Shown here: one piece after another, positions 1 through 64,000 of the stretch
Numbering within the stretch: position 1 is the first letter of the stretch
Layout: each line of letters opens with the position of its first letter
Assembly (NCBI RefSeq): GCF_027107535.1
Contig: NZ_CP114283.1
Span: 2,604,001 to 2,668,000, forward strand
Source: Streptomyces aurantiacus
Lineage (GTDB): Bacteria; Actinomycetota; Actinomycetes; Streptomycetales; Streptomycetaceae
DNA length: 64,000 nt
Direction: 5' to 3'
Program-made: the position numbers and the translations under genes
The notes under the pieces: model-generated
The model's database searches: none
What the model was told of the DNA's origin: nothing
What the model saw: the letters and a program-made list of their open reading frames with translations, nothing else

Positions 1-1
1 G

Positions 2-355
2 CTGCCCGTGCCGGTCTGGGGCCTCGCCGTGATCCTCGCGCTGCTCGGCTTCTGCCTCGGCGTGGGCCAGCCCCTGTCGATGACCACGGTCGTCCAGGCC
101 GCACCGGACGAGGCGCGCTCCACGGCCCTCGCCCTGAGGCTGACCGGCAACCGGCTCGGCCAGGTCGCCGCGCCCGCCGCCGCGGGCCTGATCGCCGGAG
201 TGGCGGGCGTGGCCGCGCCGTTCGTGATGCTGGGAGCGCTGCTGGTGATCGCCTCTGGGCTGGGGCTGCGGCAGGGCAGTACCGGCGCCGCGGGGGCCGG
301 GCCGACGGAGCGTACGAGGCGTACGCCATCCGCACCAGAGCGTGAGAGACGCTGA
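2..355 (+). CDS. MFS transporter, C-terminal fragment (cut by window edge)
   Basis: The frame is open from the left edge and ends at 353-355, giving 117 residues. It holds two hydrophobic segments, one starting VWGLAVILALLGFCLGVGQP and one AAPFVMLGALLVIASGLGL. Between them is an amphipathic stretch, DEARSTALALRLTGNRLGQ, typical of the last helices of a major facilitator superfamily drug or solute exporter. The tail after the last helix is basic and Pro/Thr rich, so it is probably cytoplasmic. The substrate cannot be told from this end. A GTG at position 8 could be mistaken for the start, but nothing marks it as one, and a protein this short would not be a whole transporter. Confidence 0.75.
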   Translation: MPVPVWGLAVILALLGFCLGVGQPLSMTTVVQAAPDEARSTALALRLTGNRLGQVAAPAAAGLIAGVAGVAAPFVMLGALLVIASGLGLRQGSTGAAGAGPTERTRRTPSAPERERR

Positions 356-556
356 ACAGGCGTTCTTCGCACGGGAGTTGTCGGAACGGCGGGTTTCGCG
401 CGGGGCGCCGTGCGCCGGCCGTCCGATCCCGCCGTGAGTCTTCCCCGGGATGTGTGCGGTCCGTTAGCTTCCGTGACTCATAGGTCTCGTACGACCCGCG
501 CGAGACCTCCGACCGCGGGGCGCCGGCGCCCTGTGAGCCCCCGGGGGTCACGTCCC

Positions 557-1903
557 ATGTCACGTGCCGTCTCCCTGCACCAGGTCAGCAAGTCCTACAC
601 GCCTGGCGTGCGGGTGGTGGAACGGCTGTCGCTCGACATCGCGCCGGGCGAGTTCCTGGTGCTGCTCGGGCCGTCCGGCTGCGGCAAGTCGACCGTGCTG
701 AGGATGATCGCCGGACTGGAGGACCCCACCGAGGGAGAGGTACGCCTCGACGGGACGTACGCCAACCATCTCCCGCCCTCCGAACGGGACATGGCGATGG
801 TCTTCCAGAACTTCGCGCTCTACCCGAGCATGACCGGCCGCGGGAACATCGGCTTCCCCCTCCGTATCGAGTCCCCCGGCCAGGACCCGCGCCCGCGCGT
901 GGACGCCACGGCGCGCATGCTCGGCATCGAGGACCTTCTCGACCGCTTCCCCCATCAGCTCTCCGGCGGGGAACGCCAGCGCGTGGCGATGGGCAGGGCC
1001 ATCGCCAGGCACCCCTCCGCCTTCCTGATGGACGAGCCGCTGGCCAATCTCGACACCAAACTCCGCAACCACCTGCGGGCCGAGATAGCCAGGCTCACCC
1101 GGGAGCTGGGCGTCACCACCGTGTACGTCACCCACGACCAGACGGAGGCGATGTCCCTCGGTGACCGGGTCGCCGTCCTGCGCGGCGGTGTCCTCCAGCA
1201 GCTCGGCACCCCGCGCGATGTCTACACGCTGCCGGAGAACGTCTTCGTCGCCGCCTTCGTCGGCACGCCCAGGATCAACCTGCTCCGGGGTGTCGTCCTC
1301 GCCCCGCTCGACGGCGCCATGTCGATCGGCCTCGGCCGCCAGGCCCTCGTCCTGCCCGAACCCCTCTGCCTGGACCACCAGTTGCTCCGGGTGCAGCAGG
1401 GCCGCGAGGTCATCGTCGGTCTGCGCTCCGAGGCGGTACGGATCGCCCGGCGGGCGGAGGCCCGGCCCGGCGAGGTGGCGATCAGCGGGCTGGTCGAGCA
1501 TGTCGAGTTCCAGGGGCACGAGGTCCTCGTCCACTTCAACACCGGTTCGCGGCCCGCTCTCGTACCGGATCTGGAGGCGCCGCGTCCGGTGGCCGGCCCG
1601 TCCCGGCGCCGCCGTCGGGAGGGCGGTGTCCTCGGCCGGCTGCGGGGCCGGGCGGACGTACTGCGGGCCGGACCCGTCGTGGTCATGGACCACCCGGGCG
1701 ACGCGGGGCCGGACCGGGCGGAACAGCAGCCGGCCGAGGGCCGGCCGCCGGGAGACCTCATCGTCCGTACGACCCCCGACCACACGCTCCGCCACGGAAT
1801 GCAGGTCCCGCTCCTCGTGGACCTCGCCCATCTGTTCGTCTTCGACCAGCACGGCGTACGCATCTGCCCGGCCCCGGCGCGCCTGCCGGACCTGGACGAG
1901 TGA
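557..1903 (+). CDS. ABC importer ATP-binding protein, MalK/UgpC-like
   Basis: This 448-residue ATPase would energise a membrane sugar or oligosaccharide importer from the cytoplasmic face. Walker A (GPSGCGKST) lies at residues 38-46, the LSGGERQR signature near 135, Walker B with Asp159-Glu160, and the H-loop His193. A TOBE-like regulatory region follows from about residue 240. The C-terminal region contains an Arg-rich, low-complexity insert (about residues 345-400) not usual in MalK. ATG 557 was chosen because the N-terminus MSRAVSLHQVSKSY then matches the family; the upstream extension is low complexity. No permease or binding-protein genes are adjacent, so it may be a shared ATPase like MsiK. 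That role is inferred. Confidence 0.88.
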   Translation: MSRAVSLHQVSKSYTPGVRVVERLSLDIAPGEFLVLLGPSGCGKSTVLRMIAGLEDPTEGEVRLDGTYANHLPPSERDMAMVFQNFALYPSMTGRGNIGFPLRIESPGQDPRPRVDATARMLGIEDLLDRFPHQLSGGERQRVAMGRAIARHPSAFLMDEPLANLDTKLRNHLRAEIARLTRELGVTTVYVTHDQTEAMSLGDRVAVLRGGVLQQLGTPRDVYTLPENVFVAAFVGTPRINLLRGVVLAPLDGAMSIGLGRQALVLPEPLCLDHQLLRVQQGREVIVGLRSEAVRIARRAEARPGEVAISGLVEHVEFQGHEVLVHFNTGSRPALVPDLEAPRPVAGPSRRRRREGGVLGRLRGRADVLRAGPVVVMDHPGDAGPDRAEQQPAEGRPPGDLIVRTTPDHTLRHGMQVPLLVDLAHLFVFDQHGVRICPAPARLPDLDE

Positions 1904-1923
1904 GTCCCGCTAGGCATACGTCC

Positions 1924-2385
1924 ATGATCACGGACATCACCCGAACCCGCCTCGCCGCCGCGACCGCCTCCGCGCTGCTGTTCGCCGGAGCCCCGGCCGC
2001 GTACGCCACGCTCACCGAGGACCAGCCCCGGGAGGCCGCCCCGGCGGTCAGGGGCGCGGCGTACGTCGAGACGCGTCTGTTCTTCGGCACCGAGCGCCCC
2101 GACGGGGGCCCGGCCGTCACCGACCGGCAGTTCATGGACTTCGTCGACCGGAGGGTCACCCCGGCCTTCCCGGACGGGCTCACCGTGCAGGACGGGCGCG
2201 GTCAGTGGCGGGACAGGAACGGCGTCGTCGAGCGCGAGCGGTCGTACGAGCTGATCCTGCTGTATCCGGCCGGGCGGGCCCGGGCGGCCGACCCGCGGAT
2301 CGAGCGGATCCGGAACGCGTACGAGCGCGAGTTCGCCCAGGAGTCCGTGGCCAGGCTGGACGAACCGACACACGCGGACTTCTGA
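1924..2385 (+). CDS. Secreted DUF3574 family protein
   Basis: The product has 153 residues. An N-terminal signal peptide (basic MITDITRTR, hydrophobic AAATASALLFAGAPAAYA) is followed by a compact domain with VETRLFFGTERPDGG, FMDFVDRRVTPAFPDGLT and a YELILLY strand, the pattern of DUF3574. Its function is unknown; secreted or periplasm-like placement is inferred from the signal. A GTG at 1900 overlaps the stop of the ABC gene (GTGA) and would add eight residues. ATG 1924 was preferred because it gives a cleaner signal sequence. Co-transcription with the ABC gene is likely from the spacing. Confidence 0.75.
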   Translation: MITDITRTRLAAATASALLFAGAPAAYATLTEDQPREAAPAVRGAAYVETRLFFGTERPDGGPAVTDRQFMDFVDRRVTPAFPDGLTVQDGRGQWRDRNGVVERERSYELILLYPAGRARAADPRIERIRNAYEREFAQESVARLDEPTHADF

Positions 2386-2451
2386 GGTCCGGTTCCTCCC
2401 GGCCGGACCGGAGCCTGCGGCGTCCACCGCGGCGGCGCCTCTGGCGTGCAA

Positions 2452-2470
2452 AAACTAACACCGCTAGTTT
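2452..2470. promoter_or_regulatory. TetR-type operator (copy A) before the aldehyde dehydrogenase operon
   Basis: The 19-bp site AAACTAACACCGCTAGTTT has perfect AAACTA/TAGTTT arms. Its reverse complement matches 16 of 19 bases of the site at 7816-7834, which lies in the promoter of the TetR gene at 7153-7788. It sits 63 bases before the aldehyde dehydrogenase start. Control by that TetR protein is inferred from the shared site. Confidence 0.65.
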
Positions 2471-2533
2471 GAGGTGCGGACGACGGCTAGGTTGGGGTGG
2501 CGGACGACGCCGCCCCACTCCCGGGAGGAACGC

Positions 2534-3922
2534 ATGAAGGCACACGACGGCATGTACATCGACGGCGAATGGCGCCCGGCCGCCGGGGCGGACACGATCG
2601 CCGTCGTGAACCCGGCCGACGGGCAGGTCATCGGCCATGTCCCGGCGGGCACCGCCGAGGACGTCGACGCCGCCGTCCGGGCCGCCCGCGGGGCCTTCCC
2701 GGCCTGGGCCGCCACCCCGCCCGCCGAGCGCGCCGCGCGGATCGGCGCCCTCCGGGACGTCCTCGTCGCCCGCAAGGACGAGATCGCCGGGACGGTCACC
2801 GCCGAGCTCGGATCGCCGCTGAAGTTCTCCCAGGCGGTGCACGTGGGGGCGCCGGTCGCGGTCGCCGGTTCGTACGCCGAACTCGCCGCCTCGTACGCCT
2901 TCGAGGAGAAGGTCGGGAACTCGACCGTCTACCTGGAACCGGTCGGCGTCGTCGGAGCGATCACCCCCTGGAACTACCCGCTGCACCAGATCGTCGCCAA
3001 GGTCGCCCCGGCCCTCGCGGCGGGCTGCACGGTGGTGCTGAAGCCCGCCGAGGACACCCCGCTGACCGCGCAGCTCTTCGCTGAGGTGGTCCATGAGGCG
3101 GGTTTGCCGGCCGGTGTCTTCAACCTCGTCACCGGCCTCGGCCCGGTCGCGGGCCAGGCGCTCGCCGGGCACGAGGGCGTGGACCTCGTCTCCTTCACCG
3201 GCTCGACGGCCGTCGGCAGACGGATCGGCGCGACGGCGGGCGCGGCCGTCAAGCGGGTCGCGCTGGAACTGGGCGGCAAGTCCGCCAACGTCATCCTGCC
3301 GAGCGCCGACCTGGCCAAGGCGGTGAACGTCGGCGTCGCCAACGTGATGTCCAACTCCGGCCAGACGTGCAGCGCCTGGACCCGCATGCTGGTGCACACC
3401 TCGCAGTACGACGAGGCGGTCTCACTGGCCGCCGAAGCCGCCGCGAAGTACGGCGAGCGCATCGGACCCGTCGTCAGCGCCAAGCAGCAGCAGCGCGTGC
3501 GGGGTTACATCGAGAAGGGCGTCGCCGAGGGCGCACGTCTGGTCGCGGGCGGACCCGAAGCCCCGCAGGAACAGGGGTACTTCGTCAGCCCGACCGTCTT
3601 CGCGGACGTCACCCCGGAGATGACGATCGCCCAGGAGGAGATCTTCGGCCCGGTCCTGTCGGTCATCCGGTACGAGGACGAGGTGGACGCCCTGCGCATC
3701 GCCAACGGCACGGTGTACGGGCTCGCGGGCGCCGTCTGGGCCGGGGAGGAGGCGGAGGCGGTGGCCTTCGCGCGACGCCTGGACACCGGGCAGGTCGACA
3801 TCAACGGCGGACGCTTCAACCCCCGGGCGCCCTTCGGCGGTTACAAGCAGTCGGGCGTCGGGCGCGAGCTCGGCTCGCACGGACTCTCCGAGTACCTCCA
3901 GACCAAGTCCCTCCAGTTCTAG
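2534..3922 (+). CDS. Aldehyde dehydrogenase (NAD(P)+-dependent)
   Basis: This 462-residue cytoplasmic enzyme oxidises an aldehyde to the acid. The family motifs are in order: the ITPWNYP cofactor region, the general base Glu245 in LELGGKSAN, and the catalytic cysteine Cys279 in SGQTCSA. The C-terminal IFGPVLSV and [13 protein letters not shown] motifs are also present. ATG 2534 follows a good GGGAGG ribosome site. It is the first gene of a two-gene operon with the zinc alcohol dehydrogenase 13 bases downstream, so together they could take an alcohol through aldehyde to acid. An operator copy lies upstream, linking it to the TetR/acyl-CoA dehydrogenase pair near 7.8 kb. The substrate is not known. 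Confidence 0.92.
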
Positions 3923-3935
3923 GAGCGTTGTACGC

Positions 3936-5042
3936 ATGGCCCGCAACAACGACACGGTTCGCGCCGCCGTCCTGCCCGCCGTCGGGGCCCCGCTGGAGGT
4001 CACCGGGATCGAGCTGCCGGAGCCCGGCCCCGGGCAGGTGCGGGTACGCCTCGCCGCCGCCGGGGTCTGCCACTCCGACCTGTCGCTGACCAACGGCACC
4101 ATGCGGGTGCCGGTGCCCGCCGTCCTCGGGCACGAGGGGTCGGGGACCGTCGTCTCCGTCGGGCCCGGCGTCACGCATGTCGCCCCCGGGGACGGAGTCG
4201 TCCTCAACTGGGCTCCCTCCTGCGGAAGGTGTCACGCCTGCTCACTGGGGGAGGTGTGGCTGTGCGCCAACGCGCTGGTGGGGGCCGGGAACGTGTACGC
4301 GCGGCGCTCCTCCGACGGGACGGACCTGTACCCGGGTCTGAACGTCGCCGCGTTCGCGCAGGAGACGGTGGTGCCGGGTGCGTGCGTGCTGCCGGCGCCG
4401 GACGGGATCCCCCTGGCGGACGCGGCCCTGCTCGGCTGTGCCGTACTGACCGGTTACGGGGCGGTGCACCACTCGGCTCAGGTCCGCTCCGGTGAGACCG
4501 TGGCGGTGTTCGGTGTCGGCGGCGTGGGGCTCGCGGCTCTCCAGGCCGCCCGGATCGCCGGTGCCTCGACGATCGTGGCGGTCGACGTGTCACCGGAGAA
4601 GGAGGCCCTGGCGCGTGCGGCCGGAGCGACGGAGTACGTCGTCGCCTCGGACGCCACGGCTCGTGAGATCCGGGGGCTCACCGGAAAGCAGGGGGTGGAC
4701 GTGGCCGTGGAGTGCGTGGGCCGTGCCGTGACGATCCGCGCCGCGTGGGAGTCCACACGTCGTGGTGGCCGGACGACGGTCGTCGGCATCGGCGGCAAGG
4801 ACCAGCAGGTCTCCTTCAACGCGCTGGAGATCTTCCACTGGGGTCGCACGCTCTCCGGCTGCGTCTACGGCAACTCCGATCCTGCCCGTGACCTGCCGGT
4901 CCTCGCCGAGCACGTGCGGGCGGGACGGCTGGACCTGGGCGCCCTCGTCACGGAACGGATCGGCCTGGACGGCATCCCGGCGGCGTTCGAGAACATGCTG
5001 GCGGGCAAGGGCGGACGGGCGATGGTGATGTTCGCGGACTAG
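3936..5042 (+). CDS. Zinc-dependent alcohol dehydrogenase, class III-like MDR
   Basis: The product is a 368-residue medium-chain dehydrogenase. Catalytic zinc ligands appear in GVCHSDLS and VLGHEGSG, and the structural zinc set in CGRCHACSLGEVWLC. The Rossmann motif GVGGVGL lies near residue 190, and an acidic residue in VAVDVS suggests NAD(H). The long class III-type layout includes GCAVLTGYGAV. An AGGAG site lies 11 bases before ATG 3936. It follows the aldehyde dehydrogenase closely and probably supplies its substrate from a primary alcohol; the direction is inferred from the pairing. The gene converges on the EamA gene, overlapping it by four bases. Confidence 0.9.
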   Translation: MARNNDTVRAAVLPAVGAPLEVTGIELPEPGPGQVRVRLAAAGVCHSDLSLTNGTMRVPVPAVLGHEGSGTVVSVGPGVTHVAPGDGVVLNWAPSCGRCHACSLGEVWLCANALVGAGNVYARRSSDGTDLYPGLNVAAFAQETVVPGACVLPAPDGIPLADAALLGCAVLTGYGAVHHSAQVRSGETVAVFGVGGVGLAALQAARIAGASTIVAVDVSPEKEALARAAGATEYVVASDATAREIRGLTGKQGVDVAVECVGRAVTIRAAWESTRRGGRTTVVGIGGKDQQVSFNALEIFHWGRTLSGCVYGNSDPARDLPVLAEHVRAGRLDLGALVTERIGLDGIPAAFENMLAGKGGRAMVMFAD

Positions 5043-6037
5043 GCCTTCCCGGACTGCGGCTCAGGGCGCGTTTCAGGGTGTGTCTCCGGGCCGGCCTCCG
5101 CAGCCGCGCCGACGGCAGTGGCGGGAGCCGCTGTCCCTGCCGTCGCCGCGCCCCGGGGGCCCGACCGCGACACCGCCACCCCCGCGAGGCACACCAGCCC
5201 GCCGCCCAGAGTGATCCACCCCGGCACCTCGTCGAGCGCCGCCCAGGACATCAGCACCACCAGCGCGGGTACCGCGTACGTGGTGGCCCCCATCCGCCCG
5301 GCCGTCGTGCGGGCCAGCGCGAACGCCCAGGTGGTGAAGGCGAGAGCGGTCGGGAAGACGCCCAGATACAGCATGTTGAGGGTCGCGGACAGCGGGGCGT
5401 CCCGGGCGTCGGAGACCAACTGCCCGGCGAAGGGCAGACAGGCCACCGCGCCGATCACACACCCGTACGTCGTCACCTGGAGCGCGGAGCCGTGCCGCAG
5501 GGCCGGCTTCTGGGCGACCACACCGCCCGCGTAGGCGACCGCGGCGAGCAGACAGAGCAGCACGCCGACCACGGAGGCGCTGCCCTCGCCCGACATGGAC
5601 AGTCCGACGACCGCCGCGCCCGCGAAGGAGACGGCCATCCCGGCGAGCAGCCGCTGCGGCAGCCCTTCCTTGAGCAGCCAGCCCGCGAGGAGGGCCATGA
5701 TCAGTGGTCCGACGTTCACCACCAGGGCGGCGGTCCCGGCGTCGACCTTCTGCTCACCCCAGTTGAGCACCACCATGTACAGCCCGAACCAGAGCAGCCC
5801 GGACACCACGATGCCCGGCCAGGCCGCCCGCGCGGGCAGTCCCTCCCGGCGTATCAGGCAGATCACTCCGAGGACCAGCGCCCCGGGGAGCAGGCGTCCC
5901 AGGGCCAGTGCGCCCGGCGCGTACGCCTCGCCCGCACTGCGGATGGACACGAAGGCGGAGGCCCACAGCAGCACGGTGACCGTGGCCGCCGCGGCGGCGA
6001 GCAGTTCGGTACGACGGGCGGGCGCAGCAGAGTTCAT
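5039..6037 (-). CDS. EamA-family (DMT) transporter
   Basis: The product is a 332-residue inner-membrane protein with about ten hydrophobic helices in two repeated EamA halves (for example WASAFVSIRSAGE near the start and MGATTYAVPALVVLMSWAALDE in the second half). Members export amino acids or other small metabolites; the substrate is not predictable here. The tail is Ala/Glu/Pro rich. MNSAAPARRTELL was taken as the start because the upstream extension is not hydrophobic. The ArsR-type regulator gene lies 133 bases upstream on the same strand and may control it. Confidence 0.85.
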   Translation of the reverse strand: MNSAAPARRTELLAAAAATVTVLLWASAFVSIRSAGEAYAPGALALGRLLPGALVLGVICLIRREGLPARAAWPGIVVSGLLWFGLYMVVLNWGEQKVDAGTAALVVNVGPLIMALLAGWLLKEGLPQRLLAGMAVSFAGAAVVGLSMSGEGSASVVGVLLCLLAAVAYAGGVVAQKPALRHGSALQVTTYGCVIGAVACLPFAGQLVSDARDAPLSATLNMLYLGVFPTALAFTTWAFALARTTAGRMGATTYAVPALVVLMSWAALDEVPGWITLGGGLVCLAGVAVSRSGPRGAATAGTAAPATAVGAAAEAGPETHPETRPEPQSGKA

Positions 6038-6170
6038 CACGGTCCAGAGGCTAGGCGGGAGACGGTCGAAGGGCTCGCGATTTTCGGACGGGCTCTGTGC
6101 CGGGCCCAGGGCCCCGGGGCCCGGCACTCGGCGTCGGCCGTTCGGCGACAGGGGTTACGGACGCGGCGGG

Positions 6171-6905
6171 TCAGCGCAGTGCCTCCGGCCGGATCCCCAG
6201 CAGCTCCGCGAGCATCCGCTCGCCTCGGTCCGTGACCTTCACGGCCCGCTCGGAGCCGATGCGTACGCACCACCCCGCGTCCAGGGCGTGCCGGCACAGC
6301 GCGGCTCCCGCGGTCCCCGCGAGATGAGGACGCCGTTCCGTCCAGTCCAGGCAGGCCCGGGCGAGCGGGCGCCGGCCGGTGCGTACGAGAGGGACGCCCA
6401 GGTTGCCGAACCAGCTCACCCCCTCGTCGGTGAGCGCGAACCCGGTGTCCTGGCGCAGCAGGCCGAGCCCGGTGAGCGCGTCGGTGACCGCGATGCCGAG
6501 ACGGCCGGCCAGATGGTCGTAGCAGGTACGGCCGCGAGCCATCGCGCTGCCGGCGCCGGCCTCGCGCAGGGTGTGCGGCCGTGCGGTCGCCGTCGGCGTC
6601 ACCTGCGCGGCGAGGTCCTCGACGAGCTGGGCGACCCGGGCGTCGGCCAGCCGTACGTATCGGTGCCGCCCCTGCCGCTCCTCGGTCAGCAGCCCGCCCG
6701 CGACCAGCTTGCCCAGGTGTTCGCTGGCCGTGGACGCGGCGACCCCGGCGTGCCGCGCCAGTTCCCCGGCGGTCCACGCCCGCCCGTCGAGCAGCACCAG
6801 CAGGAACGCGGCCCGCGTCTCGTCGGCGACCAGGGAGGCAAGGGCGGCGAGCCCCGCGGCACCGGCGCGCGCGGCCCGCGCACGCCCCGTACGTGAGGAG
6901 GACAT
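6171..6905 (-). CDS. ArsR-family winged-helix regulator
   Basis: The product has 244 residues. A winged helix-turn-helix spans about residues 25-90, with the recognition helix in AGVAASTASEHLGKLVAGGLL followed by a wing in RHRYVRLAD. A longer C-terminal domain follows that is typical of actinobacterial regulators annotated as ArsR or helix-turn-helix domain proteins. No clear cysteine metal site of the ArsR/SmtB kind is visible, so metal sensing is not supported. ATG 6905 gives the family-like start MSSSRTGRARA. It precedes the EamA transporter gene in the same direction, so control of that transporter is a reasonable inference. Confidence 0.75.
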   Translation of the reverse strand: MSSSRTGRARAARAGAAGLAALASLVADETRAAFLLVLLDGRAWTAGELARHAGVAASTASEHLGKLVAGGLLTEERQGRHRYVRLADARVAQLVEDLAAQVTPTATARPHTLREAGAGSAMARGRTCYDHLAGRLGIAVTDALTGLGLLRQDTGFALTDEGVSWFGNLGVPLVRTGRRPLARACLDWTERRPHLAGTAGAALCRHALDAGWCVRIGSERAVKVTDRGERMLAELLGIRPEALR

Positions 6906-6972
6906 GCACCCAGCATGCACGCCCCACACTTCGCCGCACACCGAAAGATGCCCGCACCACCGAAGTGCCCCA

Positions 6973-7090
6973 CAGGGGCGCGGGGAACGGCGCGCCAAGC
7001 CCACACGGTCCGCAGCCGTCGAACGACCGCACCACCGGAGCGTCTTCAAGGGGCGCGGGGAACTGCGCAACAGGCACCGACCGCCCCGCA
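6973..7090. repeat. Two copies of a dispersed GGGGCGCGGGGAAC repeat
   Basis: Copies begin near 6973 and 7049, each with GGGGCGCGGGGAAC followed by a GCGC stretch and a CCGCAG end. Related copies lie at about 26239, 27486, 34332 (reverse), 39100 (reverse) and 39623. All lie between genes, mostly near 3' ends. This is a familiar kind of Streptomyces intergenic repeat; its role is unknown. Confidence 0.6.
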
Positions 7091-7091
7091 G

Positions 7092-7155
7092 CCGCAGAAC
7101 CCCACTACCGCAGAACCCCACTACCGCAGAACCCCACCACCGCAGAACCCCGCTA
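7092..7155. repeat. 16-bp tandem repeat, four units
   Basis: The unit CCGCAGAACCCCACTA occurs at 7092, 7108, 7124 and 7140. The first two units are identical, the third has one change and the fourth has one. The last unit contains the TAG stop codon of the TetR gene (7153-7155), so the array touches its 3' end. Confidence 0.8.
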
Positions 7156-7788
7156 CGCGCGGAGCGCCTCGTACTGCTGGGCCAAGCCGTCCAGCAACGC
7201 TCTGAGCCCCGTCTCGAACGCCCGCTCGTCGATCTTCTCCTGCTGCTCGGCGAGGAGATGGGCCTGCCCGAGATGCGGATAGTCGGCGGGATCGTACGCC
7301 GTCTCGTCGTCCACGAAGCCCCCGGCGAACGAACCGAGCGCGGACCCCATCACGAAGTACCGCATCAGCGCGCCGATGGACGTGGCCTGCGCGGGCGGCC
7401 ACCCCGCCGCGACCATCGCACCGAAGACGGCGTCCGCGAGCCGCAGTCCGGCCGGGCGGCGCCCGGGCCCGCGGGCGAGCACCGGGACGATGTTCGGGTG
7501 GTCGCGCAGGGCCGCCCGGTAGGAGACGGCCCAGTCGTGCAGCGCGGTACGCCAGTCCCGGCCGTCGTCGAACATCGACAGGTCGACCTGCGCGCTCACG
7601 GAGTCCGCGACGGCCTCCAGGATCTGGTCCTTCGTGCGGAAGTGGTTGTAGAGGGACGGCCCGCTCACTCCCAGCTCCGCCGCCAGCCGGCGGGTCGACA
7701 CCGCGGCGAGGCCCTCGGCGTCCACCAGCGTCCGTGCCGCCCCGACGATGCGGTCGGTGCTGAGGAGGGGCTTGCGCGGTCGGGCCAT
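7153..7788 (-). CDS. TetR-family regulator (TetR 1)
   Basis: The product is a 211-residue repressor. The N-terminal helix-turn-helix is VSTRRLAAELGVSGPSLYNH, after the start MARPRKPLLS. The larger C-terminal domain is ligand binding and probably senses an acyl-CoA or alcohol-derived metabolite, which is inferred. The start is set at 7788 because TACTAT lies exactly seven bases before this ATG, as in leaderless Streptomyces transcripts; an ATG at 7797 would fall inside that box. The gene diverges from an acyl-CoA dehydrogenase, and a 19-bp operator at 7816-7834 overlaps its -35 region. A second copy at 2452 suggests it also controls the aldehyde/alcohol dehydrogenase operon. Confidence 0.85.
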   Translation of the reverse strand: MARPRKPLLSTDRIVGAARTLVDAEGLAAVSTRRLAAELGVSGPSLYNHFRTKDQILEAVADSVSAQVDLSMFDDGRDWRTALHDWAVSYRAALRDHPNIVPVLARGPGRRPAGLRLADAVFGAMVAAGWPPAQATSIGALMRYFVMGSALGSFAGGFVDDETAYDPADYPHLGQAHLLAEQQEKIDERAFETGLRALLDGLAQQYEALRA

Positions 7789-7815
7789 GGCGCACATAGT
7801 AGGGCTGCGAAACAG

Positions 7816-7834
7816 AAACTAGCAGTGCTAATTT
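7816..7834. promoter_or_regulatory. TetR-type operator (copy B), divergent promoter
   Basis: AAACTAGCAGTGCTAATTT is an imperfect dyad with AAACTAGCA/TGCTAATTT arms. It is placed between TetR 1 (28 bases away) and the acyl-CoA dehydrogenase (58 bases away). It overlaps the expected -35 of the TetR promoter, whose -10 is TACTAT at 7796-7801 on the minus strand. Confidence 0.7.
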
Positions 7835-7891
7835 AAAGTCGCGGCTTTCACGCCACGGCCTTCACGTGGCCTTCGACCGGGAGGACTCGGC

Positions 7892-9043
7892 ATGAACCTG
7901 GAGCTCAGCGAGGAGCAGACCGCCGTCCGACGGCTGGCCAGGGACTTCGTCGAGCGGGAGATCACGCCGAACGTGATCGCCTGGGACCGGGCGGAGGAGG
8001 TCGACCGCTCGCTCGTCAAGAAGCTCGGCGACGTCGGCTTCCTCGGCCTCACCGTCGACGAGGAGTACGGCGGCTCCGGCGGCGACCACCTCGCGTACTG
8101 CCTGGTGACGGAGGAGCTGGGCCGCGGCGACTCCTCGGTCCGCGGCATCGTCTCGGTCTCGCTCGGGCTCGTCGCCAAGACCGTCGCGTCCTGGGGGAGC
8201 GAGGAGCAGAAGCGGCAGTGGCTGCCGGGCCTGACCTCCGGCGCGTACGTCGGCTGCTTCGGGCTCACGGAACCGGGCACCGGCTCCGACGCGGGCAGCC
8301 TCTCGACCAGGGCCCTGCGCGACGGCGACGAGTACGTGATCAACGGCAGCAAGATGTTCATCACCAACGGCACCTGGGCGGACGTCGTACTGCTCTTCGC
8401 CCGCTCGACCGACGCCCCCGGCCACAAGGGCGTCTCCGCCTTCCTCGTGCCCGCCGACACCCCCGGGCTGACCCGCCGCACCGTCCACGGCAAGCTCGGA
8501 CTACGGGGCCAGGCCACCGCCGAACTGACCCTGGAGGACGTGCGTGTGCCGGCCTCGGCGATGCTCGGCCCCGAGGGGAAGGGCTTCACCGTCGCCATGT
8601 CCGCACTGGCCAAGGGCCGGATGTCGGTGGCGGCCGGCTGTGTGGGGATCGCCCAGGCCGCGCTGGAGGCCGCTGTGACCTACGCGACCGAGCGCGAGCA
8701 GTTCGGGAAGACCATCGCCCACCACCAGCTCGTCCAGGAACTGATCAGCGACATCGCCGTGGACGTGGACGCGGCACGGCTGCTCACCTGGCGCGTCGCC
8801 GATCTCGTCGACCGTGGCGAGCCGTTCGCCACCGAGTCCTCGAAGGCCAAGCTCTTCGCCTCGGAGGCCGCGGTGCGCGCCGCGAACAACGCGCTCCAGG
8901 TCTTCGGCGGCTACGGCTACATCGACGAGTACCCGGTCGGCAAGCTGCTGCGCGACGCCCGGGTCATGACGCTCTACGAGGGCACCAGCCAGATACAGAA
9001 GCTGCTCATCGGGCGGGCGCTGACAGGCGTGTCGGCTTTCTGA
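7892..9043 (+). CDS. Acyl-CoA dehydrogenase
   Basis: This 383-residue flavoenzyme forms the 2,3-double bond of an acyl-CoA and passes electrons to ETF. The family pattern is complete: an N-terminal helical domain, CFGLTEPGTGSDAG (FAD/substrate region), ITNGTWADV, and QLFGGYGY-type FAD contacts (QVFGGYGYIDEYPV). The catalytic glutamate is in LYEGTSQIQ near residue 368. It is close to short-chain or short/branched-chain enzymes, and the substrate is not resolved. The ATG is preceded by GGGAGGA. It is divergent from TetR 1 with an operator between, so induction by its substrate is likely. Confidence 0.92.
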   Translation: MNLELSEEQTAVRRLARDFVEREITPNVIAWDRAEEVDRSLVKKLGDVGFLGLTVDEEYGGSGGDHLAYCLVTEELGRGDSSVRGIVSVSLGLVAKTVASWGSEEQKRQWLPGLTSGAYVGCFGLTEPGTGSDAGSLSTRALRDGDEYVINGSKMFITNGTWADVVLLFARSTDAPGHKGVSAFLVPADTPGLTRRTVHGKLGLRGQATAELTLEDVRVPASAMLGPEGKGFTVAMSALAKGRMSVAAGCVGIAQAALEAAVTYATEREQFGKTIAHHQLVQELISDIAVDVDAARLLTWRVADLVDRGEPFATESSKAKLFASEAAVRAANNALQVFGGYGYIDEYPVGKLLRDARVMTLYEGTSQIQKLLIGRALTGVSAF

Positions 9044-9103
9044 GTACGGCGACTGAGTACGCGGGCGGATGTGCCGTCGGCCACTCCCGCCGACCCTGGT
9101 CAC

Positions 9104-9391
9104 ATGAGTGAGACACCGGTCAAGCAGCAGTCCACCGCCGCCTTCTACGGCCAGGCGGTCGCCTCCTTCGGCGTCGCAGCCGTCGCCACCGCCCTCGGCA
9201 TTTTCCGGCTGGAGGCCGACACCTGGGTGCGCGCCTTCCTGGGAATCGCCGTGCTGTACCTCGTCACCTCGGCGTTCACCCTCGCCAAGGTGATCCGGGA
9301 CCGGCAGGAGGCCGGGCACATCGTCAGCCGTGTCGACCAGGCCCGCCTGGAGAAGCTCCTCGCCGAGCACGACCCCTACGAGAAGCTGTGA
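9104..9391 (+). CDS. YiaA/YiaB-type two-helix membrane protein
   Basis: The product has 95 residues with two membrane helices (AAFYGQAVASFGVAAVATALGIF and WVRAFLGIAVLYLVTSAFTLAKVI). They are separated by a short acidic loop, RLEADTW, and followed by a charged cytoplasmic tail. This matches the YiaAB two-helix domain family, whose function is unknown. ATG 9104 gives MSETPVKQQSTAAFYG, a typical family start; the upstream in-frame extension is not hydrophobic. It may be read through from the acyl-CoA dehydrogenase 60 bases upstream. Confidence 0.8.
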   Translation: MSETPVKQQSTAAFYGQAVASFGVAAVATALGIFRLEADTWVRAFLGIAVLYLVTSAFTLAKVIRDRQEAGHIVSRVDQARLEKLLAEHDPYEKL

Positions 9392-9446
9392 CCTCCGCGC
9401 GGCCACCAGGCCCCGAGGCCGCTTCCCACCGCTCTGAGCGGGCAGT

Positions 9447-9462
9447 CTAAGCGCTCGCTCAG
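9447..9462. promoter_or_regulatory. TetR-type operator in the TetR 2 promoter
   Basis: CTAAGCGCTCGCTCAG has CTAAGC/GCTCAG arms with one mismatch and a 4-base spacer. It has the same spacing and arms as CTAAGCAACTGCTTAG before the MaoC gene (10748-10763). It lies 48 bases before the TetR 2 start and next to a TATGGT -10 candidate at 9472. Confidence 0.6.
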
Positions 9463-9510
9463 TATCGGAGGTATGGTGTTCGTCCTGTCACTGGAAGGGG
9501 CGAACGAGCG

Positions 9511-10137
9511 ATGAGTACGGCGGAGGAGACGGCCGGCGGCGAGATGCAGCCGTGGGCCGAGGTCACCCCTGACGCGGCCCGGCGGCTGCTCGTCGCCGCC
9601 GTGGAGGCCTTCGCCGAGCGCGGGTACCACGCGACGACGACCCGCGACATCGCGGGCCGGGCGGGGATGAGCCCGGCCGCGCTCTACATCCACTACAAGA
9701 CCAAGGAAGAGCTGCTCCACCGGATCAGCAGGATCGGCCACGAGAAGGCCCTCGACATCCTGCGGACGGCGGCCGGCCGCCCCGGCAGCCCGGCCGAGCG
9801 GCTCGCCGACGCCGTGAGCTCCTTCGTCCGCTGGCACGCCGGCGGACGTACCACCGCGCGGGTCGTCCAGTACGAACTGGACTCGCTCGGCGCGGACGCC
9901 CGCGCGGAGATCATCGCCCTGCGCCGCCAGGTCGACGCCGAGGTGCGCGGCATCATCCAGGACGGCGTGGCGGCCGGCGACTTCGACGTCCCCGACGTCC
10001 CGGGCACGACCCTCGCGGTCCTGTCCCTGTGCATCGACGTGGCCCGCTGGTTCAACGTGAACGGCTCGCGGACGCCTGAGGACGTGGGCACCCTGTACGC
10101 GGACCTGGTGCTGAGGATGGTCGGCGCAAGGAGCTAG
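9511..10137 (+). CDS. TetR-family regulator (TetR 2)
   Basis: The product has 208 residues. The DNA-binding domain spans about residues 20-70, with TTTRDIAGRAGMSPAALYIHYKTKEELLH. The C-terminal domain resembles those of fatty-acid or acyl-CoA responsive regulators (LRRQVDAEVRGIIQDGVAAGDFDV). GAAGGGG precedes the ATG. An operator-like dyad lies in its promoter and a close match lies before the MaoC hydratase gene on the other side. Autoregulation and control of that hydratase are inferred. It converges with the MaoC gene, with about 107 GC-rich bases between. Confidence 0.85.
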   Translation: MSTAEETAGGEMQPWAEVTPDAARRLLVAAVEAFAERGYHATTTRDIAGRAGMSPAALYIHYKTKEELLHRISRIGHEKALDILRTAAGRPGSPAERLADAVSSFVRWHAGGRTTARVVQYELDSLGADARAEIIALRRQVDAEVRGIIQDGVAAGDFDVPDVPGTTLAVLSLCIDVARWFNVNGSRTPEDVGTLYADLVLRMVGARS

Positions 10138-10244
10138 TGCCGCGGCAGGCAACGTCCGCCGGGCGCGCGGGACCGAACCGGCGTGCGGCTCCGCCGCCCG
10201 GGCGCGACCGGCGGTGACGGTCCCGCGGTTCGTCCCCGGCCGGG

Positions 10245-10706
10245 TCAGAAGTAGTAGCGGGAGACCGATTCGGCCGCACAGACCGGCTTGTCGCCCCCCT
10301 CGCGCTCCACGGTGAAGCCGACGGACACCTGGACGCCGCCCGGCACCTCGTCGACGCCCGTGATCTTCGCCGTGGCGCGCAGCCGCGAGCCCACCGGGAC
10401 CGGGGCGGGGAAACGCACCTTGTTCGTGCCGTAGTTGACGCCCATCCTGACGCCCTCGACCTTGATCAGCTGAGGTCCGAAGAGCGGCAGCAGCGACAAC
10501 GTGAGGTAGCCATGAGCGATCGTCGTCCCGAAGGGGCCCGCCGCGGCCTTCTCCGGGTCCACATGGATCCACTGGTGATCGCCCGTCGCCTCGGCGAACA
10601 GGTCGATCCGCTTCTGGTCGACCTCCAGCCAGTCGCTGTGCCCCAACTGCTCGCCCACCGCCGCCTTCAGTTCGTCGGCGGACGTGAAGATCCTCGGCTC
10701 TGCCAT
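10245..10706 (-). CDS. MaoC-type (R)-hydratase
   Basis: The product is a 153-residue hot-dog fold protein. The hydratase motif [15 protein letters not shown] contains the catalytic Asp and His, and [17 protein letters not shown] follows, as in PhaJ/MaoC enzymes that hydrate trans-2-enoyl-CoA. The single domain and length are usual for this subgroup. ATG 10706 ([13 protein letters not shown]) has a purine-rich site upstream; the longer upstream frame overlaps the operator and is unlikely to be translated. Its promoter carries the strongest copy of the TetR 2 dyad, so it is probably repressed by that regulator. Confidence 0.88.
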
Positions 10707-10740
10707 GTTCCCGGCCTCTCGCGTCGCTGTGTCTCGGAGC

Positions 10741-10769
10741 ACCATGTCTAAGCAACTGCTTAGCATGGT
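10741..10769. promoter_or_regulatory. TetR-type operator before the MaoC gene
   Basis: The perfect core CTAAGCA-AC-TGCTTAG (10748-10763) is flanked by ACCATG and CATGGT, giving a 29-base near-palindrome with one extra base on the left. It is centred about 50 bases before the MaoC start and matches the dyad in the TetR 2 promoter. Confidence 0.7.
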
Positions 10770-10828
10770 CGCGGAGGAGTCCCCTGTCAACGGACCGGAA
10801 GCCTGACGGGCTGGGTAGGGTTCGGGGG

Positions 10829-11320
10829 ATGCCCCAGATTCCCGAGAAGATCCACGAGCTCACGGTCGGCCAGCTGTCGGCCCGCAGCGGAGCCGCCGTC
10901 TCGGCCCTGCACTTCTACGAGTCCAAGGGCCTGATCAACAGCCGCCGCACCGCGGGCAACCAGCGCCGCTACCACCGTGACGCCCTGCGCCGGGTCGCTT
11001 TCGTACGAGCCGCGCAGCGCGTCGGCATCCCGCTGGCCACGATCCGCGACGCCCTCGCCGAACTGCCGGAGGAACGCACGCCGACCCGCGAGGACTGGGC
11101 CCGTCTCTCCGAGGCCTGGCGCTCCGAACTCGACGAGCGGATAAAGCAGTTGGGCCGCCTGCGGGATCACCTCACCGACTGCATCGGCTGCGGCTGCCTC
11201 TCCCTGGAGACCTGCGTGCTGTCCAACCCCGACGACGTCTTCGGCGAGCGGCAGAGCGGCTCCCGCCTCATGGTGGAGCGCGGCGGTCGGCGCGGGAACA
11301 GGACGCAGGAGAAGGAGTAA
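10829..11320 (+). CDS. soxR: Redox-sensitive MerR-family activator SoxR
   Basis: The product has 163 residues. The MerR DNA-binding domain ([24 protein letters not shown] ... [21 protein letters not shown]) is followed by a dimer helix and the [2Fe-2S] cluster motif [12 protein letters not shown] at about residues 119-130. The four cysteines are all present. In Streptomyces, SoxR senses redox-active small molecules rather than superoxide as in enteric bacteria; that is family knowledge. TAGGGT at 10816-10821 lies seven bases before the ATG, so the mRNA is probably leaderless. Target genes usually carry a SoxR box; none is obvious in this window. Confidence 0.93.
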
Positions 11321-11363
11321 GGACCCCGGGAACCGCCGCTGAGACAGCCCCCGGGTGCCCCGC

Positions 11364-12431
11364 TCACTCGTACTCCGTGCCGCCCTTGCGCGTCAGGTAC
11401 GCGGGACTGACCGCCTTGGCGACGGCCCGGCCGCCCGTCACCGGGCTGTACCGCTCGGTGGCCGACCGGATCACGACCCCCTCGCGCAGATGGAGCCCCT
11501 GCCCCGAGACCGTCTCGCGCCCGGAGGCGAACTCCAGCACCCGGCCGATGTCGTACGGGCCCTCGTGCAGCCGTGGTACGAGCGGCAGCTCGCCGGTGAG
11601 CAGCTCCGCGGCGTCCAGCCAGCGGACCTCGCCGTCGATCTCCGCGGACACGTCGAACACCGCGTACCCGAGCGTCTCGCGGCGGCCGTCGGCGCCGTAC
11701 GTCAGATCCTGCACGCCCGCCCCGTACACCTCGCCGAAGATGCCGACCCGGCGCGCCCCGAGCCGCTCGGCGAGCCGGTCCGCGGCCTGCGCGACCGCGT
11801 GGCCGTGGACGGCGCGCCAGTACAGATTGCGCGGGTCCTCCTTCAGTGCCAGGTACTTGGCGCCGAAGCCCTTCGAGGAGACCTGGACGCGGCCGTCCCC
11901 GGCGAAGTACGTGAGCAGGCAGGCCGAGCCGTGCAGTTTCTCGGTCAGGACCACGTCCTCGCCCGGAGTGAAGATGTCCGGATACCGCTGGATGTTCTCG
12001 ATGTCGACCCAGGGCAGCAGGTCGGGAGCCGCCTCCACGTCGCCGTTCATGGTCGGCGGGATGGGCGGCACCCATTTCGTGACGCCGAGCCGCTCCGCGA
12101 AGTCCGTGCCCTCGGCCGCGGCCCGGGCGAGGTCGACACCGGCCAGCGCCTTCGGCCGGCAGACGATCCCCTGCGACAGCTCGCCGCGCAGCCGGACCGC
12201 CTTCACCCGGTCCGAGCGACTGCCCGCGAGGCGCCCGGTCAGCCCCAGCTCCTCGATCAGCTCCTCCGGCAGCACGGACTGCTCAGGGATGTAGACGGCG
12301 CTCTCACCGGTGCGGTACGCCCCCTTGGCGACCACGGCACGGTACAGGCCCACCTGGGCCAGCTCGAGCGCGTCGGCGTTCGGATGCTCGTGGACGGTCA
12401 GCACTTCGGCGGTGACGCGCAGCGTCGACAT
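11364..12431 (-). CDS. ATP-dependent RNA ligase, Rnl5 (DraRnl)-like
   Basis: The product has 355 residues. The N-terminal OB-type domain (residues 1-115, similar to the tRNA-binding fold: VTAEVLTVHEHPNADALELAQVG) is followed by a nucleotidyltransferase domain. The nucleophile is Lys165 in motif I (TEKLHGSA), and motif IV is LREGVVIRS near residue 325. This matches the RNA ligase family first studied in Deinococcus radiodurans, which joins 3'-OH and 5'-phosphate ends of nicked RNA, probably in repair. The ATG has GAGGAG upstream. No RtcB, Pnkp or other RNA repair gene is adjacent. The length equals the usual family length. The substrate in Streptomyces is unknown. Confidence 0.87.
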   Translation of the reverse strand: MSTLRVTAEVLTVHEHPNADALELAQVGLYRAVVAKGAYRTGESAVYIPEQSVLPEELIEELGLTGRLAGSRSDRVKAVRLRGELSQGIVCRPKALAGVDLARAAAEGTDFAERLGVTKWVPPIPPTMNGDVEAAPDLLPWVDIENIQRYPDIFTPGEDVVLTEKLHGSACLLTYFAGDGRVQVSSKGFGAKYLALKEDPRNLYWRAVHGHAVAQAADRLAERLGARRVGIFGEVYGAGVQDLTYGADGRRETLGYAVFDVSAEIDGEVRWLDAAELLTGELPLVPRLHEGPYDIGRVLEFASGRETVSGQGLHLREGVVIRSATERYSPVTGGRAVAKAVSPAYLTRKGGTEYE

Positions 12432-12523
12432 GGCGGGGCTCCTCGGGTCCTCAGGGCGGTGTCATCGCCTCCAACTGTCCGGACGGTAAAGGGGTGGAGC
12501 GACAGATTTTGGGGCTGCTACGG

Positions 12524-13264
12524 TCACGGCCGCCGATCGGAGGACTGTGCCGCGGACCTGTACTGGACCAGGGCCTCCGTCACCAACTGGGCGTTCGAAA
12601 CGGCCCGTTGCCCGTCGGGCAGGACCAGGGTGTCCTCCAGGCCGATGCGCGTCGCCAGGCCGAGACGCGCGGCGAGACGCAGTACGGGCCAGGCGCCGCC
12701 CTCCTCCCCGTGCAGCAGGACGGGGCGGCCGTGAGCCGTGCCGAGGGCGGCCAGCAGCTCCCCGGCCGAGGCCACGGCCGAGCCGGGGCCGGGGTCGGTC
12801 ACCTCCGCCAGGACGCGCAGCACCCGCGGCCCGAGCGGTGACGCCGCGAACCGCGCGGCCGCGTCCGTGCCGGACCAGATGCCCGCCTCCACGCCCACGC
12901 CCCGCTCCAGCAGCGCCGCGGCCACCTTCTCCGCCCCCGGCTCGTGCCAGTTGACCGAAGCGTGGTCCGGCAGGACGGTCCACTCATGGACGCGCGCGAC
13001 CCGGGCCGCCGGGTCGGGCTCGGCCCAGGCGCCGGTCGTCACCCCGACGGGGACGCCGGTCCGGGAACGAATCTCCTCCAGCGTCGCCGCAACCGCTTTC
13101 GCCGACAGAGTGTCCTGTCCACAGGGAGACTTGGGATGCACATGGATGTCCGACGCCCCGGCCGCGACGGCCTCCGCCGCGGAGCCGGCCATGGCTCCCG
13201 GCGACAGCGGCACGAGCGCGCCGTCGCCGGACCCGCGCCCCCCGTTCACACACACCTGCACCAT
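12524..13264 (-). CDS. BKACE (3-keto-5-aminohexanoate cleavage-like) protein
   Basis: The product is a 246-residue TIM-barrel type protein with the metal-binding His pair in ASDIHVHPKSPCG. It has GVTTGAWAEPDP and HASVNWHEPGAEKVAAAL, typical of a shortened actinobacterial branch of the beta-keto acid cleavage enzymes. Family members condense a beta-keto acid with acetyl-CoA using zinc. This branch is about 30 residues shorter than the founding enzyme, so the substrate is open. ATG 13264 gives MVQVCVNGGRG, the family-like start, though the ribosome site is weak. It diverges from the small gene at 13318. Confidence 0.75.
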   Translation of the reverse strand: MVQVCVNGGRGSGDGALVPLSPGAMAGSAAEAVAAGASDIHVHPKSPCGQDTLSAKAVAATLEEIRSRTGVPVGVTTGAWAEPDPAARVARVHEWTVLPDHASVNWHEPGAEKVAAALLERGVGVEAGIWSGTDAAARFAASPLGPRVLRVLAEVTDPGPGSAVASAGELLAALGTAHGRPVLLHGEEGGAWPVLRLAARLGLATRIGLEDTLVLPDGQRAVSNAQLVTEALVQYRSAAQSSDRRP

Positions 13265-13317
13265 GCCCCGATGGTGCCAGACGCCACCGACAGTCCCAGC
13301 CCAAGGAGGAACCGGCG

Positions 13318-13836
13318 ATGAGCCTGGCGATCTGCTCACTCAAGTGGGAAGCCGCGCACACGGGGGCGCAGAAGATCACGTACGACAGCGACGGGTACCA
13401 CCTCGTGCGGTTCCCGTACGTCACGGGGGAGGAGCAGTACGACCCCTGGGACATGCACGACCCGGCGAAGGGCGGCGACGCACCGTCGGTCTTCCCGGAC
13501 GCCCGCTCGGGCCTGATCTGGCCCAGTCATGACGGCTGGGGCGTCCTGTCCGCGATGGTCTTCTGGACGGCCGACTCCGTCGGTCTCGAGTACCGGGCAC
13601 GCTTCGTCCGGGACCCGCTGAACCTCTCGACGGGCTACGACTCCACGGCGACGACCGACATCGGACCCACCCGCGGCGGCCAGTACCGCACCTACATGTG
13701 GCAGATGTTCGTCCACCCGCAGACGCCGCTCGGGCTGAAGATCTCCGTGCGCGGCAAGGGGGACACGAAGATCCGCTCACGGCTGATGCTCGCCGAGTTC
13801 AAGCTCGCCATCCACACGGACGTGAAGACGCCCTAG
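13318..13836 (+). CDS. Uncharacterised protein, 172 aa
   Basis: I do not recognise this family. The ATG follows a strong AAGGAGG site, codon use is normal, and a hairpin follows the stop. The protein is rich in aromatic residues and beta-type segments (WGVLSAMVFWTADSVGLEYRARFVRD, YRTYMWQMFVHPQTPLG). It lacks a signal peptide or membrane helix and ends in a basic segment, FKLAIHTDVKTP. The pattern could be a small all-beta binding domain. It is a single-gene unit between the BKACE gene (divergent) and a convergent zinc-ribbon protein gene. Confidence 0.7.
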   Translation: MSLAICSLKWEAAHTGAQKITYDSDGYHLVRFPYVTGEEQYDPWDMHDPAKGGDAPSVFPDARSGLIWPSHDGWGVLSAMVFWTADSVGLEYRARFVRDPLNLSTGYDSTATTDIGPTRGGQYRTYMWQMFVHPQTPLGLKISVRGKGDTKIRSRLMLAEFKLAIHTDVKTP

Positions 13837-13842
13837 CCGCTC

Positions 13843-13875
13843 GCGGGGGCGCGGCTCCGGCAGGCGCACCCCCGC
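13843..13875. terminator. Hairpin between convergent genes
   Basis: GCGGGGG and CCCCCGC arms (7 bp) flank a GC-rich loop that can pair further (GCGC ... GCGC). The hairpin starts seven bases after the stop of the 13318 gene and five bases before the end of the convergent gene at 13881, so it can serve both. Confidence 0.55.
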
Positions 13876-13880
13876 CACCG

Positions 13881-14489
13881 CTAGCTCGCGGCCGCCATGA
13901 GCAGTCGTCCCCGCCTGCAGTCCGCCAGTGCCTCGGGGGTGAGGACCGGTCGGGGCACCACGATGCCGCACGCCGTGCAGACCGGGCCCGAGGACGGTTC
14001 GTGGGCCAGGTCGTATTTCCAGGTGAGGCGCTCGCCCGTGCAGACCGGGCAGGCGGAGCCCGGCTCGCGCTCCAGGGCGGCGATCAGCCGGCGCAGCACC
14101 TCGGCCATCGGCTCATGGGGGTGGACCCGCGGGTCGTCGCACCAGGCGACCCCGAAGCCGCCCCAGGTGAGCCGGTGCCAGTCGTCCACGCTGCCGGGGC
14201 TGCGCAGACCGTCGTGCTTCTCCTTCTTGCGGCGCTGGGCGAATCCGGCCTCGTAGGCGAGCCAGACGGAGCGGGCCTCCTCCAGTTCGTCCAGTGCGGC
14301 CACGAGCCGCGCTGGATCGGGGGACCGGTCCTCGGGGCCGAAGCCGGCCCGGGAGCACAGATGGTCCCAGGTCGCCCGGTGACCGTAAGGAGCGAACCGC
14401 TCAAGGCACTTGCGCAGTGAATAGCGCCGCAGTGCCAGATCGCTCCTCGGGTCGCGCACCTGTCTCGCCAGACTCCGGAAACCCGCCAT
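13881..14489 (-). CDS. Uncharacterised protein with C-terminal zinc ribbon
   Basis: The product has 202 residues. The N-terminal two thirds is helical and charged (LARQVRDPRSDLALRRYSLRKCLERFAPYGHR, RRKKEKHDG). The C-terminus holds CPVC...CTAC (about residues 147-174), a treble-clef or zinc-ribbon pattern. GGAGG lies eight bases before ATG 14489. There is no known domain name that I can give with confidence. The ribbon suggests nucleic-acid or protein binding, which is inference. The promoter region is the long gap to the left of the penicillin acylase-type gene. Confidence 0.7.
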   Translation of the reverse strand: MAGFRSLARQVRDPRSDLALRRYSLRKCLERFAPYGHRATWDHLCSRAGFGPEDRSPDPARLVAALDELEEARSVWLAYEAGFAQRRKKEKHDGLRSPGSVDDWHRLTWGGFGVAWCDDPRVHPHEPMAEVLRRLIAALEREPGSACPVCTGERLTWKYDLAHEPSSGPVCTACGIVVPRPVLTPEALADCRRGRLLMAAAS

Positions 14490-14821
14490 CGCCCTGCACC
14501 TCCGTCACACCTGCACCTGTACTTCGGTCACTTCGGCGTCGTCGTCCTGAGGACGTCGCCGAATAGACGTATCGACACGCGATTCGGCTCCATCTGTTTT
14601 TCGACGACCCCCGCAAAGCCGCCAATCGGCTGACATTCGGCCATCCGCAAGGCGGTTGTCGGTCGTCTGCCCTGTGCTTTCCGGCCGTCGGCCGGCTGCG
14701 GTCGGCGGTCCGTGGGAGCTTCTTCGGCCCCTCCGGCGCCAAAAGTGACGCATGTTCATCTTCAAACTCGGGGATACCGGCGGTAACATCCCGGGCCACC
14801 CCCCGTCGCGAGGAGCCAGCC
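14490..14821. other. Divergent promoter region, no gene seen
   Basis: These 332 bases lie between the zinc-ribbon protein gene (minus) and the secreted acylase gene (plus). I see no convincing reading frame or RNA gene. The region has lower GC than the flanks (for example CATCTGTTTTTCGACG and CATGTTCATCTTCAAACTC), as expected of promoters. CGAGGAG lies just before ATG 14822. Confidence 0.5.
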
Positions 14822-17611
14822 ATGCCCCGGCGTACCCCACGCACCATCCTCGACAGACTGAGAACTCCCCGCAGATTCCCCAAGTTCCTCATGGGCGCTT
14901 CCATATGCGTCCTCGTCGCCGGTCTTTTGTCACCGCTTTCCCAGGCGGCCGCCGCCGACACCACCGTCCTGGCCGCCGACGACCACTGCGGCGGCCAGTG
15001 TTCCGACATCCTCCCGGCGGGCCAGAACGGGAACGCCACCCTCGCCCAGATCCTCCTGAACCAGGCCTTCGGCAGTCAGCCCGCACACGCGGACGACCAG
15101 CTCGCGCCCTATGGCAACCTCGCCTCGGGCTACTCCGGCCTCACCGACGCCAAGATCAACGACTTCTTCCGGGACGCCTCGTTCGGGGTCCCCGCCGACC
15201 AGGTCGAGTCGACCCTGAAGCCGGCCGGCCGCACCGATGTCACGATCGTCCGCGACAAGAAGACCGGTGTGCCGCACATCACAGGCACCACCCGCTACGG
15301 AACCGAGTTCGGCGCCGGATACGCGGCCGCCCAGGACCGGCTCTGGCTGATGGACGTCTTCCGGCACGTCGGACGCGGCAAACTGACCCCCTTCGCGGGC
15401 GGAGCCCCCTCCAACCAGGGCCTGGAGCAGGAGTTCTGGCGCCACGCCCCCTACACCGAGGCCGACCTGCAGGCGCAGATCGACAGCGCCGTCGCCACGA
15501 ACGGCGCCCGCGGCCAGCAGGCCCTCGCCGACGTCAAGGCCTACATCGCCGGCATCAACGCCTACATCGACGCCTCCGAGAGCGGCCGCTACTTCCCCGG
15601 CGAGTACGTCCTGACCGGCCACAAGGACTCCGTCACCAACGCCGGGACCATCGAGAAGTTCAAGGAGACCGACCTGGTCGCCCTCGCCTCGGTCATCGGC
15701 GCGCTCTTCGGCTCAGGAGGCGGCGGCGAGGTCAACAACGCCATCTCGCTCCTCGCCGCCCAGTCCAAGTACGGCGTCGAGGAGGGCACCAAGGTCTGGG
15801 AGTCCTTCCGCGAACGCAACGACCCCGAGGCCGTCCTCACCCTCCACAACGGCGAGAGCTTCCCGTACGCGACCAAGCCGAGCAGCCCGCAGGGCGAGGC
15901 CCTCCCCGACGCCGGCTCGGTCGCCGGCGAGCCGCTCGTCCACGACCGCACCGGCAGCGCGGCCACGTCCACGGCCACGAAGACCTCGGCCGCGGCGACC
16001 GCCGGCGCCCTCGGCTCGGCGAAGCGCGGCATGTCCAACGCCCTCGTCGTCAGCGGCAAGCACACCGCGAGCGGCAACCCCATCGCCGTCTTCGGTCCCC
16101 AGACCGGCTACTTCGCGCCCCAGCTGCTCATGCTCCAGGAGATCCAGGGCCCCGGTCTCAGCGCCCGCGGCGCCTCCTTCGCCGGACTGAGCATGTACGT
16201 CGAACTCGGCCGCGGCCAGGACTACGCGTGGAGCGCCACGACCTCCGGCCAGGACATCATCGACACCTACGCGGTCGAGCTGTGCCAGGACGACACCCAC
16301 TACCTCCACCGCGGCACCTGCACCCCCATGGAGAAGATCGAGCAGACCAACGCCTGGAAGCCCACCACGGCCGACGGCACCGCGGCCGGCTCGTACCGCA
16401 TGCAGGTCTGGCGGACGAAGTACGGCCCGGTGACGCACCGCGCCACGGTCGGCGGCAAGAAGGTCGCGTACACCACCCTGCGCTCCTCCTACATGCACGA
16501 GGCCGACTCGATCATCGGCTTCCAGATGCTCAACGACCCGGACTACGTGAAGAGCCCGCAGACCTTCCAGTCGGCGGTGCAGCACATCAACTACACCTTC
16601 AACTGGTTCTACGCCGACTCGAAGCACACCGCGTACTACAACAGCGGTGACAACCCGGTGCGTGCCACCGGCGTCGACGCCGAGTTCCCGGTCTGGGCGC
16701 GGCCGGCGTACGAGTGGAAGAACTGGACGCCCACCACGAACACCGCCGACTACACCCCGGCGTCCGCCCACCCCCACTCCATCGACCAAGACTACTACAT
16801 CTCCTGGAACAACAAGCAGGCCAAGGACTACACCACGGCTTCCTGGGGCAACGGCTCCGTGCACCGCGGCAACCTCCTGGAGGACCGGGTGAAGAAGCTG
16901 GTCACCGCGGGCGGCGTGACCAGGGCCTCGCTCACCAAGGCGATGGCCGACGCCGCACTGGCCGACCTGCGCGCCGAGGACGTCCTGCCCGAACTGCTGA
17001 AGGTCGTCAAGAGCTCGCCGGTCACCGACCCGGCGGCCGCGGCGGCCGTGACCAGGCTGTCCGACTGGGTGACGGCCGGCGCCAAGCGCAAGGAGAGCTC
17101 GGCCGGCTCGAAGGCGTACGCCAACGCCGAGGCGATCCGCATCCTGGACGCCTGGTGGCCGCTGCTGGTGAAGGCCGAGTTCGAACCAGGCCTCGGCAGC
17201 GACCTCTACACCGCCATGACGAACAACCTCCCGGTGGACGAGGCACCGTCGGCCGGACACGGGCCCACCGGCTCGCACGCCGGAAGCTCCTTCCAGTACG
17301 GCTGGTGGAGCTACGTCCACAAGGACATCCGGGCCGTGCTCGGCGAGTCCGTGCAGGGCGGCCTCGCCAAGCCGTACTGCGGCAACGGCAGCCTCAGCGC
17401 CTGCCGGGACATCCTGGTCGCCACCCTCAAGACGGCGGCCGGCCGCACCGCGGCCCAGGTCTACCCCGGCGACGAGCTCTGCTCGGCGGGCGACCAGTGG
17501 TGCGCCGACTCGGTCAACCAGCGGACGCTGGGCGGCATCAAGCACAACAAGATCAGCTGGCAGAACCGGCCGACCTACCAGCAGGTCGTGGAGTTCCCCT
17601 CGCACCGGTGA
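14822..17611 (+). CDS. Secreted penicillin acylase-family Ntn hydrolase
   Basis: The 929-residue precursor has a long basic n-region and hydrophobic core (ASICVLVAGLLSPLSQAAAA) forming a signal peptide. The alpha-chain region has GTEFGAGYAAAQDRLWLMDVFRHVGRGKL, the family signature. After a Gly/Ala/Thr linker, the likely processing site is GM-SNALVVSGKHTASG with Ser405 as the N-terminal nucleophile. Downstream Asn in NALVV and HGPTGSHAGSSFQYG in the beta chain fit the family. Most relatives have Gly before the Ser; here it is Met. The enzymes cleave amides such as acyl-homoserine lactones, aculeacin or penicillins; which one is not decidable. It is a monocistronic, extracellular enzyme. Confidence 0.9.
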   Translation: MPRRTPRTILDRLRTPRRFPKFLMGASICVLVAGLLSPLSQAAAADTTVLAADDHCGGQCSDILPAGQNGNATLAQILLNQAFGSQPAHADDQLAPYGNLASGYSGLTDAKINDFFRDASFGVPADQVESTLKPAGRTDVTIVRDKKTGVPHITGTTRYGTEFGAGYAAAQDRLWLMDVFRHVGRGKLTPFAGGAPSNQGLEQEFWRHAPYTEADLQAQIDSAVATNGARGQQALADVKAYIAGINAYIDASESGRYFPGEYVLTGHKDSVTNAGTIEKFKETDLVALASVIGALFGSGGGGEVNNAISLLAAQSKYGVEEGTKVWESFRERNDPEAVLTLHNGESFPYATKPSSPQGEALPDAGSVAGEPLVHDRTGSAATSTATKTSAAATAGALGSAKRGMSNALVVSGKHTASGNPIAVFGPQTGYFAPQLLMLQEIQGPGLSARGASFAGLSMYVELGRGQDYAWSATTSGQDIIDTYAVELCQDDTHYLHRGTCTPMEKIEQTNAWKPTTADGTAAGSYRMQVWRTKYGPVTHRATVGGKKVAYTTLRSSYMHEADSIIGFQMLNDPDYVKSPQTFQSAVQHINYTFNWFYADSKHTAYYNSGDNPVRATGVDAEFPVWARPAYEWKNWTPTTNTADYTPASAHPHSIDQDYYISWNNKQAKDYTTASWGNGSVHRGNLLEDRVKKLVTAGGVTRASLTKAMADAALADLRAEDVLPELLKVVKSSPVTDPAAAAAVTRLSDWVTAGAKRKESSAGSKAYANAEAIRILDAWWPLLVKAEFEPGLGSDLYTAMTNNLPVDEAPSAGHGPTGSHAGSSFQYGWWSYVHKDIRAVLGESVQGGLAKPYCGNGSLSACRDILVATLKTAAGRTAAQVYPGDELCSAGDQWCADSVNQRTLGGIKHNKISWQNRPTYQQVVEFPSHR

Positions 17612-17630
17612 CGTGAGTACGGGCGGCGGG

Positions 17631-18968
17631 TCAGCGGATGCGGCCCGCCGCCAGTACCACCTGGGCCAGTTCCCGGTGGCAGATGTCGCTGTGGGCGCCC
17701 GACGGGCGGCCGCCGCGTCGCACCACCGCGGACGCGTCGATGTTCACGCAACCCGACTCGGGCAGCCGCTGCCGCAGCGCGTCGGCGAGCGTGAACGTCT
17801 TCGTCCCCGGCACGGCCTGCACCCCGTCGTGGCCGAGCGCGCCCCACCGGGGTCCCAGGAGACGGGGCAGCGCGAGGTCGGTCGCCGTCCGGGCGTCACC
17901 CGCGGTCCGGGAGGCCAGCGGGTAGATCGTGCCGAGCGCCGAGTCGAAGCGGGAGAAGCAGCAGACCAACGGGCCGTCGATACGGTTCTGCCGGCCGTGC
18001 AGCACACCGCTGTCCCGCACGTCGTGCGGGAGCCGCGCCGCGAACGCGTAGTGCGAGAAGGCCGCTTGGAGCAGGGTCACGGACTTCACGGTCCGCACTC
18101 CCTTGGGCAGCCCGCGCAGCGCGAACGACACCAGACGCCCCCCGAAGCTGTGCCCCACAAGGTGCACACGCAGCCCGGGTGCCACCTGAGCGAGCCGCCC
18201 GAGCATCCGGCCGAGCCCCCGCTCGCCGACCGTGCCCGCGCGCCGCTTCATCGCGAAGTACGTGGCCTGGCGCAGGAGTTCGTGCGCGCCGTCCCATGCC
18301 CGCGGCGGCCCGAACGCGGCCCGGACACCCTCGCCGGGCACCTCGGCCTCGGCGCCCGCTTCGTCCTCCGCGAGGGCCCGCGCGAACCCGCGGCACAGCT
18401 CCGCCGTGTTCCCGAGGAGCATCTCCGGGGCGCTCCGCGGTCCCGCCTCCGTCAGCGTGTCCGCGGCGAACACCGCACCCGGCGCCTCCGGCCGCAGCTC
18501 GATCAGCAGCCGCACCAGCCGCCCGTACTCCTCCAACGAGGCGTCGCCCTCCGGCTGTTGGTCGAGCATCCGGGAGATCTGGTCGACCAGCGTGGCCCGG
18601 CCGGGAAGGACCGACAGCAGGGCGCCGCGCGTGCCCTTGTCCAGTACCGGACCGCCGGACACCGCGGTCGCGGACTGCTCGAAGTCGGGGATCGGTTCGT
18701 CGGCGAAGCGCATCGAAGGCCACATCACGCCCACGTACCCGAGGCGGGCGTTCGGCGAGAGGGCGGGGATCGGCGCGAAGAAGCGGCCGTAGAGGCGGGT
18801 CGCGCCGGAGCGGTCGTTGTTCCAGCCGTGCGCGAACACGATCAGGTCCTTGACGCCCCGCTCCACCACCTCCCGCAGCAGCCGGTCGCGCTGCCCGCCG
18901 TTCACATCTCCGTCCGCGTCGAACGTCAGCTCCCAGTAAGGAGCCACGCCCACTTCAGGATCCGCCAT
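17631..18968 (-). CDS. Alpha/beta hydrolase-fold protein
   Basis: The product has 445 residues. An early strand with the oxyanion-type motif KDLIVFAHGWNNDRSGA and the nucleophile elbow VHLVGHSFGGRLVSFA (Ser in GHSFG, about residue 283) place it in the alpha/beta hydrolase superfamily. A C-terminal His in GAHSDICHRE may complete the triad. There is no signal peptide, so it is probably cytoplasmic. A large helical insert lies between strand and elbow. ATG 18968 (MADPEVGVAPYWELTFD) is preferred because the longer frame adds only a Cys/Arg-rich stretch. The substrate is unknown. It converges with the acylase gene with 19 bases between. Confidence 0.75.
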   Translation of the reverse strand: MADPEVGVAPYWELTFDADGDVNGGQRDRLLREVVERGVKDLIVFAHGWNNDRSGATRLYGRFFAPIPALSPNARLGYVGVMWPSMRFADEPIPDFEQSATAVSGGPVLDKGTRGALLSVLPGRATLVDQISRMLDQQPEGDASLEEYGRLVRLLIELRPEAPGAVFAADTLTEAGPRSAPEMLLGNTAELCRGFARALAEDEAGAEAEVPGEGVRAAFGPPRAWDGAHELLRQATYFAMKRRAGTVGERGLGRMLGRLAQVAPGLRVHLVGHSFGGRLVSFALRGLPKGVRTVKSVTLLQAAFSHYAFAARLPHDVRDSGVLHGRQNRIDGPLVCCFSRFDSALGTIYPLASRTAGDARTATDLALPRLLGPRWGALGHDGVQAVPGTKTFTLADALRQRLPESGCVNIDASAVVRRGGRPSGAHSDICHRELAQVVLAAGRIR

Positions 18969-19077
18969 GACGAGCCCCCTTCGGCATCCGCAGCCCGTGC
19001 GATGTGCACGCATCGTCCCGCCGACAGGGGGAGTTGGCCAGAGGGCGCGTCCGGGCTGACCAGCCCGAACTCACGTC

Positions 19078-20328
19078 TCAGCGGTAGAGGAGGTACTCCT
19101 TGCGTACGCGCCGGAAGGCGGCCAGGTCGTCCTGCCAACCCGCCACGACCTCGTCGGTCGTCGCACCCGCGTCGATCATCGTGCGCACCCGGGTGGAGCC
19201 CGTCAGCTTGTCGATCCAGTTGTCGGGGCGCCAGGCGAAGCCGCTCCAGGCCTTCTTGGCGGTCACCAGCAGCGCGATCCCGGTGCGCACGGGCTCGAAC
19301 GCGGCCCGGTCGTGGACGTGGATCTGTACGCCGCCGACCGTCTTCCCCTGGAACTTGGAGAAGGTGGGCGCGAAGTACGCCTCCCTGAAATGCACACCGG
19401 GCAGGCCGAGTTGTCCGGCCTCCGCGGCCCACCGCCGGTCCACGCCCTCCGCGCCGAGCAACTCGAACGGGCGGGTCGTGCCGCGCCCCTCCGACAGGTT
19501 CGTCCCCTCGAAGAGGCACGTGCCCGAGTACACGAGTGCCGTGTCGGGCGTCGGCATGTTCGGACTCGGTGGCACCCACGGCAGACCCGAGGTGTCGTAG
19601 AAGTCCGACCGCTGCCAGCCCGACATCCGCACGGTGTCCAGGGGCACCGGCGCCGCGAGGAACTCCCCGTTGAACAGCCGCGCCAGCTCCGCGACCGTCA
19701 TCCCGTGCGCCTGCGAGATCGGCTCCCGGCCCACGAACGTCGCGAACTCCTTGTGCAGTACGGGCCCCTGCGCGCTGCGGCCGGTCACCGGGTTCGGCCG
19801 GTCGAGCACCACGAAGCGCTTGCCCGCGAGCCGGGCCGCCTCCATGCAGTCGTAGAGGGTCCAGATGTAGGTGTAGAAGCGGGCGCCCACGTCCTGGATG
19901 TCGAAGACGACCGTGTCCACACCCGAGGCCGTGAAGATGTCGGCCAGCGGCTGTCCGCTCTTGAGATACGTGTCGTAGACCGGGAGCCCGGTCGCCGGGT
20001 CGTCGTGGCGGCCCTCGGAGCCGCCCGCCTGCGCGGTGCCGCGGAAGCCGTGTTCGGGGCCGAAGACCGCCGCCAGGTTCACCCGGTCGTCGGCGTGCAT
20101 GACGTCGACGATGTGGCGGGCGTCCCTGGTGACGCCCGTCGGGTTCGTCACGATGCCGACCCGTTCGCCGTCGAGGAGGGCGTAGCCGTCCGCGGCCAGG
20201 CGTTCGAAGCCGGTGTGCAGGCGCTTGCCGCCCGGTCGTGCCGGGGCGGCCGCGGCGGGCGGGCCCGCCGAGAGCGCGGCCGTGGCGGTCGTCGCGGCGA
20301 GGAGAGTGCGTCTGGACAGGCGGCGCAT
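19078..20328 (-). CDS. DUF1343 / NamZ-type exo-beta-N-acetylmuramidase, Tat-exported
   Basis: The product has 416 residues. The N-terminus MRRLSRRTLLAATTATAAL is a twin-arginine signal (SRRTLL). The mature domain has GVERL-type opening (GFERLAADGYALLDGERVGIVTNPTG), the conserved FGPEHGFRG and FDIQDVGARFYTYIWTLYD, and WVPPSPNMPTPDTALVY, all typical of DUF1343. The Bacillus member NamZ removes terminal MurNAc from cell-wall fragments; a role in peptidoglycan recycling or scavenging is inferred. GGAGG precedes the ATG. A LacI-like dyad lies about 45 bases upstream. The gene is divergent from the SDR operon. Confidence 0.87.
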   Translation of the reverse strand: MRRLSRRTLLAATTATAALSAGPPAAAAPARPGGKRLHTGFERLAADGYALLDGERVGIVTNPTGVTRDARHIVDVMHADDRVNLAAVFGPEHGFRGTAQAGGSEGRHDDPATGLPVYDTYLKSGQPLADIFTASGVDTVVFDIQDVGARFYTYIWTLYDCMEAARLAGKRFVVLDRPNPVTGRSAQGPVLHKEFATFVGREPISQAHGMTVAELARLFNGEFLAAPVPLDTVRMSGWQRSDFYDTSGLPWVPPSPNMPTPDTALVYSGTCLFEGTNLSEGRGTTRPFELLGAEGVDRRWAAEAGQLGLPGVHFREAYFAPTFSKFQGKTVGGVQIHVHDRAAFEPVRTGIALLVTAKKAWSGFAWRPDNWIDKLTGSTRVRTMIDAGATTDEVVAGWQDDLAAFRRVRKEYLLYR

Positions 20329-20368
20329 GGGTGAACCTCCGTGTTCTCGGCAGGTCGGCACAAGCACG

Positions 20369-20381
20369 CTAAGCGCTTGCG
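20369..20381. promoter_or_regulatory. Possible LacI-type operator before the NamZ gene
   Basis: The palindrome AAGCGCTT (20371-20378) sits within GCTAAGCGCTTGC, a pattern common to LacI-family operators of sugar genes. It is 41-53 bases upstream of the NamZ-type start. No LacI gene is nearby, so the regulator is unknown. Confidence 0.35.
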
Positions 20382-20474
20382 CCGGTTGTTCGTAAGCCAC
20401 GCGTCGGCGTGTGGCTCGTCGCGCCCACGCGGCGGAGCCGCACACCGATGCTGCCCGCGCCCCTTTCGAGCCGC

Positions 20475-20490
20475 ATACCGACCGGTTAGT
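20475..20490. promoter_or_regulatory. TetR-type operator (ACCGACCGGT family), copy 1
   Basis: ATACCGACCGGTTAGT shares the ACCGACCGGT core with sites at 26073-26090 and 28265-28280. It lies 49 bases before the SDR start, at the head of the operon that ends in TetR 3, so autoregulation is likely. Confidence 0.65.
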
Positions 20491-20538
20491 CTGATGGCTG
20501 AGCGGAGCCGATTCTCGTCGTGTCGAAGGGGACCGATC

Positions 20539-21303
20539 GTGGGAGCCATGCAGGATGCCGGAGTGGTCGTCACCGGAGCGGGCGGGGGGATCGGGGCCGC
20601 GCTGGCCCGTCGGTTCGCCGCCGAAGGGGCCCGGGTCGTCGTCAACGACCTGGACGGGGTGAAGGCCGCGGCGGTCGCCGAGGAGATCGGCGGGATCGCG
20701 GTTCCCGGCGACGCCTCCGCGATCGTGGCCGAGGCCCGGGACGCCCTCGGCGGCAGGGTCGACGTCTACTGCGCCAACGCCGGACTGGCCTCCGGCGGCT
20801 CGGAAGCGGCTCCCGAGAGGGTCTGGGAGCTCGCCTGGGACGTGAACGTGATGGCGCACGTCCGGGCGGCCCACGAGCTGCTCCCCGCCTGGCTGGAGCG
20901 CGGCAGCGGCCGTTTCGTCTCCACCGTCTCGGCGGCCGGCCTGCTCACCATGGTCGGCGCGGCCCCGTACAGCGTCACCAAGCACGGGGCGTACGCCTTC
21001 GCCGAGTGGCTGTCCCTCACGTACCGCCACCGCGGCCTGAGGGTCCACGCGATCTGTCCGCAGGGCGTCCGCACCGACATGCTCGCGGGCACCGGCAGCG
21101 CGGGTGACCTCGTCCTCAAGCCCACCGCCATCGAGCCCGAGGCCGTCGCGGACGCCCTCTTCAAGGGAATCGCGGAGGACCGCTTCCTGATCCTTCCGCA
21201 CCCCGAGGTCGCCGAGTACTACCGGGCCCGGGCCGCCGACCCCGACCGCTGGCTGACGAACATGAACCACATCCAGCAGAAGTGGGAGGCGGACGGCCGG
21301 TGA
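20539..21303 (+). CDS. Short-chain dehydrogenase/reductase (SDR)
   Basis: The product has 254 residues. The cofactor motif TGAGGGIGAA lies near the N-terminus, and Asp in VVNDLDG suggests NAD(H). Next come CANAGLASGG and the catalytic Ser in STVSAAGLL with YSVTKHG (Tyr and Lys). The family oxidises or reduces hydroxy/keto groups. GTG 20539 has an AAGGGGA site at the right distance; ATG 20548 is a possible alternative. The stop overlaps the GTG start of the acyl-CoA ligase by four bases (GTGA), so the two are translated together. It would correspond in role to the SDR of levulinate-type catabolism, which is inferred. Confidence 0.88.
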   Translation: MGAMQDAGVVVTGAGGGIGAALARRFAAEGARVVVNDLDGVKAAAVAEEIGGIAVPGDASAIVAEARDALGGRVDVYCANAGLASGGSEAAPERVWELAWDVNVMAHVRAAHELLPAWLERGSGRFVSTVSAAGLLTMVGAAPYSVTKHGAYAFAEWLSLTYRHRGLRVHAICPQGVRTDMLAGTGSAGDLVLKPTAIEPEAVADALFKGIAEDRFLILPHPEVAEYYRARAADPDRWLTNMNHIQQKWEADGR

Positions 21304-22967
21304 CCCCCTCCCTGTACGCGGCCCAGCCGTGGCGCGCGCTCCTGAACGACGCCCAGCGCGGGCCGGTCAGCCCCGACGACTCCGTGGTGCACGCGCTGCG
21401 CCGGGCCGTCGCCGGCACCCCGGACCGCACCTTCCTCACCTACTTCGACGGACGCCTGAGCTACCGCGAGACCGACGAGCTGAGCGACTCCGTCGCCGGG
21501 CATCTCGCCGCCCGCGGACTCGGGCGCGGCGACCGGGTCGCCGTCCTGCTGCAGAACTCCCCGCTCTTCGTGATCGCCGTGCTGGGCGCCTGGAAGGCCG
21601 GGGCGACCGTCCTGCCCGTCAACCCCATGTACAAGTCCGGGGAGGTCGCCCACGTCCTGCGGGACGGCGAGGTCGCCGCGCTGATCTGCTCCGACCTGGC
21701 CTGGGAGTCGTACCTGCGCGGGACGGCCGCCGACTCGCCCGTGCGCATCGTGCTGACCGGCTGCGAGCTGGACTTCCAGACGCGCGGCGACGCGCGCGTG
21801 CTGACCTTCGAGCGGCTGCCGCAGGCACCCGACGCCGACGACCTGGTGACCGTCGCCAGGGCGGGCCACCGGGCCCCGGCGGGCCGTGACCCGGGCCCGT
21901 CGGACTTCGCGCTGATCAGCTACACCTCGGGCACCAGCGGCGCCCCCAAGGGGGCCACCAACACCCACGGCAACATCATGTACAACGCCGAGCGCCAGCG
22001 GACGGGCCTCGCCCTGCCCGAGGCGCCCGTGTACTTCGCGATGGCGCCGCTGTTCCACATCACCGGCATGGTCTGCCAGTTCGCCGCGTGCCTCAACAGC
22101 GGGGGCACGCTCGTCCTCGCGTACCGCTTCGAGGCGGGAGCCGTCCTCGACGCGTTCGCCGAGCACCGGCCCCACTACACGGTCGGCCCCTCGACCGCCT
22201 TCATGGCGCTGGCCGCGCACCCGTCGGCGACGCCGGACCACTTCTCGTCCTTCGTGAACATCTCCTCGGGCGGCGCCCCCGTGCCGCCCGCACTCGTCGA
22301 GAAGTTCCGGGCGGGCTTCGGCCCGTACATCCGCAACGGCTACGGACTCACCGAGTGCACCGCGCCCTGTGCCTCCGTGCCGCCCGGCCGGGAAGCCCCC
22401 GTCGACCCGGTCTCCGGGACGCTCGCCGTCGGCCTGCCGGGACCCGACACGGTCGTACGCATCGTCGACGACCAGGGTCAGGAGGTCCCCTTCGGCGAGC
22501 AGGGCGAGATCCTCGTACGGGGCCCGCAGGTCGTGCCCGGCTACTGGCGGCGGCCCGAGGCCACCGCGGAGACCTTCCCGGACGGCGAGCTGCGCACCGG
22601 TGACATCGGGTTCATGGACGCGGACGGCTGGCTCTACGTGGTCGACCGCAAGAAGGACATGATCAACGCGTCCGGTTTCAAGGTGTGGCCGCGCGAGGTC
22701 GAGGACGTCCTCTACACCCATCCGGCCGTGCGTGAGGCGGCCGTCGTCGGGGTGCCCGACGGGTATCGCGGCGAGACCGTCAAGGCGTACATCAGCCTCC
22801 GTCCGGGCGCGGAGGAGGACCCGGCCGCGCTCGCCGCGTACTGCAAGGAGAGACTGGCCGCCTACAAGTACCCGCGGCAGGTCGAGATCCTGCCCGACTT
22901 GCCCAAGACGGCAAGTGGGAAGATCCTCCGTCGGGAGCTGCGTTCCCGGCCGCACGACGGTCAGTAG
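21300..22967 (+). CDS. Acyl-CoA ligase (AMP-binding, long/medium-chain type)
   Basis: This 555-residue enzyme activates a carboxylic acid with ATP to an acyl-adenylate and then acyl-CoA. The P-loop YTSGTSGAPKGA, YGLTECTAP, RTGDIGFMDADGWLYVVDRKKDMI and the catalytic lysine of TASGKILRREL are all present. GTG 21300 overlaps the SDR stop and is preceded by GGGAGG. It is the second gene of the SDR-ligase-TetR operon. The ligase would feed the acyl-CoA dehydrogenase and kinase encoded convergently at 23770-26031. The acyl chain length cannot be read from the motifs. Confidence 0.92.
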   Translation: MTPSLYAAQPWRALLNDAQRGPVSPDDSVVHALRRAVAGTPDRTFLTYFDGRLSYRETDELSDSVAGHLAARGLGRGDRVAVLLQNSPLFVIAVLGAWKAGATVLPVNPMYKSGEVAHVLRDGEVAALICSDLAWESYLRGTAADSPVRIVLTGCELDFQTRGDARVLTFERLPQAPDADDLVTVARAGHRAPAGRDPGPSDFALISYTSGTSGAPKGATNTHGNIMYNAERQRTGLALPEAPVYFAMAPLFHITGMVCQFAACLNSGGTLVLAYRFEAGAVLDAFAEHRPHYTVGPSTAFMALAAHPSATPDHFSSFVNISSGGAPVPPALVEKFRAGFGPYIRNGYGLTECTAPCASVPPGREAPVDPVSGTLAVGLPGPDTVVRIVDDQGQEVPFGEQGEILVRGPQVVPGYWRRPEATAETFPDGELRTGDIGFMDADGWLYVVDRKKDMINASGFKVWPREVEDVLYTHPAVREAAVVGVPDGYRGETVKAYISLRPGAEEDPAALAAYCKERLAAYKYPRQVEILPDLPKTASGKILRRELRSRPHDGQ

Positions 22968-23002
22968 ACAACGCGAAGAACAACACAAGAACTGGAAGGC
23001 AG

Positions 23003-23605
23003 GTGGCGGCAGTGCCCAGGACGACGGACGGGGACGGCACGCCCGTTCCGCGGCGGCTGCTGGCAGCCGCCACCCGGCTCTTCGCCGAGCGCGGCTACGA
23101 CCGCACCTCGGTCCAGGAGATCGTCGAGGCGGCCGGTGTCACCAAGGGTGCGCTGTACCACTACTTCGGGTCCAAGGACGATCTCCTGCACGAGGTGTAC
23201 GCACGGGTGCTGCGGGTGCAGCAGGAGCGGCTCGACGCCTTCGCGGGCGCCGACGCGCCGGTGGAGGAGCGGCTGCGGGGGGCCGCCGCCGATGTCGTCG
23301 TCACGACGATCGACAACCTCGACGACGCGTCGATCTTCTTCCGCTCGATGCATCATCTGAGCCCCGAGAAGAACAAGCAGGTGCGTGCCGAGCGGCGGCG
23401 CTACCACGAGCGCTTCCGTGCGCTGATCGAGGAGGGGCAGGAGTCGGGGGTGTTCTCGAAGAAGACGCCGGCCGACCTCGTCGTGGACTACCACTTCGGC
23501 TCCGTGCACCATCTGTCGACGTGGTACCGGCCCGACGGACCGCTCACCCAGCAGCAGGTCGCCGACCACCTGGCGGACCTCCTGCTGCGGGCACTGCGGC
23601 CGTAG
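23003..23605 (+). CDS. TetR-family regulator (TetR 3)
   Basis: The product has about 200 residues. The helix-turn-helix TSVQEIVEAAGVTKGALYHYFGSKDDLLHEV is typical of acyl-CoA responsive TetR proteins, and a C-terminal ligand domain follows. Two GTG codons (23003 and 23012) are possible starts; the purine run GGAAGG is close to the first and more distant from the second, so the start is uncertain. It closes the SDR/ligase operon, and an ACCGACCGGT operator in front of that operon recurs before the kinase/dehydrogenase operon and the flavin dehydrogenase. It therefore probably governs all three units. Confidence 0.87.
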   Translation: MAAVPRTTDGDGTPVPRRLLAAATRLFAERGYDRTSVQEIVEAAGVTKGALYHYFGSKDDLLHEVYARVLRVQQERLDAFAGADAPVEERLRGAAADVVVTTIDNLDDASIFFRSMHHLSPEKNKQVRAERRRYHERFRALIEEGQESGVFSKKTPADLVVDYHFGSVHHLSTWYRPDGPLTQQQVADHLADLLLRALRP

Positions 23606-23654
23606 GCCGCCGGGGGTTCGTCCCGCCCCGCCGCTCCTGCCCTGGCCGGACGGG

Positions 23655-23730
23655 CCGGATTCTCGGCCCGCCCGGCGTTCGAGGACCGGGGGTTCGGGGA
23701 CGGAGCCCCCGAGGACGGGAAGCGCAGGGG
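23655..23730. terminator. Convergent terminator region with Streptomyces-type repeat
   Basis: Between TetR 3 and the convergent acyl-CoA dehydrogenase is GGGCCG-ATTCT-CGGCCC followed by GCCCGGCGTTCGAGGACC, a motif often seen between Streptomyces genes. A second hairpin, GGGGG-TTCGGGGACGGAG-CCCCC, follows. Both can fold as stable hairpins serving either strand. Confidence 0.5.
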
Positions 23731-23769
23731 CGGCGGGGGCGAAGCCGTCGGCCCCGCCGCACCGGTGGG

Positions 23770-25002
23770 TCAGACGTACTTCTTGATCTCGTGGCGGGCC
23801 AGCGAGCGCTGATGCACCTCGTCCGGGCCGTCGGCCAGCTTCAGGGTGCGCGCGCCGGCCCACAGCTCGGCCAGCGGGAAGTCCTGGCTGACTCCGCCCG
23901 CGCCGTGCAGCTGGATCGCCTTGTCGATGATGTCGACGACGGTACGAGGCGTGGCGATCTTGATCGCCTGGATCTCCGTGTGCGCACCCTTGTTGCCGAC
24001 GGTGTCCATCATCCAGGCCGTCTTGAGGACCAGCAGTCGCAGCTGCTCGACCGCCACCCGCGCGTCGGCGATCCAGTTGTGGACGACCCCCTGCTGGGCC
24101 AGCGACTTGCCGAAGGCCTCACGGGAGACGGCCCGTCGGCACATCAGCTCGATCGCCCGCTCGGCCATGCCGATGAGCCGCATGCAGTGGTGGATACGGC
24201 CGGGGCCGAGCCGCGCCTGGGCGATGGCGAAACCGCCGCCCTCCTCGCCGATGAGGTTCGTGACCGGGACGCGCGCACCGTGGAAGACGACCTCGGCGTG
24301 CCCTCCGTGGGAGTGGTCCTCGTAGCCGTAGACCTGCATCGCGCGCTTGACCTCGACGCCGGGGGTGTCGCGGGGCACCAGGACCATCGACTGCTGACGG
24401 CGGATGTCGGACCCGTCCGGGTCCGTCTTGCCCATCACGATGAAGATCTTGCAGTCGGGGTTCATCGCCCCGGAGATGTACCACTTGCGGCCTGTGACGA
24501 CGTACTCGTCCGTGCCCGTCGTGGCGTCGGTGGACCGCTCTATCAGCGTGGTGATGTTGGTGGCGTCGGAGGAGGCCACCTCGGGCTCGGTCATCGCGAA
24601 CGCCGAACGGATCTCACCGGCGAGCAGCGGCTCCAGCCACTGCTTGCGCTGCTGCTCGTCGCCGAACTGGGTGAGCACCTCCATGTTGCCGGTGTCGGGT
24701 GCCGCGCAGTTCAGTGCGGTGGGCGCCAACTGCGGGGACCGGCCGGTGATTTCGGCGAGGGGCGCGTACTGGAGGTTGGTCAGCCCGGCCCCGTACTCGG
24801 AGTCGGGGAGGAAGAGGTTCCACAGGCCCTGTCGGCGGGCCTCGGCCTTCAACTCCTGGACCACGGCCGGGGTGTCCCACGGAGAGGCGAGCCGCTCGCG
24901 CTGCTCGTGCGCGACCGCCTCCGCCGGATAGACGTACTCGTCCATGAAGGCGAGCAGCCTGGCCCGCAGTTCCTCGGTGCGTGCGTCGTATGCGAAGTCC
25001 AT
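23770..25002 (-). CDS. Acyl-CoA dehydrogenase, ACAD10/11 (LvaC)-like
   Basis: The product has 410 residues. The family pattern includes AFAMTEPEVASSDATNI, KWYISGAMNPDCKIFIVMGKTDP, GRIHHCMRLIGMAERAIELMCRRA and QLHGAGGVSQDFPLAELWAGAR. These belong to the ACAD10/11 branch, not to the ordinary fatty-acid enzymes. This branch works with a kinase of the aminoglycoside phosphotransferase fold, which is encoded six bases upstream here and fused to the dehydrogenase in animals. The pair converts a phosphorylated 4-hydroxyacyl-CoA to the enoyl-CoA in known cases; the same is inferred here. The usual YEGTS-type catalytic motif is not seen, in keeping with the branch. Confidence 0.88.
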   Translation of the reverse strand: MDFAYDARTEELRARLLAFMDEYVYPAEAVAHEQRERLASPWDTPAVVQELKAEARRQGLWNLFLPDSEYGAGLTNLQYAPLAEITGRSPQLAPTALNCAAPDTGNMEVLTQFGDEQQRKQWLEPLLAGEIRSAFAMTEPEVASSDATNITTLIERSTDATTGTDEYVVTGRKWYISGAMNPDCKIFIVMGKTDPDGSDIRRQQSMVLVPRDTPGVEVKRAMQVYGYEDHSHGGHAEVVFHGARVPVTNLIGEEGGGFAIAQARLGPGRIHHCMRLIGMAERAIELMCRRAVSREAFGKSLAQQGVVHNWIADARVAVEQLRLLVLKTAWMMDTVGNKGAHTEIQAIKIATPRTVVDIIDKAIQLHGAGGVSQDFPLAELWAGARTLKLADGPDEVHQRSLARHEIKKYV

Positions 25003-25008
25003 GGCCGG

Positions 25009-26031
25009 TCAGCCTTCCTGAAGAGTGGTCAGGCCGTGCTCGATGAACACGGGGACCAGGTCGCCGATGCGGTCGAAGCCCGCGCCGACGGTCTGGCCGA
25101 GCGTGTAGCGGTAGTGGATGCCCTCCAGGATCACGGCGAGCTTGAACCACGCGAACGCCGTGTACCAGGCGACGGCGGACACGTCGCGCCCCGAGCGCGC
25201 GGCGTACCGCTCGATCAGCTCGGCCGGCTCCGGGTGCCCGGCGGCCGTGGCGGTCGTGGAGACGGGCGAGTCGGGCAGCCCCAGCGGCATGCTGTACATG
25301 ACCAGCAGGCCCAGGTCGGTGAGCGGATCGCCCAGCGTGGACATCTCCCAGTCGAGGATCGCCTTGATCTCGTCGTCCTCGCCGATCAGCACGTTGTCGA
25401 GGCGGTAGTCGCCGTGCACCACGGTGGCCGTGGGGGAGTGCGGCAGGTCGCGCCCCAGTGCCGCGTGCAGCTCGTCGATCCCGGCCAGCTCACGGTTGCG
25501 GGAGGCGTCCAACTGCTTGCCCCAGCGCCGCAGTTGCCGGTCGAGGAAGCCCTCGGGCCGGCCGAAGTCGGCGAGGCCCACCTCGGCGGGGTCCACCGCG
25601 TGCAGTTCGACCAGCGTGTCGACGAGCCCCAGCACCGCGCCGCGTGTGCGCTCCGGGCCGAGCGGCGCGAGCTGCTCGGCGGTCCGGTAGGGCGTGCCCT
25701 CCACGAAGTCCATGACGTAGAAGGGCGCGCCCAGCACGTCCACGTCCTCGCACAGCAGGCGCGTACGCGGCACGGGCACGGCCGTCGGGTGCAGCGCGCT
25801 GATCACCCGGTGCTCGCGCTTCATGTCGTGCGCGGTCGCCAGTACGTGGCCCAGCGGCGGCCGCCGTACGACCCACTTGGCGGTGCCGTCCGTCACCGCG
25901 TACGTGAGGTTCGACCGTCCGCCCTCGATCAGCCGGCCGGTCAGGGGGCCGTGGACCAGCCCGGGCCGCTCGCCGTCGAGCAGGCGGCGCAGCCGGTCGA
26001 GATCGAGACCCGGCGGGTGGTCTGCGCTCAT
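25009..26031 (-). CDS. APH-fold kinase, LvaA/ACAD11 N-domain-like
   Basis: The product is a 340-residue kinase. The small lobe begins with GRLIEGGRSNLTYAV, catalytic HGDYRLDNVLI lies near residue 209, and the metal-binding Asp is in ILDWEMSTLGDPLTDLG. These are classic aminoglycoside phosphotransferase-fold motifs, but the WEMSTLGDPL and FYVMDFVEGTPYR details are those of the acyl-CoA-associated branch. It is directly followed by the matching dehydrogenase, so drug resistance is unlikely. The expected role is phosphorylation of 4-hydroxyacyl-CoA. GGAAA lies before ATG 26031, and a near-palindromic operator lies 42-59 bases upstream. Confidence 0.88.
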   Translation of the reverse strand: MSADHPPGLDLDRLRRLLDGERPGLVHGPLTGRLIEGGRSNLTYAVTDGTAKWVVRRPPLGHVLATAHDMKREHRVISALHPTAVPVPRTRLLCEDVDVLGAPFYVMDFVEGTPYRTAEQLAPLGPERTRGAVLGLVDTLVELHAVDPAEVGLADFGRPEGFLDRQLRRWGKQLDASRNRELAGIDELHAALGRDLPHSPTATVVHGDYRLDNVLIGEDDEIKAILDWEMSTLGDPLTDLGLLVMYSMPLGLPDSPVSTTATAAGHPEPAELIERYAARSGRDVSAVAWYTAFAWFKLAVILEGIHYRYTLGQTVGAGFDRIGDLVPVFIEHGLTTLQEG

Positions 26032-26072
26032 CGTGTTTCCTCCGTACACCGGACATCAGGGCTCCCCATATG

Positions 26073-26090
26073 ATGCCGACCGGTCGGTAT
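26073..26090. promoter_or_regulatory. TetR-type operator (ACCGACCGGT family), copy 2
   Basis: ATGCCGACCGGTCGGTAT is an 18-bp palindrome with a single mismatch. It is the best copy of the motif found at 20475 and 28265. It sits in the promoter of the kinase/acyl-CoA dehydrogenase operon (minus strand). Confidence 0.7.
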
Positions 26091-26238
26091 GCCGTCCAGT
26101 GCGGGGACGAAACGTGATCGGCGTCTCGGTCGCGAAGAACCCCCCGAACCGTGACGGCTCGGAGGGTTCCGTTGATCCGCGCCCTGCGCCCGCTCAAGCG
26201 GACTGGGCGAAGTGCGGTGCGGTGTGCCGGTGCCCCGA

Positions 26239-26281
26239 AGGGGCGCGGGGAACGGTGCGACCAGCCACGACGGGCCCGCAG
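26239..26281. repeat. Dispersed GGGGCGCGGGGAAC repeat
   Basis: GGGGCGCGGGGAAC is followed by GGTGCGACCAGCCACGACGG and CCCGCA. It is close to the copies at 6973, 7049, 27486, 34332, 39100 and 39623. It lies between the operon at 25-26 kb and the His-rich protein gene. Confidence 0.6.
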
Positions 26282-26309
26282 TCGATGCACCGGACCTCCA
26301 GCGGGGCGC

Positions 26310-26606
26310 TCAGTGGTCGTCCCAGTGCCCGTCGTGCCGGGCGTGGCGATGACCGTCATGAACGTAGTCCACGTGGTCGCCGTGCGTCACGGCCGGGTGC
26401 CCGCAGGCGTCGCCGTGCTCGTGGCCGTGCCCGTCGTGGGCGACGTGGCCGCCCGGTTCGCACTCGTCCCAGTGCTCCGAGTGCTCGCGGTGCAGATGCC
26501 CGTCGTGCGCGTAGTCGACGTGGTCGCCGTGCGGTACCTCGGTGTGCCCGCAGCCGGGGCCGTGGGCGTGCTCGTGCGAGGTGTGTTCCTGGTGGAGGGT
26601 GGTCAT
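26310..26606 (-). CDS. His-rich metal-binding protein with internal duplication
   Basis: The product has 98 residues, about a quarter of them histidine, with many Asp/Glu and two CGH motifs (GPGCGHTEV and GDACGHPAV). Each CGH is followed by the same block, HGDHVDY-HDGH-H-H, so the protein is a tandem duplication of about 45 residues. It is soluble with no signal. Such proteins are conserved in actinobacteria and probably bind zinc, nickel or cobalt; that is inferred from composition. ATG 26606 (MTTLHQEHTSHEHAH) is used. An ATGT-N6-ACAT dyad lies about 50 bases upstream and may be a metal-sensor site. Confidence 0.8.
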   Translation of the reverse strand: MTTLHQEHTSHEHAHGPGCGHTEVPHGDHVDYAHDGHLHREHSEHWDECEPGGHVAHDGHGHEHGDACGHPAVTHGDHVDYVHDGHRHARHDGHWDDH

Positions 26607-26655
26607 GGTGCTCACCTTCGGAGGTGCGGAGTGTGACGCCGGGCAGGCTAGCCAC

Positions 26656-26669
26656 ATGTACAGCAACAT
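26656..26669. promoter_or_regulatory. ATGT-N6-ACAT dyad before the His-rich gene
   Basis: ATGTACAGCAACAT is an imperfect dyad in the only A+T-rich patch upstream of the His-rich gene. Size and placement fit a metal-responsive repressor site, but the regulator family cannot be told. Confidence 0.35.
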
Positions 26670-26733
26670 ATCCGCCCAAACCGGATCGTGCGGTGTCGTG
26701 GTTTCCCCGGAGGGACACAGGCGGTCCGGGACA

Positions 26734-27063
26734 TCACAGGACGAGGGCCACGGCGCAGAGGGCCAGGGCGATCGTGCACAGGGCCGCGGTGCTCGCGTGC
26801 CTCGGCGTGAACGCCGCCGGCGGTACGCCCTCGGACAGGGTGCGGATCCGCCGGTGCGCCACGGCGAGGAACCCCAGCCACAGCCCGCAGCACAGCGCGC
26901 ACACCACGATCGCCGTCGCGCTCGGCCCCTCGTGCAGGGCGGACTTCCCGGCGAGGACGGCGACCACGGTCGCCGCGAGGGTGGTACGCCGCCAGGCCAG
27001 GCGCGTCCGCTCCGGCTGGAGTCCGGGGTCCCGGCCCCCGGACTCCAGGGGGCCGGCCGTCAC
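26734..27063 (-). CDS. DUF202 small membrane protein
   Basis: The product has 109 residues. The opening PGLQPERTRLAWRRTTLAATVVAVLAG carries the DUF202 signature (ERT-LAW-R). Three hydrophobic helices fill the rest. GTG 27063 overlaps the TGA of the neighbouring DUF202 gene (GTGA), so the pair is translationally coupled. The function of the family is not established. Confidence 0.8.
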   Translation of the reverse strand: MTAGPLESGGRDPGLQPERTRLAWRRTTLAATVVAVLAGKSALHEGPSATAIVVCALCCGLWLGFLAVAHRRIRTLSEGVPPAAFTPRHASTAALCTIALALCAVALVL

Positions 27064-27452
27064 CCCTCCCACCCGACCAGCACGACCACGATCATCGCGA
27101 CGGCCACCAGGGCCACTCCGATGCTCAGCAGCGCCGGGAAACGGGACACCGGCAGGTCCTCGCCCCGGCGCATCGCGCGCTCGCAGCGGACCCAGTGGTT
27201 CACCGAGCGCAGCGCGCACAGCACCCCGGCGGCCAGCAGCCCGAGCGCCAGCCCGGCCCGCCACGCCCACCGCAGATCGGGCAGGAACTGGTCCACGGCG
27301 AAGCCGCCGCCGATCAGGGCCAGCGAGGTCCGCAGCCACGCCAGGAACGTCCGCTCGTTCGCCAGCGAGAACCGGTAGTCGGGGGTGCCGCCCTCCTCCT
27401 TGATCCGCTCGGGCGCGAACCACAGCCGGACGGTCTGCACGAAATGGATCAC
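27060..27452 (-). CDS. YidH-type DUF202 membrane protein
   Basis: The product has 130 residues. The signature YRFSLANERTFLAWLRTSLALIGGGFAVDQF is that of YidH/DUF202, followed by two more helices (ALGLLAAGVLCALRS and FPALLSIGVALVAVAMIVVVLVG). GTG 27452 gives MIHFVQTVRLWF with GGTAGGG upstream; a longer in-frame start at 27503 would add a Pro/Ala-rich leader and overlap a dispersed repeat. It is the first gene of a two-gene unit with the shorter DUF202 protein. Function is unknown. Confidence 0.78.
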   Translation of the reverse strand: MIHFVQTVRLWFAPERIKEEGGTPDYRFSLANERTFLAWLRTSLALIGGGFAVDQFLPDLRWAWRAGLALGLLAAGVLCALRSVNHWVRCERAMRRGEDLPVSRFPALLSIGVALVAVAMIVVVLVGWEG

Positions 27453-27485
27453 ATCGGCGACCCTACCGGGGGCCGCGGACCCCTC

Positions 27486-27511
27486 GGGGGCGCGGGGAAC
27501 CACGCGACCAT
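27486..27511. repeat. Short copy of the dispersed GGGGGCGCGGGGAAC repeat
   Basis: The core GGGCGCGGGGAACCACGCGA lies between the DUF202 unit and the Nudix gene, matching the copies listed at 6973 and 26239. It is truncated on its right side. Confidence 0.5.
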
Positions 27512-27535
27512 CCCCCGCTCAGGCGCGGACGCCGC

Positions 27536-28051
27536 TCAGCCCGTCTCCCGCAGAGCCCGCAGCCGCTCGTACGCGGCCAGCCCGTCCGGCACCCATTCCC
27601 ACTCCGTCAGCCGCTCCCGCACCTCGGCCTCCGGCAGGAACGCGTGCCAGGCGACCTCCTCCACCTGGGGACTCACCGGCACCGGGCACCGCACCTCGTA
27701 CACGGCCGACCACCAGCTCCTCCCGGCGCCGTCCTCGTACAGGAACTTGAACAGGAACTCCGGACGGGCGAGTCCCCGGACACCGAGTTCCTCCTCGGCC
27801 TCCCGCAGGGCCGCGTCGTCGTAGCTCTCGCCCGCGCCGACGACCCCGCCCACGAACATGTCGTACAGGGAGGGGAAGACCAGCTTGTCCGGCGTGCGCC
27901 GGTGCACGAAGAGCCGCCCGGCCGCGTCCTTGACCTGGATGAACGCGCATCGATGCCGCAGCCCGCGCGCGTACACGTCCCCGCGCCGGGCCCGGCCCAC
28001 CACCACGTCGTGCTCGTCGACGACGTCGAGAATCTCGTCAGCGGAACTCAT
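27536..28051 (-). CDS. Nudix hydrolase, YfcD-like
   Basis: The product has 171 residues. The Nudix box is complete: GGVVGAGESYDDAALREAEEELGV, about residues 76-99. The surrounding sequence DVVDEHDVVVGRARRGDVYARGLRHRCAFIQVKD and FVHRRTPDKLVFPSLYDMFVGG is that of the YfcD group, related to isopentenyl-diphosphate isomerase. The enzymes hydrolyse nucleoside-diphosphate-linked or similar compounds; the substrate is not known. ATG 28051 (MSSADEILDVVDE) matches the family start. The gene stands alone. Confidence 0.87.
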   Translation of the reverse strand: MSSADEILDVVDEHDVVVGRARRGDVYARGLRHRCAFIQVKDAAGRLFVHRRTPDKLVFPSLYDMFVGGVVGAGESYDDAALREAEEELGVRGLARPEFLFKFLYEDGAGRSWWSAVYEVRCPVPVSPQVEEVAWHAFLPEAEVRERLTEWEWVPDGLAAYERLRALRETG

Positions 28052-28264
28052 CCGGCCATCAAAGCAGCAGGCGCGGCGCGGCACGCCGCACGTCAGCGCG
28101 GCTGCAGCCCCCGCAGCCGCTGCCCGGAGACGGTGCCGCTCGGCATCGCGGGGGTGCGGTCCGAGCAGCACGACGCACACCACGATCCCGGCGAGCCCTG
28201 AGGCCTCCCGGGCCGGCGCCCTGGAACCCGGCAGTTGACGGGGTCACTCCGGTGCCCAAGGATC

Positions 28265-28280
28265 TGACCGACCGGTAACA
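28265..28280. promoter_or_regulatory. TetR-type operator (ACCGACCGGT family), copy 3
   Basis: TGACCGACCGGTAACA lies 21 bases before the flavin dehydrogenase start and a few bases before its AGGAGG site. It shares the 10-base core with the sites at 20475 and 26073, linking this gene to TetR 3. Confidence 0.6.
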
Positions 28281-28300
28281 AGGCCTAGGAGGACCTGCTC

Positions 28301-29956
28301 ATGGCGTACGACGCAGACGTGATCGTGATCGGAGCGGGCCTCGCGGGGCTCGCGGCGACTGCGGAGCTCGTCGATGCGGGGCGCAAGGTGATCCTCCTCG
28401 ACCAGGAGCCGGAGCAGTCGATCGGCGGCCAGGCGCACTGGTCGTTCGGCGGCCTGTTCTTCGTGAACTCCCCCGAGCAGCGCCGGATGCGCATCAAGGA
28501 CAGCCACGCGCTGGCCCTCCAGGACTGGATGGGCACCGCCGGGTTCGACCGCGCGGAGGACCACTGGCCCCGCAGGTGGGCCGAGGCCTACGTCGACTTC
28601 GCGGCCGGCGAGAAGCGGAGCTGGCTGCACAAGCAGGGCGTCCGCTGGTTCCCGGTGGTCGGCTGGGCCGAGCGTGGCGGCTACGACGCCAACGGCCACG
28701 GCAACTCCGTGCCGCGCTTCCACATCACCTGGGGCACGGGCCCCGGTCTCGTCGCCCCCTTCGAGCGCCGGGTCCGCGAGGGCGTCGCGCGGGGCCTCGT
28801 ACAGCTCAAGTTCCGCCACCGGGTCACGGGCCTGTCCCGCAGCGCGGGCACCGTCGACACCGTGAGCGGGGAGGTCCTGGAGCCGTCGGGCGTCGAGCGG
28901 GGCAGGGCCAGCAGCCGCACCGTCGCCGGCGCCTTCGAGTTCCGGGCGCAGGCGGTGATCGTCACCTCGGGCGGCATCGGCGGCAACCACGAGCTCGTCC
29001 GCGCCAACTGGCCGGAGCGGCTGGGGAATCCGCCCGAGCGGATGATCTCCGGCGTGCCCGCGCACGTGGACGGCGAGATGCTCGCCATCGCGGAGGGCTC
29101 CGGCGCCCGTCTGATCAACCGCGACCGCATGTGGCACTACACCGAGGGCATCCAGAACTGGAACCCCATCTGGGAGAACCACGGCATCCGCATCCTGCCC
29201 GGCCCGTCGTCCCTGTGGCTGGACGCCCGCGGCAACCGGCTGCCCGTACCGCTGTTCCCGGGCTTCGACACGCTCGGCACGCTCGAGCACATCATGCGGA
29301 CCGGGTACGACTACACGTGGTTCGTGCTCGACCAGAAGATCATCGGCAAGGAGTTCGCGCTCTCCGGATCCGAGCAGAACCCCGACCTCACCGGCAAGTC
29401 CGTCAAGGGCGTCTTCCAGCGGGCCCGGGCCGATGTGCCGGGGCCGGTGCAGGCGTTCATGGACAAGGGCGCGGACTTCGTCGTCGAGAAGGACCTGGGC
29501 GCACTCGTCCGAGGCATGAACGCGCTCACCAAGGAGCCGCTCATCGACGAGGCCGCGCTGCGGCGCGAGATCACTTCGCGCGACCGGGAGATCGCCAACC
29601 CGTTCACCAAGGACCTCCAGGTGACGGCGGTCCGCGGCGCCCGCGCCTACCTCGGCGACAAGCTGATCCGCACGGCCACCCCGCACCGCATCCTCGACCC
29701 CAAGGCCGGGCCGCTCATCGCCGTGCGCCTCAACATCCTCACCCGCAAGACACTCGGCGGCCTGGAGACCGACCTCTCGTCCCGCGTGCTGACCGAGGGC
29801 GGCGACCCGCTGTCCGGGGTCTACGCGGCGGGGGAGGCGGCCGGGTTCGGTGGCGGCGGAGTGCACGGCTACCGGTCCCTGGAGGGCACGTTCCTCGGCG
29901 GTTGCCTTTTCTCCGGGCGTACGGCCGGGCGGGCCGCGGCGAAGGCCGTGAACTGA
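28301..29956 (+). CDS. FAD-binding dehydrogenase, KstD/fumarate reductase-like
   Basis: The product has 551 residues. The N-terminal FAD motif DVIVIGAGLAGLAATAELVDAG is followed by IGGQAHWSFGGLFFV. The C-terminal FAD contact is GVYAAGEAAGFGGGGVHGYRSLEGTFLGGCLFSGRTAG. The layout is that of the flavocytochrome c/3-ketosteroid dehydrogenase superfamily, in the group usually annotated only as FAD-binding dehydrogenase. Members desaturate ring or chain positions next to a carbonyl. AGGAGG lies upstream of the ATG. The operator before it suggests the same inducer as the ligase and kinase operons, which makes a related lipid or cyclic substrate likely. Confidence 0.88.
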   Translation: MAYDADVIVIGAGLAGLAATAELVDAGRKVILLDQEPEQSIGGQAHWSFGGLFFVNSPEQRRMRIKDSHALALQDWMGTAGFDRAEDHWPRRWAEAYVDFAAGEKRSWLHKQGVRWFPVVGWAERGGYDANGHGNSVPRFHITWGTGPGLVAPFERRVREGVARGLVQLKFRHRVTGLSRSAGTVDTVSGEVLEPSGVERGRASSRTVAGAFEFRAQAVIVTSGGIGGNHELVRANWPERLGNPPERMISGVPAHVDGEMLAIAEGSGARLINRDRMWHYTEGIQNWNPIWENHGIRILPGPSSLWLDARGNRLPVPLFPGFDTLGTLEHIMRTGYDYTWFVLDQKIIGKEFALSGSEQNPDLTGKSVKGVFQRARADVPGPVQAFMDKGADFVVEKDLGALVRGMNALTKEPLIDEAALRREITSRDREIANPFTKDLQVTAVRGARAYLGDKLIRTATPHRILDPKAGPLIAVRLNILTRKTLGGLETDLSSRVLTEGGDPLSGVYAAGEAAGFGGGGVHGYRSLEGTFLGGCLFSGRTAGRAAAKAVN

Positions 29957-30120
29957 CGGGGCCCCGGCGGGCGGTGACGACCGGTCGAACGGCGGGACCA
30001 ACTCACGGTACCCGGCGGTAGTTTGAGGCGTGTCTGCAACCAAGCAGGCCTTGACGTGAACCCTTGGTGGAGGGTTGGCTGTCCGTGATCGACCGCTGAC
30101 AAAACCAGTCATCGGTGAAT

Positions 30121-30135
30121 GTCAACCGGTTGCAC
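30121..30135. promoter_or_regulatory. LacI-like palindrome
   Basis: GTCAACCGGTTGCAC contains the perfect 10-base palindrome CAACCGGTTG, a core often bound by LacI-family repressors. It lies 45 bases before the GTG of the TPR-like gene. No LacI gene is in the window. Confidence 0.35.
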
Positions 30136-30179
30136 AAAACAGACACTGAATTAGCGCGTCGTGTGAGGAAGTTCCCGCG

Positions 30180-31130
30180 GTGTCTCCACCCCCTCCACCC
30201 CTCGGCCGCGCCCGCAAGCGCGCGGCCCAGGCCTTCGACGCCGCACTGGACGACGCCGAACTCGTTGCCGCCCGTGCCGCGTTGGCCCAGGGCCGGTGGA
30301 CCGCCGTACGTGCCCTGCTGGTCGAGACCGGCGACGACTGGGACCGTCGCGGGCACCGCGTCACGACGCTCGCGCGGGAGAGCGGCACGCTGGCCTGGGC
30401 CCGCGACTGGCAGCTCGCCGAACCCGAGTCGGGGGACGCCGCGGTGCTGCTCGCCGTCGCCACCGTCCAACGCGCCCTGAACGGCAAGGACAAGCCCACC
30501 AGGGCGCGTGAGGCATGCCGCAGCGCGGCGGCGGCTCTGCCCGCCGACCCCACGCCCTGGCTCGGACTGCTGATGCTGGAGCGTGTCCTCGGCGCCGAGC
30601 AGGACGTGGTCCAGCTCTTCGACGAGGTCCGGCACCGGTTCCCCGACCACCACCACGCCCACCACCTGATGGTGGCCCGGCTGGCCGAGCGGCGCCCCGA
30701 CGCCGGGCAGGACCCGCTGCACGAGGTCTACGACTTCGCGACCTGGTCCGCCGAACAGGCCCCCGCCGACTCGCCGCTGGCGATCCTGCCCGTCGTCGCG
30801 CACGCCGAGCGCTACCGGGTGCTGGCCGCCGCTGGCAGTGAACCCGCCGACCCCGTGGCGTCCGGGCACTGGGTCGGCCGGCGGGCTCGGCAGGTGATGA
30901 AGACGGCCTTCGACTGGTGGCTGGAGTGGGAGCGCGACGACCATCCGCGCAGCCAGCTCGACCTCAACTTCCTCGCCCACGCCAAGTTCTGCGAGGGCCG
31001 GGGCGCCGAGGCGGCCGCCCTGTTCCACCGCATCGGATCGCACGCGACCCCGGTGCCGTGGTCGTACCCCGACCGAGACCCGCACAAGGCCTTCCGTGCC
31101 GCACGCGACAGCGTGCTCGGCACGGTCTGA
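30180..31130 (+). CDS. Helical repeat (TPR-like) protein of unknown function
   Basis: The product has 316 residues, almost entirely alpha-helical with Ala/Leu periodicity and repeats of about 34-40 residues resembling TPR units (for example DAELVAARAALAQGRWTAVRALLVETGDDWDRR, and LGLLMLERVLGAEQDVVQLFDEVRHRFPDHHHAHHLMVARLAERR). There is no signal peptide or membrane helix. GAGGAAG precedes GTG 30180. Its end is 83 bases before the permease start, so the two could share a transcript. No function is assigned. Confidence 0.72.
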   Translation: MSPPPPPLGRARKRAAQAFDAALDDAELVAARAALAQGRWTAVRALLVETGDDWDRRGHRVTTLARESGTLAWARDWQLAEPESGDAAVLLAVATVQRALNGKDKPTRAREACRSAAAALPADPTPWLGLLMLERVLGAEQDVVQLFDEVRHRFPDHHHAHHLMVARLAERRPDAGQDPLHEVYDFATWSAEQAPADSPLAILPVVAHAERYRVLAAAGSEPADPVASGHWVGRRARQVMKTAFDWWLEWERDDHPRSQLDLNFLAHAKFCEGRGAEAAALFHRIGSHATPVPWSYPDRDPHKAFRAARDSVLGTV

Positions 31131-31156
31131 ACAAACGCCCCAGTACATCGCAGCCA

Positions 31157-31200
31157 CCGAAGCCCCCGAAGCCCCCGAAGCCCCCGAAGCCCCCCCGAAA
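31157..31200. repeat. 9-bp tandem repeat in the leader of the permease gene
   Basis: The unit CCGAAGCCC is repeated four times at 31157, 31166, 31175 and 31184, then a degenerate part follows. It ends at the ribosome site GAAAGGA, 11 bases before the permease ATG, so it lies in the leader or between two genes of one transcript. Confidence 0.75.
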
Positions 31201-31213
31201 GGACAACCCCGCC

Positions 31214-32779
31214 ATGACGACGGGCAGTTCGCATACCTCAAGTGCGTCGAGCAAGAGCAGACCGACCGCCGCGGACAGCGGCATCAGTACCTTCAAGGGC
31301 CAGGACCGCGCGCTGCGCTCCGACCGGCTCGGCACGGGGGGCCTGCTGCTCTCCGTGCTCGCGGCGACCGCCCCCCTCATGGTGGTCGCGGGTGTCATGC
31401 CCACTACATTCGCGGTGATGGGCATCGTCGGCCAGCCACTGCTCTTCGTCCTGCTCGGCGTCGTGCTCGTCCTCTTCAGCGTCGGGTACGCCGAGATGAG
31501 CCGCCACGTCCACAACGCGGGCGCCTTCTACGCGTACATCTCCCGGGGACTCGGCGGCATGGCGGGCTCGGGGGCCGCGGCCGTCGCGCTCGTCGCGTAC
31601 AACGCGCTCCAGATCGGCATCTACGGCATCTTCGGCTTCGAGGTGTCCGGCCTGTTCGCCACCTACCTCGACGTCGAAGTCGCCTGGTGGATACCGGCTT
31701 TGGCGGCCGCGCTCCTCGTCGGCGCACTCGGCTGGCTGAAGATCGACGTCAACGCGCGCGTGCTCGGGGTGCTGCTGCTCATCGAGGTCGCGCTCGTCGT
31801 CATCTTCGACATCGCGGCCGTCGCCGACCCCGCCAAGGAAGGCCTGTCGCTGCACGCCTTCAACCCGGACACCCTCACGGGAGCGGGCCTCGGCACCGCC
31901 CTGTGCTTCTGCATCGCCGCGTTCCTCGGCTTCGAACAGGCCCCGGTGTACGCGGAGGAGACCAGCCGGCCGCACATCCTGGTCCCGCGCGTGATGTTCC
32001 TCGCCATCGGCTTCGTCGCCGTGTTCTTCGCGCTCAGCTCCTGGGCGCTGACCGTCGCCGCGGGCCCCTCCGGGATCGTGGGCGCCGCCCAGAAGCAGAG
32101 CGCCGGGCTGCTCTTCTACCTCACCGAGTCACGGCTCGGCGGGACGTTCACCGACGTGCTCCACATCCTGTTCGTGACCGGCATGTTCGCCGCGATGCTC
32201 AGCTTCCACAACGTCGTCGCCCGGTACGCCTTCGCCATGGGCCGGGAAGGCCTGCTGCCCTCCGTCTTCGGCCGGACCACCGGCGCGAGCGGCGCACCCG
32301 GCACGGGTTCGCTGCTCCAGTCCGTCGTCGCCGTGGTGGTCGTGGCCGCCTTCGCCGTCGCCGACGACAAGCCGGTCGGCGACCCGACCGCGCCCGTCCT
32401 GCAGCTCTTCACCTGGATGGGTAACGTCGGCGCGCTCGGCGTCATCGTGCTGATGGCCGCGGCCTCGCTCTCCGTCATCGTCTTCTTCGCCCGCAGGGGC
32501 GCCGCGGGCGCCCAGGCCTGGCGCCTGGCCTGCTCGGTGATCGCGGGGATCTCGCTCCTCGTCATCGCCGTCTACACCGTCAAGGACTTCGACGTCCTCG
32601 TGGGCGCCGGACCCGGCTCCTCGCTGAGCTGGGTACTGCCCGGCATCATCGTGCTGGCCGCCGCCGCGGGCGTGCTCCAGGGCCTGTTCCTGCGCGCCCG
32701 CAAGCCCGAGGCCTACGCCGGGATCGGCCTCGGCAACGAGGCGTTCCAGCTGGACAAGGCGGCCGGGCCCGGCGCCTGA
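31214..32779 (+). CDS. APC-family amino-acid permease
   Basis: The product has 521 residues and about twelve membrane helices. The first half has the APC pattern: GTGGLLLSVLAATAPLMVVAGV, FSVGYAEMSRHVHNAGAFYAYISRGLGG, and FLGFEQAPVYAEETSRP with the GFE motif of helix 6. The soluble N-terminus (about 35 residues) is Ser/Thr rich. It most likely imports an amino acid or amine by proton symport; the substrate is not predictable. ATG 31214 follows AAAGGA. A strong hairpin terminator follows at 32841. Confidence 0.88.
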   Translation: MTTGSSHTSSASSKSRPTAADSGISTFKGQDRALRSDRLGTGGLLLSVLAATAPLMVVAGVMPTTFAVMGIVGQPLLFVLLGVVLVLFSVGYAEMSRHVHNAGAFYAYISRGLGGMAGSGAAAVALVAYNALQIGIYGIFGFEVSGLFATYLDVEVAWWIPALAAALLVGALGWLKIDVNARVLGVLLLIEVALVVIFDIAAVADPAKEGLSLHAFNPDTLTGAGLGTALCFCIAAFLGFEQAPVYAEETSRPHILVPRVMFLAIGFVAVFFALSSWALTVAAGPSGIVGAAQKQSAGLLFYLTESRLGGTFTDVLHILFVTGMFAAMLSFHNVVARYAFAMGREGLLPSVFGRTTGASGAPGTGSLLQSVVAVVVVAAFAVADDKPVGDPTAPVLQLFTWMGNVGALGVIVLMAAASLSVIVFFARRGAAGAQAWRLACSVIAGISLLVIAVYTVKDFDVLVGAGPGSSLSWVLPGIIVLAAAAGVLQGLFLRARKPEAYAGIGLGNEAFQLDKAAGPGA

Positions 32780-32840
32780 GCACCCGGCCCCGGCCGTCCC
32801 GCTCCTGAGAAACCCGTAAGAAAGATTACGGAACACTGAC

Positions 32841-32881
32841 GAGCACCCCCGGCCCCTGGCTTCCCGGGGCCGGGGGTGCTC
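32841..32881. terminator. Strong hairpin after the permease, abutting the next gene
   Basis: A perfect 16-bp stem (GAGCACCCCCGGCCCC with its complement) and a 9-base loop end only ten bases before GTG 32892. It is the end of the permease unit, yet it is also in the leader of the molybdopterin gene. Confidence 0.85.
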
Positions 32882-32891
32882 GAATCGGTGG

Positions 32892-33635
32892 GTGAACCCG
32901 GAACTGTCGTCAGCGCCCGCGGGCGAGCCCGAGGAGGGCGGAGCCCCGGTGGGGCGCCGGCTCATGCTCGGGATGCTCGGGCTCGGTGCCCTGGGCGTGG
33001 TGACCGCGCCCACCCTCCAGCGAGGCCTGGAGTCCTTCCTCGGCAACGCCGCGGACAAGGACCCCACGGGGCTGACCGGCCTCCTCCCCAACGGCGGCGG
33101 CTTCCGCTACTACTCGGTCACCTCCTCCGTCCCGCGCAAGGACGAGGACTCGTACCGTCTGAAGATCGACGGCCTGGTCGACCGCCCCGGCACCTACACC
33201 CTGGCCGACCTGCGGGCCCTGCCGCAGACACGGATGGTCCGCGACGTCCAGTGCGTCACCGGCTGGCGGGTGCCGGGCACGCCCTTCGAGGGCGTACGGC
33301 TGTCCCGGTTGCTGGACGCCGCGGGAGTGCGTTCCTCGGCCGGTGCGGTGCGCTTCACCTGCTTCGACGGCGCGTACTCGGAGAGCCTGACCCTGTCCCA
33401 GGCCCGCCGCGCCGACGTCCTCGTCGCCCTGCGCATGCAGGACAAGGACCTGAACCACTCCCACGGCGGCCCGGTCCGCCTCTACGTCGCCCCCATGTAC
33501 TTCTACAAGTCCGCGAAATGGCTGTCCGGCATCACCGTGACGTCGGACGTCCGTCCCGGCTACTGGGAGGAGCGGGGCTACGACGTGGACGCGTGGGTGG
33601 GCCGATCGAACGGACGGGACGATGACGCGACCTGA
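32892..33635 (+). CDS. Molybdopterin-dependent oxidoreductase (sulfite oxidase/MsrP fold)
   Basis: The product has 247 residues. The N-terminal segment GRRLMLGMLGLGALGVVTAP looks like a Tat export signal or anchor. The molybdopterin domain has the cofactor cysteine in RDVQCVTGWRVPGTPFEGV, about residue 118, and HGGPVRLYVAPMYFYKSAKWLSGI, as in MsrP/YedY. Such proteins reduce or oxidise sulfoxides or sulfur compounds outside the membrane; the substrate is not known. The gene overlaps the cytochrome b gene by 14 bases. GTG 32892 has no clear ribosome site because a terminator hairpin ends ten bases before it; MLGMLGLG at 32964 is an alternative but would lose the Arg pair. Confidence 0.82.
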   Translation: MNPELSSAPAGEPEEGGAPVGRRLMLGMLGLGALGVVTAPTLQRGLESFLGNAADKDPTGLTGLLPNGGGFRYYSVTSSVPRKDEDSYRLKIDGLVDRPGTYTLADLRALPQTRMVRDVQCVTGWRVPGTPFEGVRLSRLLDAAGVRSSAGAVRFTCFDGAYSESLTLSQARRADVLVALRMQDKDLNHSHGGPVRLYVAPMYFYKSAKWLSGITVTSDVRPGYWEERGYDVDAWVGRSNGRDDDAT

Positions 33636-34275
33636 GACCGACGCCTCGCGGGCCCCGGACACCGGGGAGCGCTTCGCGGCCTCGGTCCGCGTGCGCCGCT
33701 TCTCGCCCGCCGAACGGTGGGTGCACCGGGCGACGGCCCTCCTGATGGGGCTCTGCGTACTGACCGCGGCCTGCCTCTACCTGCCCCAGCTCGCCGAACT
33801 CGTCGGCCGCCGCGAACTGGTCGTCACCGTGCACGAGTGGTCGGGGCTGCTGATTCCGGTGCCCGTCCTCGCCGGGCTCGTCTCGCGCGCCTTCCGGGCG
33901 GACCTGCGGCTGCTCAACCGCTTCGGGCCGCACGACCGCGTCTGGCTGCGTTCCGCGCTGCGCCGTGACGCACGGCCCGGGGCGCGGCCCGCCGGGAAGT
34001 TCAACGCCGGGCAGAAGACGTACGCGGCGTGGATCGCCGGTGCCGTCCTGGTCATGCTCGGCACGGGGCTGCTCATGTGGTTCACCCACCTCGCCCCGCT
34101 GGTCTGGCGCACGAGTGCGACCTTCGTCCACGACTGGCTCGCGCTGGCCATCGGCATCGTCCTCGCGGGACACATCGGGATGGCCCTCGCCCGCCCGGAG
34201 TCCCGGCGGGGCCTGCGGACGGGGTCGGTCAGCCGCGAGTGGGCGGAGCGGGAACACCCGCTGTGGCGGCCCTAG
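33622..34275 (+). CDS. Cytochrome b/b6-type membrane subunit
   Basis: The product has 217 residues and four membrane helices. His residues fit haem ligands: one in FSPAERWVHRATALLMGLC, one in VTVHEWSGLLIP, one in FVHDWLALAIGIVLAGHIG. It matches the cytochrome b561-like partners of molybdopterin oxidoreductases (MsrQ-like role), passing electrons from quinol to the exported enzyme encoded just upstream. The start ATG lies inside the previous gene, so translation is coupled. The basic stretch RALRRDARPGARPAGKFNAGQK is a cytoplasmic loop. Confidence 0.8.
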   Translation: MTRPETDASRAPDTGERFAASVRVRRFSPAERWVHRATALLMGLCVLTAACLYLPQLAELVGRRELVVTVHEWSGLLIPVPVLAGLVSRAFRADLRLLNRFGPHDRVWLRSALRRDARPGARPAGKFNAGQKTYAAWIAGAVLVMLGTGLLMWFTHLAPLVWRTSATFVHDWLALAIGIVLAGHIGMALARPESRRGLRTGSVSREWAEREHPLWRP

Positions 34276-34331
34276 GCCGACAGGGCCTGGCGCCGGCCTC
34301 CGGCTTGCGGCGTCTTGACGAAGGTGTGCGC

Positions 34332-34380
34332 AAGCCCGCGGGTCGTGCGTGGCTGGGCGCGCGGTTCCCCGTGCCCCTTC
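34332..34380. repeat. Dispersed repeat, reverse orientation
   Basis: This is the reverse-complement type of the GGGGCGCGGGGAAC repeat: CCCGCGGGTCGTGCGTGGCT followed by GGGCGCGCGGTTCCCCGTGCC. It lies between the convergent cytochrome b and idonate dehydrogenase genes. Confidence 0.55.
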
Positions 34381-34386
34381 CAGGGC

Positions 34387-35421
34387 TCAGGTGTCGTCCC
34401 CGAAGTCCAGCAGGACCTTGCAGGACTCGGCGCGGTCCGCCGCGAGGGCGAAGGCCGACTCCGCCTCGCCCAGCGGGACCACCGCGCTGATCAGCCGGTC
34501 GAGACGCGGCTGCTCGGCGAGGAGCGCGAGCGCCTCGTCGAACTCCCCGTCGAAGCGGAAGGCTCCCCGCAGTTCGATCTCACGGCTGACGACGAGGTTG
34601 CCGGCGAAGAGGCTCTGGCCGGGGGGCAGCATGCCGAGCTGGACGACGACCCCGCCGCGCCGCACCAGGCGCAGGCAGGTGTCGAGCCCGGCGGCGACGC
34701 CGGAGGCCTCGACGGCCGCGTCCACCTCGGCGGGCCAGTCGGGCGAGGAGGGCACGTCCGCGCGTACGGCCGCGTCCGCGCCGGCCGCCACCGCGTACTC
34801 CAGGGCCCGCGGCAGCAGGTCCGTGACCGTCACCCGAGCGGCGCCCGCCGCCTTCGCCGCCGCGACGACCAGACAGCCGATGGGACCGGCGCCGGTCACG
34901 AGGACGTGCTTCCCGGCGATGTCACCGGCCCGTCGTACCGCGTGCAGTGCGACCGACAGCGGCTCGGCCAACGCGGCCCGCCGCAGGGGCAGTCCGGCGG
35001 GCAGCGGCCTCAACTGCCCGGCCGGTACCACGACCTGGGCCGCGAATCCGCCCTGCACGTGCGGGGTGCGGGCCGCGCTGCCGAGGTAGCGGGTGTCGCG
35101 GCACACGTTCCGGCGGCCCGCGGCGCACTCCGGGCACTCCCCGCACGGCGTGGCCGGGTGCACGGCGACGGCCGTACCCGGTGCGGGAAGGCCACTGCCG
35201 CCGCCACCGTACGAGAGCACGGTGCCCACGACCTCGTGACCGAGGACCATCGGCTCGCGGAGCCGGAAGTCGCCGACCCCGCCGTGGCGCCAGTAGTGGA
35301 GATCGGATCCGCACACCCCGCCGTACCGCACGGCGACGAGTGCCTCGCCGGGTCCGGCGACGGGAGCCGCGAGGTCCTCCACGCGCAGGTCCCCCTGGCC
35401 GTGGATCACGCAACCGAGCAT
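34387..35421 (-). CDS. idnD: L-idonate 5-dehydrogenase-like zinc dehydrogenase
   Basis: The product is a 344-residue MDR enzyme. Catalytic zinc ligands lie in GGVCGSDLHYWRHGGVGDFRLREPMVLGHEVVG, and structural cysteines in CGECPECAAGRRNVC. The cofactor motif is VTGAGPIGCLV. The DLHYWRHGGVGDF segment is typical of L-idonate 5-dehydrogenases. It oxidises L-idonate to 5-keto-gluconate. It is the last of four genes (gntK, gntP, idnO, idnD order on the minus strand), so it enters the gluconate route. Sorbitol-type substrates cannot be ruled out. Confidence 0.83.
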   Translation of the reverse strand: MLGCVIHGQGDLRVEDLAAPVAGPGEALVAVRYGGVCGSDLHYWRHGGVGDFRLREPMVLGHEVVGTVLSYGGGGSGLPAPGTAVAVHPATPCGECPECAAGRRNVCRDTRYLGSAARTPHVQGGFAAQVVVPAGQLRPLPAGLPLRRAALAEPLSVALHAVRRAGDIAGKHVLVTGAGPIGCLVVAAAKAAGAARVTVTDLLPRALEYAVAAGADAAVRADVPSSPDWPAEVDAAVEASGVAAGLDTCLRLVRRGGVVVQLGMLPPGQSLFAGNLVVSREIELRGAFRFDGEFDEALALLAEQPRLDRLISAVVPLGEAESAFALAADRAESCKVLLDFGDDT

Positions 35422-35450
35422 CGGGAAAGCCCCTTTCAGGCTCTGCGGAC

Positions 35451-36209
35451 TCACAGGACGCTGGTCATACCGCCGTCGACGTACAGCACCTGACCGCTGA
35501 CGAAGTCCGCCGCCGGGGAGGCGAGGAACAGCACGCCGCCCACCAGGTCCTCCGTGCGGCCCCAGCGGCCGGCCGGGGTCCGTCGCCGGACCCACGCGCT
35601 GAACTCGGGGTCGTCGACGAGGGGTTGGGTGAGTTCGGTCTCGATGTAGCCGGGGCCGAGCCCGTTCACCTGGACCCCGGAGGGCCCCCAGTCGGCGCAC
35701 ATGCCCTTGGTGAGCATCTTCAACGCGCCCTTGGTGGCGGCGTACGGCGCGATCCCGGGCCGTGCCACCTCGCTCTGCAGCGAGCAGATGTTGACGATCT
35801 TGCCGTGACCGCGCGCCGTCATACCCCGTGCGGCCTCGCGGCCCACGAGGAACGCGCTCGTCAGATTGGTGTCGAGGATGCGGTGCCAGTCGGCGTCGGC
35901 GAACTCCAGGAGCGGCGCCCGCAGTTGCATTCCCGCGTTGTTGACGAGGATGTCCAGTGGACCCACCCGCTCCTCGACGTCCGCCATCCCGGCCGCGACC
36001 GACGGCCCGTTGGTGACGTCGAAGGCGGCCGTGTGGATCGCGCCGGGCAGCTCCGCGGCGGCCGCGGCGAGCCGGCCGGTGTCGCGGCCGTGGAGCACCA
36101 CCGTGCAGCCCGCCTCCGCGAGGCCCCGGGCCAGCGCGAGGCCGATGCCCCGGCTGGACCCGGTGACCAGTGCGGTGCGGCCGGTGATGTCGAAGAGAGG
36201 ATGGGTCAT
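35451..36209 (-). CDS. idnO: Gluconate 5-dehydrogenase-like SDR
   Basis: The product has 252 residues. The cofactor motif TGSSRGIGLALA, NNAGMQLRAPLLEF, and the catalytic Ser/Tyr/Lys (ICSLQSEVARPGIAPYAATKGALKMLTKG) are present. The MQLRAP and GPGYIETELTQPLVDD regions are those of gluconate 5-dehydrogenases (IdnO), which reduce 5-keto-D-gluconate to D-gluconate. It lies between idnD and the permease, in the same operon. Confidence 0.87.
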   Translation of the reverse strand: MTHPLFDITGRTALVTGSSRGIGLALARGLAEAGCTVVLHGRDTGRLAAAAAELPGAIHTAAFDVTNGPSVAAGMADVEERVGPLDILVNNAGMQLRAPLLEFADADWHRILDTNLTSAFLVGREAARGMTARGHGKIVNICSLQSEVARPGIAPYAATKGALKMLTKGMCADWGPSGVQVNGLGPGYIETELTQPLVDDPEFSAWVRRRTPAGRWGRTEDLVGGVLFLASPAADFVSGQVLYVDGGMTSVL

Positions 36210-36256
36210 CGACGTGACTTTCTGTTCGGGCCGGCCGGATCAGCTGTCGATGCCGG

Positions 36257-37654
36257 CTAGATCACCAGCGACAGCAGCATGACCAGGCCTCCGGCGACCA
36301 CCGAGATGATGGTCTCCATGACCGACCAGGTCTTGAGGGTCTGGCCGACGCTGAGGCCGAAGTACTCCTTGACCAGCCAGAAACCGGCGTCGTTCACATG
36401 GCTGAAGAACAGCGAACCGGCCCCGATCGCGAGGACGAGCAGCGAAGCGTGCGCGGTCGACATGTCGGCCGCGAGCGGTGCGACGAGACCGGCCGCCGAG
36501 ATGGTGGCGACGGTCGCGGAACCGGTCGCGAGCCGGATCGCCACCGCGATCAGCCAGGCCAGCAGCAGCGCGGGGATCGACCAGTCCTTGGATATGTCCA
36601 GGATCATCTGGCCCACACCGGAGTCGATGAGCGTCTGCTTGAAGCCGCCGCCCGCACCGACGATCAGCAGGATGCCCGCGATCGGCGCGAGGGACTTCTC
36701 GACGGTCGAGGAGATCCTGTCCTTGGTGAAACCGGCCGCCCGCCCGAGGGTGAAGATGGCGACGAGCACGGCGGCGAGCAGGGCGATCAGCGGCGAGCCG
36801 ATCACGTCGAAGACCCGCTGGACCATGTTGTCCGGGTCGTCGATGACGATGTCCACCAGCGCCTTGGCCAGCATCAGGACGACCGGCAGCATCACGGTGG
36901 CGATGGTGACGCCGAAGCCGGGGCGCTTCTCCAGGTCCTCGGAGGCGCGCTGGGGGATCATCTTCTCCGGGGCGGGGACGTCGACCCAGCGGGCCGCGTA
37001 CTTGGAGAAGAGCGGGCCCGCGATGATCACCGTCGGGATGGCGACCAGGATACCGAGGGCGAGGGTGACACCGAGGTTCGCCTTGACCGCGTCGATCGCG
37101 ACCAGCGGACCGGGGTGCGGCGGGATCAGCCCGTGCATCACGGACAGCCCCGCGAGCGCCGGGATGCCGATGCGCATCAGCGAGTAGTTGCCCCGCTTGG
37201 CGACCATCAGCACGACCGGGATGAGCAGCACGATGCCGACCTCGAAGAACAGCGGCAGCCCGATCACCGAGGCGATCAGCACCATCGCCCAGGGCATCGC
37301 GCGCCCGCTCGCCCTGGCGAGGATCGTGTCGACGATCTGGTCGGCGCCGCCGGAGTCCGCGAGGAGCTTGCCGAGTATCGCGCCGAGGGCGATCAGCACG
37401 CCCACGCCTGCGACGGTCGAACCGAGACCGGCCGAGAAGCTGGCGATCGCCTTGTCGAGCGGGGCCCCGGCGAAGGCGCCGAGCGCCAGTGACCCGATGG
37501 TCAGCGCGAGGAAGGCGTGCAGCCTGAACTTGGTGATGAGCAGGACGATGACGGCGATGCCCGCCAGAACGGCGATGCCCAGCTGAGCGTGGCCCGCCGA
37601 GGTGATCGGCTCGACGGGGTCCGCTGCCAGCATCTCGACGCTGAGTCTGGTCAC
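36257..37654 (-). CDS. gntP: Gluconate permease, GntP family
   Basis: The product has 465 residues and about twelve to fourteen membrane helices. It shows the family motifs PHPGPLVAIDAVKANLGVTL, GSLFFSHVNDAGFWLVKEYFGLSVGQTLKTWSVMETI and IGAGGGFKQTLIDSGVG. These are typical of gluconate:proton symporters. It is co-directional with gluconokinase (38 bases upstream) and the two dehydrogenases, so uptake of gluconate or idonate feeds the pathway. Confidence 0.93.
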   Translation of the reverse strand: MTRLSVEMLAADPVEPITSAGHAQLGIAVLAGIAVIVLLITKFRLHAFLALTIGSLALGAFAGAPLDKAIASFSAGLGSTVAGVGVLIALGAILGKLLADSGGADQIVDTILARASGRAMPWAMVLIASVIGLPLFFEVGIVLLIPVVLMVAKRGNYSLMRIGIPALAGLSVMHGLIPPHPGPLVAIDAVKANLGVTLALGILVAIPTVIIAGPLFSKYAARWVDVPAPEKMIPQRASEDLEKRPGFGVTIATVMLPVVLMLAKALVDIVIDDPDNMVQRVFDVIGSPLIALLAAVLVAIFTLGRAAGFTKDRISSTVEKSLAPIAGILLIVGAGGGFKQTLIDSGVGQMILDISKDWSIPALLLAWLIAVAIRLATGSATVATISAAGLVAPLAADMSTAHASLLVLAIGAGSLFFSHVNDAGFWLVKEYFGLSVGQTLKTWSVMETIISVVAGGLVMLLSLVI

Positions 37655-37692
37655 GGTGCTTTTCCTTGGGTGGGAGGGGGAGTCTGTGGGGG

Positions 37693-38202
37693 TTACCGGG
37701 GGAGGCCGCGCAGCGCGGCCACAGCCCGGTCGGTGATCTCGTCGGGGCTGCCGGAGACGTCCACGGCGACACCCGTCTCGTCCGCCTGGAGCGGCTGGAG
37801 GGTGGCGAACTGGGAGTCGAGGAGCGCCGTGGGCATGAAGTGGCCCTTGCGGTGCGCCATCCGGTCCTCGATGAGCTCACGGTCACCGGTGAGGTGGAGG
37901 AAGACGACGTCGGGGGCGGCCGACCTGATGCGGTCGCGGTAGTCCCGCTTCAGCGCGGAGCAGCTGACCACACCGCCGAGTCCGGCTCGCCCGTGTGCCC
38001 AGGCGCCGATGGCGTCCAGCCAGGGAGCGCGGTCCTCGTCGGTGAGGGGAGTCCCGGCCGTCATCTTGGCGATGTTGGACTCGGGATGGAAGTCGTCGGC
38101 CTCGGCGTAGGGAACGTCGAGACGGCCCGCCAGCAGGGGTCCGATGGTGGTCTTGCCCGTGCCTGCCACACCCATGACCACGACGACGTGGGGGGTAGTC
38201 AT
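37693..38202 (-). CDS. gntK: Gluconokinase
   Basis: The product is a 169-residue kinase. The P-loop GVAGTGKTT lies at residues 11-19. The gluconokinase pattern YAEADDFHPESNIAKMTAGTPLTDEDRAPWL and VSCSALKRDYRDRIR, HLTGDRELIEDRMAHRKGHFMPTALLDSQFATLQPL is complete. It phosphorylates D-gluconate to 6-phosphogluconate for the pentose phosphate route. It is first in the operon and divergent from the FCD-type repressor gene, sharing a 150-base promoter region. Confidence 0.94.
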   Translation of the reverse strand: MTTPHVVVVMGVAGTGKTTIGPLLAGRLDVPYAEADDFHPESNIAKMTAGTPLTDEDRAPWLDAIGAWAHGRAGLGGVVSCSALKRDYRDRIRSAAPDVVFLHLTGDRELIEDRMAHRKGHFMPTALLDSQFATLQPLQADETGVAVDVSGSPDEITDRAVAALRGLPR

Positions 38203-38274
38203 TGCTGCCTCGCTGTCTTCTTCGACATCGGATGAACGTCGGGTGCCGCATCCGTCACGACACTGAAACCCATA

Positions 38275-38313
38275 GGTCAGATGAATTCAAGAGTCTGAGA
38301 CATATAAGTCTGA
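38275..38313. promoter_or_regulatory. AGTCTGA repeats, probable FCD/GntR operator
   Basis: GGTCAGA (38275-38281), AGTCTGA (38292-38298) and AGTCTGA (38307-38313) form one inverted and one direct repeat within A+T-rich DNA between gntK and the regulator gene. The last repeat lies just upstream of a TTTTGT -35 candidate (38316), which is 17 bases from TAGGCT (38339). Confidence 0.6.
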
Positions 38314-38351
38314 CTTTTTGTTCCCCCTCTTCGCCTCGTAGGCTGAACCTC

Positions 38352-39059
38352 ATGAGCACACCGGGCCGGGGGCTGCACGGCCATGTACTGGAGAGCCTCG
38401 GTCCCTCGATCACCGCGGGCGAATACCCCGCCGGCAGCGTGCTGCGCACCGACGAACTGGCGCAGCGGTTCGAGGTGTCACGCTCCGTGATGCGCGAAGC
38501 CGTGCGTGTCCTGGAATCGATGCATCTGGTCGAGTCCCGGCGCCGGGTCGGCGTGACCGTGCGTCCCGCGCACGAGTGGAACGTCTACGACCCCCAGGTC
38601 ATCCGGTGGCGTCTTGCGGGCGCCGACCGGCCGCGTCAGCTGCGCTCGCTGACCATGCTGCGCTGCGCCGTGGAGCCCGTCGCCGCGGGCCTCGCCGCCA
38701 AGTACGCCACGGCCGAGCAGTGCGCCGAACTCACCGAGTGCGCCCTCGGCATGGTGGCCAACTCACGCGGCCACAAGCTGGAGGGGTACCTCGTCCACGA
38801 CATCGCCTTCCACCGGATCGTGCTGCGGGCGTCGGGCAACGAGATGTTCGCCCGGCTCGGCGACGTCGTCGCGGAAGTTCTGGCGGGCCGCACCCACCAC
38901 CAGGTGATGTTCGAGGACCCCGACCCGGCCGCGGTCACCTTGCACGTGCAGGTCGCGGAGGCCGTCCGGGCGGGTGACGCGGTCCGGGCGGAGGAGCTGA
39001 CCCGGGAGGTCGTGCTGGGCGCACTCCAGGAGCTGGACATCCTCAGCCCGGAGTCCTGA
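38352..39059 (+). CDS. FadR-subfamily (FCD) GntR regulator of the gluconate operon
   Basis: The product has 235 residues. The winged helix YPAGSVLRTDELAQRFEVSRSVMREAVRVLESMHLVESRRRVGVTV is followed by an FCD ligand domain with metal-type His residues (DIAFHRIVLRASGNEMFARL; HHQVMFED; LHVQVAEAV). Divergence from gntK strongly suggests it represses the gluconate/idonate operon and releases it on sensing gluconate or a phosphorylated form. TAGGCT at 38339-38344 lies seven bases before the ATG, so the transcript is probably leaderless. Confidence 0.88.
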   Translation: MSTPGRGLHGHVLESLGPSITAGEYPAGSVLRTDELAQRFEVSRSVMREAVRVLESMHLVESRRRVGVTVRPAHEWNVYDPQVIRWRLAGADRPRQLRSLTMLRCAVEPVAAGLAAKYATAEQCAELTECALGMVANSRGHKLEGYLVHDIAFHRIVLRASGNEMFARLGDVVAEVLAGRTHHQVMFEDPDPAAVTLHVQVAEAVRAGDAVRAEELTREVVLGALQELDILSPES

Positions 39060-39099
39060 GCCGGGGCCCCTGACGCCCTTGCTCCGCAAGGGAGTTGCG

Positions 39100-39142
39100 C
39101 GCCCGCGGGTGCGTCGTGGCCGGTCGCGCGGTTCCCCGCACC
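39100..39142. repeat. Dispersed repeat, reverse orientation
   Basis: CGCCCGCGGGTGCGTCGTGG then CCGGTCGCGCGGTTCCCCGC matches the copy at 34332 and the complement of those at 6973 and 26239. It lies between the regulator and the YchJ-type gene. Confidence 0.55.
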
Positions 39143-39152
39143 ACTGGAGGGG

Positions 39153-39575
39153 CTACTCGCCGATGTCCCCGTCGACGTACACCCATGCCCCGTCGACGCG
39201 CTCGAAGCGGCTGTGCTCCTGCAGCGAGCCGCCGGCGTAGGACGCGTGGAAGGTCACGGTGCCGGTGCCGTGGAAGGCCGAGCCCTCGCTCGTACCGAGG
39301 ATCTCCAGACCGCTCCACCGCATGGCCGGATCGAACTCCACCCGGGCCGGCCGGGTGCGCGGATGCCAGGTCCGCAGCAGGTACGCCTCGTCGCGCCGCA
39401 CGAACGCGCAGTAGCGCGAGCGCATCAGAGCCTCGGCGGTCGGTGCCGTCGCCCGGCCCTCATGGAACCGGCCGCAGCACTCCTCGTACGTCCCCGCGAG
39501 ACCGCAGGGGCAGGAGGGGTTCCGCGCGGGGACGGAACGGCGCCGGTTACGGGACTGAGGAGTGCGTCGGGACAT
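39153..39575 (-). CDS. YchJ/UPF0225-type SEC-C protein
   Basis: The product has 140 residues. It begins with a SEC-C zinc motif, CPCGLAGTYEECCGRFHEG, followed by the YchJ pattern APTAEALMRSRYCAFVRRDEAYLLRTWHPRTRP and a small alpha/beta domain. SEC-C motifs bind zinc and contact SecB or ribosome partners in other proteins; the role of YchJ is unknown. ATG 39575 (MSRRTPQSRN) has GGGAG ten bases before it; an ATG at 39584 is too close to that site. Confidence 0.83.
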   Translation of the reverse strand: MSRRTPQSRNRRRSVPARNPSCPCGLAGTYEECCGRFHEGRATAPTAEALMRSRYCAFVRRDEAYLLRTWHPRTRPARVEFDPAMRWSGLEILGTSEGSAFHGTGTVTFHASYAGGSLQEHSRFERVDGAWVYVDGDIGE

Positions 39576-39622
39576 GGACGCCATTCTCCCGCACCACCGC
39601 CCGGGTGAATCCCCACACCCCG

Positions 39623-39668
39623 TCAGGGGCGCGGAGAACTGCGCGGCCGATCACGGACGGCCCGCACT
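39623..39668. repeat. Dispersed repeat, forward orientation
   Basis: AGGGGCGCGGAGAACTGCGC then GGCCGATCACGGACGGCCCG is a copy of the repeat seen at 6973, 7049 and 26239 with one base change in the core. It lies between the YchJ-type gene (divergent) and the 3' end of the M1 peptidase gene. Confidence 0.55.
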
Positions 39669-39722
39669 CCGATGACGGCCGGCCCCTGTCCCGCTCCCGG
39701 CGGAACCCTCACGGCGGGACGG

Positions 39723-41084
39723 TCACGACGGCGGATAGGGCGGCCGCGCCGGAATCGCCGCGGAGCGGGACGGCAACGGCGGCAACGCCGTCTCGTCCAG
39801 CCACGCGGCGAACAACTCGTCCAGCGGCTCAGCCGCGTACCGCGCCACATGCGCCGTGAACGCCGCCGTGGTCACCGACCCGCCCCGGTGCACGGAGGCC
39901 CAGCCCCGCAGCATCCGGAAGAACGCCTCGTCACCCAGCGCGCACCGCACCGCGTGCAGCACCAGCCCGCCCCGGTCGTAGAGCCGGTCGTCGAACATCA
40001 GCTTGCGGCCCGGGTCGGACAACCTGAGGTCCTGCGGCAGCGCGGCCACCTTGCGGTGCGCGACACCCGCGAGGGCCTGGGCGCTGCGCCCGCCCGACCG
40101 CTCCGACCACAGCCACTCCGCGTACTTCGCGAACCCCTCGTTCAGCCAGATGTGCCGCCAGTCGGCGATGCTCACACTGTTGCCGAACCACTGGTGCGCC
40201 AGCTCGTGCGCCACCAGCCGCTCCGAACCCCGGGCCCCGTCCACATGGTTGGCGCCGAACAGGGACAGTCCCTGCGCCTCCACCGGGACGTCGAGCTCCT
40301 CCTCGGTGACGACCACCGCGTACTCACCGAAGGGATACGGACCGAAGAGCTCCTCGAACAGCTCCATCATCGCGGGCTGCCGCGCGAAGTCCCGGGAGAA
40401 CTCCGTCAGCAGATGCGCCGGGATGTGCCCGGCCTGCGGGACACCGCCGAGCCCCGGATCACCGAGCAGTACGGTCTGGTACTTCCCGATGGACAGCCCG
40501 ACCAGATAACTGGACGTCGGCGCCGCCTGCTCGTACACCCACGTCGTCGTGGACGCCTTCGGCGTGCGGGTCAGCAGCCGTCCGCCCGCCACCACCGAGT
40601 ACGCCGACGGCGTGGTGACGGCGATCTGGTACGAGGCCTTGTCCGCGGGCCGGTCGTTGCACGGATACCAGGACGGCGCGCCGACCGGCTGGCTCGCCAC
40701 CAGCGCCCCGTCCTCCAGCTCCTCCCAGCCGAGCCCGCCCCACGGGCTGCGCACCGGCCTGGGATTGCCCGACCAGTGCACCTCCACGGTGAACGCGGCC
40801 CCGGCCCGGACCGGCTTCGCCGGGCGCATCCGCAGCCTGCCGCCGCGGTGCGTGTAGTGCGGCGCCCGGCCGTCGACCCGGACCCGGCCGATCCGGAAGT
40901 CGGCGAGGTTCAGATGGAACTCGGCGAGCGGCGACCGGCCCGCTATGGCGTTCAGGCGCGCGGTGCCGGACAGCCGGTTGGGTCCTGGACGGTAGTCCAG
41001 GGCGAGTTCGTACCGGTGCACCCGGTAACGGGGATCACCGTTCGCCGGGAAGTACGGATCCGCTCCCACTGTCTGCTGAACCAC
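39723..41084 (-). CDS. M1-family zinc aminopeptidase
   Basis: The product is a 453-residue peptidase. The zinc site is HELAHQWFGN with His293 and His297, the general base Glu294, and the third ligand Glu316 in WLNEGFAKY. A Tyr-type region (LYDRGGLVLHAVR) follows. The N-terminal beta domain has GLGWEELEDGALVASQPVGAPSWYPCNDRP. No signal peptide is seen. It is shorter than classical aminopeptidase N (about 850) and matches the short M1 group. GTG 41084 has AGGGGAG upstream. It is downstream of the Pls/PosA-type gene on the same strand with about 100 bases between, so read-through is possible. Confidence 0.88.
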   Translation of the reverse strand: MVQQTVGADPYFPANGDPRYRVHRYELALDYRPGPNRLSGTARLNAIAGRSPLAEFHLNLADFRIGRVRVDGRAPHYTHRGGRLRMRPAKPVRAGAAFTVEVHWSGNPRPVRSPWGGLGWEELEDGALVASQPVGAPSWYPCNDRPADKASYQIAVTTPSAYSVVAGGRLLTRTPKASTTTWVYEQAAPTSSYLVGLSIGKYQTVLLGDPGLGGVPQAGHIPAHLLTEFSRDFARQPAMMELFEELFGPYPFGEYAVVVTEEELDVPVEAQGLSLFGANHVDGARGSERLVAHELAHQWFGNSVSIADWRHIWLNEGFAKYAEWLWSERSGGRSAQALAGVAHRKVAALPQDLRLSDPGRKLMFDDRLYDRGGLVLHAVRCALGDEAFFRMLRGWASVHRGGSVTTAAFTAHVARYAAEPLDELFAAWLDETALPPLPSRSAAIPARPPYPPS

Positions 41085-41186
41085 TGAAGTGTCTGCTCCC
41101 CTGCGCTGTGCTCGTACGACGTGCCGGTGCACCGACCGCTGCCAGATCCGACCGGTCTGCCCGAGAGGCGCCGTACGGGGCCGCGT

Positions 41187-44100
41187 CTAGGGACGCCATG
41201 CCTCGATCGGGTTGCCCAGCCAGCGGGTGTCGTCGGGGACGGTTTCCGCCGCCATGACGAGGGACGCGGGTCCCAGTGTGCTGCGCGCCCCGACGGAGCT
41301 GCCGGGCAGAACGATTCCGCCCGGGCCCAGGGTGGCGCCCTCACGGAGCACCACAGTATCCGTCCGCAAGATCCGGTCGTGGAAGAGGTGGGTCTGCAGC
41401 ACGCAGCCGCGGTTCACCGTCGCCGCGTCCTCCAGCGTCACCAGATCCGTCTCGGGCAGCCAGTAGCTCTCCACCCACACGCCCTTGCCGATCCGGGCGC
41501 CCAGGGCGCGCAGCCAGAGGTTCAGCACCGGAGTGCCCGGCACGGACCCGGCCAGCCAGGGCACGGCGACGACCTCGACGAAGGTGTCGGCCAGCTCGTT
41601 GCGCCACACGAAGCCGCTCCACAGCGGGTGTTCACCGGCCCGGTGCCGCCCCACGAGCAGCCACTTCGCGAGCACCGACAGCAGCCCCGCCGCCGCTCCG
41701 GCGCCCAGCAGCACCACCCCGGCGAGCGCCCATGCCCAGGCCCCCAGCGCGCTCAGTGCCGCCACCGTCAGCACGGCGAGCGCCGCCGAGCAGAACACGG
41801 GCACGATCCGGCACAGCTCGACGAGCCCACGCGCCCACAGCAGCCGCGCGGGCGGGTCGTACGTGAGGCTCTGGTCGCCTCCCTGCGCCGACCGCGGCAG
41901 CTTCACCGGCGGCAGTCCCAGGTACGAGCTGCCCTTCTTGGCCTTCTTCGGTGTCGCGGAGAGCACCCCGACCAGGCCCCCGTCCGGCACCGAGCGGCCC
42001 GGCGCGGTCATCCCGGAGTTCCCGAGGAAGGCCCGGCGCCCGATCTCCGCCCGCCCGATCCGCATCCAGCCGCCACCGAGCTCGTACGGCGCGGTCAGTG
42101 TGTCGTCGGCCAGGAACGCCCCGTCGCCGACCGTCGTCAGGCTGGGCAGCGCGAGCACCGTCGACACCTCGGCGCCCCGCCCGATCCGCATCCCGAGCAG
42201 CCGCAGCCACACCGGCGTGACCAGCCCCGCGTACAGCGGGAACAGCGTCTCGCGGGAGCGGTCCATCAGCTGGGTGACCGTCCAGGCCTGCCAGCCGATC
42301 CGGCTGTGCGTCGGATGCGTACCGGGCCGCAGACCCAGGCTGAGCAGCCGCACGGCGACCAGCAGGATCAGCGCGTACGCGAGGCCGAAGGCCAGCGTCG
42401 CCGGCACCAGCGCGACCGCGGCGCCCCGCAGCGCCGCGGCGAGCCCGGCGTCCGGCGCGACGAAGAGACTCACCACGAGCAGCGCGGCGAAGCCCGCGAC
42501 CAGCGGCAACGCCGACAGTGCGAACCCGGTCGCCCCGTACATCGCACGCCAGTACGTGCCCTTCTGCGGGCGCTCCTTGGGCCAGTCCCGCTTCGCCTTG
42601 CCGAGCTTGACCGCGGGCGCGCCCGCCCACCGCTGGCCGGTCGGAACCTGCCCGGACACGGCCGAACCGGGCGCCACCTCGGCCCGCTTGCCCACCCGGG
42701 CGCCGGGGAAGAGGATGCTGCGGGTGCCGACCACGGCGTGCGCGCCGACCTTGACCGGGCCGATCTCCAGGCGGTCACCGTCCAGCCAGTGCCCCGACAG
42801 GTCCACCTCGGACTCCACGGCGGCACCCCGGCCGAGCTTGAGCATGCCGGTCACGGGCGGCAGCGAGTGCAGATCCACGTCCGGCCCGACCTTGGCGCCC
42901 AGCGCACGCGCGTACCGCTCCAGCCAGGACCCGGTCAGCGAGGTCGCCCCGCTGAACTCGGCGAGCCGCTCGGCGGTCCACAGCCGCAGGTGCACGCCTC
43001 CACCCCGCGGATACCGCCCGGGCGTCACGTTCCGCAGGAGCAGCCGGGCGCCGCCGGCTGCGATGGCGAGCCGCCCGGGCGGGCTGAAGAGCAGGGCGGC
43101 GCACGGGACGACGAGCCACCAGGAGGCGGTCGGCGCCCACGGATACGCGCCGAACCAGTGGAGCGTGTTGCCGAGCGCGGCCAGCGCCACCGTCCAGCGC
43201 AGCCCGAGCAGCGCGAACAGCGGTACGAGCAGCAGCAGCTGCACCACCTTGGCCCGCAGCGGCACGGGCACGATCACCCGCTCTGCACCGTCGCCCTGCG
43301 CGGACCTCTCCAGATGCCGGGCCAGCTTCCGCAGCACGGGCTGCTGGTAGACGTCGAGCACGGCGGCGCTCGGGTAGCGGGTGCGCAGCCTCGTGGTGAG
43401 CTGGGCGGCGGCGAGGCTGCCGCCGCCGATCGCGAAGAAGTCGTCGCGGGCGGAGCCCACCGGGATACCGAGCACCTCGCTCCACTGCTCGGCGAGCCAC
43501 GCCTCGGTCCCGTACAGCTGCTCGGCGGGGCCGCCGGTCTCCAGGCCCTCCAGCGGCCACGGCAGTGCGTTGCGGTCGACCTTGCCGGACGTACGGGTCG
43601 GCAGTTCGGCCACGGGCGCGAGCAGCGGGACGAGGGCCGCGGGCAGTTCCGTGCGCAGCTTCTCGACGGCCGCCGCCCGGTCCCAGCCGTCCTGGGTGAC
43701 CACATAGCCGACGAGCAGCTGGTTCCCGCCACGGGCGGTCCGTACGGCGGCCGCGGCGCCCGCGACCCCGGGCAGCGCCTGCAGCGCGGCGTCCACCTCG
43801 CCCAGCTCGATCCGGCGCCCGCCGAGCTTGATCTGCTCGTCGGCCCGCCCGAGGAAGATCAGCCCCTCAGGCTCGGCCTTGACCAGGTCACCGCTGCGAT
43901 AGGCGCGCTCCCAGCCGAGCGAATCCAGCGGGGCGTACTTCTCGGCGTCCTTCTCCGGGTCGAGATAGCGGGCGAGCCCCACCCCGCCGATCACGAGCTG
44001 GCCGCTGGCGCCCATCGCCACGGGCTCCCCGGCCTCGTCGACGACGGCGAGCTCCCAGCCGTCGAGGGGCAGGCCGATCCTGATCGGCTCCTCGCCGCTC

Positions 44101-45062
44101 ATCAGCGAGGCACAGGCCACGACGGTGGCCTCGGTGGGCCCGTAGGTGTTCCACACCTCGCGCCCCTCGGTGACCAGGCGCTGCGCCAGCTCGGGCGGGC
44201 AGGCCTCACCGCCGAAGATCAGCAGCCGTACCTCGTTGAGCGCCTCCGGCTCCCACAGGGCGGCCAGCGTCGGCACGGTGGAGACGACGGTGATCTCCTG
44301 CTCGACCAGCCAGGGCCCCAGATCGGCGCCGCTGCGCACCTGGGAGCGCGGTACGGGCACCAGGCAGGCCCCGTACCGCCAGGCCAGCCACATCTCCTCG
44401 CAGGAGGCGTCGAAGGCGACGGAGAGACCCGCCATGACCCTGTCACCCGGGCCGATCGGGTCCTCGGTCAGGAACAGCCCGGCCTCGGCGTCCACGAAGG
44501 CGGCGGCGCTGCGGTGGCTGACGGCCACGCCCTTGGGCCTGCCGGTGGAACCGGACGTGAAGATGATCCACGCGTCGTGCTCGACCCCGGGGCGTGCGGC
44601 GGGCGCCTCGCTGCGCCCCCGCACGGTCAGCTCGTGCCCGGCTCCGACGACGGCCCGGACGTCGGCCTCCCCGAAGACCAGCTCGGCCCGCTCGTCCGGG
44701 TCCTCGGCGTCCACCGGCACATAGGCGGCTCCGGCGGCCAGCACGGCGAGGACGGCGACGTACAGCCCGTTGGTGCCAGAGGGGACGCGCACGCCGACCC
44801 GGTCCCCGAGGCCCACCCCGGCGGCGCCGAGCCGCCGGCGCAGGGCCTCGACCTCGACGGCCAGGGCGCGGTAGGTGAGGCTGCGGCGGCCGTCGTCCAG
44901 CGCGGGCTCGTCGGGACAGGCCCGCACGGAGGCGTCGAAGACGTCGACGAGTGTGCGCGGTGAGGGCGCGGAGGAGGCGGAGAAGCGCGCCCGGCCGCCG
45001 AACTCCGCCCGGACCTCGTCGTCGGACAACGAGAGCGCGGGGCCTTGCTGGAGGGCTGCCAT
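41187..45062 (-). CDS. Pls/PosA-family nonribosomal peptide synthetase
   Basis: The product has 1291 residues in one membrane-bound chain. The adenylation domain spans about residues 40-500: A3 IIFTSGSTGRPKG (166-178), A5 NTYGPTEAT, A7 YRSGDLV, A10 Lys494 in RTSGKVDRNAL. A thiolation domain has Ser549 in FFAIGGGSL. Next come paired membrane helices (from about 605) and three tandem C-terminal blocks with hexapeptide-like repeats (IGPVKVGAHAVVGTRSILFPGARVG; IGRGAEVSTVLALPSLTTVGDGAF; IGKGVWVESYWLPETDLVTLED). No condensation domain is present, as in epsilon-poly-L-lysine synthetase. The monomer is not known. GAGGACC lies before the ATG. Confidence 0.9.
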   Translation of the reverse strand: MAALQQGPALSLSDDEVRAEFGGRARFSASSAPSPRTLVDVFDASVRACPDEPALDDGRRSLTYRALAVEVEALRRRLGAAGVGLGDRVGVRVPSGTNGLYVAVLAVLAAGAAYVPVDAEDPDERAELVFGEADVRAVVGAGHELTVRGRSEAPAARPGVEHDAWIIFTSGSTGRPKGVAVSHRSAAAFVDAEAGLFLTEDPIGPGDRVMAGLSVAFDASCEEMWLAWRYGACLVPVPRSQVRSGADLGPWLVEQEITVVSTVPTLAALWEPEALNEVRLLIFGGEACPPELAQRLVTEGREVWNTYGPTEATVVACASLMSGEEPIRIGLPLDGWELAVVDEAGEPVAMGASGQLVIGGVGLARYLDPEKDAEKYAPLDSLGWERAYRSGDLVKAEPEGLIFLGRADEQIKLGGRRIELGEVDAALQALPGVAGAAAAVRTARGGNQLLVGYVVTQDGWDRAAAVEKLRTELPAALVPLLAPVAELPTRTSGKVDRNALPWPLEGLETGGPAEQLYGTEAWLAEQWSEVLGIPVGSARDDFFAIGGGSLAAAQLTTRLRTRYPSAAVLDVYQQPVLRKLARHLERSAQGDGAERVIVPVPLRAKVVQLLLLVPLFALLGLRWTVALAALGNTLHWFGAYPWAPTASWWLVVPCAALLFSPPGRLAIAAGGARLLLRNVTPGRYPRGGGVHLRLWTAERLAEFSGATSLTGSWLERYARALGAKVGPDVDLHSLPPVTGMLKLGRGAAVESEVDLSGHWLDGDRLEIGPVKVGAHAVVGTRSILFPGARVGKRAEVAPGSAVSGQVPTGQRWAGAPAVKLGKAKRDWPKERPQKGTYWRAMYGATGFALSALPLVAGFAALLVVSLFVAPDAGLAAALRGAAVALVPATLAFGLAYALILLVAVRLLSLGLRPGTHPTHSRIGWQAWTVTQLMDRSRETLFPLYAGLVTPVWLRLLGMRIGRGAEVSTVLALPSLTTVGDGAFLADDTLTAPYELGGGWMRIGRAEIGRRAFLGNSGMTAPGRSVPDGGLVGVLSATPKKAKKGSSYLGLPPVKLPRSAQGGDQSLTYDPPARLLWARGLVELCRIVPVFCSAALAVLTVAALSALGAWAWALAGVVLLGAGAAAGLLSVLAKWLLVGRHRAGEHPLWSGFVWRNELADTFVEVVAVPWLAGSVPGTPVLNLWLRALGARIGKGVWVESYWLPETDLVTLEDAATVNRGCVLQTHLFHDRILRTDTVVLREGATLGPGGIVLPGSSVGARSTLGPASLVMAAETVPDDTRWLGNPIEAWRP

Positions 45063-45322
45063 CGGGTCCTCACATGTCGTTCCCGGATCCTCCGGGGGAG
45101 CCGGCGGGCCCGCAGGTATGCCTGGGGATATTCCGGTCAGCTCCGAACAAGCGTGGAATTTTAGTACGACGCTAGCCGCGGACCTGCGCCGCAGCCATGC
45201 GAACAGGCCTTTCGAGGGGCCCGGCGGGGCGGGGCCGACTCTCTGACATGGGGATATGTCATCCTGACGAGATCTATCCCACATGTGGCCGGAACCCGGT
45301 TCCGGGGGGTGTCACGGGCAAC
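45063..45322. other. Promoter region of the synthetase gene
   Basis: There is no gene here. A perfect dyad TGACAT-N6-ATGTCA lies at 45244-45261. An A+T-rich stretch, GGAATTTTAGTACGACG (45152-45168), is the best promoter candidate for the synthetase on the minus strand. Confidence 0.5.
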
Positions 45323-45359
45323 GAACGAGGGCCGCGACCAGTGGTCGCGGCCCTCGTTC
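45323..45359. terminator. Terminator hairpin of tRNA-Leu
   Basis: A perfect palindrome with 18-base arms around a single G (opening to a small loop in practice) begins eight bases beyond the 3' end of the tRNA gene, read on the minus strand. It insulates the tRNA from the synthetase promoter. Confidence 0.85.
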
Positions 45360-45367
45360 ATCTCGTG

Positions 45368-45452
45368 TGTCCGAGGGGGGACTTGAACCCCCACGCCCGA
45401 TAAAGGGCACTAGCACCTCAAGCTAGCGCGTCTGCCATTCCGCCACCCGGAC
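45368..45452 (-). tRNA. tRNA-Leu (anticodon GAG)
   Basis: The gene is 85 bases long and can be folded by eye. The acceptor is GTCCGGG with CTCGGAC (one G-U pair). The anticodon stem is CTAGC/GCTAG with loop TTGAGGT, giving anticodon GAG (codons CUC/CUU). A long variable arm (TGCCCTTTATCGGGCG) and a T-arm GGGGGTTCAAGTCCCCC follow. The discriminator is A, and CCA is not encoded. It is not bldA, which has anticodon UAA. Confidence 0.95.
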
Positions 45453-45638
45453 AAGGTGTCTGTCGCGCGGGGTTCCCCTCGCGGCGACGAAGGAAACATT
45501 ACCAGGCTTTCCAGACCACCCGATCACGGGCCGTCGGGGCGTGAACGGCCTGTGACGGGCCGGGTCCGCCCTTGGGGCCGGAGGTCCGGAGAGGGAGGAT
45601 GGGAGGGACCGCCAGCAGGGACCGTGGGAGGAAGCAGC

Positions 45639-46964
45639 GTGAGCGAGCCGGACACGACCAAGGGCATCACGGGTGAGGACGAGGTCGTCGACCTCTGCCG
45701 CGAGCTGATCCAGATCGACACCAGCAACTACGGCGACCACTCGGGCCCGGGTGAGCGCAAGGCCGCCGAGTACGTCGCGGAGAAGCTCGCCGAGGTGGGC
45801 CTCGAACCGCAGATCTTCGAGTCGCACCAAGGCCGTGCCTCGACGGTGGTCAGGATCGAGGGGGAGGACCGCTCGCGGCCCGGACTGCTCATTCACGGCC
45901 ACACCGACGTCGTACCGGCGAACGCCCAGGACTGGACGCACCACCCGTTCTCCGGCGAGATCGCCGACGGCTGTGTGTGGGGCCGGGGCGCGGTCGACAT
46001 GAAGGACATGGACGCGATGACCCTCGCGGTCGTCCGCGACCGGATGCGCGGCGGTCGCAAGCCTCCCCGGGACCTCGTACTGGCCTTCCTGGCGGACGAG
46101 GAGGCGGGCGGCAAGTTCGGCGCCAAGCACCTCGTCACCAAGCACCCCGACCTCTTCGAGGGCGTGACCGAGGCGATCGGCGAGGTCGGCGGGTTCTCCT
46201 TCACGGTCAACGAGAAGCTGCGGCTGTATCTCGTGGAGACCGCGCAGAAGGGCATGCACTGGATGAAGCTGACCGTGGACGGCACCGCCGGGCACGGTTC
46301 GATGATCCACCGGGACAACGCGATCACCGAACTGTCCGAGGCCGTCGGACGGCTCGGCCGGCACAAGTTCCCGGTGCGCGTGACGAAGACGCTGCGGCAC
46401 TTCCTCGACGAACTCGGCGACGCGCTGGGCACCGAGCTCGACCCGGAGAACATGGACGCGACGCTCGCCAAGCTCGGCGGCATCGCCAAGCTCATCGGCG
46501 CCTCGCTGCAGAACACGGCCAACCCGACGCAGCTGGGCGCGGGCTACAAGGTGAACGTGATCCCGGGCCAGGCGACCGCGCACGTCGACGCCCGCTATCT
46601 GCCGGGCTACGAGGAGGAGTTCCTCGCCGACCTGGACCGCATCCTCGGCCCGAACGTGAAGCGCGAGGACGTGCACGCCGACAAGGCCCTGGAGACCACC
46701 TTCGACGGGGCCCTCGTGGACGCCATGCAGACCGCGCTGTCCGCCGAGGACCCGATCGCCCGGGCCGTCCCGTACATGCTCTCCGCCGGCACCGACGCCA
46801 AGTCCTTCGACGACCTCGGCATCCGCTGCTTCGGCTTCGCACCGCTGAAGCTGCCGCCGGAGCTGGACTTCGCCGGAATGTTCCACGGTGTCGACGAGCG
46901 GGTGCCGGTCGACGCCCTGAAGTTCGGAGTGCGGGTGCTCGACCGCTTCATCGAGGCGTCCTGA
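45639..46964 (+). CDS. M20-family zinc metallopeptidase
   Basis: The product has 441 residues. Metal ligands lie in LLIHGHTDVVPAN (His), WGRGAVDMKD (bridging Asp) and the catalytic/ligand pair in FLADEEAGGKFGAK. The dimerisation domain is inserted after VETAQKGMHWMKLTVDGTAGHGSM, and the final His lies in FHGVDERVPVDAL. The family cleaves dipeptides or acyl-amino acids. GTG 45639 follows GGGAGGAAG; the longer frame crosses the tRNA 5' region and is rejected. It has its own promoter region next to the divergent tRNA gene. Confidence 0.9.
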   Translation: MSEPDTTKGITGEDEVVDLCRELIQIDTSNYGDHSGPGERKAAEYVAEKLAEVGLEPQIFESHQGRASTVVRIEGEDRSRPGLLIHGHTDVVPANAQDWTHHPFSGEIADGCVWGRGAVDMKDMDAMTLAVVRDRMRGGRKPPRDLVLAFLADEEAGGKFGAKHLVTKHPDLFEGVTEAIGEVGGFSFTVNEKLRLYLVETAQKGMHWMKLTVDGTAGHGSMIHRDNAITELSEAVGRLGRHKFPVRVTKTLRHFLDELGDALGTELDPENMDATLAKLGGIAKLIGASLQNTANPTQLGAGYKVNVIPGQATAHVDARYLPGYEEEFLADLDRILGPNVKREDVHADKALETTFDGALVDAMQTALSAEDPIARAVPYMLSAGTDAKSFDDLGIRCFGFAPLKLPPELDFAGMFHGVDERVPVDALKFGVRVLDRFIEAS

Positions 46965-47103
46965 GGCATACCGAACCGCGAGGCGTCCTGAATTAACCCG
47001 CTGAAACGACACTCCAATAATCGCCAGCGCGTACGGAGTCGACTGAGAAGAGTGAATGCGCTCATAGGCTCGTAGCCCTATTACTCCCTCCTCGTTACTG
47101 GTG

Positions 47104-47128
47104 ATGTGATCCGCGGCTGGGATCACAT
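47104..47128. promoter_or_regulatory. Perfect inverted repeat in the chaplin leader
   Basis: ATGTGATCC-N7-GGATCACAT has perfect 9-base arms. It lies eight bases before the AAGGAGG site of the short chaplin gene. It can be a protein-binding site or a hairpin in the mRNA leader. Confidence 0.6.
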
Positions 47129-47147
47129 TTGCCTACAAGGAGGAATA

Positions 47148-47381
47148 ATGATCAAGAAGATCGTCGCCGCTGCGGCTGCCACGGGTGGCCTGGTTCTCGC
47201 TGGTGCGGGTATGGCGGTTGCCGACGCCGGTGCTCAGGGTGCTGCCGTGCACTCGCCCGGTGTGCTTTCGGGCAACGTCATCCAGGCGCCCATCCACGTG
47301 CCGGTGAACGTCTGCGGCAACACGGTCTCCGTGATCGGGCTGCTGAACCCCGCCTTCGGCAACACCTGCGTCAACGCCTGA
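47148..47381 (+). CDS. chpH: Short chaplin, ChpH-like
   Basis: The 77-residue precursor has a signal peptide to about residue 28 (MIKKIVAAAAATGGLVLAGAGMAVA) and one chaplin domain (SPGVLSGNVIQAPIHVPVNVCGNTVSVIGLLNPAFGNTC) with its two cysteines. The mature protein is secreted and assembles into amyloid-like fibrils on aerial hyphae and spores. The ATG has a strong AAGGAGG site. The neighbouring gene is a long chaplin, the same pairing as chpH/chpC in S. coelicolor. A long inverted repeat is in the leader; BldN-type control is known for chaplins but no box was recognised here. Confidence 0.93.
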   Translation: MIKKIVAAAAATGGLVLAGAGMAVADAGAQGAAVHSPGVLSGNVIQAPIHVPVNVCGNTVSVIGLLNPAFGNTCVNA

Positions 47382-47562
47382 CGTTGTACTCACCTCATGA
47401 AGGCCTGCATTCCATGAAGGTCTGAAGTCATGAGGGTCTGAGTCCGCGGCCCCGGAGTGCGCGCCATGCGCTCCGGGGCCGCAGACATTCCGTATTGCGC
47501 GCCCGCGCGTCCGGCGCGTGCGCGTTCCTGATGCAACAGGGCTCACAAGGCAGGGAAAAGCT

Positions 47563-48315
47563 ATGCGACAGGTCACCCGCAAAGGTCTGATGACGGTGGC
47601 GGCCGCTACCGGGGTCCTCGCCGCCACCGGCGGTTACGCGCACGCCGACTCGGGGGCGCACGGCACCGCTTCGGACTCCCCGGGCGTACTCTCCGGGAAC
47701 TCGGTGCAGGCGCCGGTGCACGCGCCGGTCAATGTCTGCGGCAACACCGTGAACGTGGTCGGGCTGCTCAATCCGGCGGTCGGCAACAAGTGCGCCAACA
47801 AGGGCGGTGGCTCCGGCCATCACGGGAGCGGTGGCTCGGGTCATCACGGGCCGGGCGGTGGATCGCAGGCCGGGGGGCACACCGGTGACTCGCCCGGCGT
47901 CGGCTCCGGCAACCACGTGCAGGTCCCGGTGGACGTGCCGGTCAATGTCTGCGGCAACGGCATCTCCGTCGGCGGCATCGGCAACGCGACCACGGGCAAT
48001 GCCTGTGGGAACACCGAGGACGGGCACGCAGTGACGCCTCCCGGGCACGGGGAGCCGAACACTCCGGGCAAGCCGGGAGACCCGGGCAACCCCGGTGATC
48101 CGGGAGACCCGGGCCGGCCCGGTGGTCCCAAGAGCGGGAACCCGCACGGCTCGAACCCGAACGACCTGGACGCCCAGGCCGTCGGCCGCCCCGACGGATC
48201 CGCGCAGCTCGCGCAGACCGGCGGCGACCTGCCGCTCGGCCTCGCGCTGCCGATGGGCGCGGGCGCACTCCTCATGGGCGCCGTGATCTACCGCAAGGCA
48301 CGTGCCTCGGCATGA
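47563..48315 (+). CDS. chpC: Long chaplin with sortase signal, ChpC-like
   Basis: The 250-residue precursor has a signal peptide, then two chaplin domains (SPGVLSGNSVQAPVHAPVNVCGNTVNVVGLLNP and SPGVGSGNHVQVPVDVPVNVCGNGISVGGIGN). They are joined by a Gly/His/Ser-rich linker. A collagen-like Gly-x-Pro/Asp stretch (PGKPGDPGNPGDPGDPGRPG) leads to the LAQTG sortase signal near the C-terminus, a hydrophobic helix and a basic tail. It would be anchored to the cell wall by a class E sortase. AGGGAAA lies before the ATG. The gene follows chpH by about 180 bases. Confidence 0.93.
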   Translation: MRQVTRKGLMTVAAATGVLAATGGYAHADSGAHGTASDSPGVLSGNSVQAPVHAPVNVCGNTVNVVGLLNPAVGNKCANKGGGSGHHGSGGSGHHGPGGGSQAGGHTGDSPGVGSGNHVQVPVDVPVNVCGNGISVGGIGNATTGNACGNTEDGHAVTPPGHGEPNTPGKPGDPGNPGDPGDPGRPGGPKSGNPHGSNPNDLDAQAVGRPDGSAQLAQTGGDLPLGLALPMGAGALLMGAVIYRKARASA

Positions 48316-48322
48316 AGCCGAC

Positions 48323-48355
48323 GCCATGACGCCCAAAACGGTGTCATGGCATGAC
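48323..48355. other. Overlapping inverted repeats after chpC
   Basis: GCCATGAC (48323-48330) pairs with GTCATGGC (48343-48350) across a 12-base loop. The second arm can instead pair with CATGAC at 48350-48355 (GTCATGGCATGAC). Two exclusive hairpins are possible. Confidence 0.5.
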
Positions 48356-48398
48356 ACATCGCCCCGGGGTGAGGGCTTGCATCCCCCGAGCAGGTCCG

Positions 48399-48432
48399 AC
48401 GGAGCGGGCCCCGCGCGCGGGGCCCGCTCCGT
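48399..48432. terminator. 34-base perfect palindrome, bidirectional terminator
   Basis: Every base from 48399 to 48432 pairs, centred on GCGCGC, and TT follows the palindrome. It separates chpC (plus) from the convergent DUF5703 gene (minus) and fits a terminator for both. Confidence 0.9.
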
Positions 48433-48447
48433 TTCAGCCGTCCCGCG

Positions 48448-48636
48448 TCACCATGTGGCGCGAACCTGGCGAATGATCCGTCGGCGCAACCGCACCCTGC
48501 GGCTGCCGTCCCGGTGCAGGCTGAGACGGTCCAACTCCCAGTGCCCGTACTCAGCATGGTCCGTCAGCAGGCGTGCCGCTTCCTTGCGGGAGACCCCGCG
48601 CGGCACATACACGTCGACAAATTCGTATTCCGGCAT
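48448..48636 (-). CDS. DUF5703 family small protein
   Basis: The product has 62 residues: MPEYEFVDVYVPRGVSRKEAARLLTDHAEYGHWELDRLSLHRDGSRRVRLRRRI, a conserved actinobacterial small basic protein. Codon use and family pattern make it real despite its size. It has no known role. It is divergent from the 48684 gene, with only 47 bases between them. Confidence 0.8.
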   Translation of the reverse strand: MPEYEFVDVYVPRGVSRKEAARLLTDHAEYGHWELDRLSLHRDGSRRVRLRRRIIRQVRATW

Positions 48637-48683
48637 CGCATCTATTGTGCGTGCGGAGGCCCTGTACGGATAGCGTCTGCCCT

Positions 48684-49403
48684 ATGTCTGATGCTGCGCA
48701 GCCCACCGCTGCCGAGGTACGCGCCGCCGCCGAGGCGGTCAAGACCGCGCTCGACCGCCACCTGGCGGCGGTCGAGCGCAGGTCGGGTGAGGACGACCCG
48801 GCCGTCTACGAGGCGTTCAACGAGCTGGCCGCGGCCGCCGAGGAGTACGACGAGCTCCTCTACGACCGCTATGACGAGGTCACTCCCTTCGAGATCCCCG
48901 GCTCGGACGACGCGCTCCCGCCGTACACGGGGCCGGAGGAGCCCAACTCGCTGAGCGTGCTGATCCGCCGGGACTACGCGGTGGCGGAGCCGCAGCGGCT
49001 GCTGGCGCAGGCCCAGCGCGTCGAGGCCGTGGAGGAGTCCGGTGCGGTGACGGCGGGCTTCGACGCCGAGTCCGGGACCGTGCACGGCGCGCTCGGTGTC
49101 CTCTTCGGCGAGTTCGAGCCCGACGAGATCGCCTCCCGGCACAAGGAGTTCGGCCTGGAGGAGGGCGACTCCACGCTGTGGGTGACCGCCTCGGACGAAC
49201 AGGCCGAACCGGGTGAGTGGCTGGAGGCCCCGTTCGACCAGGCCGACACCCACCAGGTGGTGTGCCGCTTCGATGTCAGTGCCGTCTTCGACGACGACGC
49301 CGAGGACGACCTCGATGACGACCCGGACGACGCCGTCGAGCCGGAACTCGAAGCCGTGCTCGGCGGGGACGAGGACCTGGAGAGGACGGACGCGGACCGC
49401 TGA
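48684..49403 (+). CDS. Conserved acidic protein of unknown function
   Basis: The product has 239 residues and is strongly acidic, with a C-terminal run of Asp (DDDAEDDLDDDPDDAVEPELE). The N-terminal half is helical (TAAEVRAAAEAVKTALDRHLAAVERRSGED; VYEAFNELAAAAEEYDELLYDRYDE). No known domain is recognised. TAGCGT lies seven bases before the ATG, so the mRNA is probably leaderless. It is convergent with the RecD2-like gene. Confidence 0.72.
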   Translation: MSDAAQPTAAEVRAAAEAVKTALDRHLAAVERRSGEDDPAVYEAFNELAAAAEEYDELLYDRYDEVTPFEIPGSDDALPPYTGPEEPNSLSVLIRRDYAVAEPQRLLAQAQRVEAVEESGAVTAGFDAESGTVHGALGVLFGEFEPDEIASRHKEFGLEEGDSTLWVTASDEQAEPGEWLEAPFDQADTHQVVCRFDVSAVFDDDAEDDLDDDPDDAVEPELEAVLGGDEDLERTDADR

Positions 49404-49499
49404 CGGTCCGCTGTCACCCACGGTGGCGGCCGCCGGGCTCCTCTGCCCGCCGGCCGCCACCGGTGCGTCCGGGGCCGTGGACCCCGCCGGTGACGGGAC

Positions 49500-51896
49500 T
49501 CAGCCCGACGCCGGCACCTGGGCCGCGATCAGGGCGGACAGCCTGGTCGTACGGGGCTTCGCGGCGACCTCCGCGACCGCGCGCGGCAGCGCCTGCTCCA
49601 CACCGTGGACCACGGAGAGGTGCCGGCCGGCGCGGCCGAAGGCGGTGTAGACCCAGGGCCTGGAGAGCGCTTGGCCGGCGTCGCCGGGAAGCACCACGAC
49701 CGCGGCGGGCCAGCGGACCCCGACCGCCTGGTGGGCGGTGAGCGCCCAGCCGTGCCGCACGGTCTGCTCCACCCGCTCCTTCGGTACGACGACGGGCGCG
49801 CCCGCGCACTGCAGATGCAGCCCGTCGGCGTCGGCCTTCACCACCTGGCCCGGGACCGAACGGCCCGGCGCGGGGGAGTGGACGATCCGGTCGCCCGGGT
49901 CGAAGCCGCCGAAGCGCCCGGAGCCCGGATTGAGCCGCTCCTTCAGCGCGGCGTTGAGCACCCGGGTGCCCGCCGCGCCGCCGTGGCCCAGAGTGATCAC
50001 CTGTGTCTGTTCGGCCGGAATGCCGATCGCGCGCGGCACCGAGTCGGCGACCAGCTGCACGGTGCGGTGGACCGCCTCCCCGGCGTCACGCACCGGGATG
50101 ATCACCACTTCCTTGCCGGGGGCCTCGACCTGGTTCAGCTCGCCGATGCCGATGCCCGAGACCAGTTCGCCGACGGGGCCGGGATCAGGGGTCCGCGAGG
50201 CGATCTGCGGGCACACCCGGGCGGCGAGCAGATCCGCGAAGACCCGCCCGGGGCCCGCCGACCACAGCACACCGGGGTCCCCGCTCAACACGAGCCGGGC
50301 GCCGTCGGGCAGCGACTCGGCGAGCATGGCCGCGCTCTCCACGTCGAGCTGCGGAGCGTCGAGCACGACGAGGAGGTCGGTCCGGAGCATGCCGTCCGAG
50401 TCCCGCCCCGGGCCCTCCGCGCCGGTCAGGAGGCCGGCGACGGTGGTCACGCCCGCGTCGGCCGGATCGCCGCCGGACGGTCCACGGCCGGGGTTCCCGG
50501 ACGCTTCGCCCGATGCTCCGGCCGTGCCGCCCTGCGGCGGGCCGGGTGCGTCCGTGTCCGGGCCGGACTGCGACGGCGGGTGCGTGGCCGAGGCCGCGGT
50601 CCGCGCCTGCTGCGCGGCGGCGATCAGCGCGGCGAAGTCCCGGCGGCCGTCCGCGCTGTGCGTGGCGGCGCACACCCGCAGGCCGAGCGAGCGGGCGGCC
50701 GCCACCAGGGACGCGGGCTCGGCGCGGGACGCCTCGCCGCCGGTGTGCAGCACGAGACCGTGGCCCGCGACCGCCCGGATCAGTTCGGCGGCGGAGCCGG
50801 TCGCGGCCGACTCCCAGGCCTTGGCAGGACCGTCCTCCTTGGGCAGTGCGTTGACCACCCGGGCGAGCCCGTCGGCGAGGCTCTCCTCGGCGAGTGCGTA
50901 CCGCTCCAGTCCGATGAGGACGCGCACCGGGCGTACCTCCTCGCCCTCGTCGCTCTCCTCACCCTCGGCGTCGTCGTCCTCCTCGGACCGCCGGGGGGCC
51001 GGGGGTGCGCCGGGCTCGTCCAGCGCGTCCTGGAACACCAGGGCGTCGCCCTCGGCCAGGGCGCTCTGCACGGCGGCGTCGGGGTCGGGAACCGAGCGCT
51101 GCGCGAGCGCGGCGTGCAGGGCCGGGGCCTCCAGGGCGGTGTGTCCCGCCAGGGCCGCCTGTTCGAGGAGCCACACGGTGACCGCCCGGCCCCGCCGCTC
51201 GTCGTCCGGCCCGCACTCCGCGCCCAGCAGGGCCCGGGCGAACCCGTCCGCCTGCTCGGGCCGCACCCCCGCCACGCGCAGCAACTGCCAGGGATCCTCG
51301 CCCAGTCGGCCGTCCGCTCCCTCGCCGAGGGTGGCGGCGGTCTGCGGCGCCAGCGTCTCGGGTGCGCCGCCCCGGACCAGCACCGCGCGCACCGCGTCGA
51401 CGGACTCGGGGGCCATCGACGCCGGCATGCCGGAGGGCGTGGGCTGCGGGCGCCGCACCGGCTCCGGCGCGACCCTGCGCGGCGCGGGCTCCTGCTCACT
51501 GAAGACGCTCGCCGGGGGCTTCTCGCCGCTCTCCACCGCTCGGACGGCCGCGAGCAGGTCGGCGGCCTTCCCGCTCAGTCCCGTCCCGGCCCGGACCGGT
51601 CCCGTCTTCTCCGCCTTCCGCTGCTCGATCCGCTCCCGCAGCTCCCGCTGCGCGGCCAGCTCGGCCTCGGCCTCGGACAACTGGACCGCGCCTTCGGTGG
51701 CGGCGGTGCCGTCGGCGGCGCCGCCCTCCGGGGCCTCGCCGTCCGCCGCGCCCTCGGCCGAGTCGCCCTCACCCGTGCCCGGTGCGGCGGCGCCGGTGTC
51801 CGGTCGAGCCCCCGCGCCGGGCCCTGTGGACTCGGGGGCCGCGCTCGGCGTCCCCGGCTCGGCTTCCTCCGCGGCGGCGGACGGCTCCGTGGTCAC
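49500..51896 (-). CDS. RecD2-like helicase homologue with degraded ATPase motifs
   Basis: The product has 798 residues. The N-terminal third is low complexity and acidic. The rest follows RecD2: a helix-hairpin-helix-type region (LAPQTAATLGEGADGRLGEDPWQLLRVAGVRPEQADGFARALLG) and two RecA-like domains. Walker A is replaced by VLHTGGEASRAEP, motif II by VVLDAPQLD, and the motif VI Arg region by YTAFGRAGR. Motif III (LVLSGDPGVLWSAGPG) and LTAHQAVGVRWPAAVVVLPG are kept. It is therefore unlikely to hydrolyse ATP as a helicase. GTG 51896 overlaps the stop of the aldo/keto reductase (GTGA). Confidence 0.83.
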   Translation of the reverse strand: MTTEPSAAAEEAEPGTPSAAPESTGPGAGARPDTGAAAPGTGEGDSAEGAADGEAPEGGAADGTAATEGAVQLSEAEAELAAQRELRERIEQRKAEKTGPVRAGTGLSGKAADLLAAVRAVESGEKPPASVFSEQEPAPRRVAPEPVRRPQPTPSGMPASMAPESVDAVRAVLVRGGAPETLAPQTAATLGEGADGRLGEDPWQLLRVAGVRPEQADGFARALLGAECGPDDERRGRAVTVWLLEQAALAGHTALEAPALHAALAQRSVPDPDAAVQSALAEGDALVFQDALDEPGAPPAPRRSEEDDDAEGEESDEGEEVRPVRVLIGLERYALAEESLADGLARVVNALPKEDGPAKAWESAATGSAAELIRAVAGHGLVLHTGGEASRAEPASLVAAARSLGLRVCAATHSADGRRDFAALIAAAQQARTAASATHPPSQSGPDTDAPGPPQGGTAGASGEASGNPGRGPSGGDPADAGVTTVAGLLTGAEGPGRDSDGMLRTDLLVVLDAPQLDVESAAMLAESLPDGARLVLSGDPGVLWSAGPGRVFADLLAARVCPQIASRTPDPGPVGELVSGIGIGELNQVEAPGKEVVIIPVRDAGEAVHRTVQLVADSVPRAIGIPAEQTQVITLGHGGAAGTRVLNAALKERLNPGSGRFGGFDPGDRIVHSPAPGRSVPGQVVKADADGLHLQCAGAPVVVPKERVEQTVRHGWALTAHQAVGVRWPAAVVVLPGDAGQALSRPWVYTAFGRAGRHLSVVHGVEQALPRAVAEVAAKPRTTRLSALIAAQVPASG

Positions 51897-52876
51897 AGCG
51901 TGCTCCAGTCGTGATCGGGGTAGTGGTGCACGGGCGCCGACACGTCGTCGAGCGCTCGGCAGATCTCGTCAGGAAGACTAAGGGTCTCCACTGACAACGC
52001 GGCCGTGAGCTGCGGCGCGTTGCGCGCGCCGATGATGGGGGCGACCACCCCCGGCCGGTCGCGGACCCAGGCGAGGGCCACCTGGAGCGGAGTCACCGCG
52101 AGGCCGTCCGCCGCCGTCGTCACCGCGTCCACTATGCGGCTCGCCGCGTCGTCCAGGTACGGCGCGACGAACGGTGCCAGGTGCTCTGAGGCGCCCCGCG
52201 AGTCCGCGGGCGTCGCGTGCCGGTACTTGCCCGTCAGCACGCCGCGGCCCAGCGGGGAGGACGGGAGCAGGCCGACGCCCAGGTCCAGCGCCGCGGGCAG
52301 CACTTCGCGCTCGACACCGCGCTGCAGCAGGGAGTACTCCATCTGCGTACTGGCGAGCCGCGTGCGTATCCCGGGGGAGGCGAGCTGCCAGGTGGCCGCC
52401 TTCGCGAGCTGCCAGCCGCAGAAGTTGGACACACCGGCATACCGGGCCCGGCCGCTGCTGACAGCGATGTCGAGAGCCTGGAGGGTCTCCTCCAGCGGCG
52501 CGTGGGGGTCGAAGGCGTGGATCTGCCACAGGTCCACATAGTCCGTGCCGAGCCGGGTCAGTGAGGCGTCGAGGGCGGACAGCAGGTGCCCCCGTGAGCC
52601 GTCGAAGCGCCGGTCCGGGTCCGGCACGCTGCCCGCCTTCGTGGAGATCACCAGATCCCGGCGCGGTACCAGCCCTTCCATGAGCTGTCCGAGCAGGTAC
52701 TCGGCCTCCCCGTCCCCGTACACGTCGGCCGTGTCCACGAGTGTTCCGCCCGCCTCCCAGAACCCCTTCAACAGGTCGGCGGCGTCATGCTCGGTGGTGT
52801 CCCGGCCCCAGGTGAGGGTGCCGAGTCCGATTCGGGACACGCGCAGGCCGGTACGGCCGAGATGCCTCTGCTCCAT
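51893..52876 (-). CDS. Aldo/keto reductase
   Basis: The product has 327 residues. The barrel begins MEQRHLGRTGLRVSRIGLGTLTWG. The catalytic Asp/Tyr set is in LVDTADVYGDGEAEYLLG, Lys in RDLVISTKAG, and His in DLWQIHAFDP. The C-terminal NADPH site is PIIGARNAPQLTAALS. The substrate is not known. It is followed with a 4-base overlap by the RecD2-like gene, so the two are translated together. ATG 52876 is chosen over the longer frame for the standard N-terminus. Confidence 0.88.
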   Translation of the reverse strand: MEQRHLGRTGLRVSRIGLGTLTWGRDTTEHDAADLLKGFWEAGGTLVDTADVYGDGEAEYLLGQLMEGLVPRRDLVISTKAGSVPDPDRRFDGSRGHLLSALDASLTRLGTDYVDLWQIHAFDPHAPLEETLQALDIAVSSGRARYAGVSNFCGWQLAKAATWQLASPGIRTRLASTQMEYSLLQRGVEREVLPAALDLGVGLLPSSPLGRGVLTGKYRHATPADSRGASEHLAPFVAPYLDDAASRIVDAVTTAADGLAVTPLQVALAWVRDRPGVVAPIIGARNAPQLTAALSVETLSLPDEICRALDDVSAPVHHYPDHDWSTL

Positions 52877-53001
52877 GTCGGCTGAGATTACTGGCCGGAC
52901 GTCGGAGCGTGGGGCCCCTGTGGACAACCCGGATCACATGATCCGCAACCCTGTCCCTGCCGCTCGGCCCGGTGGCGCGCTAGGGTGCCGGACAAGGGAC
53001 G

Positions 53002-53015
53002 TTACTGATCAGTAA
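53002..53015. promoter_or_regulatory. Perfect 14-bp palindrome before the LLM gene
   Basis: TTACTGATCAGTAA is perfectly symmetric and ends 12 bases before the ATG, overlapping the ribosome site AGTAAGGGGA. TAGGGT at 52981-52986 is a likely -10, placing the palindrome just downstream of the start of transcription, as for a TetR or MarR repressor site. Confidence 0.6.
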
Positions 53016-53027
53016 GGGGAATCGGCC

Positions 53028-54092
53028 ATGCAGCTCGGGATCAACCTCGGCTACTGGGGTGCCGGAATGGACGCGGACAACCTCGCCGTGGCCAAGGAGG
53101 CCGACCGCCTCGGCTACTCGGTCTGCTGGGCCGCGGAGGCGTACGGATCGGACGCGGCCACCGTGCTGACCTGGGTCGCCGCCCAGACCGAGCGCATCGA
53201 CGTCGGTTCGGCCATCTTCCAGATCCCGGCCCGCCAGCCCGCGATGACCGCGATGACCGCCGCCACCCTGGACTCGCTGTCCGGCGGCCGCTTCCGCCTC
53301 GGCCTCGGCGTCTCCGGACCGCAGGTCTCCGAGGGCTGGTACGGCGTCAAGTTCGACAAGCCGCTGGCCCGCACCCGCGAGTACGTCGAGATCGTGCGCC
53401 GGGCGATGACCCGCGAGCGACTGTCCTACGAGGGCGCGCACTGGACCCTCCCGCTGCCGGACGGCCCGGGCAAGCCGCTCAAGCTGACCGTGCACCCCGA
53501 GCGCGAGCACATCCCGCTCTACATCGCCGCGATCGGCCCGAAGAACCTGCAGCAGACCGGCGAGATCGCCGACGGCGCCCTGCTGATCTTCCCGTCCGCG
53601 GAACACCTCGAGGACACCGCGGTCAAGCACCTGCGCGCGGGCCGCGAGAAGGCCGGCCTGACCATGGACGGCTTCGACGTCTGCCCGACGCTGCCCCTCG
53701 CGCTGGGCCCCGAGGAAGGCGACAAGGACGTGTCGGCCCTGGCCGACATGTTCCGCCCGTACACCGCTCTCTACGTGGGCGGCATGGGCAGCCGCAAGCA
53801 GAACTTCTACAACCAGCTCGCCCAGCGCATGGGCTACGAGAAGGAGGCCGCCGAGATCCAGGACAAGTACCTGGCCGGCGACAAGGCGGGCGCGGCGGCC
53901 GCCATTCCGCAGCAGCTCATCGACCAGACCACGCTGCTCGGTTCCGTGGACCGCATCGCGGACCGGATGGCGGCCTACGCGGCCGCCGGAGTCACCACGC
54001 TCACACTGGCCCCGGCGGGCTTCACGCTGGACGAGCGGCTCGCCTCGCTGCGGGCCGGGTCCGAGGCCCTGGAGCGGGCCGGACTCGCGTAG
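53028..54092 (+). CDS. LLM-class F420-dependent oxidoreductase
   Basis: The product has 354 residues in a luciferase-like TIM barrel. It begins MQLGINLGYWGAGMDADNLAVAKEADRLGYS, with WAAEAYGSDA, FQIPARQPAMTAMTAATLDSLSGGRFRLGLGVSGPQVSEGWYG and PLYIAAIGPKNLQQTGEIADG. These are typical of F420-dependent LLM enzymes annotated as MSMEG_2256-like or similar. Substrate unknown. GGGGA lies before the ATG; a terminator hairpin follows. The adjacent palindrome suggests control by a repressor whose gene is not in the window. Confidence 0.88.
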   Translation: MQLGINLGYWGAGMDADNLAVAKEADRLGYSVCWAAEAYGSDAATVLTWVAAQTERIDVGSAIFQIPARQPAMTAMTAATLDSLSGGRFRLGLGVSGPQVSEGWYGVKFDKPLARTREYVEIVRRAMTRERLSYEGAHWTLPLPDGPGKPLKLTVHPEREHIPLYIAAIGPKNLQQTGEIADGALLIFPSAEHLEDTAVKHLRAGREKAGLTMDGFDVCPTLPLALGPEEGDKDVSALADMFRPYTALYVGGMGSRKQNFYNQLAQRMGYEKEAAEIQDKYLAGDKAGAAAAIPQQLIDQTTLLGSVDRIADRMAAYAAAGVTTLTLAPAGFTLDERLASLRAGSEALERAGLA

Positions 54093-54119
54093 CCGCGCGC
54101 AGCGGGACGAGAGAGTTCC

Positions 54120-54162
54120 ACGGCCGTGGTGGGGGCTCGGGGGTCTTCCCCGCCACGGCCGT
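54120..54162. terminator. Hairpin after the LLM gene
   Basis: ACGGCCGTGG with CCACGGCCGT (10 bp), extended inside by GGGG/CCCC, forms a long GC-rich stem 28 bases after the stop. Confidence 0.75.
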
Positions 54163-54294
54163 CACGGAGCACAACGCGCCACGGCCCGCTCGGTTACGCG
54201 CCTCTCATGCCCTTCCCGTCCTCCGTTCGGCGGATTTGTCCGACACAGATGTTGCCGCACCACTGGCTGCCCATTTGACTCGTTCTTTGCGGAC

Positions 54295-54329
54295 TCCCGC
54301 ATGGAGGTGGGCGTCCCGCATGGAGGTGG
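54295..54329. repeat. Duplicated 16-bp ribosome-site block
   Basis: TCCCGCATGGAGGTGG occurs at 54295-54310 and again at 54314-54329. Each copy contains GGAGGTGG; the first copy is placed for ATG 54320 and the second for ATG 54335, which are in the same frame. Confidence 0.8.
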
Positions 54330-54334
54330 CAGTC

Positions 54335-55123
54335 ATGCTTTCGGCCAAGAGTCTCTTCCAGGAGATCATCGACAACGACGAGTCGTTCCGGCTCTTCTGC
54401 TCCATCGCCGCCAGCGGGGAGACACAGGGAGGCTGGGAGAACGCGCGGATCGCGGCCCTCGTCCCGGAGAGCGAGCGTTCACTCGCACCCAAGATCACCC
54501 GGCACGGCGCGGACGAGGACAAGCACGGACGGATTTTCAACGCGCTCATGAAGAAGCGGGGCCTCACTCCCGTCGAGATCCCGCCCGAGACCGACTACAC
54601 ACTTCTGCTGGAGAAGAACGGCATCGGTCTCGCGCACGAAAAGCTCAAGCGCGACGAGCCGCTCACCGTCCAGGACATCGTCACGTATCTCTCGCACAGC
54701 AGGGTCACGGAGCAGCGCGCCGCGGACCAGATGGTGATGCTCCGCAAGGACTTCGGGGATCATCCGGAGATCGGCAGGGCGGTGCGGATGATCTCCGACG
54801 ACGAGGACAACCACCTCGCGTACTGCCACGAGGAACTGCTGCGCTTCGCGGCCGCGGGCCACGGCCGGGCCATCCAGCGGACCCTGCGCGAGTGCGCGCT
54901 CGCCGAGGTCGGCATCTACCGGGACGTCAGCCTCGCCGTGATGGGGCACATGGGCCGCATCCTCGGCTGGCCCAGGTCCAAGGCGGCGGTGCTCGCGGCG
55001 GGCGTCCACGCCATGTACGCGTACGAGCGCCTGGTCGGCTGGCGGCGGATGGTCTCGCTGACGATGCCGCAGCGGCGCGACGCCCTGGGCGGGCCGGCGA
55101 CGGCGGCACCCGAGTTCGCCTGA
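54335..55123 (+). CDS. Ferritin-like (diiron-type) protein
   Basis: The product has 262 residues, mostly helical. Two Asp/Glu-x-x-His pairs occur, HGADEDKHGRIF and SDDEDNHLAYCHEELL, with other acidic residues placed as in ferritin-like diiron four-helix bundles. The family member and reaction are not clear; it could be a ferritin-like oxygenase or a metal store. ATG 54335 and ATG 54320 are both served by ribosome sites because the leader is duplicated; 54335 is used as a conservative choice. It is convergent with corA. Confidence 0.75.
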   Translation: MLSAKSLFQEIIDNDESFRLFCSIAASGETQGGWENARIAALVPESERSLAPKITRHGADEDKHGRIFNALMKKRGLTPVEIPPETDYTLLLEKNGIGLAHEKLKRDEPLTVQDIVTYLSHSRVTEQRAADQMVMLRKDFGDHPEIGRAVRMISDDEDNHLAYCHEELLRFAAAGHGRAIQRTLRECALAEVGIYRDVSLAVMGHMGRILGWPRSKAAVLAAGVHAMYAYERLVGWRRMVSLTMPQRRDALGGPATAAPEFA

Positions 55124-55187
55124 CCGTGCGCCACGCGCGCGTGCCGCACGTACACGGCACGCGCGCGTGGACCGAACCGGAGACCCG

Positions 55188-56186
55188 CTACAGCCAGCCG
55201 CGCTGCTTGAAGAGACGGAACAGCAGCACTTCGAGCACCGCCATCAGCAGGATCACCACCGGATAGGCCCAGACCCAGTGCAGTTCCGGCATGTGCTCGA
55301 AGTTCATGCCGTAGATCCCGGCGATCATCGTGGGCACCGCCGCCATGGCCGCCCACGACGAGATCTTCCGCATGTCGTCGTTCTGCCGCACGCTCATCTG
55401 TGCCAGGTGCGCCGACAGGACGTCCGACACCAGCCGGTCCAGGCCCTCCACGGAGTCGTTCACCCGCGTCAGGTGGTCGTTGACGTCCCGGAAGAACGGC
55501 TGTGCCTTGCCGTCGACGAAGGGCACCCCCGAGCTGGAGAGGCCCGAGCCCGCGAGACGGGTCAGCGGCGGGGACAGCGGTCCGGTGGCCCTGCGGAACT
55601 CCAGGATCTGCCGCTTGAAGGTGTAGATCCGGGACGCGGTGTTCCGGGACCCGCCGTCGTTCGGCGAGAACACCTCCGCCTCGACCTCCTCCAGGTCCCT
55701 CTGCAGCTCCGACGCCACCTCCAGGTAGTGGTCGACGGTGGCGTCGGCGATCGAGTACAGCACCGCCGTCGGGCCGAGGCGCATCAGCTCAGGGTCCTTC
55801 TCCAGGCGCTGCCGCACGGTCTTGAGCGGCGAACCGTCTCCGTGCCGCACGGTCACCACGAAGGAGTCACCCAGGAAGATCATGAGTTCGCCCGAGGACA
55901 CGGTGTCGCTGTCCGGCTCGTAGGTGACCGGCTTGAGGACCGCGAACAGGGAGTCGTCGTACACCTCCAGTTTCGGCCGTTGGTGCGCCTTCAGGGCGTC
56001 CTCGACCGCCAGCGGGTGCAGCCCGAACTCCTCCGTCACGAGGTCGAACTCGCGCTCCGTCGGCTCGTGCAGCCCGATCCACACGAATGCGTTTCCGCAG
56101 GTACGAGCCTCTTCCAGCGCGTCGGACAGGTCCTCGGGGCCCTCCGTCCGGTGTCCGTCCCGGTAGATGGCACAGTCGACGATCAC
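55188..56186 (-). CDS. corA: CorA-family magnesium/cobalt transporter
   Basis: The product has 332 residues. A large cytoplasmic alpha/beta funnel is followed by two C-terminal helices with the signature YGMNFEHMP after the first (MAAVPTMIAGIYGMNFEHMPELHWVWAYPVVILLMAVLEV). It forms a pentameric divalent-cation channel. GTG 56186 has AGGAGAA at a good distance. It is divergent from the phosphatase gene. Confidence 0.92.
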   Translation of the reverse strand: MIVDCAIYRDGHRTEGPEDLSDALEEARTCGNAFVWIGLHEPTEREFDLVTEEFGLHPLAVEDALKAHQRPKLEVYDDSLFAVLKPVTYEPDSDTVSSGELMIFLGDSFVVTVRHGDGSPLKTVRQRLEKDPELMRLGPTAVLYSIADATVDHYLEVASELQRDLEEVEAEVFSPNDGGSRNTASRIYTFKRQILEFRRATGPLSPPLTRLAGSGLSSSGVPFVDGKAQPFFRDVNDHLTRVNDSVEGLDRLVSDVLSAHLAQMSVRQNDDMRKISSWAAMAAVPTMIAGIYGMNFEHMPELHWVWAYPVVILLMAVLEVLLFRLFKQRGWL

Positions 56187-56248
56187 AGAGCGTATTCTCC
56201 TGTTCGCAGGGGCCTGGCGCACTCGGACCGCCGCCTAGGCTGGGGCGC

Positions 56249-56935
56249 ATGCCCACCTTGATCCTCGTCCGGCACGGACGTTCCACCGCCAACACCGCGG
56301 GGCTGCTCGCCGGGTGGACCCCCGGCGTCGCCCTCGACGAGCGCGGCGCGGCGCAGGCCGCGGCACTGCCCGGGCGCCTCGGGGAACTGCCGCTCTCGGA
56401 AGTCGTCAGCAGCCCTCTGCAGCGCTGCCAGGAAACGATTCAGCCGCTCCTCGACGCCCGGCCCGGCCTGCGGGCCCACTCCGACGAGCGTATCGGGGAG
56501 TGCCACTACGGAGACTGGTCCGGGCGCAAGCTCGCCGAGCTGGCGGGAGAGCCGCTGATGGAGGTGGTGCAGACGCACCCCTCCGCGGCCGCGTTCCCGG
56601 GCGGCGAGTCGATGCGCTCCATGCAGACCCGCGCCGCCGAGGCGGTACGGGAGTGGAACGCGCGCGTGGAGCGCGATCACGGCAGTGACGCCGTGTACCT
56701 CATGTGCTCGCACGGCGACATCATCAAGTCTCTGGTCGCGGACGCACTCGGCCTTCATCTGGACCTCTTCCAACGGATCTCCGTAGAACCGTGTTCCATC
56801 ACCGCGATCCGTTACACCCGGCTGCGGCCGTTTCTCGTGCGCCTCGGTGACACCGGCGATCTCACGTCCCTCGCGCCGCGCGAGGAGGCCCCGGGCGGCG
56901 ACGCCACGGTCGGGGGCGGTGCGGGCGCACCGTGA
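56249..56935 (+). CDS. Histidine phosphatase, MSMEG_4193 type
   Basis: The product has 228 residues. The catalytic RHG lies in TLILVRHGRSTANTAG, with the partner His in MCSHGDIIKSLVADALG and the acidic residue in GECHYGDWSGR. It belongs to the phosphoglycerate-mutase-like fold and the actinobacterial group found beside DUF3090 and mshC genes. The substrate is unknown; a link to mycothiol or inositol phosphate has only genomic support. TAGGCT at 56236-56241 lies seven bases before the ATG, suggesting a leaderless transcript. Confidence 0.87.
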   Translation: MPTLILVRHGRSTANTAGLLAGWTPGVALDERGAAQAAALPGRLGELPLSEVVSSPLQRCQETIQPLLDARPGLRAHSDERIGECHYGDWSGRKLAELAGEPLMEVVQTHPSAAAFPGGESMRSMQTRAAEAVREWNARVERDHGSDAVYLMCSHGDIIKSLVADALGLHLDLFQRISVEPCSITAIRYTRLRPFLVRLGDTGDLTSLAPREEAPGGDATVGGGAGAP

Positions 56936-57037
56936 TCGTCGGCCGCAGTAGGGTGAAGCGGTCGAAGCAGCGCAGCAGTTGTCAGCGCAGACGCAAGTGA
57001 CGGCAGAAGCAGTCGATCGATCCAATGGAGACAGGAC

Positions 57038-57628
57038 GTGTCCCGTCAGGTGTTCCTCTACGACCCGCCGGACCGTTTCGTGGCCGGTACGGTCGGGCTG
57101 CCAGGGCGCCGTACCTTCTTCCTGCAGGCCTCCTCGGGCCCCAGGGTGACGAGCGTGGCCCTGGAGAAGACGCAGGTCGCGGCGCTCGCCGAACGTATGG
57201 ACGAGCTTCTCGACGAGGTCGTACGGCGTACCGGGGGCAGCGCTCCCGTCCCGGCGATGGCCCCGACGGAGGTCTCCGACGCCGCCCCGCTCGACACCCC
57301 CGTCGAGGAGGAGTTCCGGGTCGGCACCATGGCGCTCGCCTGGGACGGTGACGAGCAGCGCATGATCGTCGAGGCGCAGGCCCTCGTGGAGCTGGACGCC
57401 GACTCCGAGGAGGACCTGGCCGCCGCCGAGGAGGAGCTCCTCCAGGACGAGGAGAACGGCCCGCCGATGCTGCGGGTCCGCCTCACCGGCGCACAGGCCC
57501 GCGCCTTCGCCAAGCGGGCCCTCGACGTCGTCAACGCGGGCCGGCCGCCCTGCCCGCTGTGCAGTCTCCCGCTCGACCCGGAAGGACACGTATGTCCGCG
57601 CCAGAACGGATACCGCCGCGAAGCGTGA
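57038..57628 (+). CDS. DUF3090 family protein
   Basis: The product has 196 residues. It begins MSRQVFLYDPPDRFVAGTVGLPGRRTFFLQASSG, with the conserved VALEKTQVAALAERMDELLDEV. It ends in a putative zinc site, CPLCSLPLDPEGHVCPRQNGYRR. The GTG start is preceded by GGAGACAG. It overlaps the next gene by 37 bases. The family always sits near the phosphatase and the SCO1664-type gene in actinobacteria, but its function is not known. Confidence 0.87.
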   Translation: MSRQVFLYDPPDRFVAGTVGLPGRRTFFLQASSGPRVTSVALEKTQVAALAERMDELLDEVVRRTGGSAPVPAMAPTEVSDAAPLDTPVEEEFRVGTMALAWDGDEQRMIVEAQALVELDADSEEDLAAAEEELLQDEENGPPMLRVRLTGAQARAFAKRALDVVNAGRPPCPLCSLPLDPEGHVCPRQNGYRREA

Positions 57629-58413
57629 CCACGGCCGAGCTGCTCACCGAGGGCGAGCTGACCGTGCGCGGCCGCATCCGTGAGGCCTCGAACGCGGTAC
57701 TGCTGTGCGACGTGTCGTACGAGGGGCGCGAGGCGTCCTGCGTCTACAAGCCGGTCGCCGGTGAGCGGCCGCTGTGGGACTTCCCCGACGGGACCCTCGC
57801 CCAGCGGGAGGTCGCGGCCTTCGAGGTGTCCGAGGCGACCGGCTGGGGGCTCGTCCCGACCACCGTGCTGCGGGAGGGTCCCTACGGCGAGGGCATGTGC
57901 CAGCTGTGGATCGAGCCGTCGGGCGAGGCCGGCGGCGCCGAGCTGCTCGGGCTGGTCGACGCCGAGGAGCCCGGCGAGGGCTGGAAGGCCGTGGGTCTCG
58001 CCGAGGTCGGCGAGGGGCGTACGGCCCTGCTCGTGCACGCCGACGACGAACGGCTGCGCAGGCTGGCCGTCCTCGACGCGGTGATCAACAACGCCGATCG
58101 CAAGGGCGGGCACCTGCTGCCCGCGCCCGGGGGACTGCTGTACGGCATCGACCACGGCGTCACCTTCAACGCCGAGAACAAGCTGCGCACGCTGCTGTGG
58201 GGCTGGGCGGGGGAGAAGCTCACCCCGGAGGCGGTGCAGGTCCTGGAGCGGCTCAGGGACGCCCTGGGAGGCACGCTGGGCGGGCGGCTGGCGGAGCTGA
58301 TCACCGAGACGGAAGTGGACGCCACGCGCGCGCGTGTGGCCGCTCTGCTCGCGTCCGGACGGCATCCGGAGCCCTCGGGGGAGTGGCCCGCGATTCCCTG
58401 GCCGCCCGTATAG
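57592..58413 (+). CDS. SCO1664 family protein (kinase-like fold)
   Basis: The product has 273 residues. Features are VLLCDVSYEGREASCVYKPVAGERPLWDFPDGTLAQREVAAFEVS (small lobe with Lys), AVLDAVINNADRKGGHLLP (the DxxxxNxDR pattern) and YGIDHGVTFN (metal Asp). This is the PI3/PI4-kinase or HipA-like arrangement. Phosphotransfer is inferred; no substrate is known. ATG 57592 has GGAAGGA upstream inside the DUF3090 gene, so the two are coupled. Confidence 0.85.
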   Translation: MSAPERIPPRSVTTAELLTEGELTVRGRIREASNAVLLCDVSYEGREASCVYKPVAGERPLWDFPDGTLAQREVAAFEVSEATGWGLVPTTVLREGPYGEGMCQLWIEPSGEAGGAELLGLVDAEEPGEGWKAVGLAEVGEGRTALLVHADDERLRRLAVLDAVINNADRKGGHLLPAPGGLLYGIDHGVTFNAENKLRTLLWGWAGEKLTPEAVQVLERLRDALGGTLGGRLAELITETEVDATRARVAALLASGRHPEPSGEWPAIPWPPV

Positions 58414-58532
58414 CCGCGCGACGCGGACTCCGAGCCGTGACGCATACTCCGGTGCCGGGCGCAAGGGTGCCTGTCAGGCCATCGGACCGGTCCGGTTCGT
58501 ATACGGAACATCCGTCCGGTTAGGCTCAGGGC

Positions 58533-59762
58533 ATGCATGCCTGGCCCGCTTCTGAGGTCCCCGCCCTGCCCGGCACGGGCCGCGACCTCCGGATCCACGA
58601 CACCGCGACCGGTGGTCCCGTGACCCTCGACCCCGGTCCCGTCGCCCGTATCTACGTCTGCGGCATCACGCCGTACGACGCGACCCACATCGGTCACGCG
58701 GCGACCTACAACGCGTTCGACCTCGTGCAACGCGTGTGGCTCGACACCAAGCGGCAGGTTCACTACGTCCAGAACGTGACGGACGTCGACGATCCGCTGC
58801 TGGAGCGCGCCGCGCGGGACAACGTCGACTGGACCGCTCTCGCCGAGCAGGAGACCGCTCTCTTCCGCGAGGACATGACCGCCCTGCGGATGCTGCCCCC
58901 GCGGCAGTACATCGGCGCCGTCGAGGCCATACCCGGGATCGTCCCGCTGGTCGAGCGGCTGCGGGACTCCGGGGCCGCGTACGAGCTCGAGGGCGACGTC
59001 TACTTCTCCGTCGAGGCGGACCCGCACTTCGGCGGAGTGTCCCACCTCGACGTGGCGGCGATGCGGCTGCTGTCCGCCGAGCGGGGCGGCGACCCGGACC
59101 GTCCGGGCAAGAAGAACCCGCTCGACCCGATGCTGTGGATGGCCGCCCGCGACGGCGAGCCGAGCTGGGACGGCGGCTCGCTCGGCCGGGGCCGGCCCGG
59201 CTGGCACATCGAGTGCGTCGCGATCGCGCTCGACCACCTGGGCATGGGCTTCGACATACAGGGCGGCGGCTCCGACCTCGTCTTCCCACACCACGAGATG
59301 GGCGCCTCCCACGCGCAGGCCCTGACCGGCGAGTTCCCCATGGCCAAGGCCTACGTGCACGCCGGCATGGTCGCGCTCCACGGTCAGAAGATGTCCAAGT
59401 CCAAGGGCAACCTGGTCTTCGTGTCGGCGCTGCGCCGCGAGGGTGTGGACCCGGCCGCCATCCGGCTCGCCCTGCTCGCGCACCACTACCGGGCCGACTG
59501 GGAGTGGACCGACCAGGTGCTCCAGGACGCCCTCGCACGGCTCGACCGCTGGCGGGCGGCCGTGTCGCGGCCCGACGGCCCGTCGGCCGAGGCGCTCGTC
59601 GAGGAGATCCGCGAGGCCCTCGCGAACGACCTGGACGCACCGGCCGCGCTGGCGGCCGTCGACCGCTGGGCCGTACTCCAGAGCGAGCGGGGCGGTACGG
59701 ACGAGGGCGCCCCCGGCGTCGTCTCGCGTGCCGTGGACGCCCTGATGGGTGTGGCTCTCTAG
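58533..59762 (+). CDS. mshC: Cysteine:GlcN-Ins ligase MshC (mycothiol biosynthesis)
   Basis: The product has 409 residues. MshC joins cysteine to glucosaminyl-inositol with ATP. It resembles cysteinyl-tRNA synthetase but lacks its anticodon-binding part. Cys43 in [16 protein letters not shown] is a zinc ligand and is followed by the HIGH signature. The [12 protein letters not shown] motif and the KMSKS signature (residues 286-290, QKMSKSKGN) follow. It is a cytoplasmic step of mycothiol synthesis. TAGGCT at 58521-58526 lies six bases before the ATG, so it is probably leaderless. The same neighbours occur in other actinobacteria. Confidence 0.94.
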
Positions 59763-60145
59763 GACCGGCTCCGGCTCCGTCGGACAGACCGGCTCTGTTC
59801 GGCAGGCCCGGCGGCCGCCCACCGCACAACGGCGGGTGCCGGGCGGGTCGTTGCCTGCCCGGCGCCCCCGGCGCCCCCGGCACCCCGGGCGCGGCGGCTG
59901 TGGCCGCTCGCGTCCTTGAGGGCCGGGGCCGCTCCTCCCGGGCCAACTCGGCCACTCCGCCGCCGAGTTCGCCGAACCAGGCCCGAAGGCGAGCCGCATC
60001 GCACCCGCGTGCCGTCCGTACAGGACACCGATGTCACGCCACATTCCGGCCCAAGGCTGCGCGGACGGTGGCCATGTGATGGGGTGACAGCGTCTGTTGA
60101 CCGTCGGGCCGGCAGTGCGCCGGCCCTCTTGTGGGAGGACGCACC
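59763..60145. other. Intergenic region after mshC, no gene seen
   Basis: There is no credible gene in these 383 bases. It contains a hairpin GCCGGGC-N12-GCCCGGC (59837-59862) and a run of CGGCGCCCC/CCGGCACCC repeats (about 59858-59889). The promoter of the beta-propeller gene should lie near its right end. GGGAGGA lies just before GTG 60146. Confidence 0.5.
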
Positions 60146-61099
60146 GTGGCACTCGCAGACCGTTCCTTCGCACGTCGAAGACTCCTCACCTCGGCCGCCG
60201 CCGCGGGCGGAGCGGCACTCCTGGGCGGCACGGCGCACGCGGCCGAGCCGCGCAAGAAGGCCTGGCCCGACCGCTTTCCGCTGCCGGACGGCTTCCAGCC
60301 GGAGGGCATAGCCATCGGCTCGGCCCCCTTCGCGTACTTCGGGTCGCTGGCCAACGGCGACATCTACCGGGCGAGCCTCGCCACCGGGCGCGGCTCGGTC
60401 ATCAGCGAGGGTCCCGGCGCGGGACACCCCGCCGTGGGCCTGAAGATCGACCGGCACGGCCGGCTGTTCGTCAGCGGCGGGGCCGGCAGCGACCTGCGTA
60501 TCGTCGACTCCCGCACGGGAAGGACCGAGAAGACGTACGCCGTCGGCGGCGCGTTCGTGAACGACGTGATCCTCACTCCGCCCGCGGCCTGGTTCACCGA
60601 CTCGTTCGCGCCCCGGCTCTACCGGCTCGCGCTCGACCGGCACGGCAGGCCCGGAGCCGTCACGGACGTGCCGCTGGGCGGCGACTGGCAGCAGGGCCCG
60701 GACTTCACCGCGAACGGCATCGAGCGCACGCCGGACGGCAGCGCGCTCCTGGTGGTGAACGTCTTCGTCGGCGGCGGCACGCTGATGAGGGTGGACCCGC
60801 GCACCGGAACCGCCACCGCCGTCGACCTCGGCGGTGCCGTGATCCCCAACGGCGACGGCCTGTTGCTCCTCGGCAGGGTCCTCTACGTGGTCCAGCAACA
60901 GCTGAACGCCATCGACGTGTTCCGGCTGAACGCGGCCGGCACCAGGGGCACGGCGATCGCCCGGATCACCGACCCGCGCTTCCGGATCCCGACGACGGCC
61001 GCCGCGTGGGGCGACCGGCTGTACCTGCCGAACGCGCGCTTCGACGTCGAACCGACGCCCGGCACTGACTACGACGCGGTGGCGGTACCCCAGGTGTGA
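60146..61099 (+). CDS. Secreted SMP-30/gluconolactonase-like beta-propeller protein
   Basis: The product has 317 residues. The Tat signal SFARRRLLTSAAAAGGAALLGG is followed by a beta-propeller with repeated GD-type strands (GIAIGSAPFAYFGSLANGDIYRASLATG; GLKIDRHGRLFVSGGAGSDLRIVD; NGIERTPDGSALLVVNVFVGGGTLMRVD). It most resembles the SMP-30/LRE group, but metal ligands are not clear. It is exported by the twin-arginine route. The substrate or role is unknown. Confidence 0.8.
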   Translation: MALADRSFARRRLLTSAAAAGGAALLGGTAHAAEPRKKAWPDRFPLPDGFQPEGIAIGSAPFAYFGSLANGDIYRASLATGRGSVISEGPGAGHPAVGLKIDRHGRLFVSGGAGSDLRIVDSRTGRTEKTYAVGGAFVNDVILTPPAAWFTDSFAPRLYRLALDRHGRPGAVTDVPLGGDWQQGPDFTANGIERTPDGSALLVVNVFVGGGTLMRVDPRTGTATAVDLGGAVIPNGDGLLLLGRVLYVVQQQLNAIDVFRLNAAGTRGTAIARITDPRFRIPTTAAAWGDRLYLPNARFDVEPTPGTDYDAVAVPQV

Positions 61100-61103
61100 G
61101 GTA

Positions 61104-61140
61104 CGAGGGGGTGGTACGCCCGCAGCGCACCACCCCCTCG
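61104..61140. terminator. Bidirectional terminator
   Basis: CGAGGGGGTGGT with its exact complement (12 bp) and a 13-base loop start four bases after the stop of the propeller gene and end 52 bases from the end of the convergent PAC2 gene. Confidence 0.8.
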
Positions 61141-61192
61141 ACGGTCGATCCAGGCCCACCCGGATGCCCGGGTCCGGCCCGGTCGGCCCTTG

Positions 61193-62353
61193 TCAGTCCT
61201 CCGAGGGATCGGAGGGGTCGGCAGGACCCGCGGAGTCGGAGGGGCCGGAGGCTCCGGAGGAGTCCGAAGGGCCGGGCGCGTCGGGCGCGTCGGACGGGTT
61301 CGTGGGGCCCGATCCGCCCTCGGGAGAGCCGGAGTTGTCCGTGGCGCCCGGGTCCGAGTCCCCGCCGTCCACGGCGCTGTCGGGGACGCCGTCGGTGGTC
61401 CCGGGCCGCTGCGGCTTCGGCGGCCTGGTCCGGCCGGCCGGACTCTCACGCAGATACGTGGAGGGGTCGCCGCTCTCCGTGGCGTGGCCGCCGGGCGGCG
61501 CCGTCGGACCACCCCCGTCCCGTCTGCGCAGGTAGCGCTCGAACTCGCGGGCGATCGCCTCGCCCGACGCCTCCGGCAGCTCGGCGGTGTCCCGGGCCTC
61601 CTCCAGCGTCTGTACGTACTCGGCGACCTCGCTGTCCTCCGCGGCCAGCTGGTCCACGCCCACCTGCCAGGCCCTGGCGTCCTCGGGAAGCTCGCCCAGC
61701 GGGATCCGCATGTCGATGAGGTCCTCCAGGCGGTTCAGGAGGGCCAGCGTCGCCTTCGGGTTCGGGGGCTGCGAGACGTAGTGCGGCACGGCCGCCCACA
61801 GCGACACCGCGGGTACTCCCGCATGCGTGCACGCCTCCTGGAGGATGCCGACGATGCCCGTGGGGCCCTCGTACTTGGTCTCCTCCAGGTCCATCGTGCG
61901 CGCCAGGTCCGGATCGGAGGTGACCCCGCTGACCGGCACCGGACGGGTGTGCGGGGTGTCGCCCAGCAGCGCGCCGAGGATCACCACCAGCTCCACGCCC
62001 AGTTCATGGGCGAAGCCGAGGAGTTCGTTGCAGAAGGAGCGCCAGCGCATCGACGGTTCGATGCCGCGCACCAGCACCAGGTCCCGCGGCTTGTCGCCGC
62101 CGACGCGGACCACCGACAACCGTGTCGTCGGCCAGGTGATCTTGCGTACGCCGCCGTCCAGCCACACGGTGGGACGGTTCACCTGGAAGTCGTAGTAGTC
62201 CTCGGCGTCGAGCGCCGCGAACACCTCGCCCTTCCACTCCCTGTCCAGATGCGCGACCGCGGTCGAGGCGGCGTCGCCGGCGTCGTTCCAGCCCTCGAAC
62301 GCGGCCACCATGACCGGGTCGACCAGCTCGGGAACCCCCTCGAGCTCGATCAC
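61193..62353 (-). CDS. PAC2-family protein
   Basis: The product has 386 residues. The PAC2 domain (residues 1-270) begins MIELEGVPELVDPVMVAAFEGWNDAGDAAS and includes DLVLVRGIEPSMRWRSF and VVILGALLGDTPHTRPVPVSG. PAC2 proteins are related to proteasome assembly chaperones, and this actinobacterial group may act with the proteasome; that is inference. The last 100 residues are Pro/Ser/Asp/Gly rich and disordered. GTG 62353 follows GGAGG. TAAGGT lies upstream as a likely -10. Confidence 0.87.
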   Translation of the reverse strand: MIELEGVPELVDPVMVAAFEGWNDAGDAASTAVAHLDREWKGEVFAALDAEDYYDFQVNRPTVWLDGGVRKITWPTTRLSVVRVGGDKPRDLVLVRGIEPSMRWRSFCNELLGFAHELGVELVVILGALLGDTPHTRPVPVSGVTSDPDLARTMDLEETKYEGPTGIVGILQEACTHAGVPAVSLWAAVPHYVSQPPNPKATLALLNRLEDLIDMRIPLGELPEDARAWQVGVDQLAAEDSEVAEYVQTLEEARDTAELPEASGEAIAREFERYLRRRDGGGPTAPPGGHATESGDPSTYLRESPAGRTRPPKPQRPGTTDGVPDSAVDGGDSDPGATDNSGSPEGGSGPTNPSDAPDAPGPSDSSGASGPSDSAGPADPSDPSED

Positions 62354-62810
62354 CCAGCGCCTCCTTCCGACGTGCCCTCGCGTACGCCCCAACCTTACGG
62401 CTTGCGCGGAGGACGTCCGCAGCCCCCTCGCATGGGGGAGTGACCGGATCACTGCCCCGTTCGCCGCCTCTGAACACCCGCCAGTCATCCGAGCTGTCCT
62501 GCGTCAACCTCGATCGCCGACCGGAAGGTTGTCGGGAGGCAGTGCCATACGTCGGACGACCAACAGAGGTCCGATGTCCCGCGCCGGTGGGAGACGGGGC
62601 GCGCCTGCGGCGACCGCCACCGGTCCTTCGAGGTCCACGGCACCCGTCGCCGGCGCCCGTCGGCCGGCCGGGCGGCCCGGGCCCGGCGGCCGGTGGGGTC
62701 CCGCGTGCTCCCGCCGGCACAGACCGGACCCACCGGGAAGTTCACCCGCTCGTGTGGGGCGGCACCCGATTCCCCGCCGGGCCCGGTGTCCGTACGGAAC
62801 TCTTCGTCGG
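62354..62810. other. Divergent intergenic region PAC2-NACHT
   Basis: These 457 bases hold no recognised gene. A near-perfect dyad ACGTCGGAC-N11-GTCCGATGT lies at 62549-62577. The PAC2 promoter (TAAGGT near 62396 on the minus strand) is at the left, and the NACHT promoter is not evident. Confidence 0.45.
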
Positions 62811-64000
62811 ATGAGCGGAGTTGCCCCCAGGTCGCGTGTCCGGCGAGCCGGCGCGGTGTATCTGACGCTGCTGGCCGCCGGAACCGTGGGAGCCCTGCTG
62901 GTCGCCCCGCACCTGGACGACCCCGCGTCGGTGGTGGCCGCGCTGCTGCCGACCGGGGCCGGCGCCTACCTCGCCTGGAGCACCTACCGGGCCGACCGGA
63001 CCGAGGCCGCCACAGCGGCGGACCCGGGCACCGTCGCGGACCGGCTCGCCGTCGCCGTACGGCGCCAGTGGGAGACCGAGGCGCAGATACGGCGGCTGGA
63101 GGATCCGTACCCGCTGCCCGTCGCCTGGCGGGCCGCCGACGCCGACCTGGCGGAGGCGACGCGGCCCGGCGGGCTCGACGGCCGGGACGGGGAGCTCGGC
63201 GACCTCTTCACCGAGCGGATCCCCACCCGGCGTCTGCTGGTCCTCGGCGCCCCGGGATCGGGCAAGACGCTGCTGCTCGTACGCCTCGTGCTCTCCCTGA
63301 TCGAGCGACGGCGGCCGGGCGGGCCCGTGCCCGTCCTCTTCCCCCTCGCCTCCTGGGACCCCGGCGCCCAGGACCTGCGCGGCTGGATGGAGCGCAAACT
63401 CGCGCAGGACCATCCGGAACTGGGAGCGGCCGCCTCGGAGGAGGACGGGCCGGTCACCCGCGCCGCGGCGCTGCTGGACCGGCGTCTGGTGCTGCCGGTG
63501 CTCGACGGGTTCGACGAACTGCCCGCCGCGGTGGGAGCCACGGCGCTGCACGCCGTCAACGAGGCCCTGCCGTACGGATGCGGGCTGGTGCTGTCGAGCC
63601 GGCCCGACGAGTACCGGGCGGCGCTACGGCCGCGGAGCGGGGTGCCCCCGCGACTCACCGGCATGGCCGGCATCCGCCTCGAACCCCTCCGCGGACCGGA
63701 CGTCGAGGCCTATCTGCTCCGGGACGCCGGCGGGAGCGGCACCCCGGCGGCGGCACGCTGGAGGCCGGTCGTCGACGCGCTGGGAACGGACGCACCGGTC
63801 GCCGAGGCCCTGACCCGCCCCCTGATGGTGTCGCTCGCCCGGTCCGTCTACAACCCGCGTCCGGCGGAGGGGCACGAGGAGCTGCCGGACCCCGGTGAGC
63901 TGCTGCGGTGCTCCACCCGGGCCGCGGTGGAGCACCATCTCTTCGAGGCGTTCGTCGGGGCGGCGTACCGGCCGCACCCGCGCCGCCCCTGCCGGTGGAC
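62811..64000 (+). CDS. Membrane-anchored NACHT NTPase, N-terminal part
   Basis: The frame is open from ATG 62811 to the right edge (396 residues seen), so no stop is visible. Two hydrophobic segments (AVYLTLLAAGTVGALLVAP and ASVVAALLPTGAGAYLAWSTY) at the start would place it in the membrane. Walker A is LLVLGAPGSGKTLLL, about residues 143-157, and Walker B VLPVLDGFDELP, both NACHT-like. The GLVLSSRPDEY sensor segment follows. The family is the NLR/STAND type found in signalling and some antiviral systems; the C-terminal sensor is outside the window. TCGG before the ATG is a weak ribosome site. Confidence 0.83.
   Translation, partial: MSGVAPRSRVRRAGAVYLTLLAAGTVGALLVAPHLDDPASVVAALLPTGAGAYLAWSTYRADRTEAATAADPGTVADRLAVAVRRQWETEAQIRRLEDPYPLPVAWRAADADLAEATRPGGLDGRDGELGDLFTERIPTRRLLVLGAPGSGKTLLLVRLVLSLIERRRPGGPVPVLFPLASWDPGAQDLRGWMERKLAQDHPELGAAASEEDGPVTRAAALLDRRLVLPVLDGFDELPAAVGATALHAVNEALPYGCGLVLSSRPDEYRAALRPRSGVPPRLTGMAGIRLEPLRGPDVEAYLLRDAGGSGTPAAARWRPVVDALGTDAPVAEALTRPLMVSLARSVYNPRPAEGHEELPDPGELLRCSTRAAVEHHLFEAFVGAAYRPHPRRPCRW

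Follow-up and report, generated by a model that had tools for sequence, protein, structure and literature searches.

An ACAD11-type kinase and dehydrogenase in one of two convergent Streptomyces operons with a shared palindrome: a probable route for 4-hydroxyacyl-CoA

Organization of the locus

Two convergent operons with one TetR repressor very probably encode a route by which 4-hydroxyacyl-CoA enters beta-oxidation, as judged from homology, gene linkage and conserved residues. With it, the bacterium could degrade fatty acids whose breakdown a hydroxyl at C4 would otherwise block. The five-gene set, probably co-regulated, occurs in nearly all sampled Streptomyces. It lies in the window, by which we mean the whole stretch of 64,000 nucleotides analyzed, where the ORF list shows the genes for an SDR, an acyl-CoA ligase and a TetR regulator (part of the SDR operon) converging on those for an acyl-CoA dehydrogenase (ACAD) and a kinase. 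What is new here is a single 18-bp palindrome, ATACCGACCGGTCGGTAT, that precedes both the kinase and the SDR operons.

20475..20492, + strand: putative TetR operator ATACCGACCGGTTAGTCT, 64 bp 5' of the SDR start; 15/18 matches to the palindrome
20539..21303, + strand: SDR oxidoreductase, 254 aa; Pfam adh_short 120 bits
21282..22967, + strand: AMP-binding acyl-CoA ligase, 561 aa; Pfam AMP-binding 299 bits
23003..23605, + strand: TetR regulator, PfmR-like, 200 aa; Pfam TetR_N 82 and TetR_C_24 113 bits
23770..25002, - strand: ACAD11-type acyl-CoA dehydrogenase, 410 aa; Pfam C-terminal, middle and N-terminal domains 120, 60 and 39 bits
25009..26031, - strand: ACAD11-type APH-fold kinase, 340 aa; Pfam APH 185 bits (fold assigned from sequence matches)
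26073..26090, - strand: putative TetR operator ATACCGACCGGTCGGCAT, 59 bp 5' of the kinase start; 17/18 matches to the palindrome

Kinase and ACAD are two separate ORFs with a gap of six bases, as the preliminary description had it, and the HGDYRLDN motif named there is present in the kinase.

The dehydrogenase and the kinase

The window ACAD and mouse ACAD11 share 55% identity and match with 448 bits, versus 126 bits for the next conventional ACAD. In the tree, the two proteins fall into one clade of 15 rows with a support of 100/99. Residues R264, H272, R275 and D391 align with R626, H634, R637 and D753 of ACAD11 and are kept in all 15 rows. The same four occur in the lva-type clade and in two further ACADs of Pseudomonas, and therefore mark a class of chemistry and not a substrate. 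The window protein holds the ACAD11 motif LADGPDEVH as well, and the position of D391 is occupied by Glu in the conventional rows own_L056 and L160. Mutants of ACAD11 at R626, H634 and R637 lost ACAD activity and accumulated the phospho-intermediate, according to the accessible part of PMC12440821. We propose that the window ACAD is a 4-phosphoacyl-CoA eliminating enzyme.

The kinase scores 160 bits against the ACAD11 kinase domain, its best PDB matches belong to the ACAD10/11-type kinase family, and it is 33% identical to mouse ACAD11, with which it has R72, E73, R165, D208, N213 and D227 in common. The pair D208/N213 corresponds to the catalytic pair D220/N225 of the ACAD10/11 kinase. Two arginines, R86 and R176 in the numbering of the paper, have been modelled at the CoA moiety (PMC12440821, accessible part). 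R165 of the window kinase aligns with R176, and R72 is the arginine beside the alpha-C glutamate; we count the matching mouse ACAD11 residue as 84, not 86, and this mapping follows the wording of the paper, not its number. The enzyme is proposed to be a 4-hydroxyacyl-CoA kinase. The idea that kinase and ACAD represent the two halves of an ACAD11-type protein is thus borne out by the ACAD clade, the bit scores and the shared residues. A second pair of APH-family and ACAD genes, approximately 2 kb apart in the same genome (L056), was rejected as being of the same kind; its ACAD lacks the R/H/R/D residues and its kinase lacks R165.

Comparison with lva-type operons

We recognized lva-type Pseudomonas operons by gene order and domains, not by accession. 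Four of these (L200, L201, L202 and L206) have the order kinase, DUF6285-type protein, ACAD, SDR and ligase, and L200 has a sigma-54 PrpR_N regulator. They share with the window the enzyme classes, the proposed phosphorylated intermediate and, in their ACADs, the R/H/R/D residues. The differences lie in the SDR, in the DUF6285 partner and (L200) the sigma-54 regulator, neither of which is found in the window, and in the lineage of the two central enzymes: the lva-type ACADs are 33% and the kinases 21–23% identical to those of the window, and both belong to other clades. The window pair was initially likened to LvaA/LvaC as well, but it is closer to ACAD10/11. Published identities of LvaC are 62% to ACAD10 and 56% to ACAD11 (PMC11342911, accessible part), whereas the lva-type ACADs compared here, those of operons recognized by gene order and domains, are 33–34% identical to mouse ACAD11.

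A DUF6285-type protein adjoins all eight lva-clade Pseudomonas kinases tested, and the two arginines, both present in the window kinase, are absent from all eight. The DUF6285 partner therefore goes with kinases lacking the two arginines, and the absence of LvaB fits the window kinase. With a DUF6285 query from a Pseudomonas lva-type operon, the best match to an LvaB-like protein within the window had an E-value of 0.12 over 22 residues; we agree with the earlier observation that such a partner is not visible.

The SDR and the ligase

The SDR starts with a GTG codon; a longer ORF from 20341 would include the operator. It is 45–57% identical to members of a separate SDR family that accompanies ACAD11-type pairs, but only 27–29% identical to two SDRs of lva-type operons (L200 and L202), and its initial assignment as an LvaD counterpart was not upheld. 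In the PDB, it is matched best by a (3R)-hydroxyacyl-CoA dehydrogenase, so a role at C3 is possible. We propose that the SDR acts as a reductase/dehydrogenase at C4 of the acyl chain, which is the weakest step of the scheme.

By its sequence, the ligase is a general FadD-like enzyme. It scores up to 427 bits against NCBIfam long-chain ligase models, which is under the cut-offs among the matches listed. Being FadD-like and lacking in 5 of the 20 loci that otherwise resemble this one, it gives no support to the suggested equivalence with LvaE.

The regulator and the shared palindrome

The best PDB match of the TetR regulator is 3vpr (93 bits), whose residues are identical to Thermus thermophilus TTHB023/PfmR at 180 of 180 positions; the window protein is 33% identical to TTHB023. 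The palindrome precedes the kinase in all 21 loci compared and the SDR in all 20 loci that have one. These two sites are the sole matches in the window at up to three mismatches (0.02 expected), and the best sites 5' of the ligase, TetR and ACAD genes score 9–13 of 18, with shuffles reaching 13. The palindrome matches the published PfmR operator TACCGACCGNTNGGTN (PMC7022988). The phenylacetate regulator PaaR has the same core as its operator. The TetR protein probably represses both operons via this shared element.

Among same-genus genomes having a site among the matches listed, the site lies 51–130 bp 5' of the kinase in 57 of 60. The 18-mer has no match at up to one mismatch in 10 of 101 genomes, six of which (G003, G013, G028, G032, G039 and G073) do contain the ACAD, so that the operator has diverged or gone there. 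A wider regulon in the window's own genome is not claimed, since a loose pattern is no more common than a control (15 matches versus 19); eight neighbourhoods of the loose pattern hold varied genes (a beta-lactamase-fold hydrolase, a universal stress protein, a luciferase-like oxidoreductase and others) with no common theme. In several genomes, a second recurring site, ATACCGACCGGTAGGCAT, was observed approximately 20–41 kb from the locus.

Distribution

Each genome search scored candidates up to a fixed number, with thresholds that differ by protein. The ACAD was found in 97 (E ≤ 1e-100) and the kinase in 96 (E ≤ 1e-60) of 101 same-genus genomes. In 95 of the 96 genomes that have both, they are same-strand neighbours, 6–87 bp apart (median 10), which makes the pairing more than chance; in the remaining one (G015), they lie on different contigs. 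Across 296 genomes of the phylum, counted without regard to shared ancestry, 130 have both proteins, 5 the ACAD only, 8 the kinase only and 153 neither. The SDR family is present in 60 of these 296, and all 60 also contain the kinase. Within 20 related loci, TetR is always present, the SDR is absent from one and the ligase occurs in 15 (one of them partial).

In databases, these genes go under the names 'phosphotransferase family protein' or 'aminoglycoside phosphotransferase (APT) family kinase protein'. We found no account of this gene set in Streptomyces in the open-access literature searched, and a word search of the accessible parts of the ACAD10/11 papers PMC12440821 and PMC11342911 did not return 'streptomyces'.

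Alternative explanations

The family name of the kinase would suggest an antibiotic-modifying enzyme that phosphorylates a drug and whose link to the ACAD is incidental. The Pfam family is called APH, and PDB entry 9o56 is named aminoglycoside phosphotransferase; however, the latter name is that of the depositors, and 9o56 has the same key residues as the window kinase. Nine aminoglycoside/macrolide phosphotransferase models matched, all far under their curated NCBIfam cut-offs (31.5 versus 205 bits for APH(3'), 22.6 versus 550 for Mph(A)), so the kinase does not align better with drug kinases, in agreement with the preliminary description. Together with the adjoining ACAD and the strong co-occurrence throughout the phylum, this makes drug modification extremely improbable. 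We also think it very unlikely that these are ordinary beta-oxidation genes, with a plain acyl-CoA dehydrogenase and a kinase that acts on something else. A ligase, an SDR and a TetR regulator are typical of fatty-acid loci, and PfmR has been described as a regulator of fatty-acid and phenylacetate genes (PMC7022988, accessible part). The LADGPDEVH motif, D391 and the R/H/R cluster speak against a plain dehydrogenase, as does the inactivity of ACAD10/11 on plain C6–C22 acyl-CoA reported in the accessible part of PMC12440821.

The lva levulinate pathway proper, with the ligase as LvaE, the SDR as LvaD, kinase and ACAD as LvaA/LvaC and levulinate as substrate, is the least improbable of the three, though still unlikely. 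It would account for the same enzyme classes in one locus, and the P. citronellolis lva gene region, in the accessible part of PMC6692424, is also without lvaB. The low identities and separate clades described above argue against it, as do the TetR regulator in place of the sigma-54 PrpR_N type of L200 and the DUF6285-type protein in all four lva-type operons. A 4-hydroxyacyl-CoA route, and with it acyl-CoA phosphorylation as first suggested from the gene context, is the best reading of the ACAD11-type homology and the linkage. Of the initial interpretation, the ACAD11-type halves, the non-drug kinase and this route are retained; the closeness to LvaA/LvaC and the roles of LvaD and LvaE are not.

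Proposed pathway

The substrate would enter as a CoA ester. The ligase, which not every related locus has, could make it from a 4-hydroxy or 4-oxo acid in free form; alternatively, the ester could arise directly in beta-oxidation, once a longer hydroxy fatty acid has been cut down to the point where its hydroxyl sits at C4. The SDR may interconvert 4-oxo- and 4-hydroxyacyl-CoA, and might also convert the wrong enantiomer into the form preferred by the kinase. The kinase, as in homologs with assayed activity, would phosphorylate the 4-hydroxyl. By analogy with work on ACAD10/11, D391 of the ACAD would take the C2 proton while R264, H272 and R275 hold the 4-phosphate, and phosphate would be expelled with a redox-active but net-unchanged FAD to yield trans-2-enoyl-CoA. 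TetR is expected to bind the conserved operators and repress both operons until a pathway intermediate releases it.

More tentatively, and with some doubt on our part, the TetR_C_24/PfmR-type repressor and the palindrome with its near variants may mark out a regulon for 4-hydroxyacyl-CoA salvage. Nearly every Streptomyces would have this regulon, and it would be found again in Bacillaceae and Thermus, with kinase–ACAD pairs of one or the other lineage. In Streptomyces, it would chiefly clear 4-hydroxyacyl-CoA road-blocks; because these would arise inside beta-oxidation, the ligase would be dispensable. The dedicated SDR family would bring C4 into the configuration or oxidation state that the kinase needs, and the Thermus PfmR operon would encode a pathway of this kind too. 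One can also speculate, on the basis of one plasmid neighbourhood (L060), that the pathway removes gamma-butyrolactone signals.

If the proposed 4-hydroxyacyl-CoA route is correct, a pathway known from mammals and from growth of Pseudomonas on levulinate would be part of the basic metabolic repertoire of Streptomyces. There would be a testable function for a kinase that, by its family name, implies drug resistance, a dedicated SDR family would become available for assay, and the predicted operator would link Streptomyces, Bacillaceae and Thermus. The comparison also sets the ACAD10/11 lineage apart from the lva lineage and associates DUF6285 with kinases without the two arginines.

Relation to other known systems

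By sequence homology, the window pair is the counterpart of mammalian ACAD10 and ACAD11 (PDB 8v3u/8v3v), with the same kinase and ACAD lineage, catalytic and phosphate-binding residues and proposed function, but not in the fused form. Mammals have the two parts fused in one chain, whereas here they are encoded by two genes, accompanied by those for the SDR, the ligase and the TetR regulator and by the shared operator. ACAD10 contains a HAD domain besides (PMC12440821), and none of the five genes encodes an equivalent.

The PfmR (TTHB023) operon of T. thermophilus HB8 resembles the window in its homologous TetR and near-identical operator, and it contains genes for a ligase, an SDR, an ACAD and a phosphotransferase. 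In the literature it goes under the heading of a phenylacetate/fatty-acid regulon. Its kinase and ACAD, however, are of the lva type (37% and 51% identical to those of L202, only 26% and 39% to those of the window), and a gene for a DUF6285 protein comes next.

A plasmid cluster of Tsukamurella tyrosinosolvens (L061) has a kinase (51%), an ACAD (69%), an SDR of the same family (55–57%) and a ligase (41%) similar to those of the window, but differs in having an extra PTE-family hydrolase, a HAD phosphatase, MaoC, a thiolase and two more ACADs. As hints to the substrate from gene context, PTE-family hydrolases adjoin related clusters in both L061 and L253. Lactonase activity occurs in the PTE family, and the PDB neighbours of these hydrolases are named phosphotriesterase or aryldialkylphosphatase.

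Organization of the locus

ORF and domain checks confirmed the coordinates, strands and domains that the preliminary description had assigned to five genes of the window:

20539–21303, forward strand: SDR, with a GTG start codon at 20539
21282–22967, forward strand: ligase, overlapping the SDR 3′ end by 22 bases
23003–23605, forward strand: TetR regulator, beginning 35 bases after the ligase
23770–25002, reverse strand: acyl-CoA dehydrogenase (ACAD)
25009–26031, reverse strand: APH-fold kinase

The kinase and ACAD genes indeed run opposite to the other three and are separated by 6 bases. Among the matches listed (for SDR and ligase, the best 25), all five proteins stay below the curated NCBIfam cut-offs, and the top drug-kinase score of the kinase is 31.5 bits versus a cut-off of 205. 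The enzymes add new members to an already known kind; the variant that is new is a regulated set with an SDR family of its own and a putative PfmR-type operator. Nearby genes encode a penicillin-amidase family protein (14822–17611, 394 bits) and, upstream of the SDR on the opposite strand, a NamZ exo-beta-N-acetylmuramidase family protein (19078–20310).

ACAD and kinase

In the PDB, the ACAD matches mouse ACAD11 (448 bits), 4hr3 (438 bits) and 2wbi (437 bits; the ACAD11 domain as a separate structure), and the next conventional enzyme after this group reaches 126 bits. PMC12440821 links four ACAD11 residues to the 4-phospho substrate and catalysis, and by alignment the window ACAD carries all four (R264, H272, R275 and D391). 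In a 31-row tree it shares a 15-row clade with mouse ACAD11 (support 100/99), and the ACADs of lva-type operons fall in a separate nine-row clade (96/97) together with one paralogue from the window's genome; since the program flagged some distant rows with long branches, we use only these two clades. The four residues are not exclusive to the ACAD11 clade: all four occur in the lva-type clade, L208 and L209, and own_L058 has three. A second ACAD of the window's genome (G000:C2:4367404–4368663; L057:7404–8663) belongs to the lva-type clade and has the R/H/R/D residues; the 16 kb examined there contain no kinase match.

For comparison, lva-type operons were identified by gene order and domains, not by accession, in four Pseudomonas genomes (L200, L201, L202 and L206). 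Their order is kinase, DUF6285-type protein (detected by tblastn in L206), ACAD, SDR and ligase, with a divergent regulator, which in L200 is a PrpR_N/sigma-54 protein, the type described for the lva regulator in PMC6692424. Their ACADs are 33–34% identical to mouse ACAD11, which conflicts with the identities of KT2440 LvaC to ACAD10 (62%) and ACAD11 (56%) printed in PMC11342911.

The best PDB matches of the kinase are 9o56 (221 bits), 3dxp (166 bits) and ACAD11 (160 bits). Its catalytic D208 and N213 and arginines R72 and R165 agree with mouse ACAD11 in the alignment; the first arginine is residue 84 of mouse ACAD11 by our count and 86 in PMC12440821. Lva-type kinases form an eight-row clade (100/100) that meets a long-branch row, with a program warning. 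Both arginines are absent from all eight of them, and each adjoins an LvaB-like DUF6285-type protein.

Distribution in Streptomyces and the phylum

Among 101 Streptomyces genomes, the ACAD is present in 97 and the kinase in 96, and the two are neighbours in 95 of these 96. Four genomes (G033, G035, G048 and G089) have neither; G041 has the ACAD with no kinase listed, and a diverged ORF at that place (58% by BLAST) gives a two-part APH match of 88.6 bits. Comparison of one locus from each of 20 other Streptomyces genomes (L066–L085) shows TetR in all 20, the SDR in 19 and the ligase in 15 (one partial). Across 296 genomes of the phylum (E 1e-80 for ACAD, 1e-15 for kinase), 130 have both, five the ACAD alone, eight the kinase alone and 153 neither (Fisher p 1e-66, kinship ignored).

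A plasmid of Streptomyces sp. NBC_00388 carries a kinase–ACAD pair (L060:5853–8215; 55% and 70% identity) surrounded by ketosynthase, HAD and AfsA-type genes. S. cathayae carries a plasmid copy of the locus (L059:7329–7788), which sits among IS3 transposase genes, with the TetR match in two pieces; no ligase was found in this copy. HAD proteins, recalling the HAD domain of ACAD10, are present in the ACAD11-type clusters L249, L251, L253 and L061; for the last three, the highest-scoring NCBIfam model does not reach its cut-off and is named "epoxide hydrolase N-terminal domain-like phosphatase".

The SDR family and a proposed pathway

The SDR family (E ≤ 1e-40) occurs in 60 of the 296 phylum genomes; the kinase accompanies it in all 60 and the ACAD in 58. 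Outside Streptomyces, the kinase is found in 48/48 SDR-bearing genomes versus 126/284 overall. By coordinates, G343 (two loci), G337, G292 and G385 have the SDR next to an ACAD or kinase match, and in G064 it lies near the second ACAD; most remaining genomes have it elsewhere. Relatives in kinase–ACAD clusters come from Tsukamurella (57% identity), a Pirellulales MAG (51%), a betaproteobacterial MAG (47%) and Deinococcus (45%), whereas two SDRs of lva-type operons are 27–29% identical to the window SDR; a Peribacillus SDR is 24% identical.

Our observations concern gene content, residues, clades, linkage, co-occurrence and operator conservation. Following the published work, the kinase would phosphorylate C4 and the ACAD would eliminate the phosphate in an FAD-dependent manner. 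The SDR may be a C4 oxidoreductase; alternatively it may have a 3-oxo role, since a PDB comparison at E ≤ 1e-25 gives a single match, to a (3R)-hydroxyacyl-CoA dehydrogenase (108 bits). The ligase might make the CoA ester, and an effector might release the regulator. The substrates may be 4-hydroxy acids of medium to long chain length, with gamma-lactones or shortened 10- and 12-hydroxy acids as candidates.

A putative operator

An 18-bp site with 15–17 matches to ATACCGACCGGTCGGTAT lies upstream of the kinase in 21/21 loci including the window, and a similar one (14–15 matches) upstream of the SDR in 20/20; the best sites upstream of ligase, TetR and ACAD have 9–13. Shuffling the two corresponding upstream regions of the window 200 times each gave a maximum of 13 matches. 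At ≤3 mismatches, the window contains exactly two palindrome matches, the kinase and SDR sites (0.02 expected).

At ≤1 mismatch, ATACCGACYRGTCGGYAT is found in 91 of 101 Streptomyces genomes, and its reversed control gave nine matches in six genomes. The ten genomes with no match comprise four without the locus and six with the ACAD. Among the 60 genomes listed, 57 have the site 51–130 bp before the kinase, the exceptions being G005, G041 and G093. At least 26 further sites occur among those listed, most of them unexplained; one is that of G041, beside the uncalled kinase ORF. A similar palindrome recurs in several genomes. In that of the window it lies at G000:C2:2599102 (L217), flanked by another TetR gene and a large ORF judged by eye to be a molybdopterin-type oxidoreductase; elsewhere it reads ATACCGACCGGTAGGCAT and lies at a distance of some 20–41 kb from the locus.

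PfmR and Bacillaceae loci

The best PDB match of the TetR protein is 3vpr (93 bits), whose printed sequence is that of Thermus thermophilus TTHB023 (PfmR) over 180 residues. The published PfmR operator is TACCGACCGNTNGGTN (Agari et al., cited in PMC7022988); the nanomolar binding measured in PMC7022988 refers to a related consensus and genomic sites. As the operator of the Burkholderia TetR repressor PaaR has the same core (PMC9493321 and PMC2770484), the palindrome by itself does not fix the pathway.

pTT27, L261:5044–13746, PfmR locus: TetR, ACAD, serine hydrolase, SDR, MaoC, thioesterase, AMP-binding, SDR, ACAD, kinase, DUF6285 and histidine phosphatase genes

The published operon ends at the kinase, and the locus is assigned in print to phenylacetate/fatty-acid metabolism. 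TTHB015 (ACAD) and TTHB014 (kinase) are 51% and 37% identical to their L202 counterparts. Judged by its kinase, DUF6285 protein and ACAD with RLDPARLTHCMR, it resembles a 4-hydroxyacyl-CoA locus of LvaA/LvaB/LvaC type.

Nine Bacillaceae loci were scanned for the variant ATACTAACCGGTTAGTAT (≥15/18 matches; 0–0.05 sites per locus in random sequence). It lies 34–38 bp before the ACAD11-type ACAD in L137, L147, L149 and L151, and 40 bp before the match in L154; in L151 and L197 it precedes the kinase by 50–58 bp. It is absent before the ACAD11-type ACAD of L139 and L158 and before the L198 kinase. Like the TetR protein of the window, that of L197 is TetR_C_24. Operator-like sites are present too in the ACAD11-type clusters L249 and L251.
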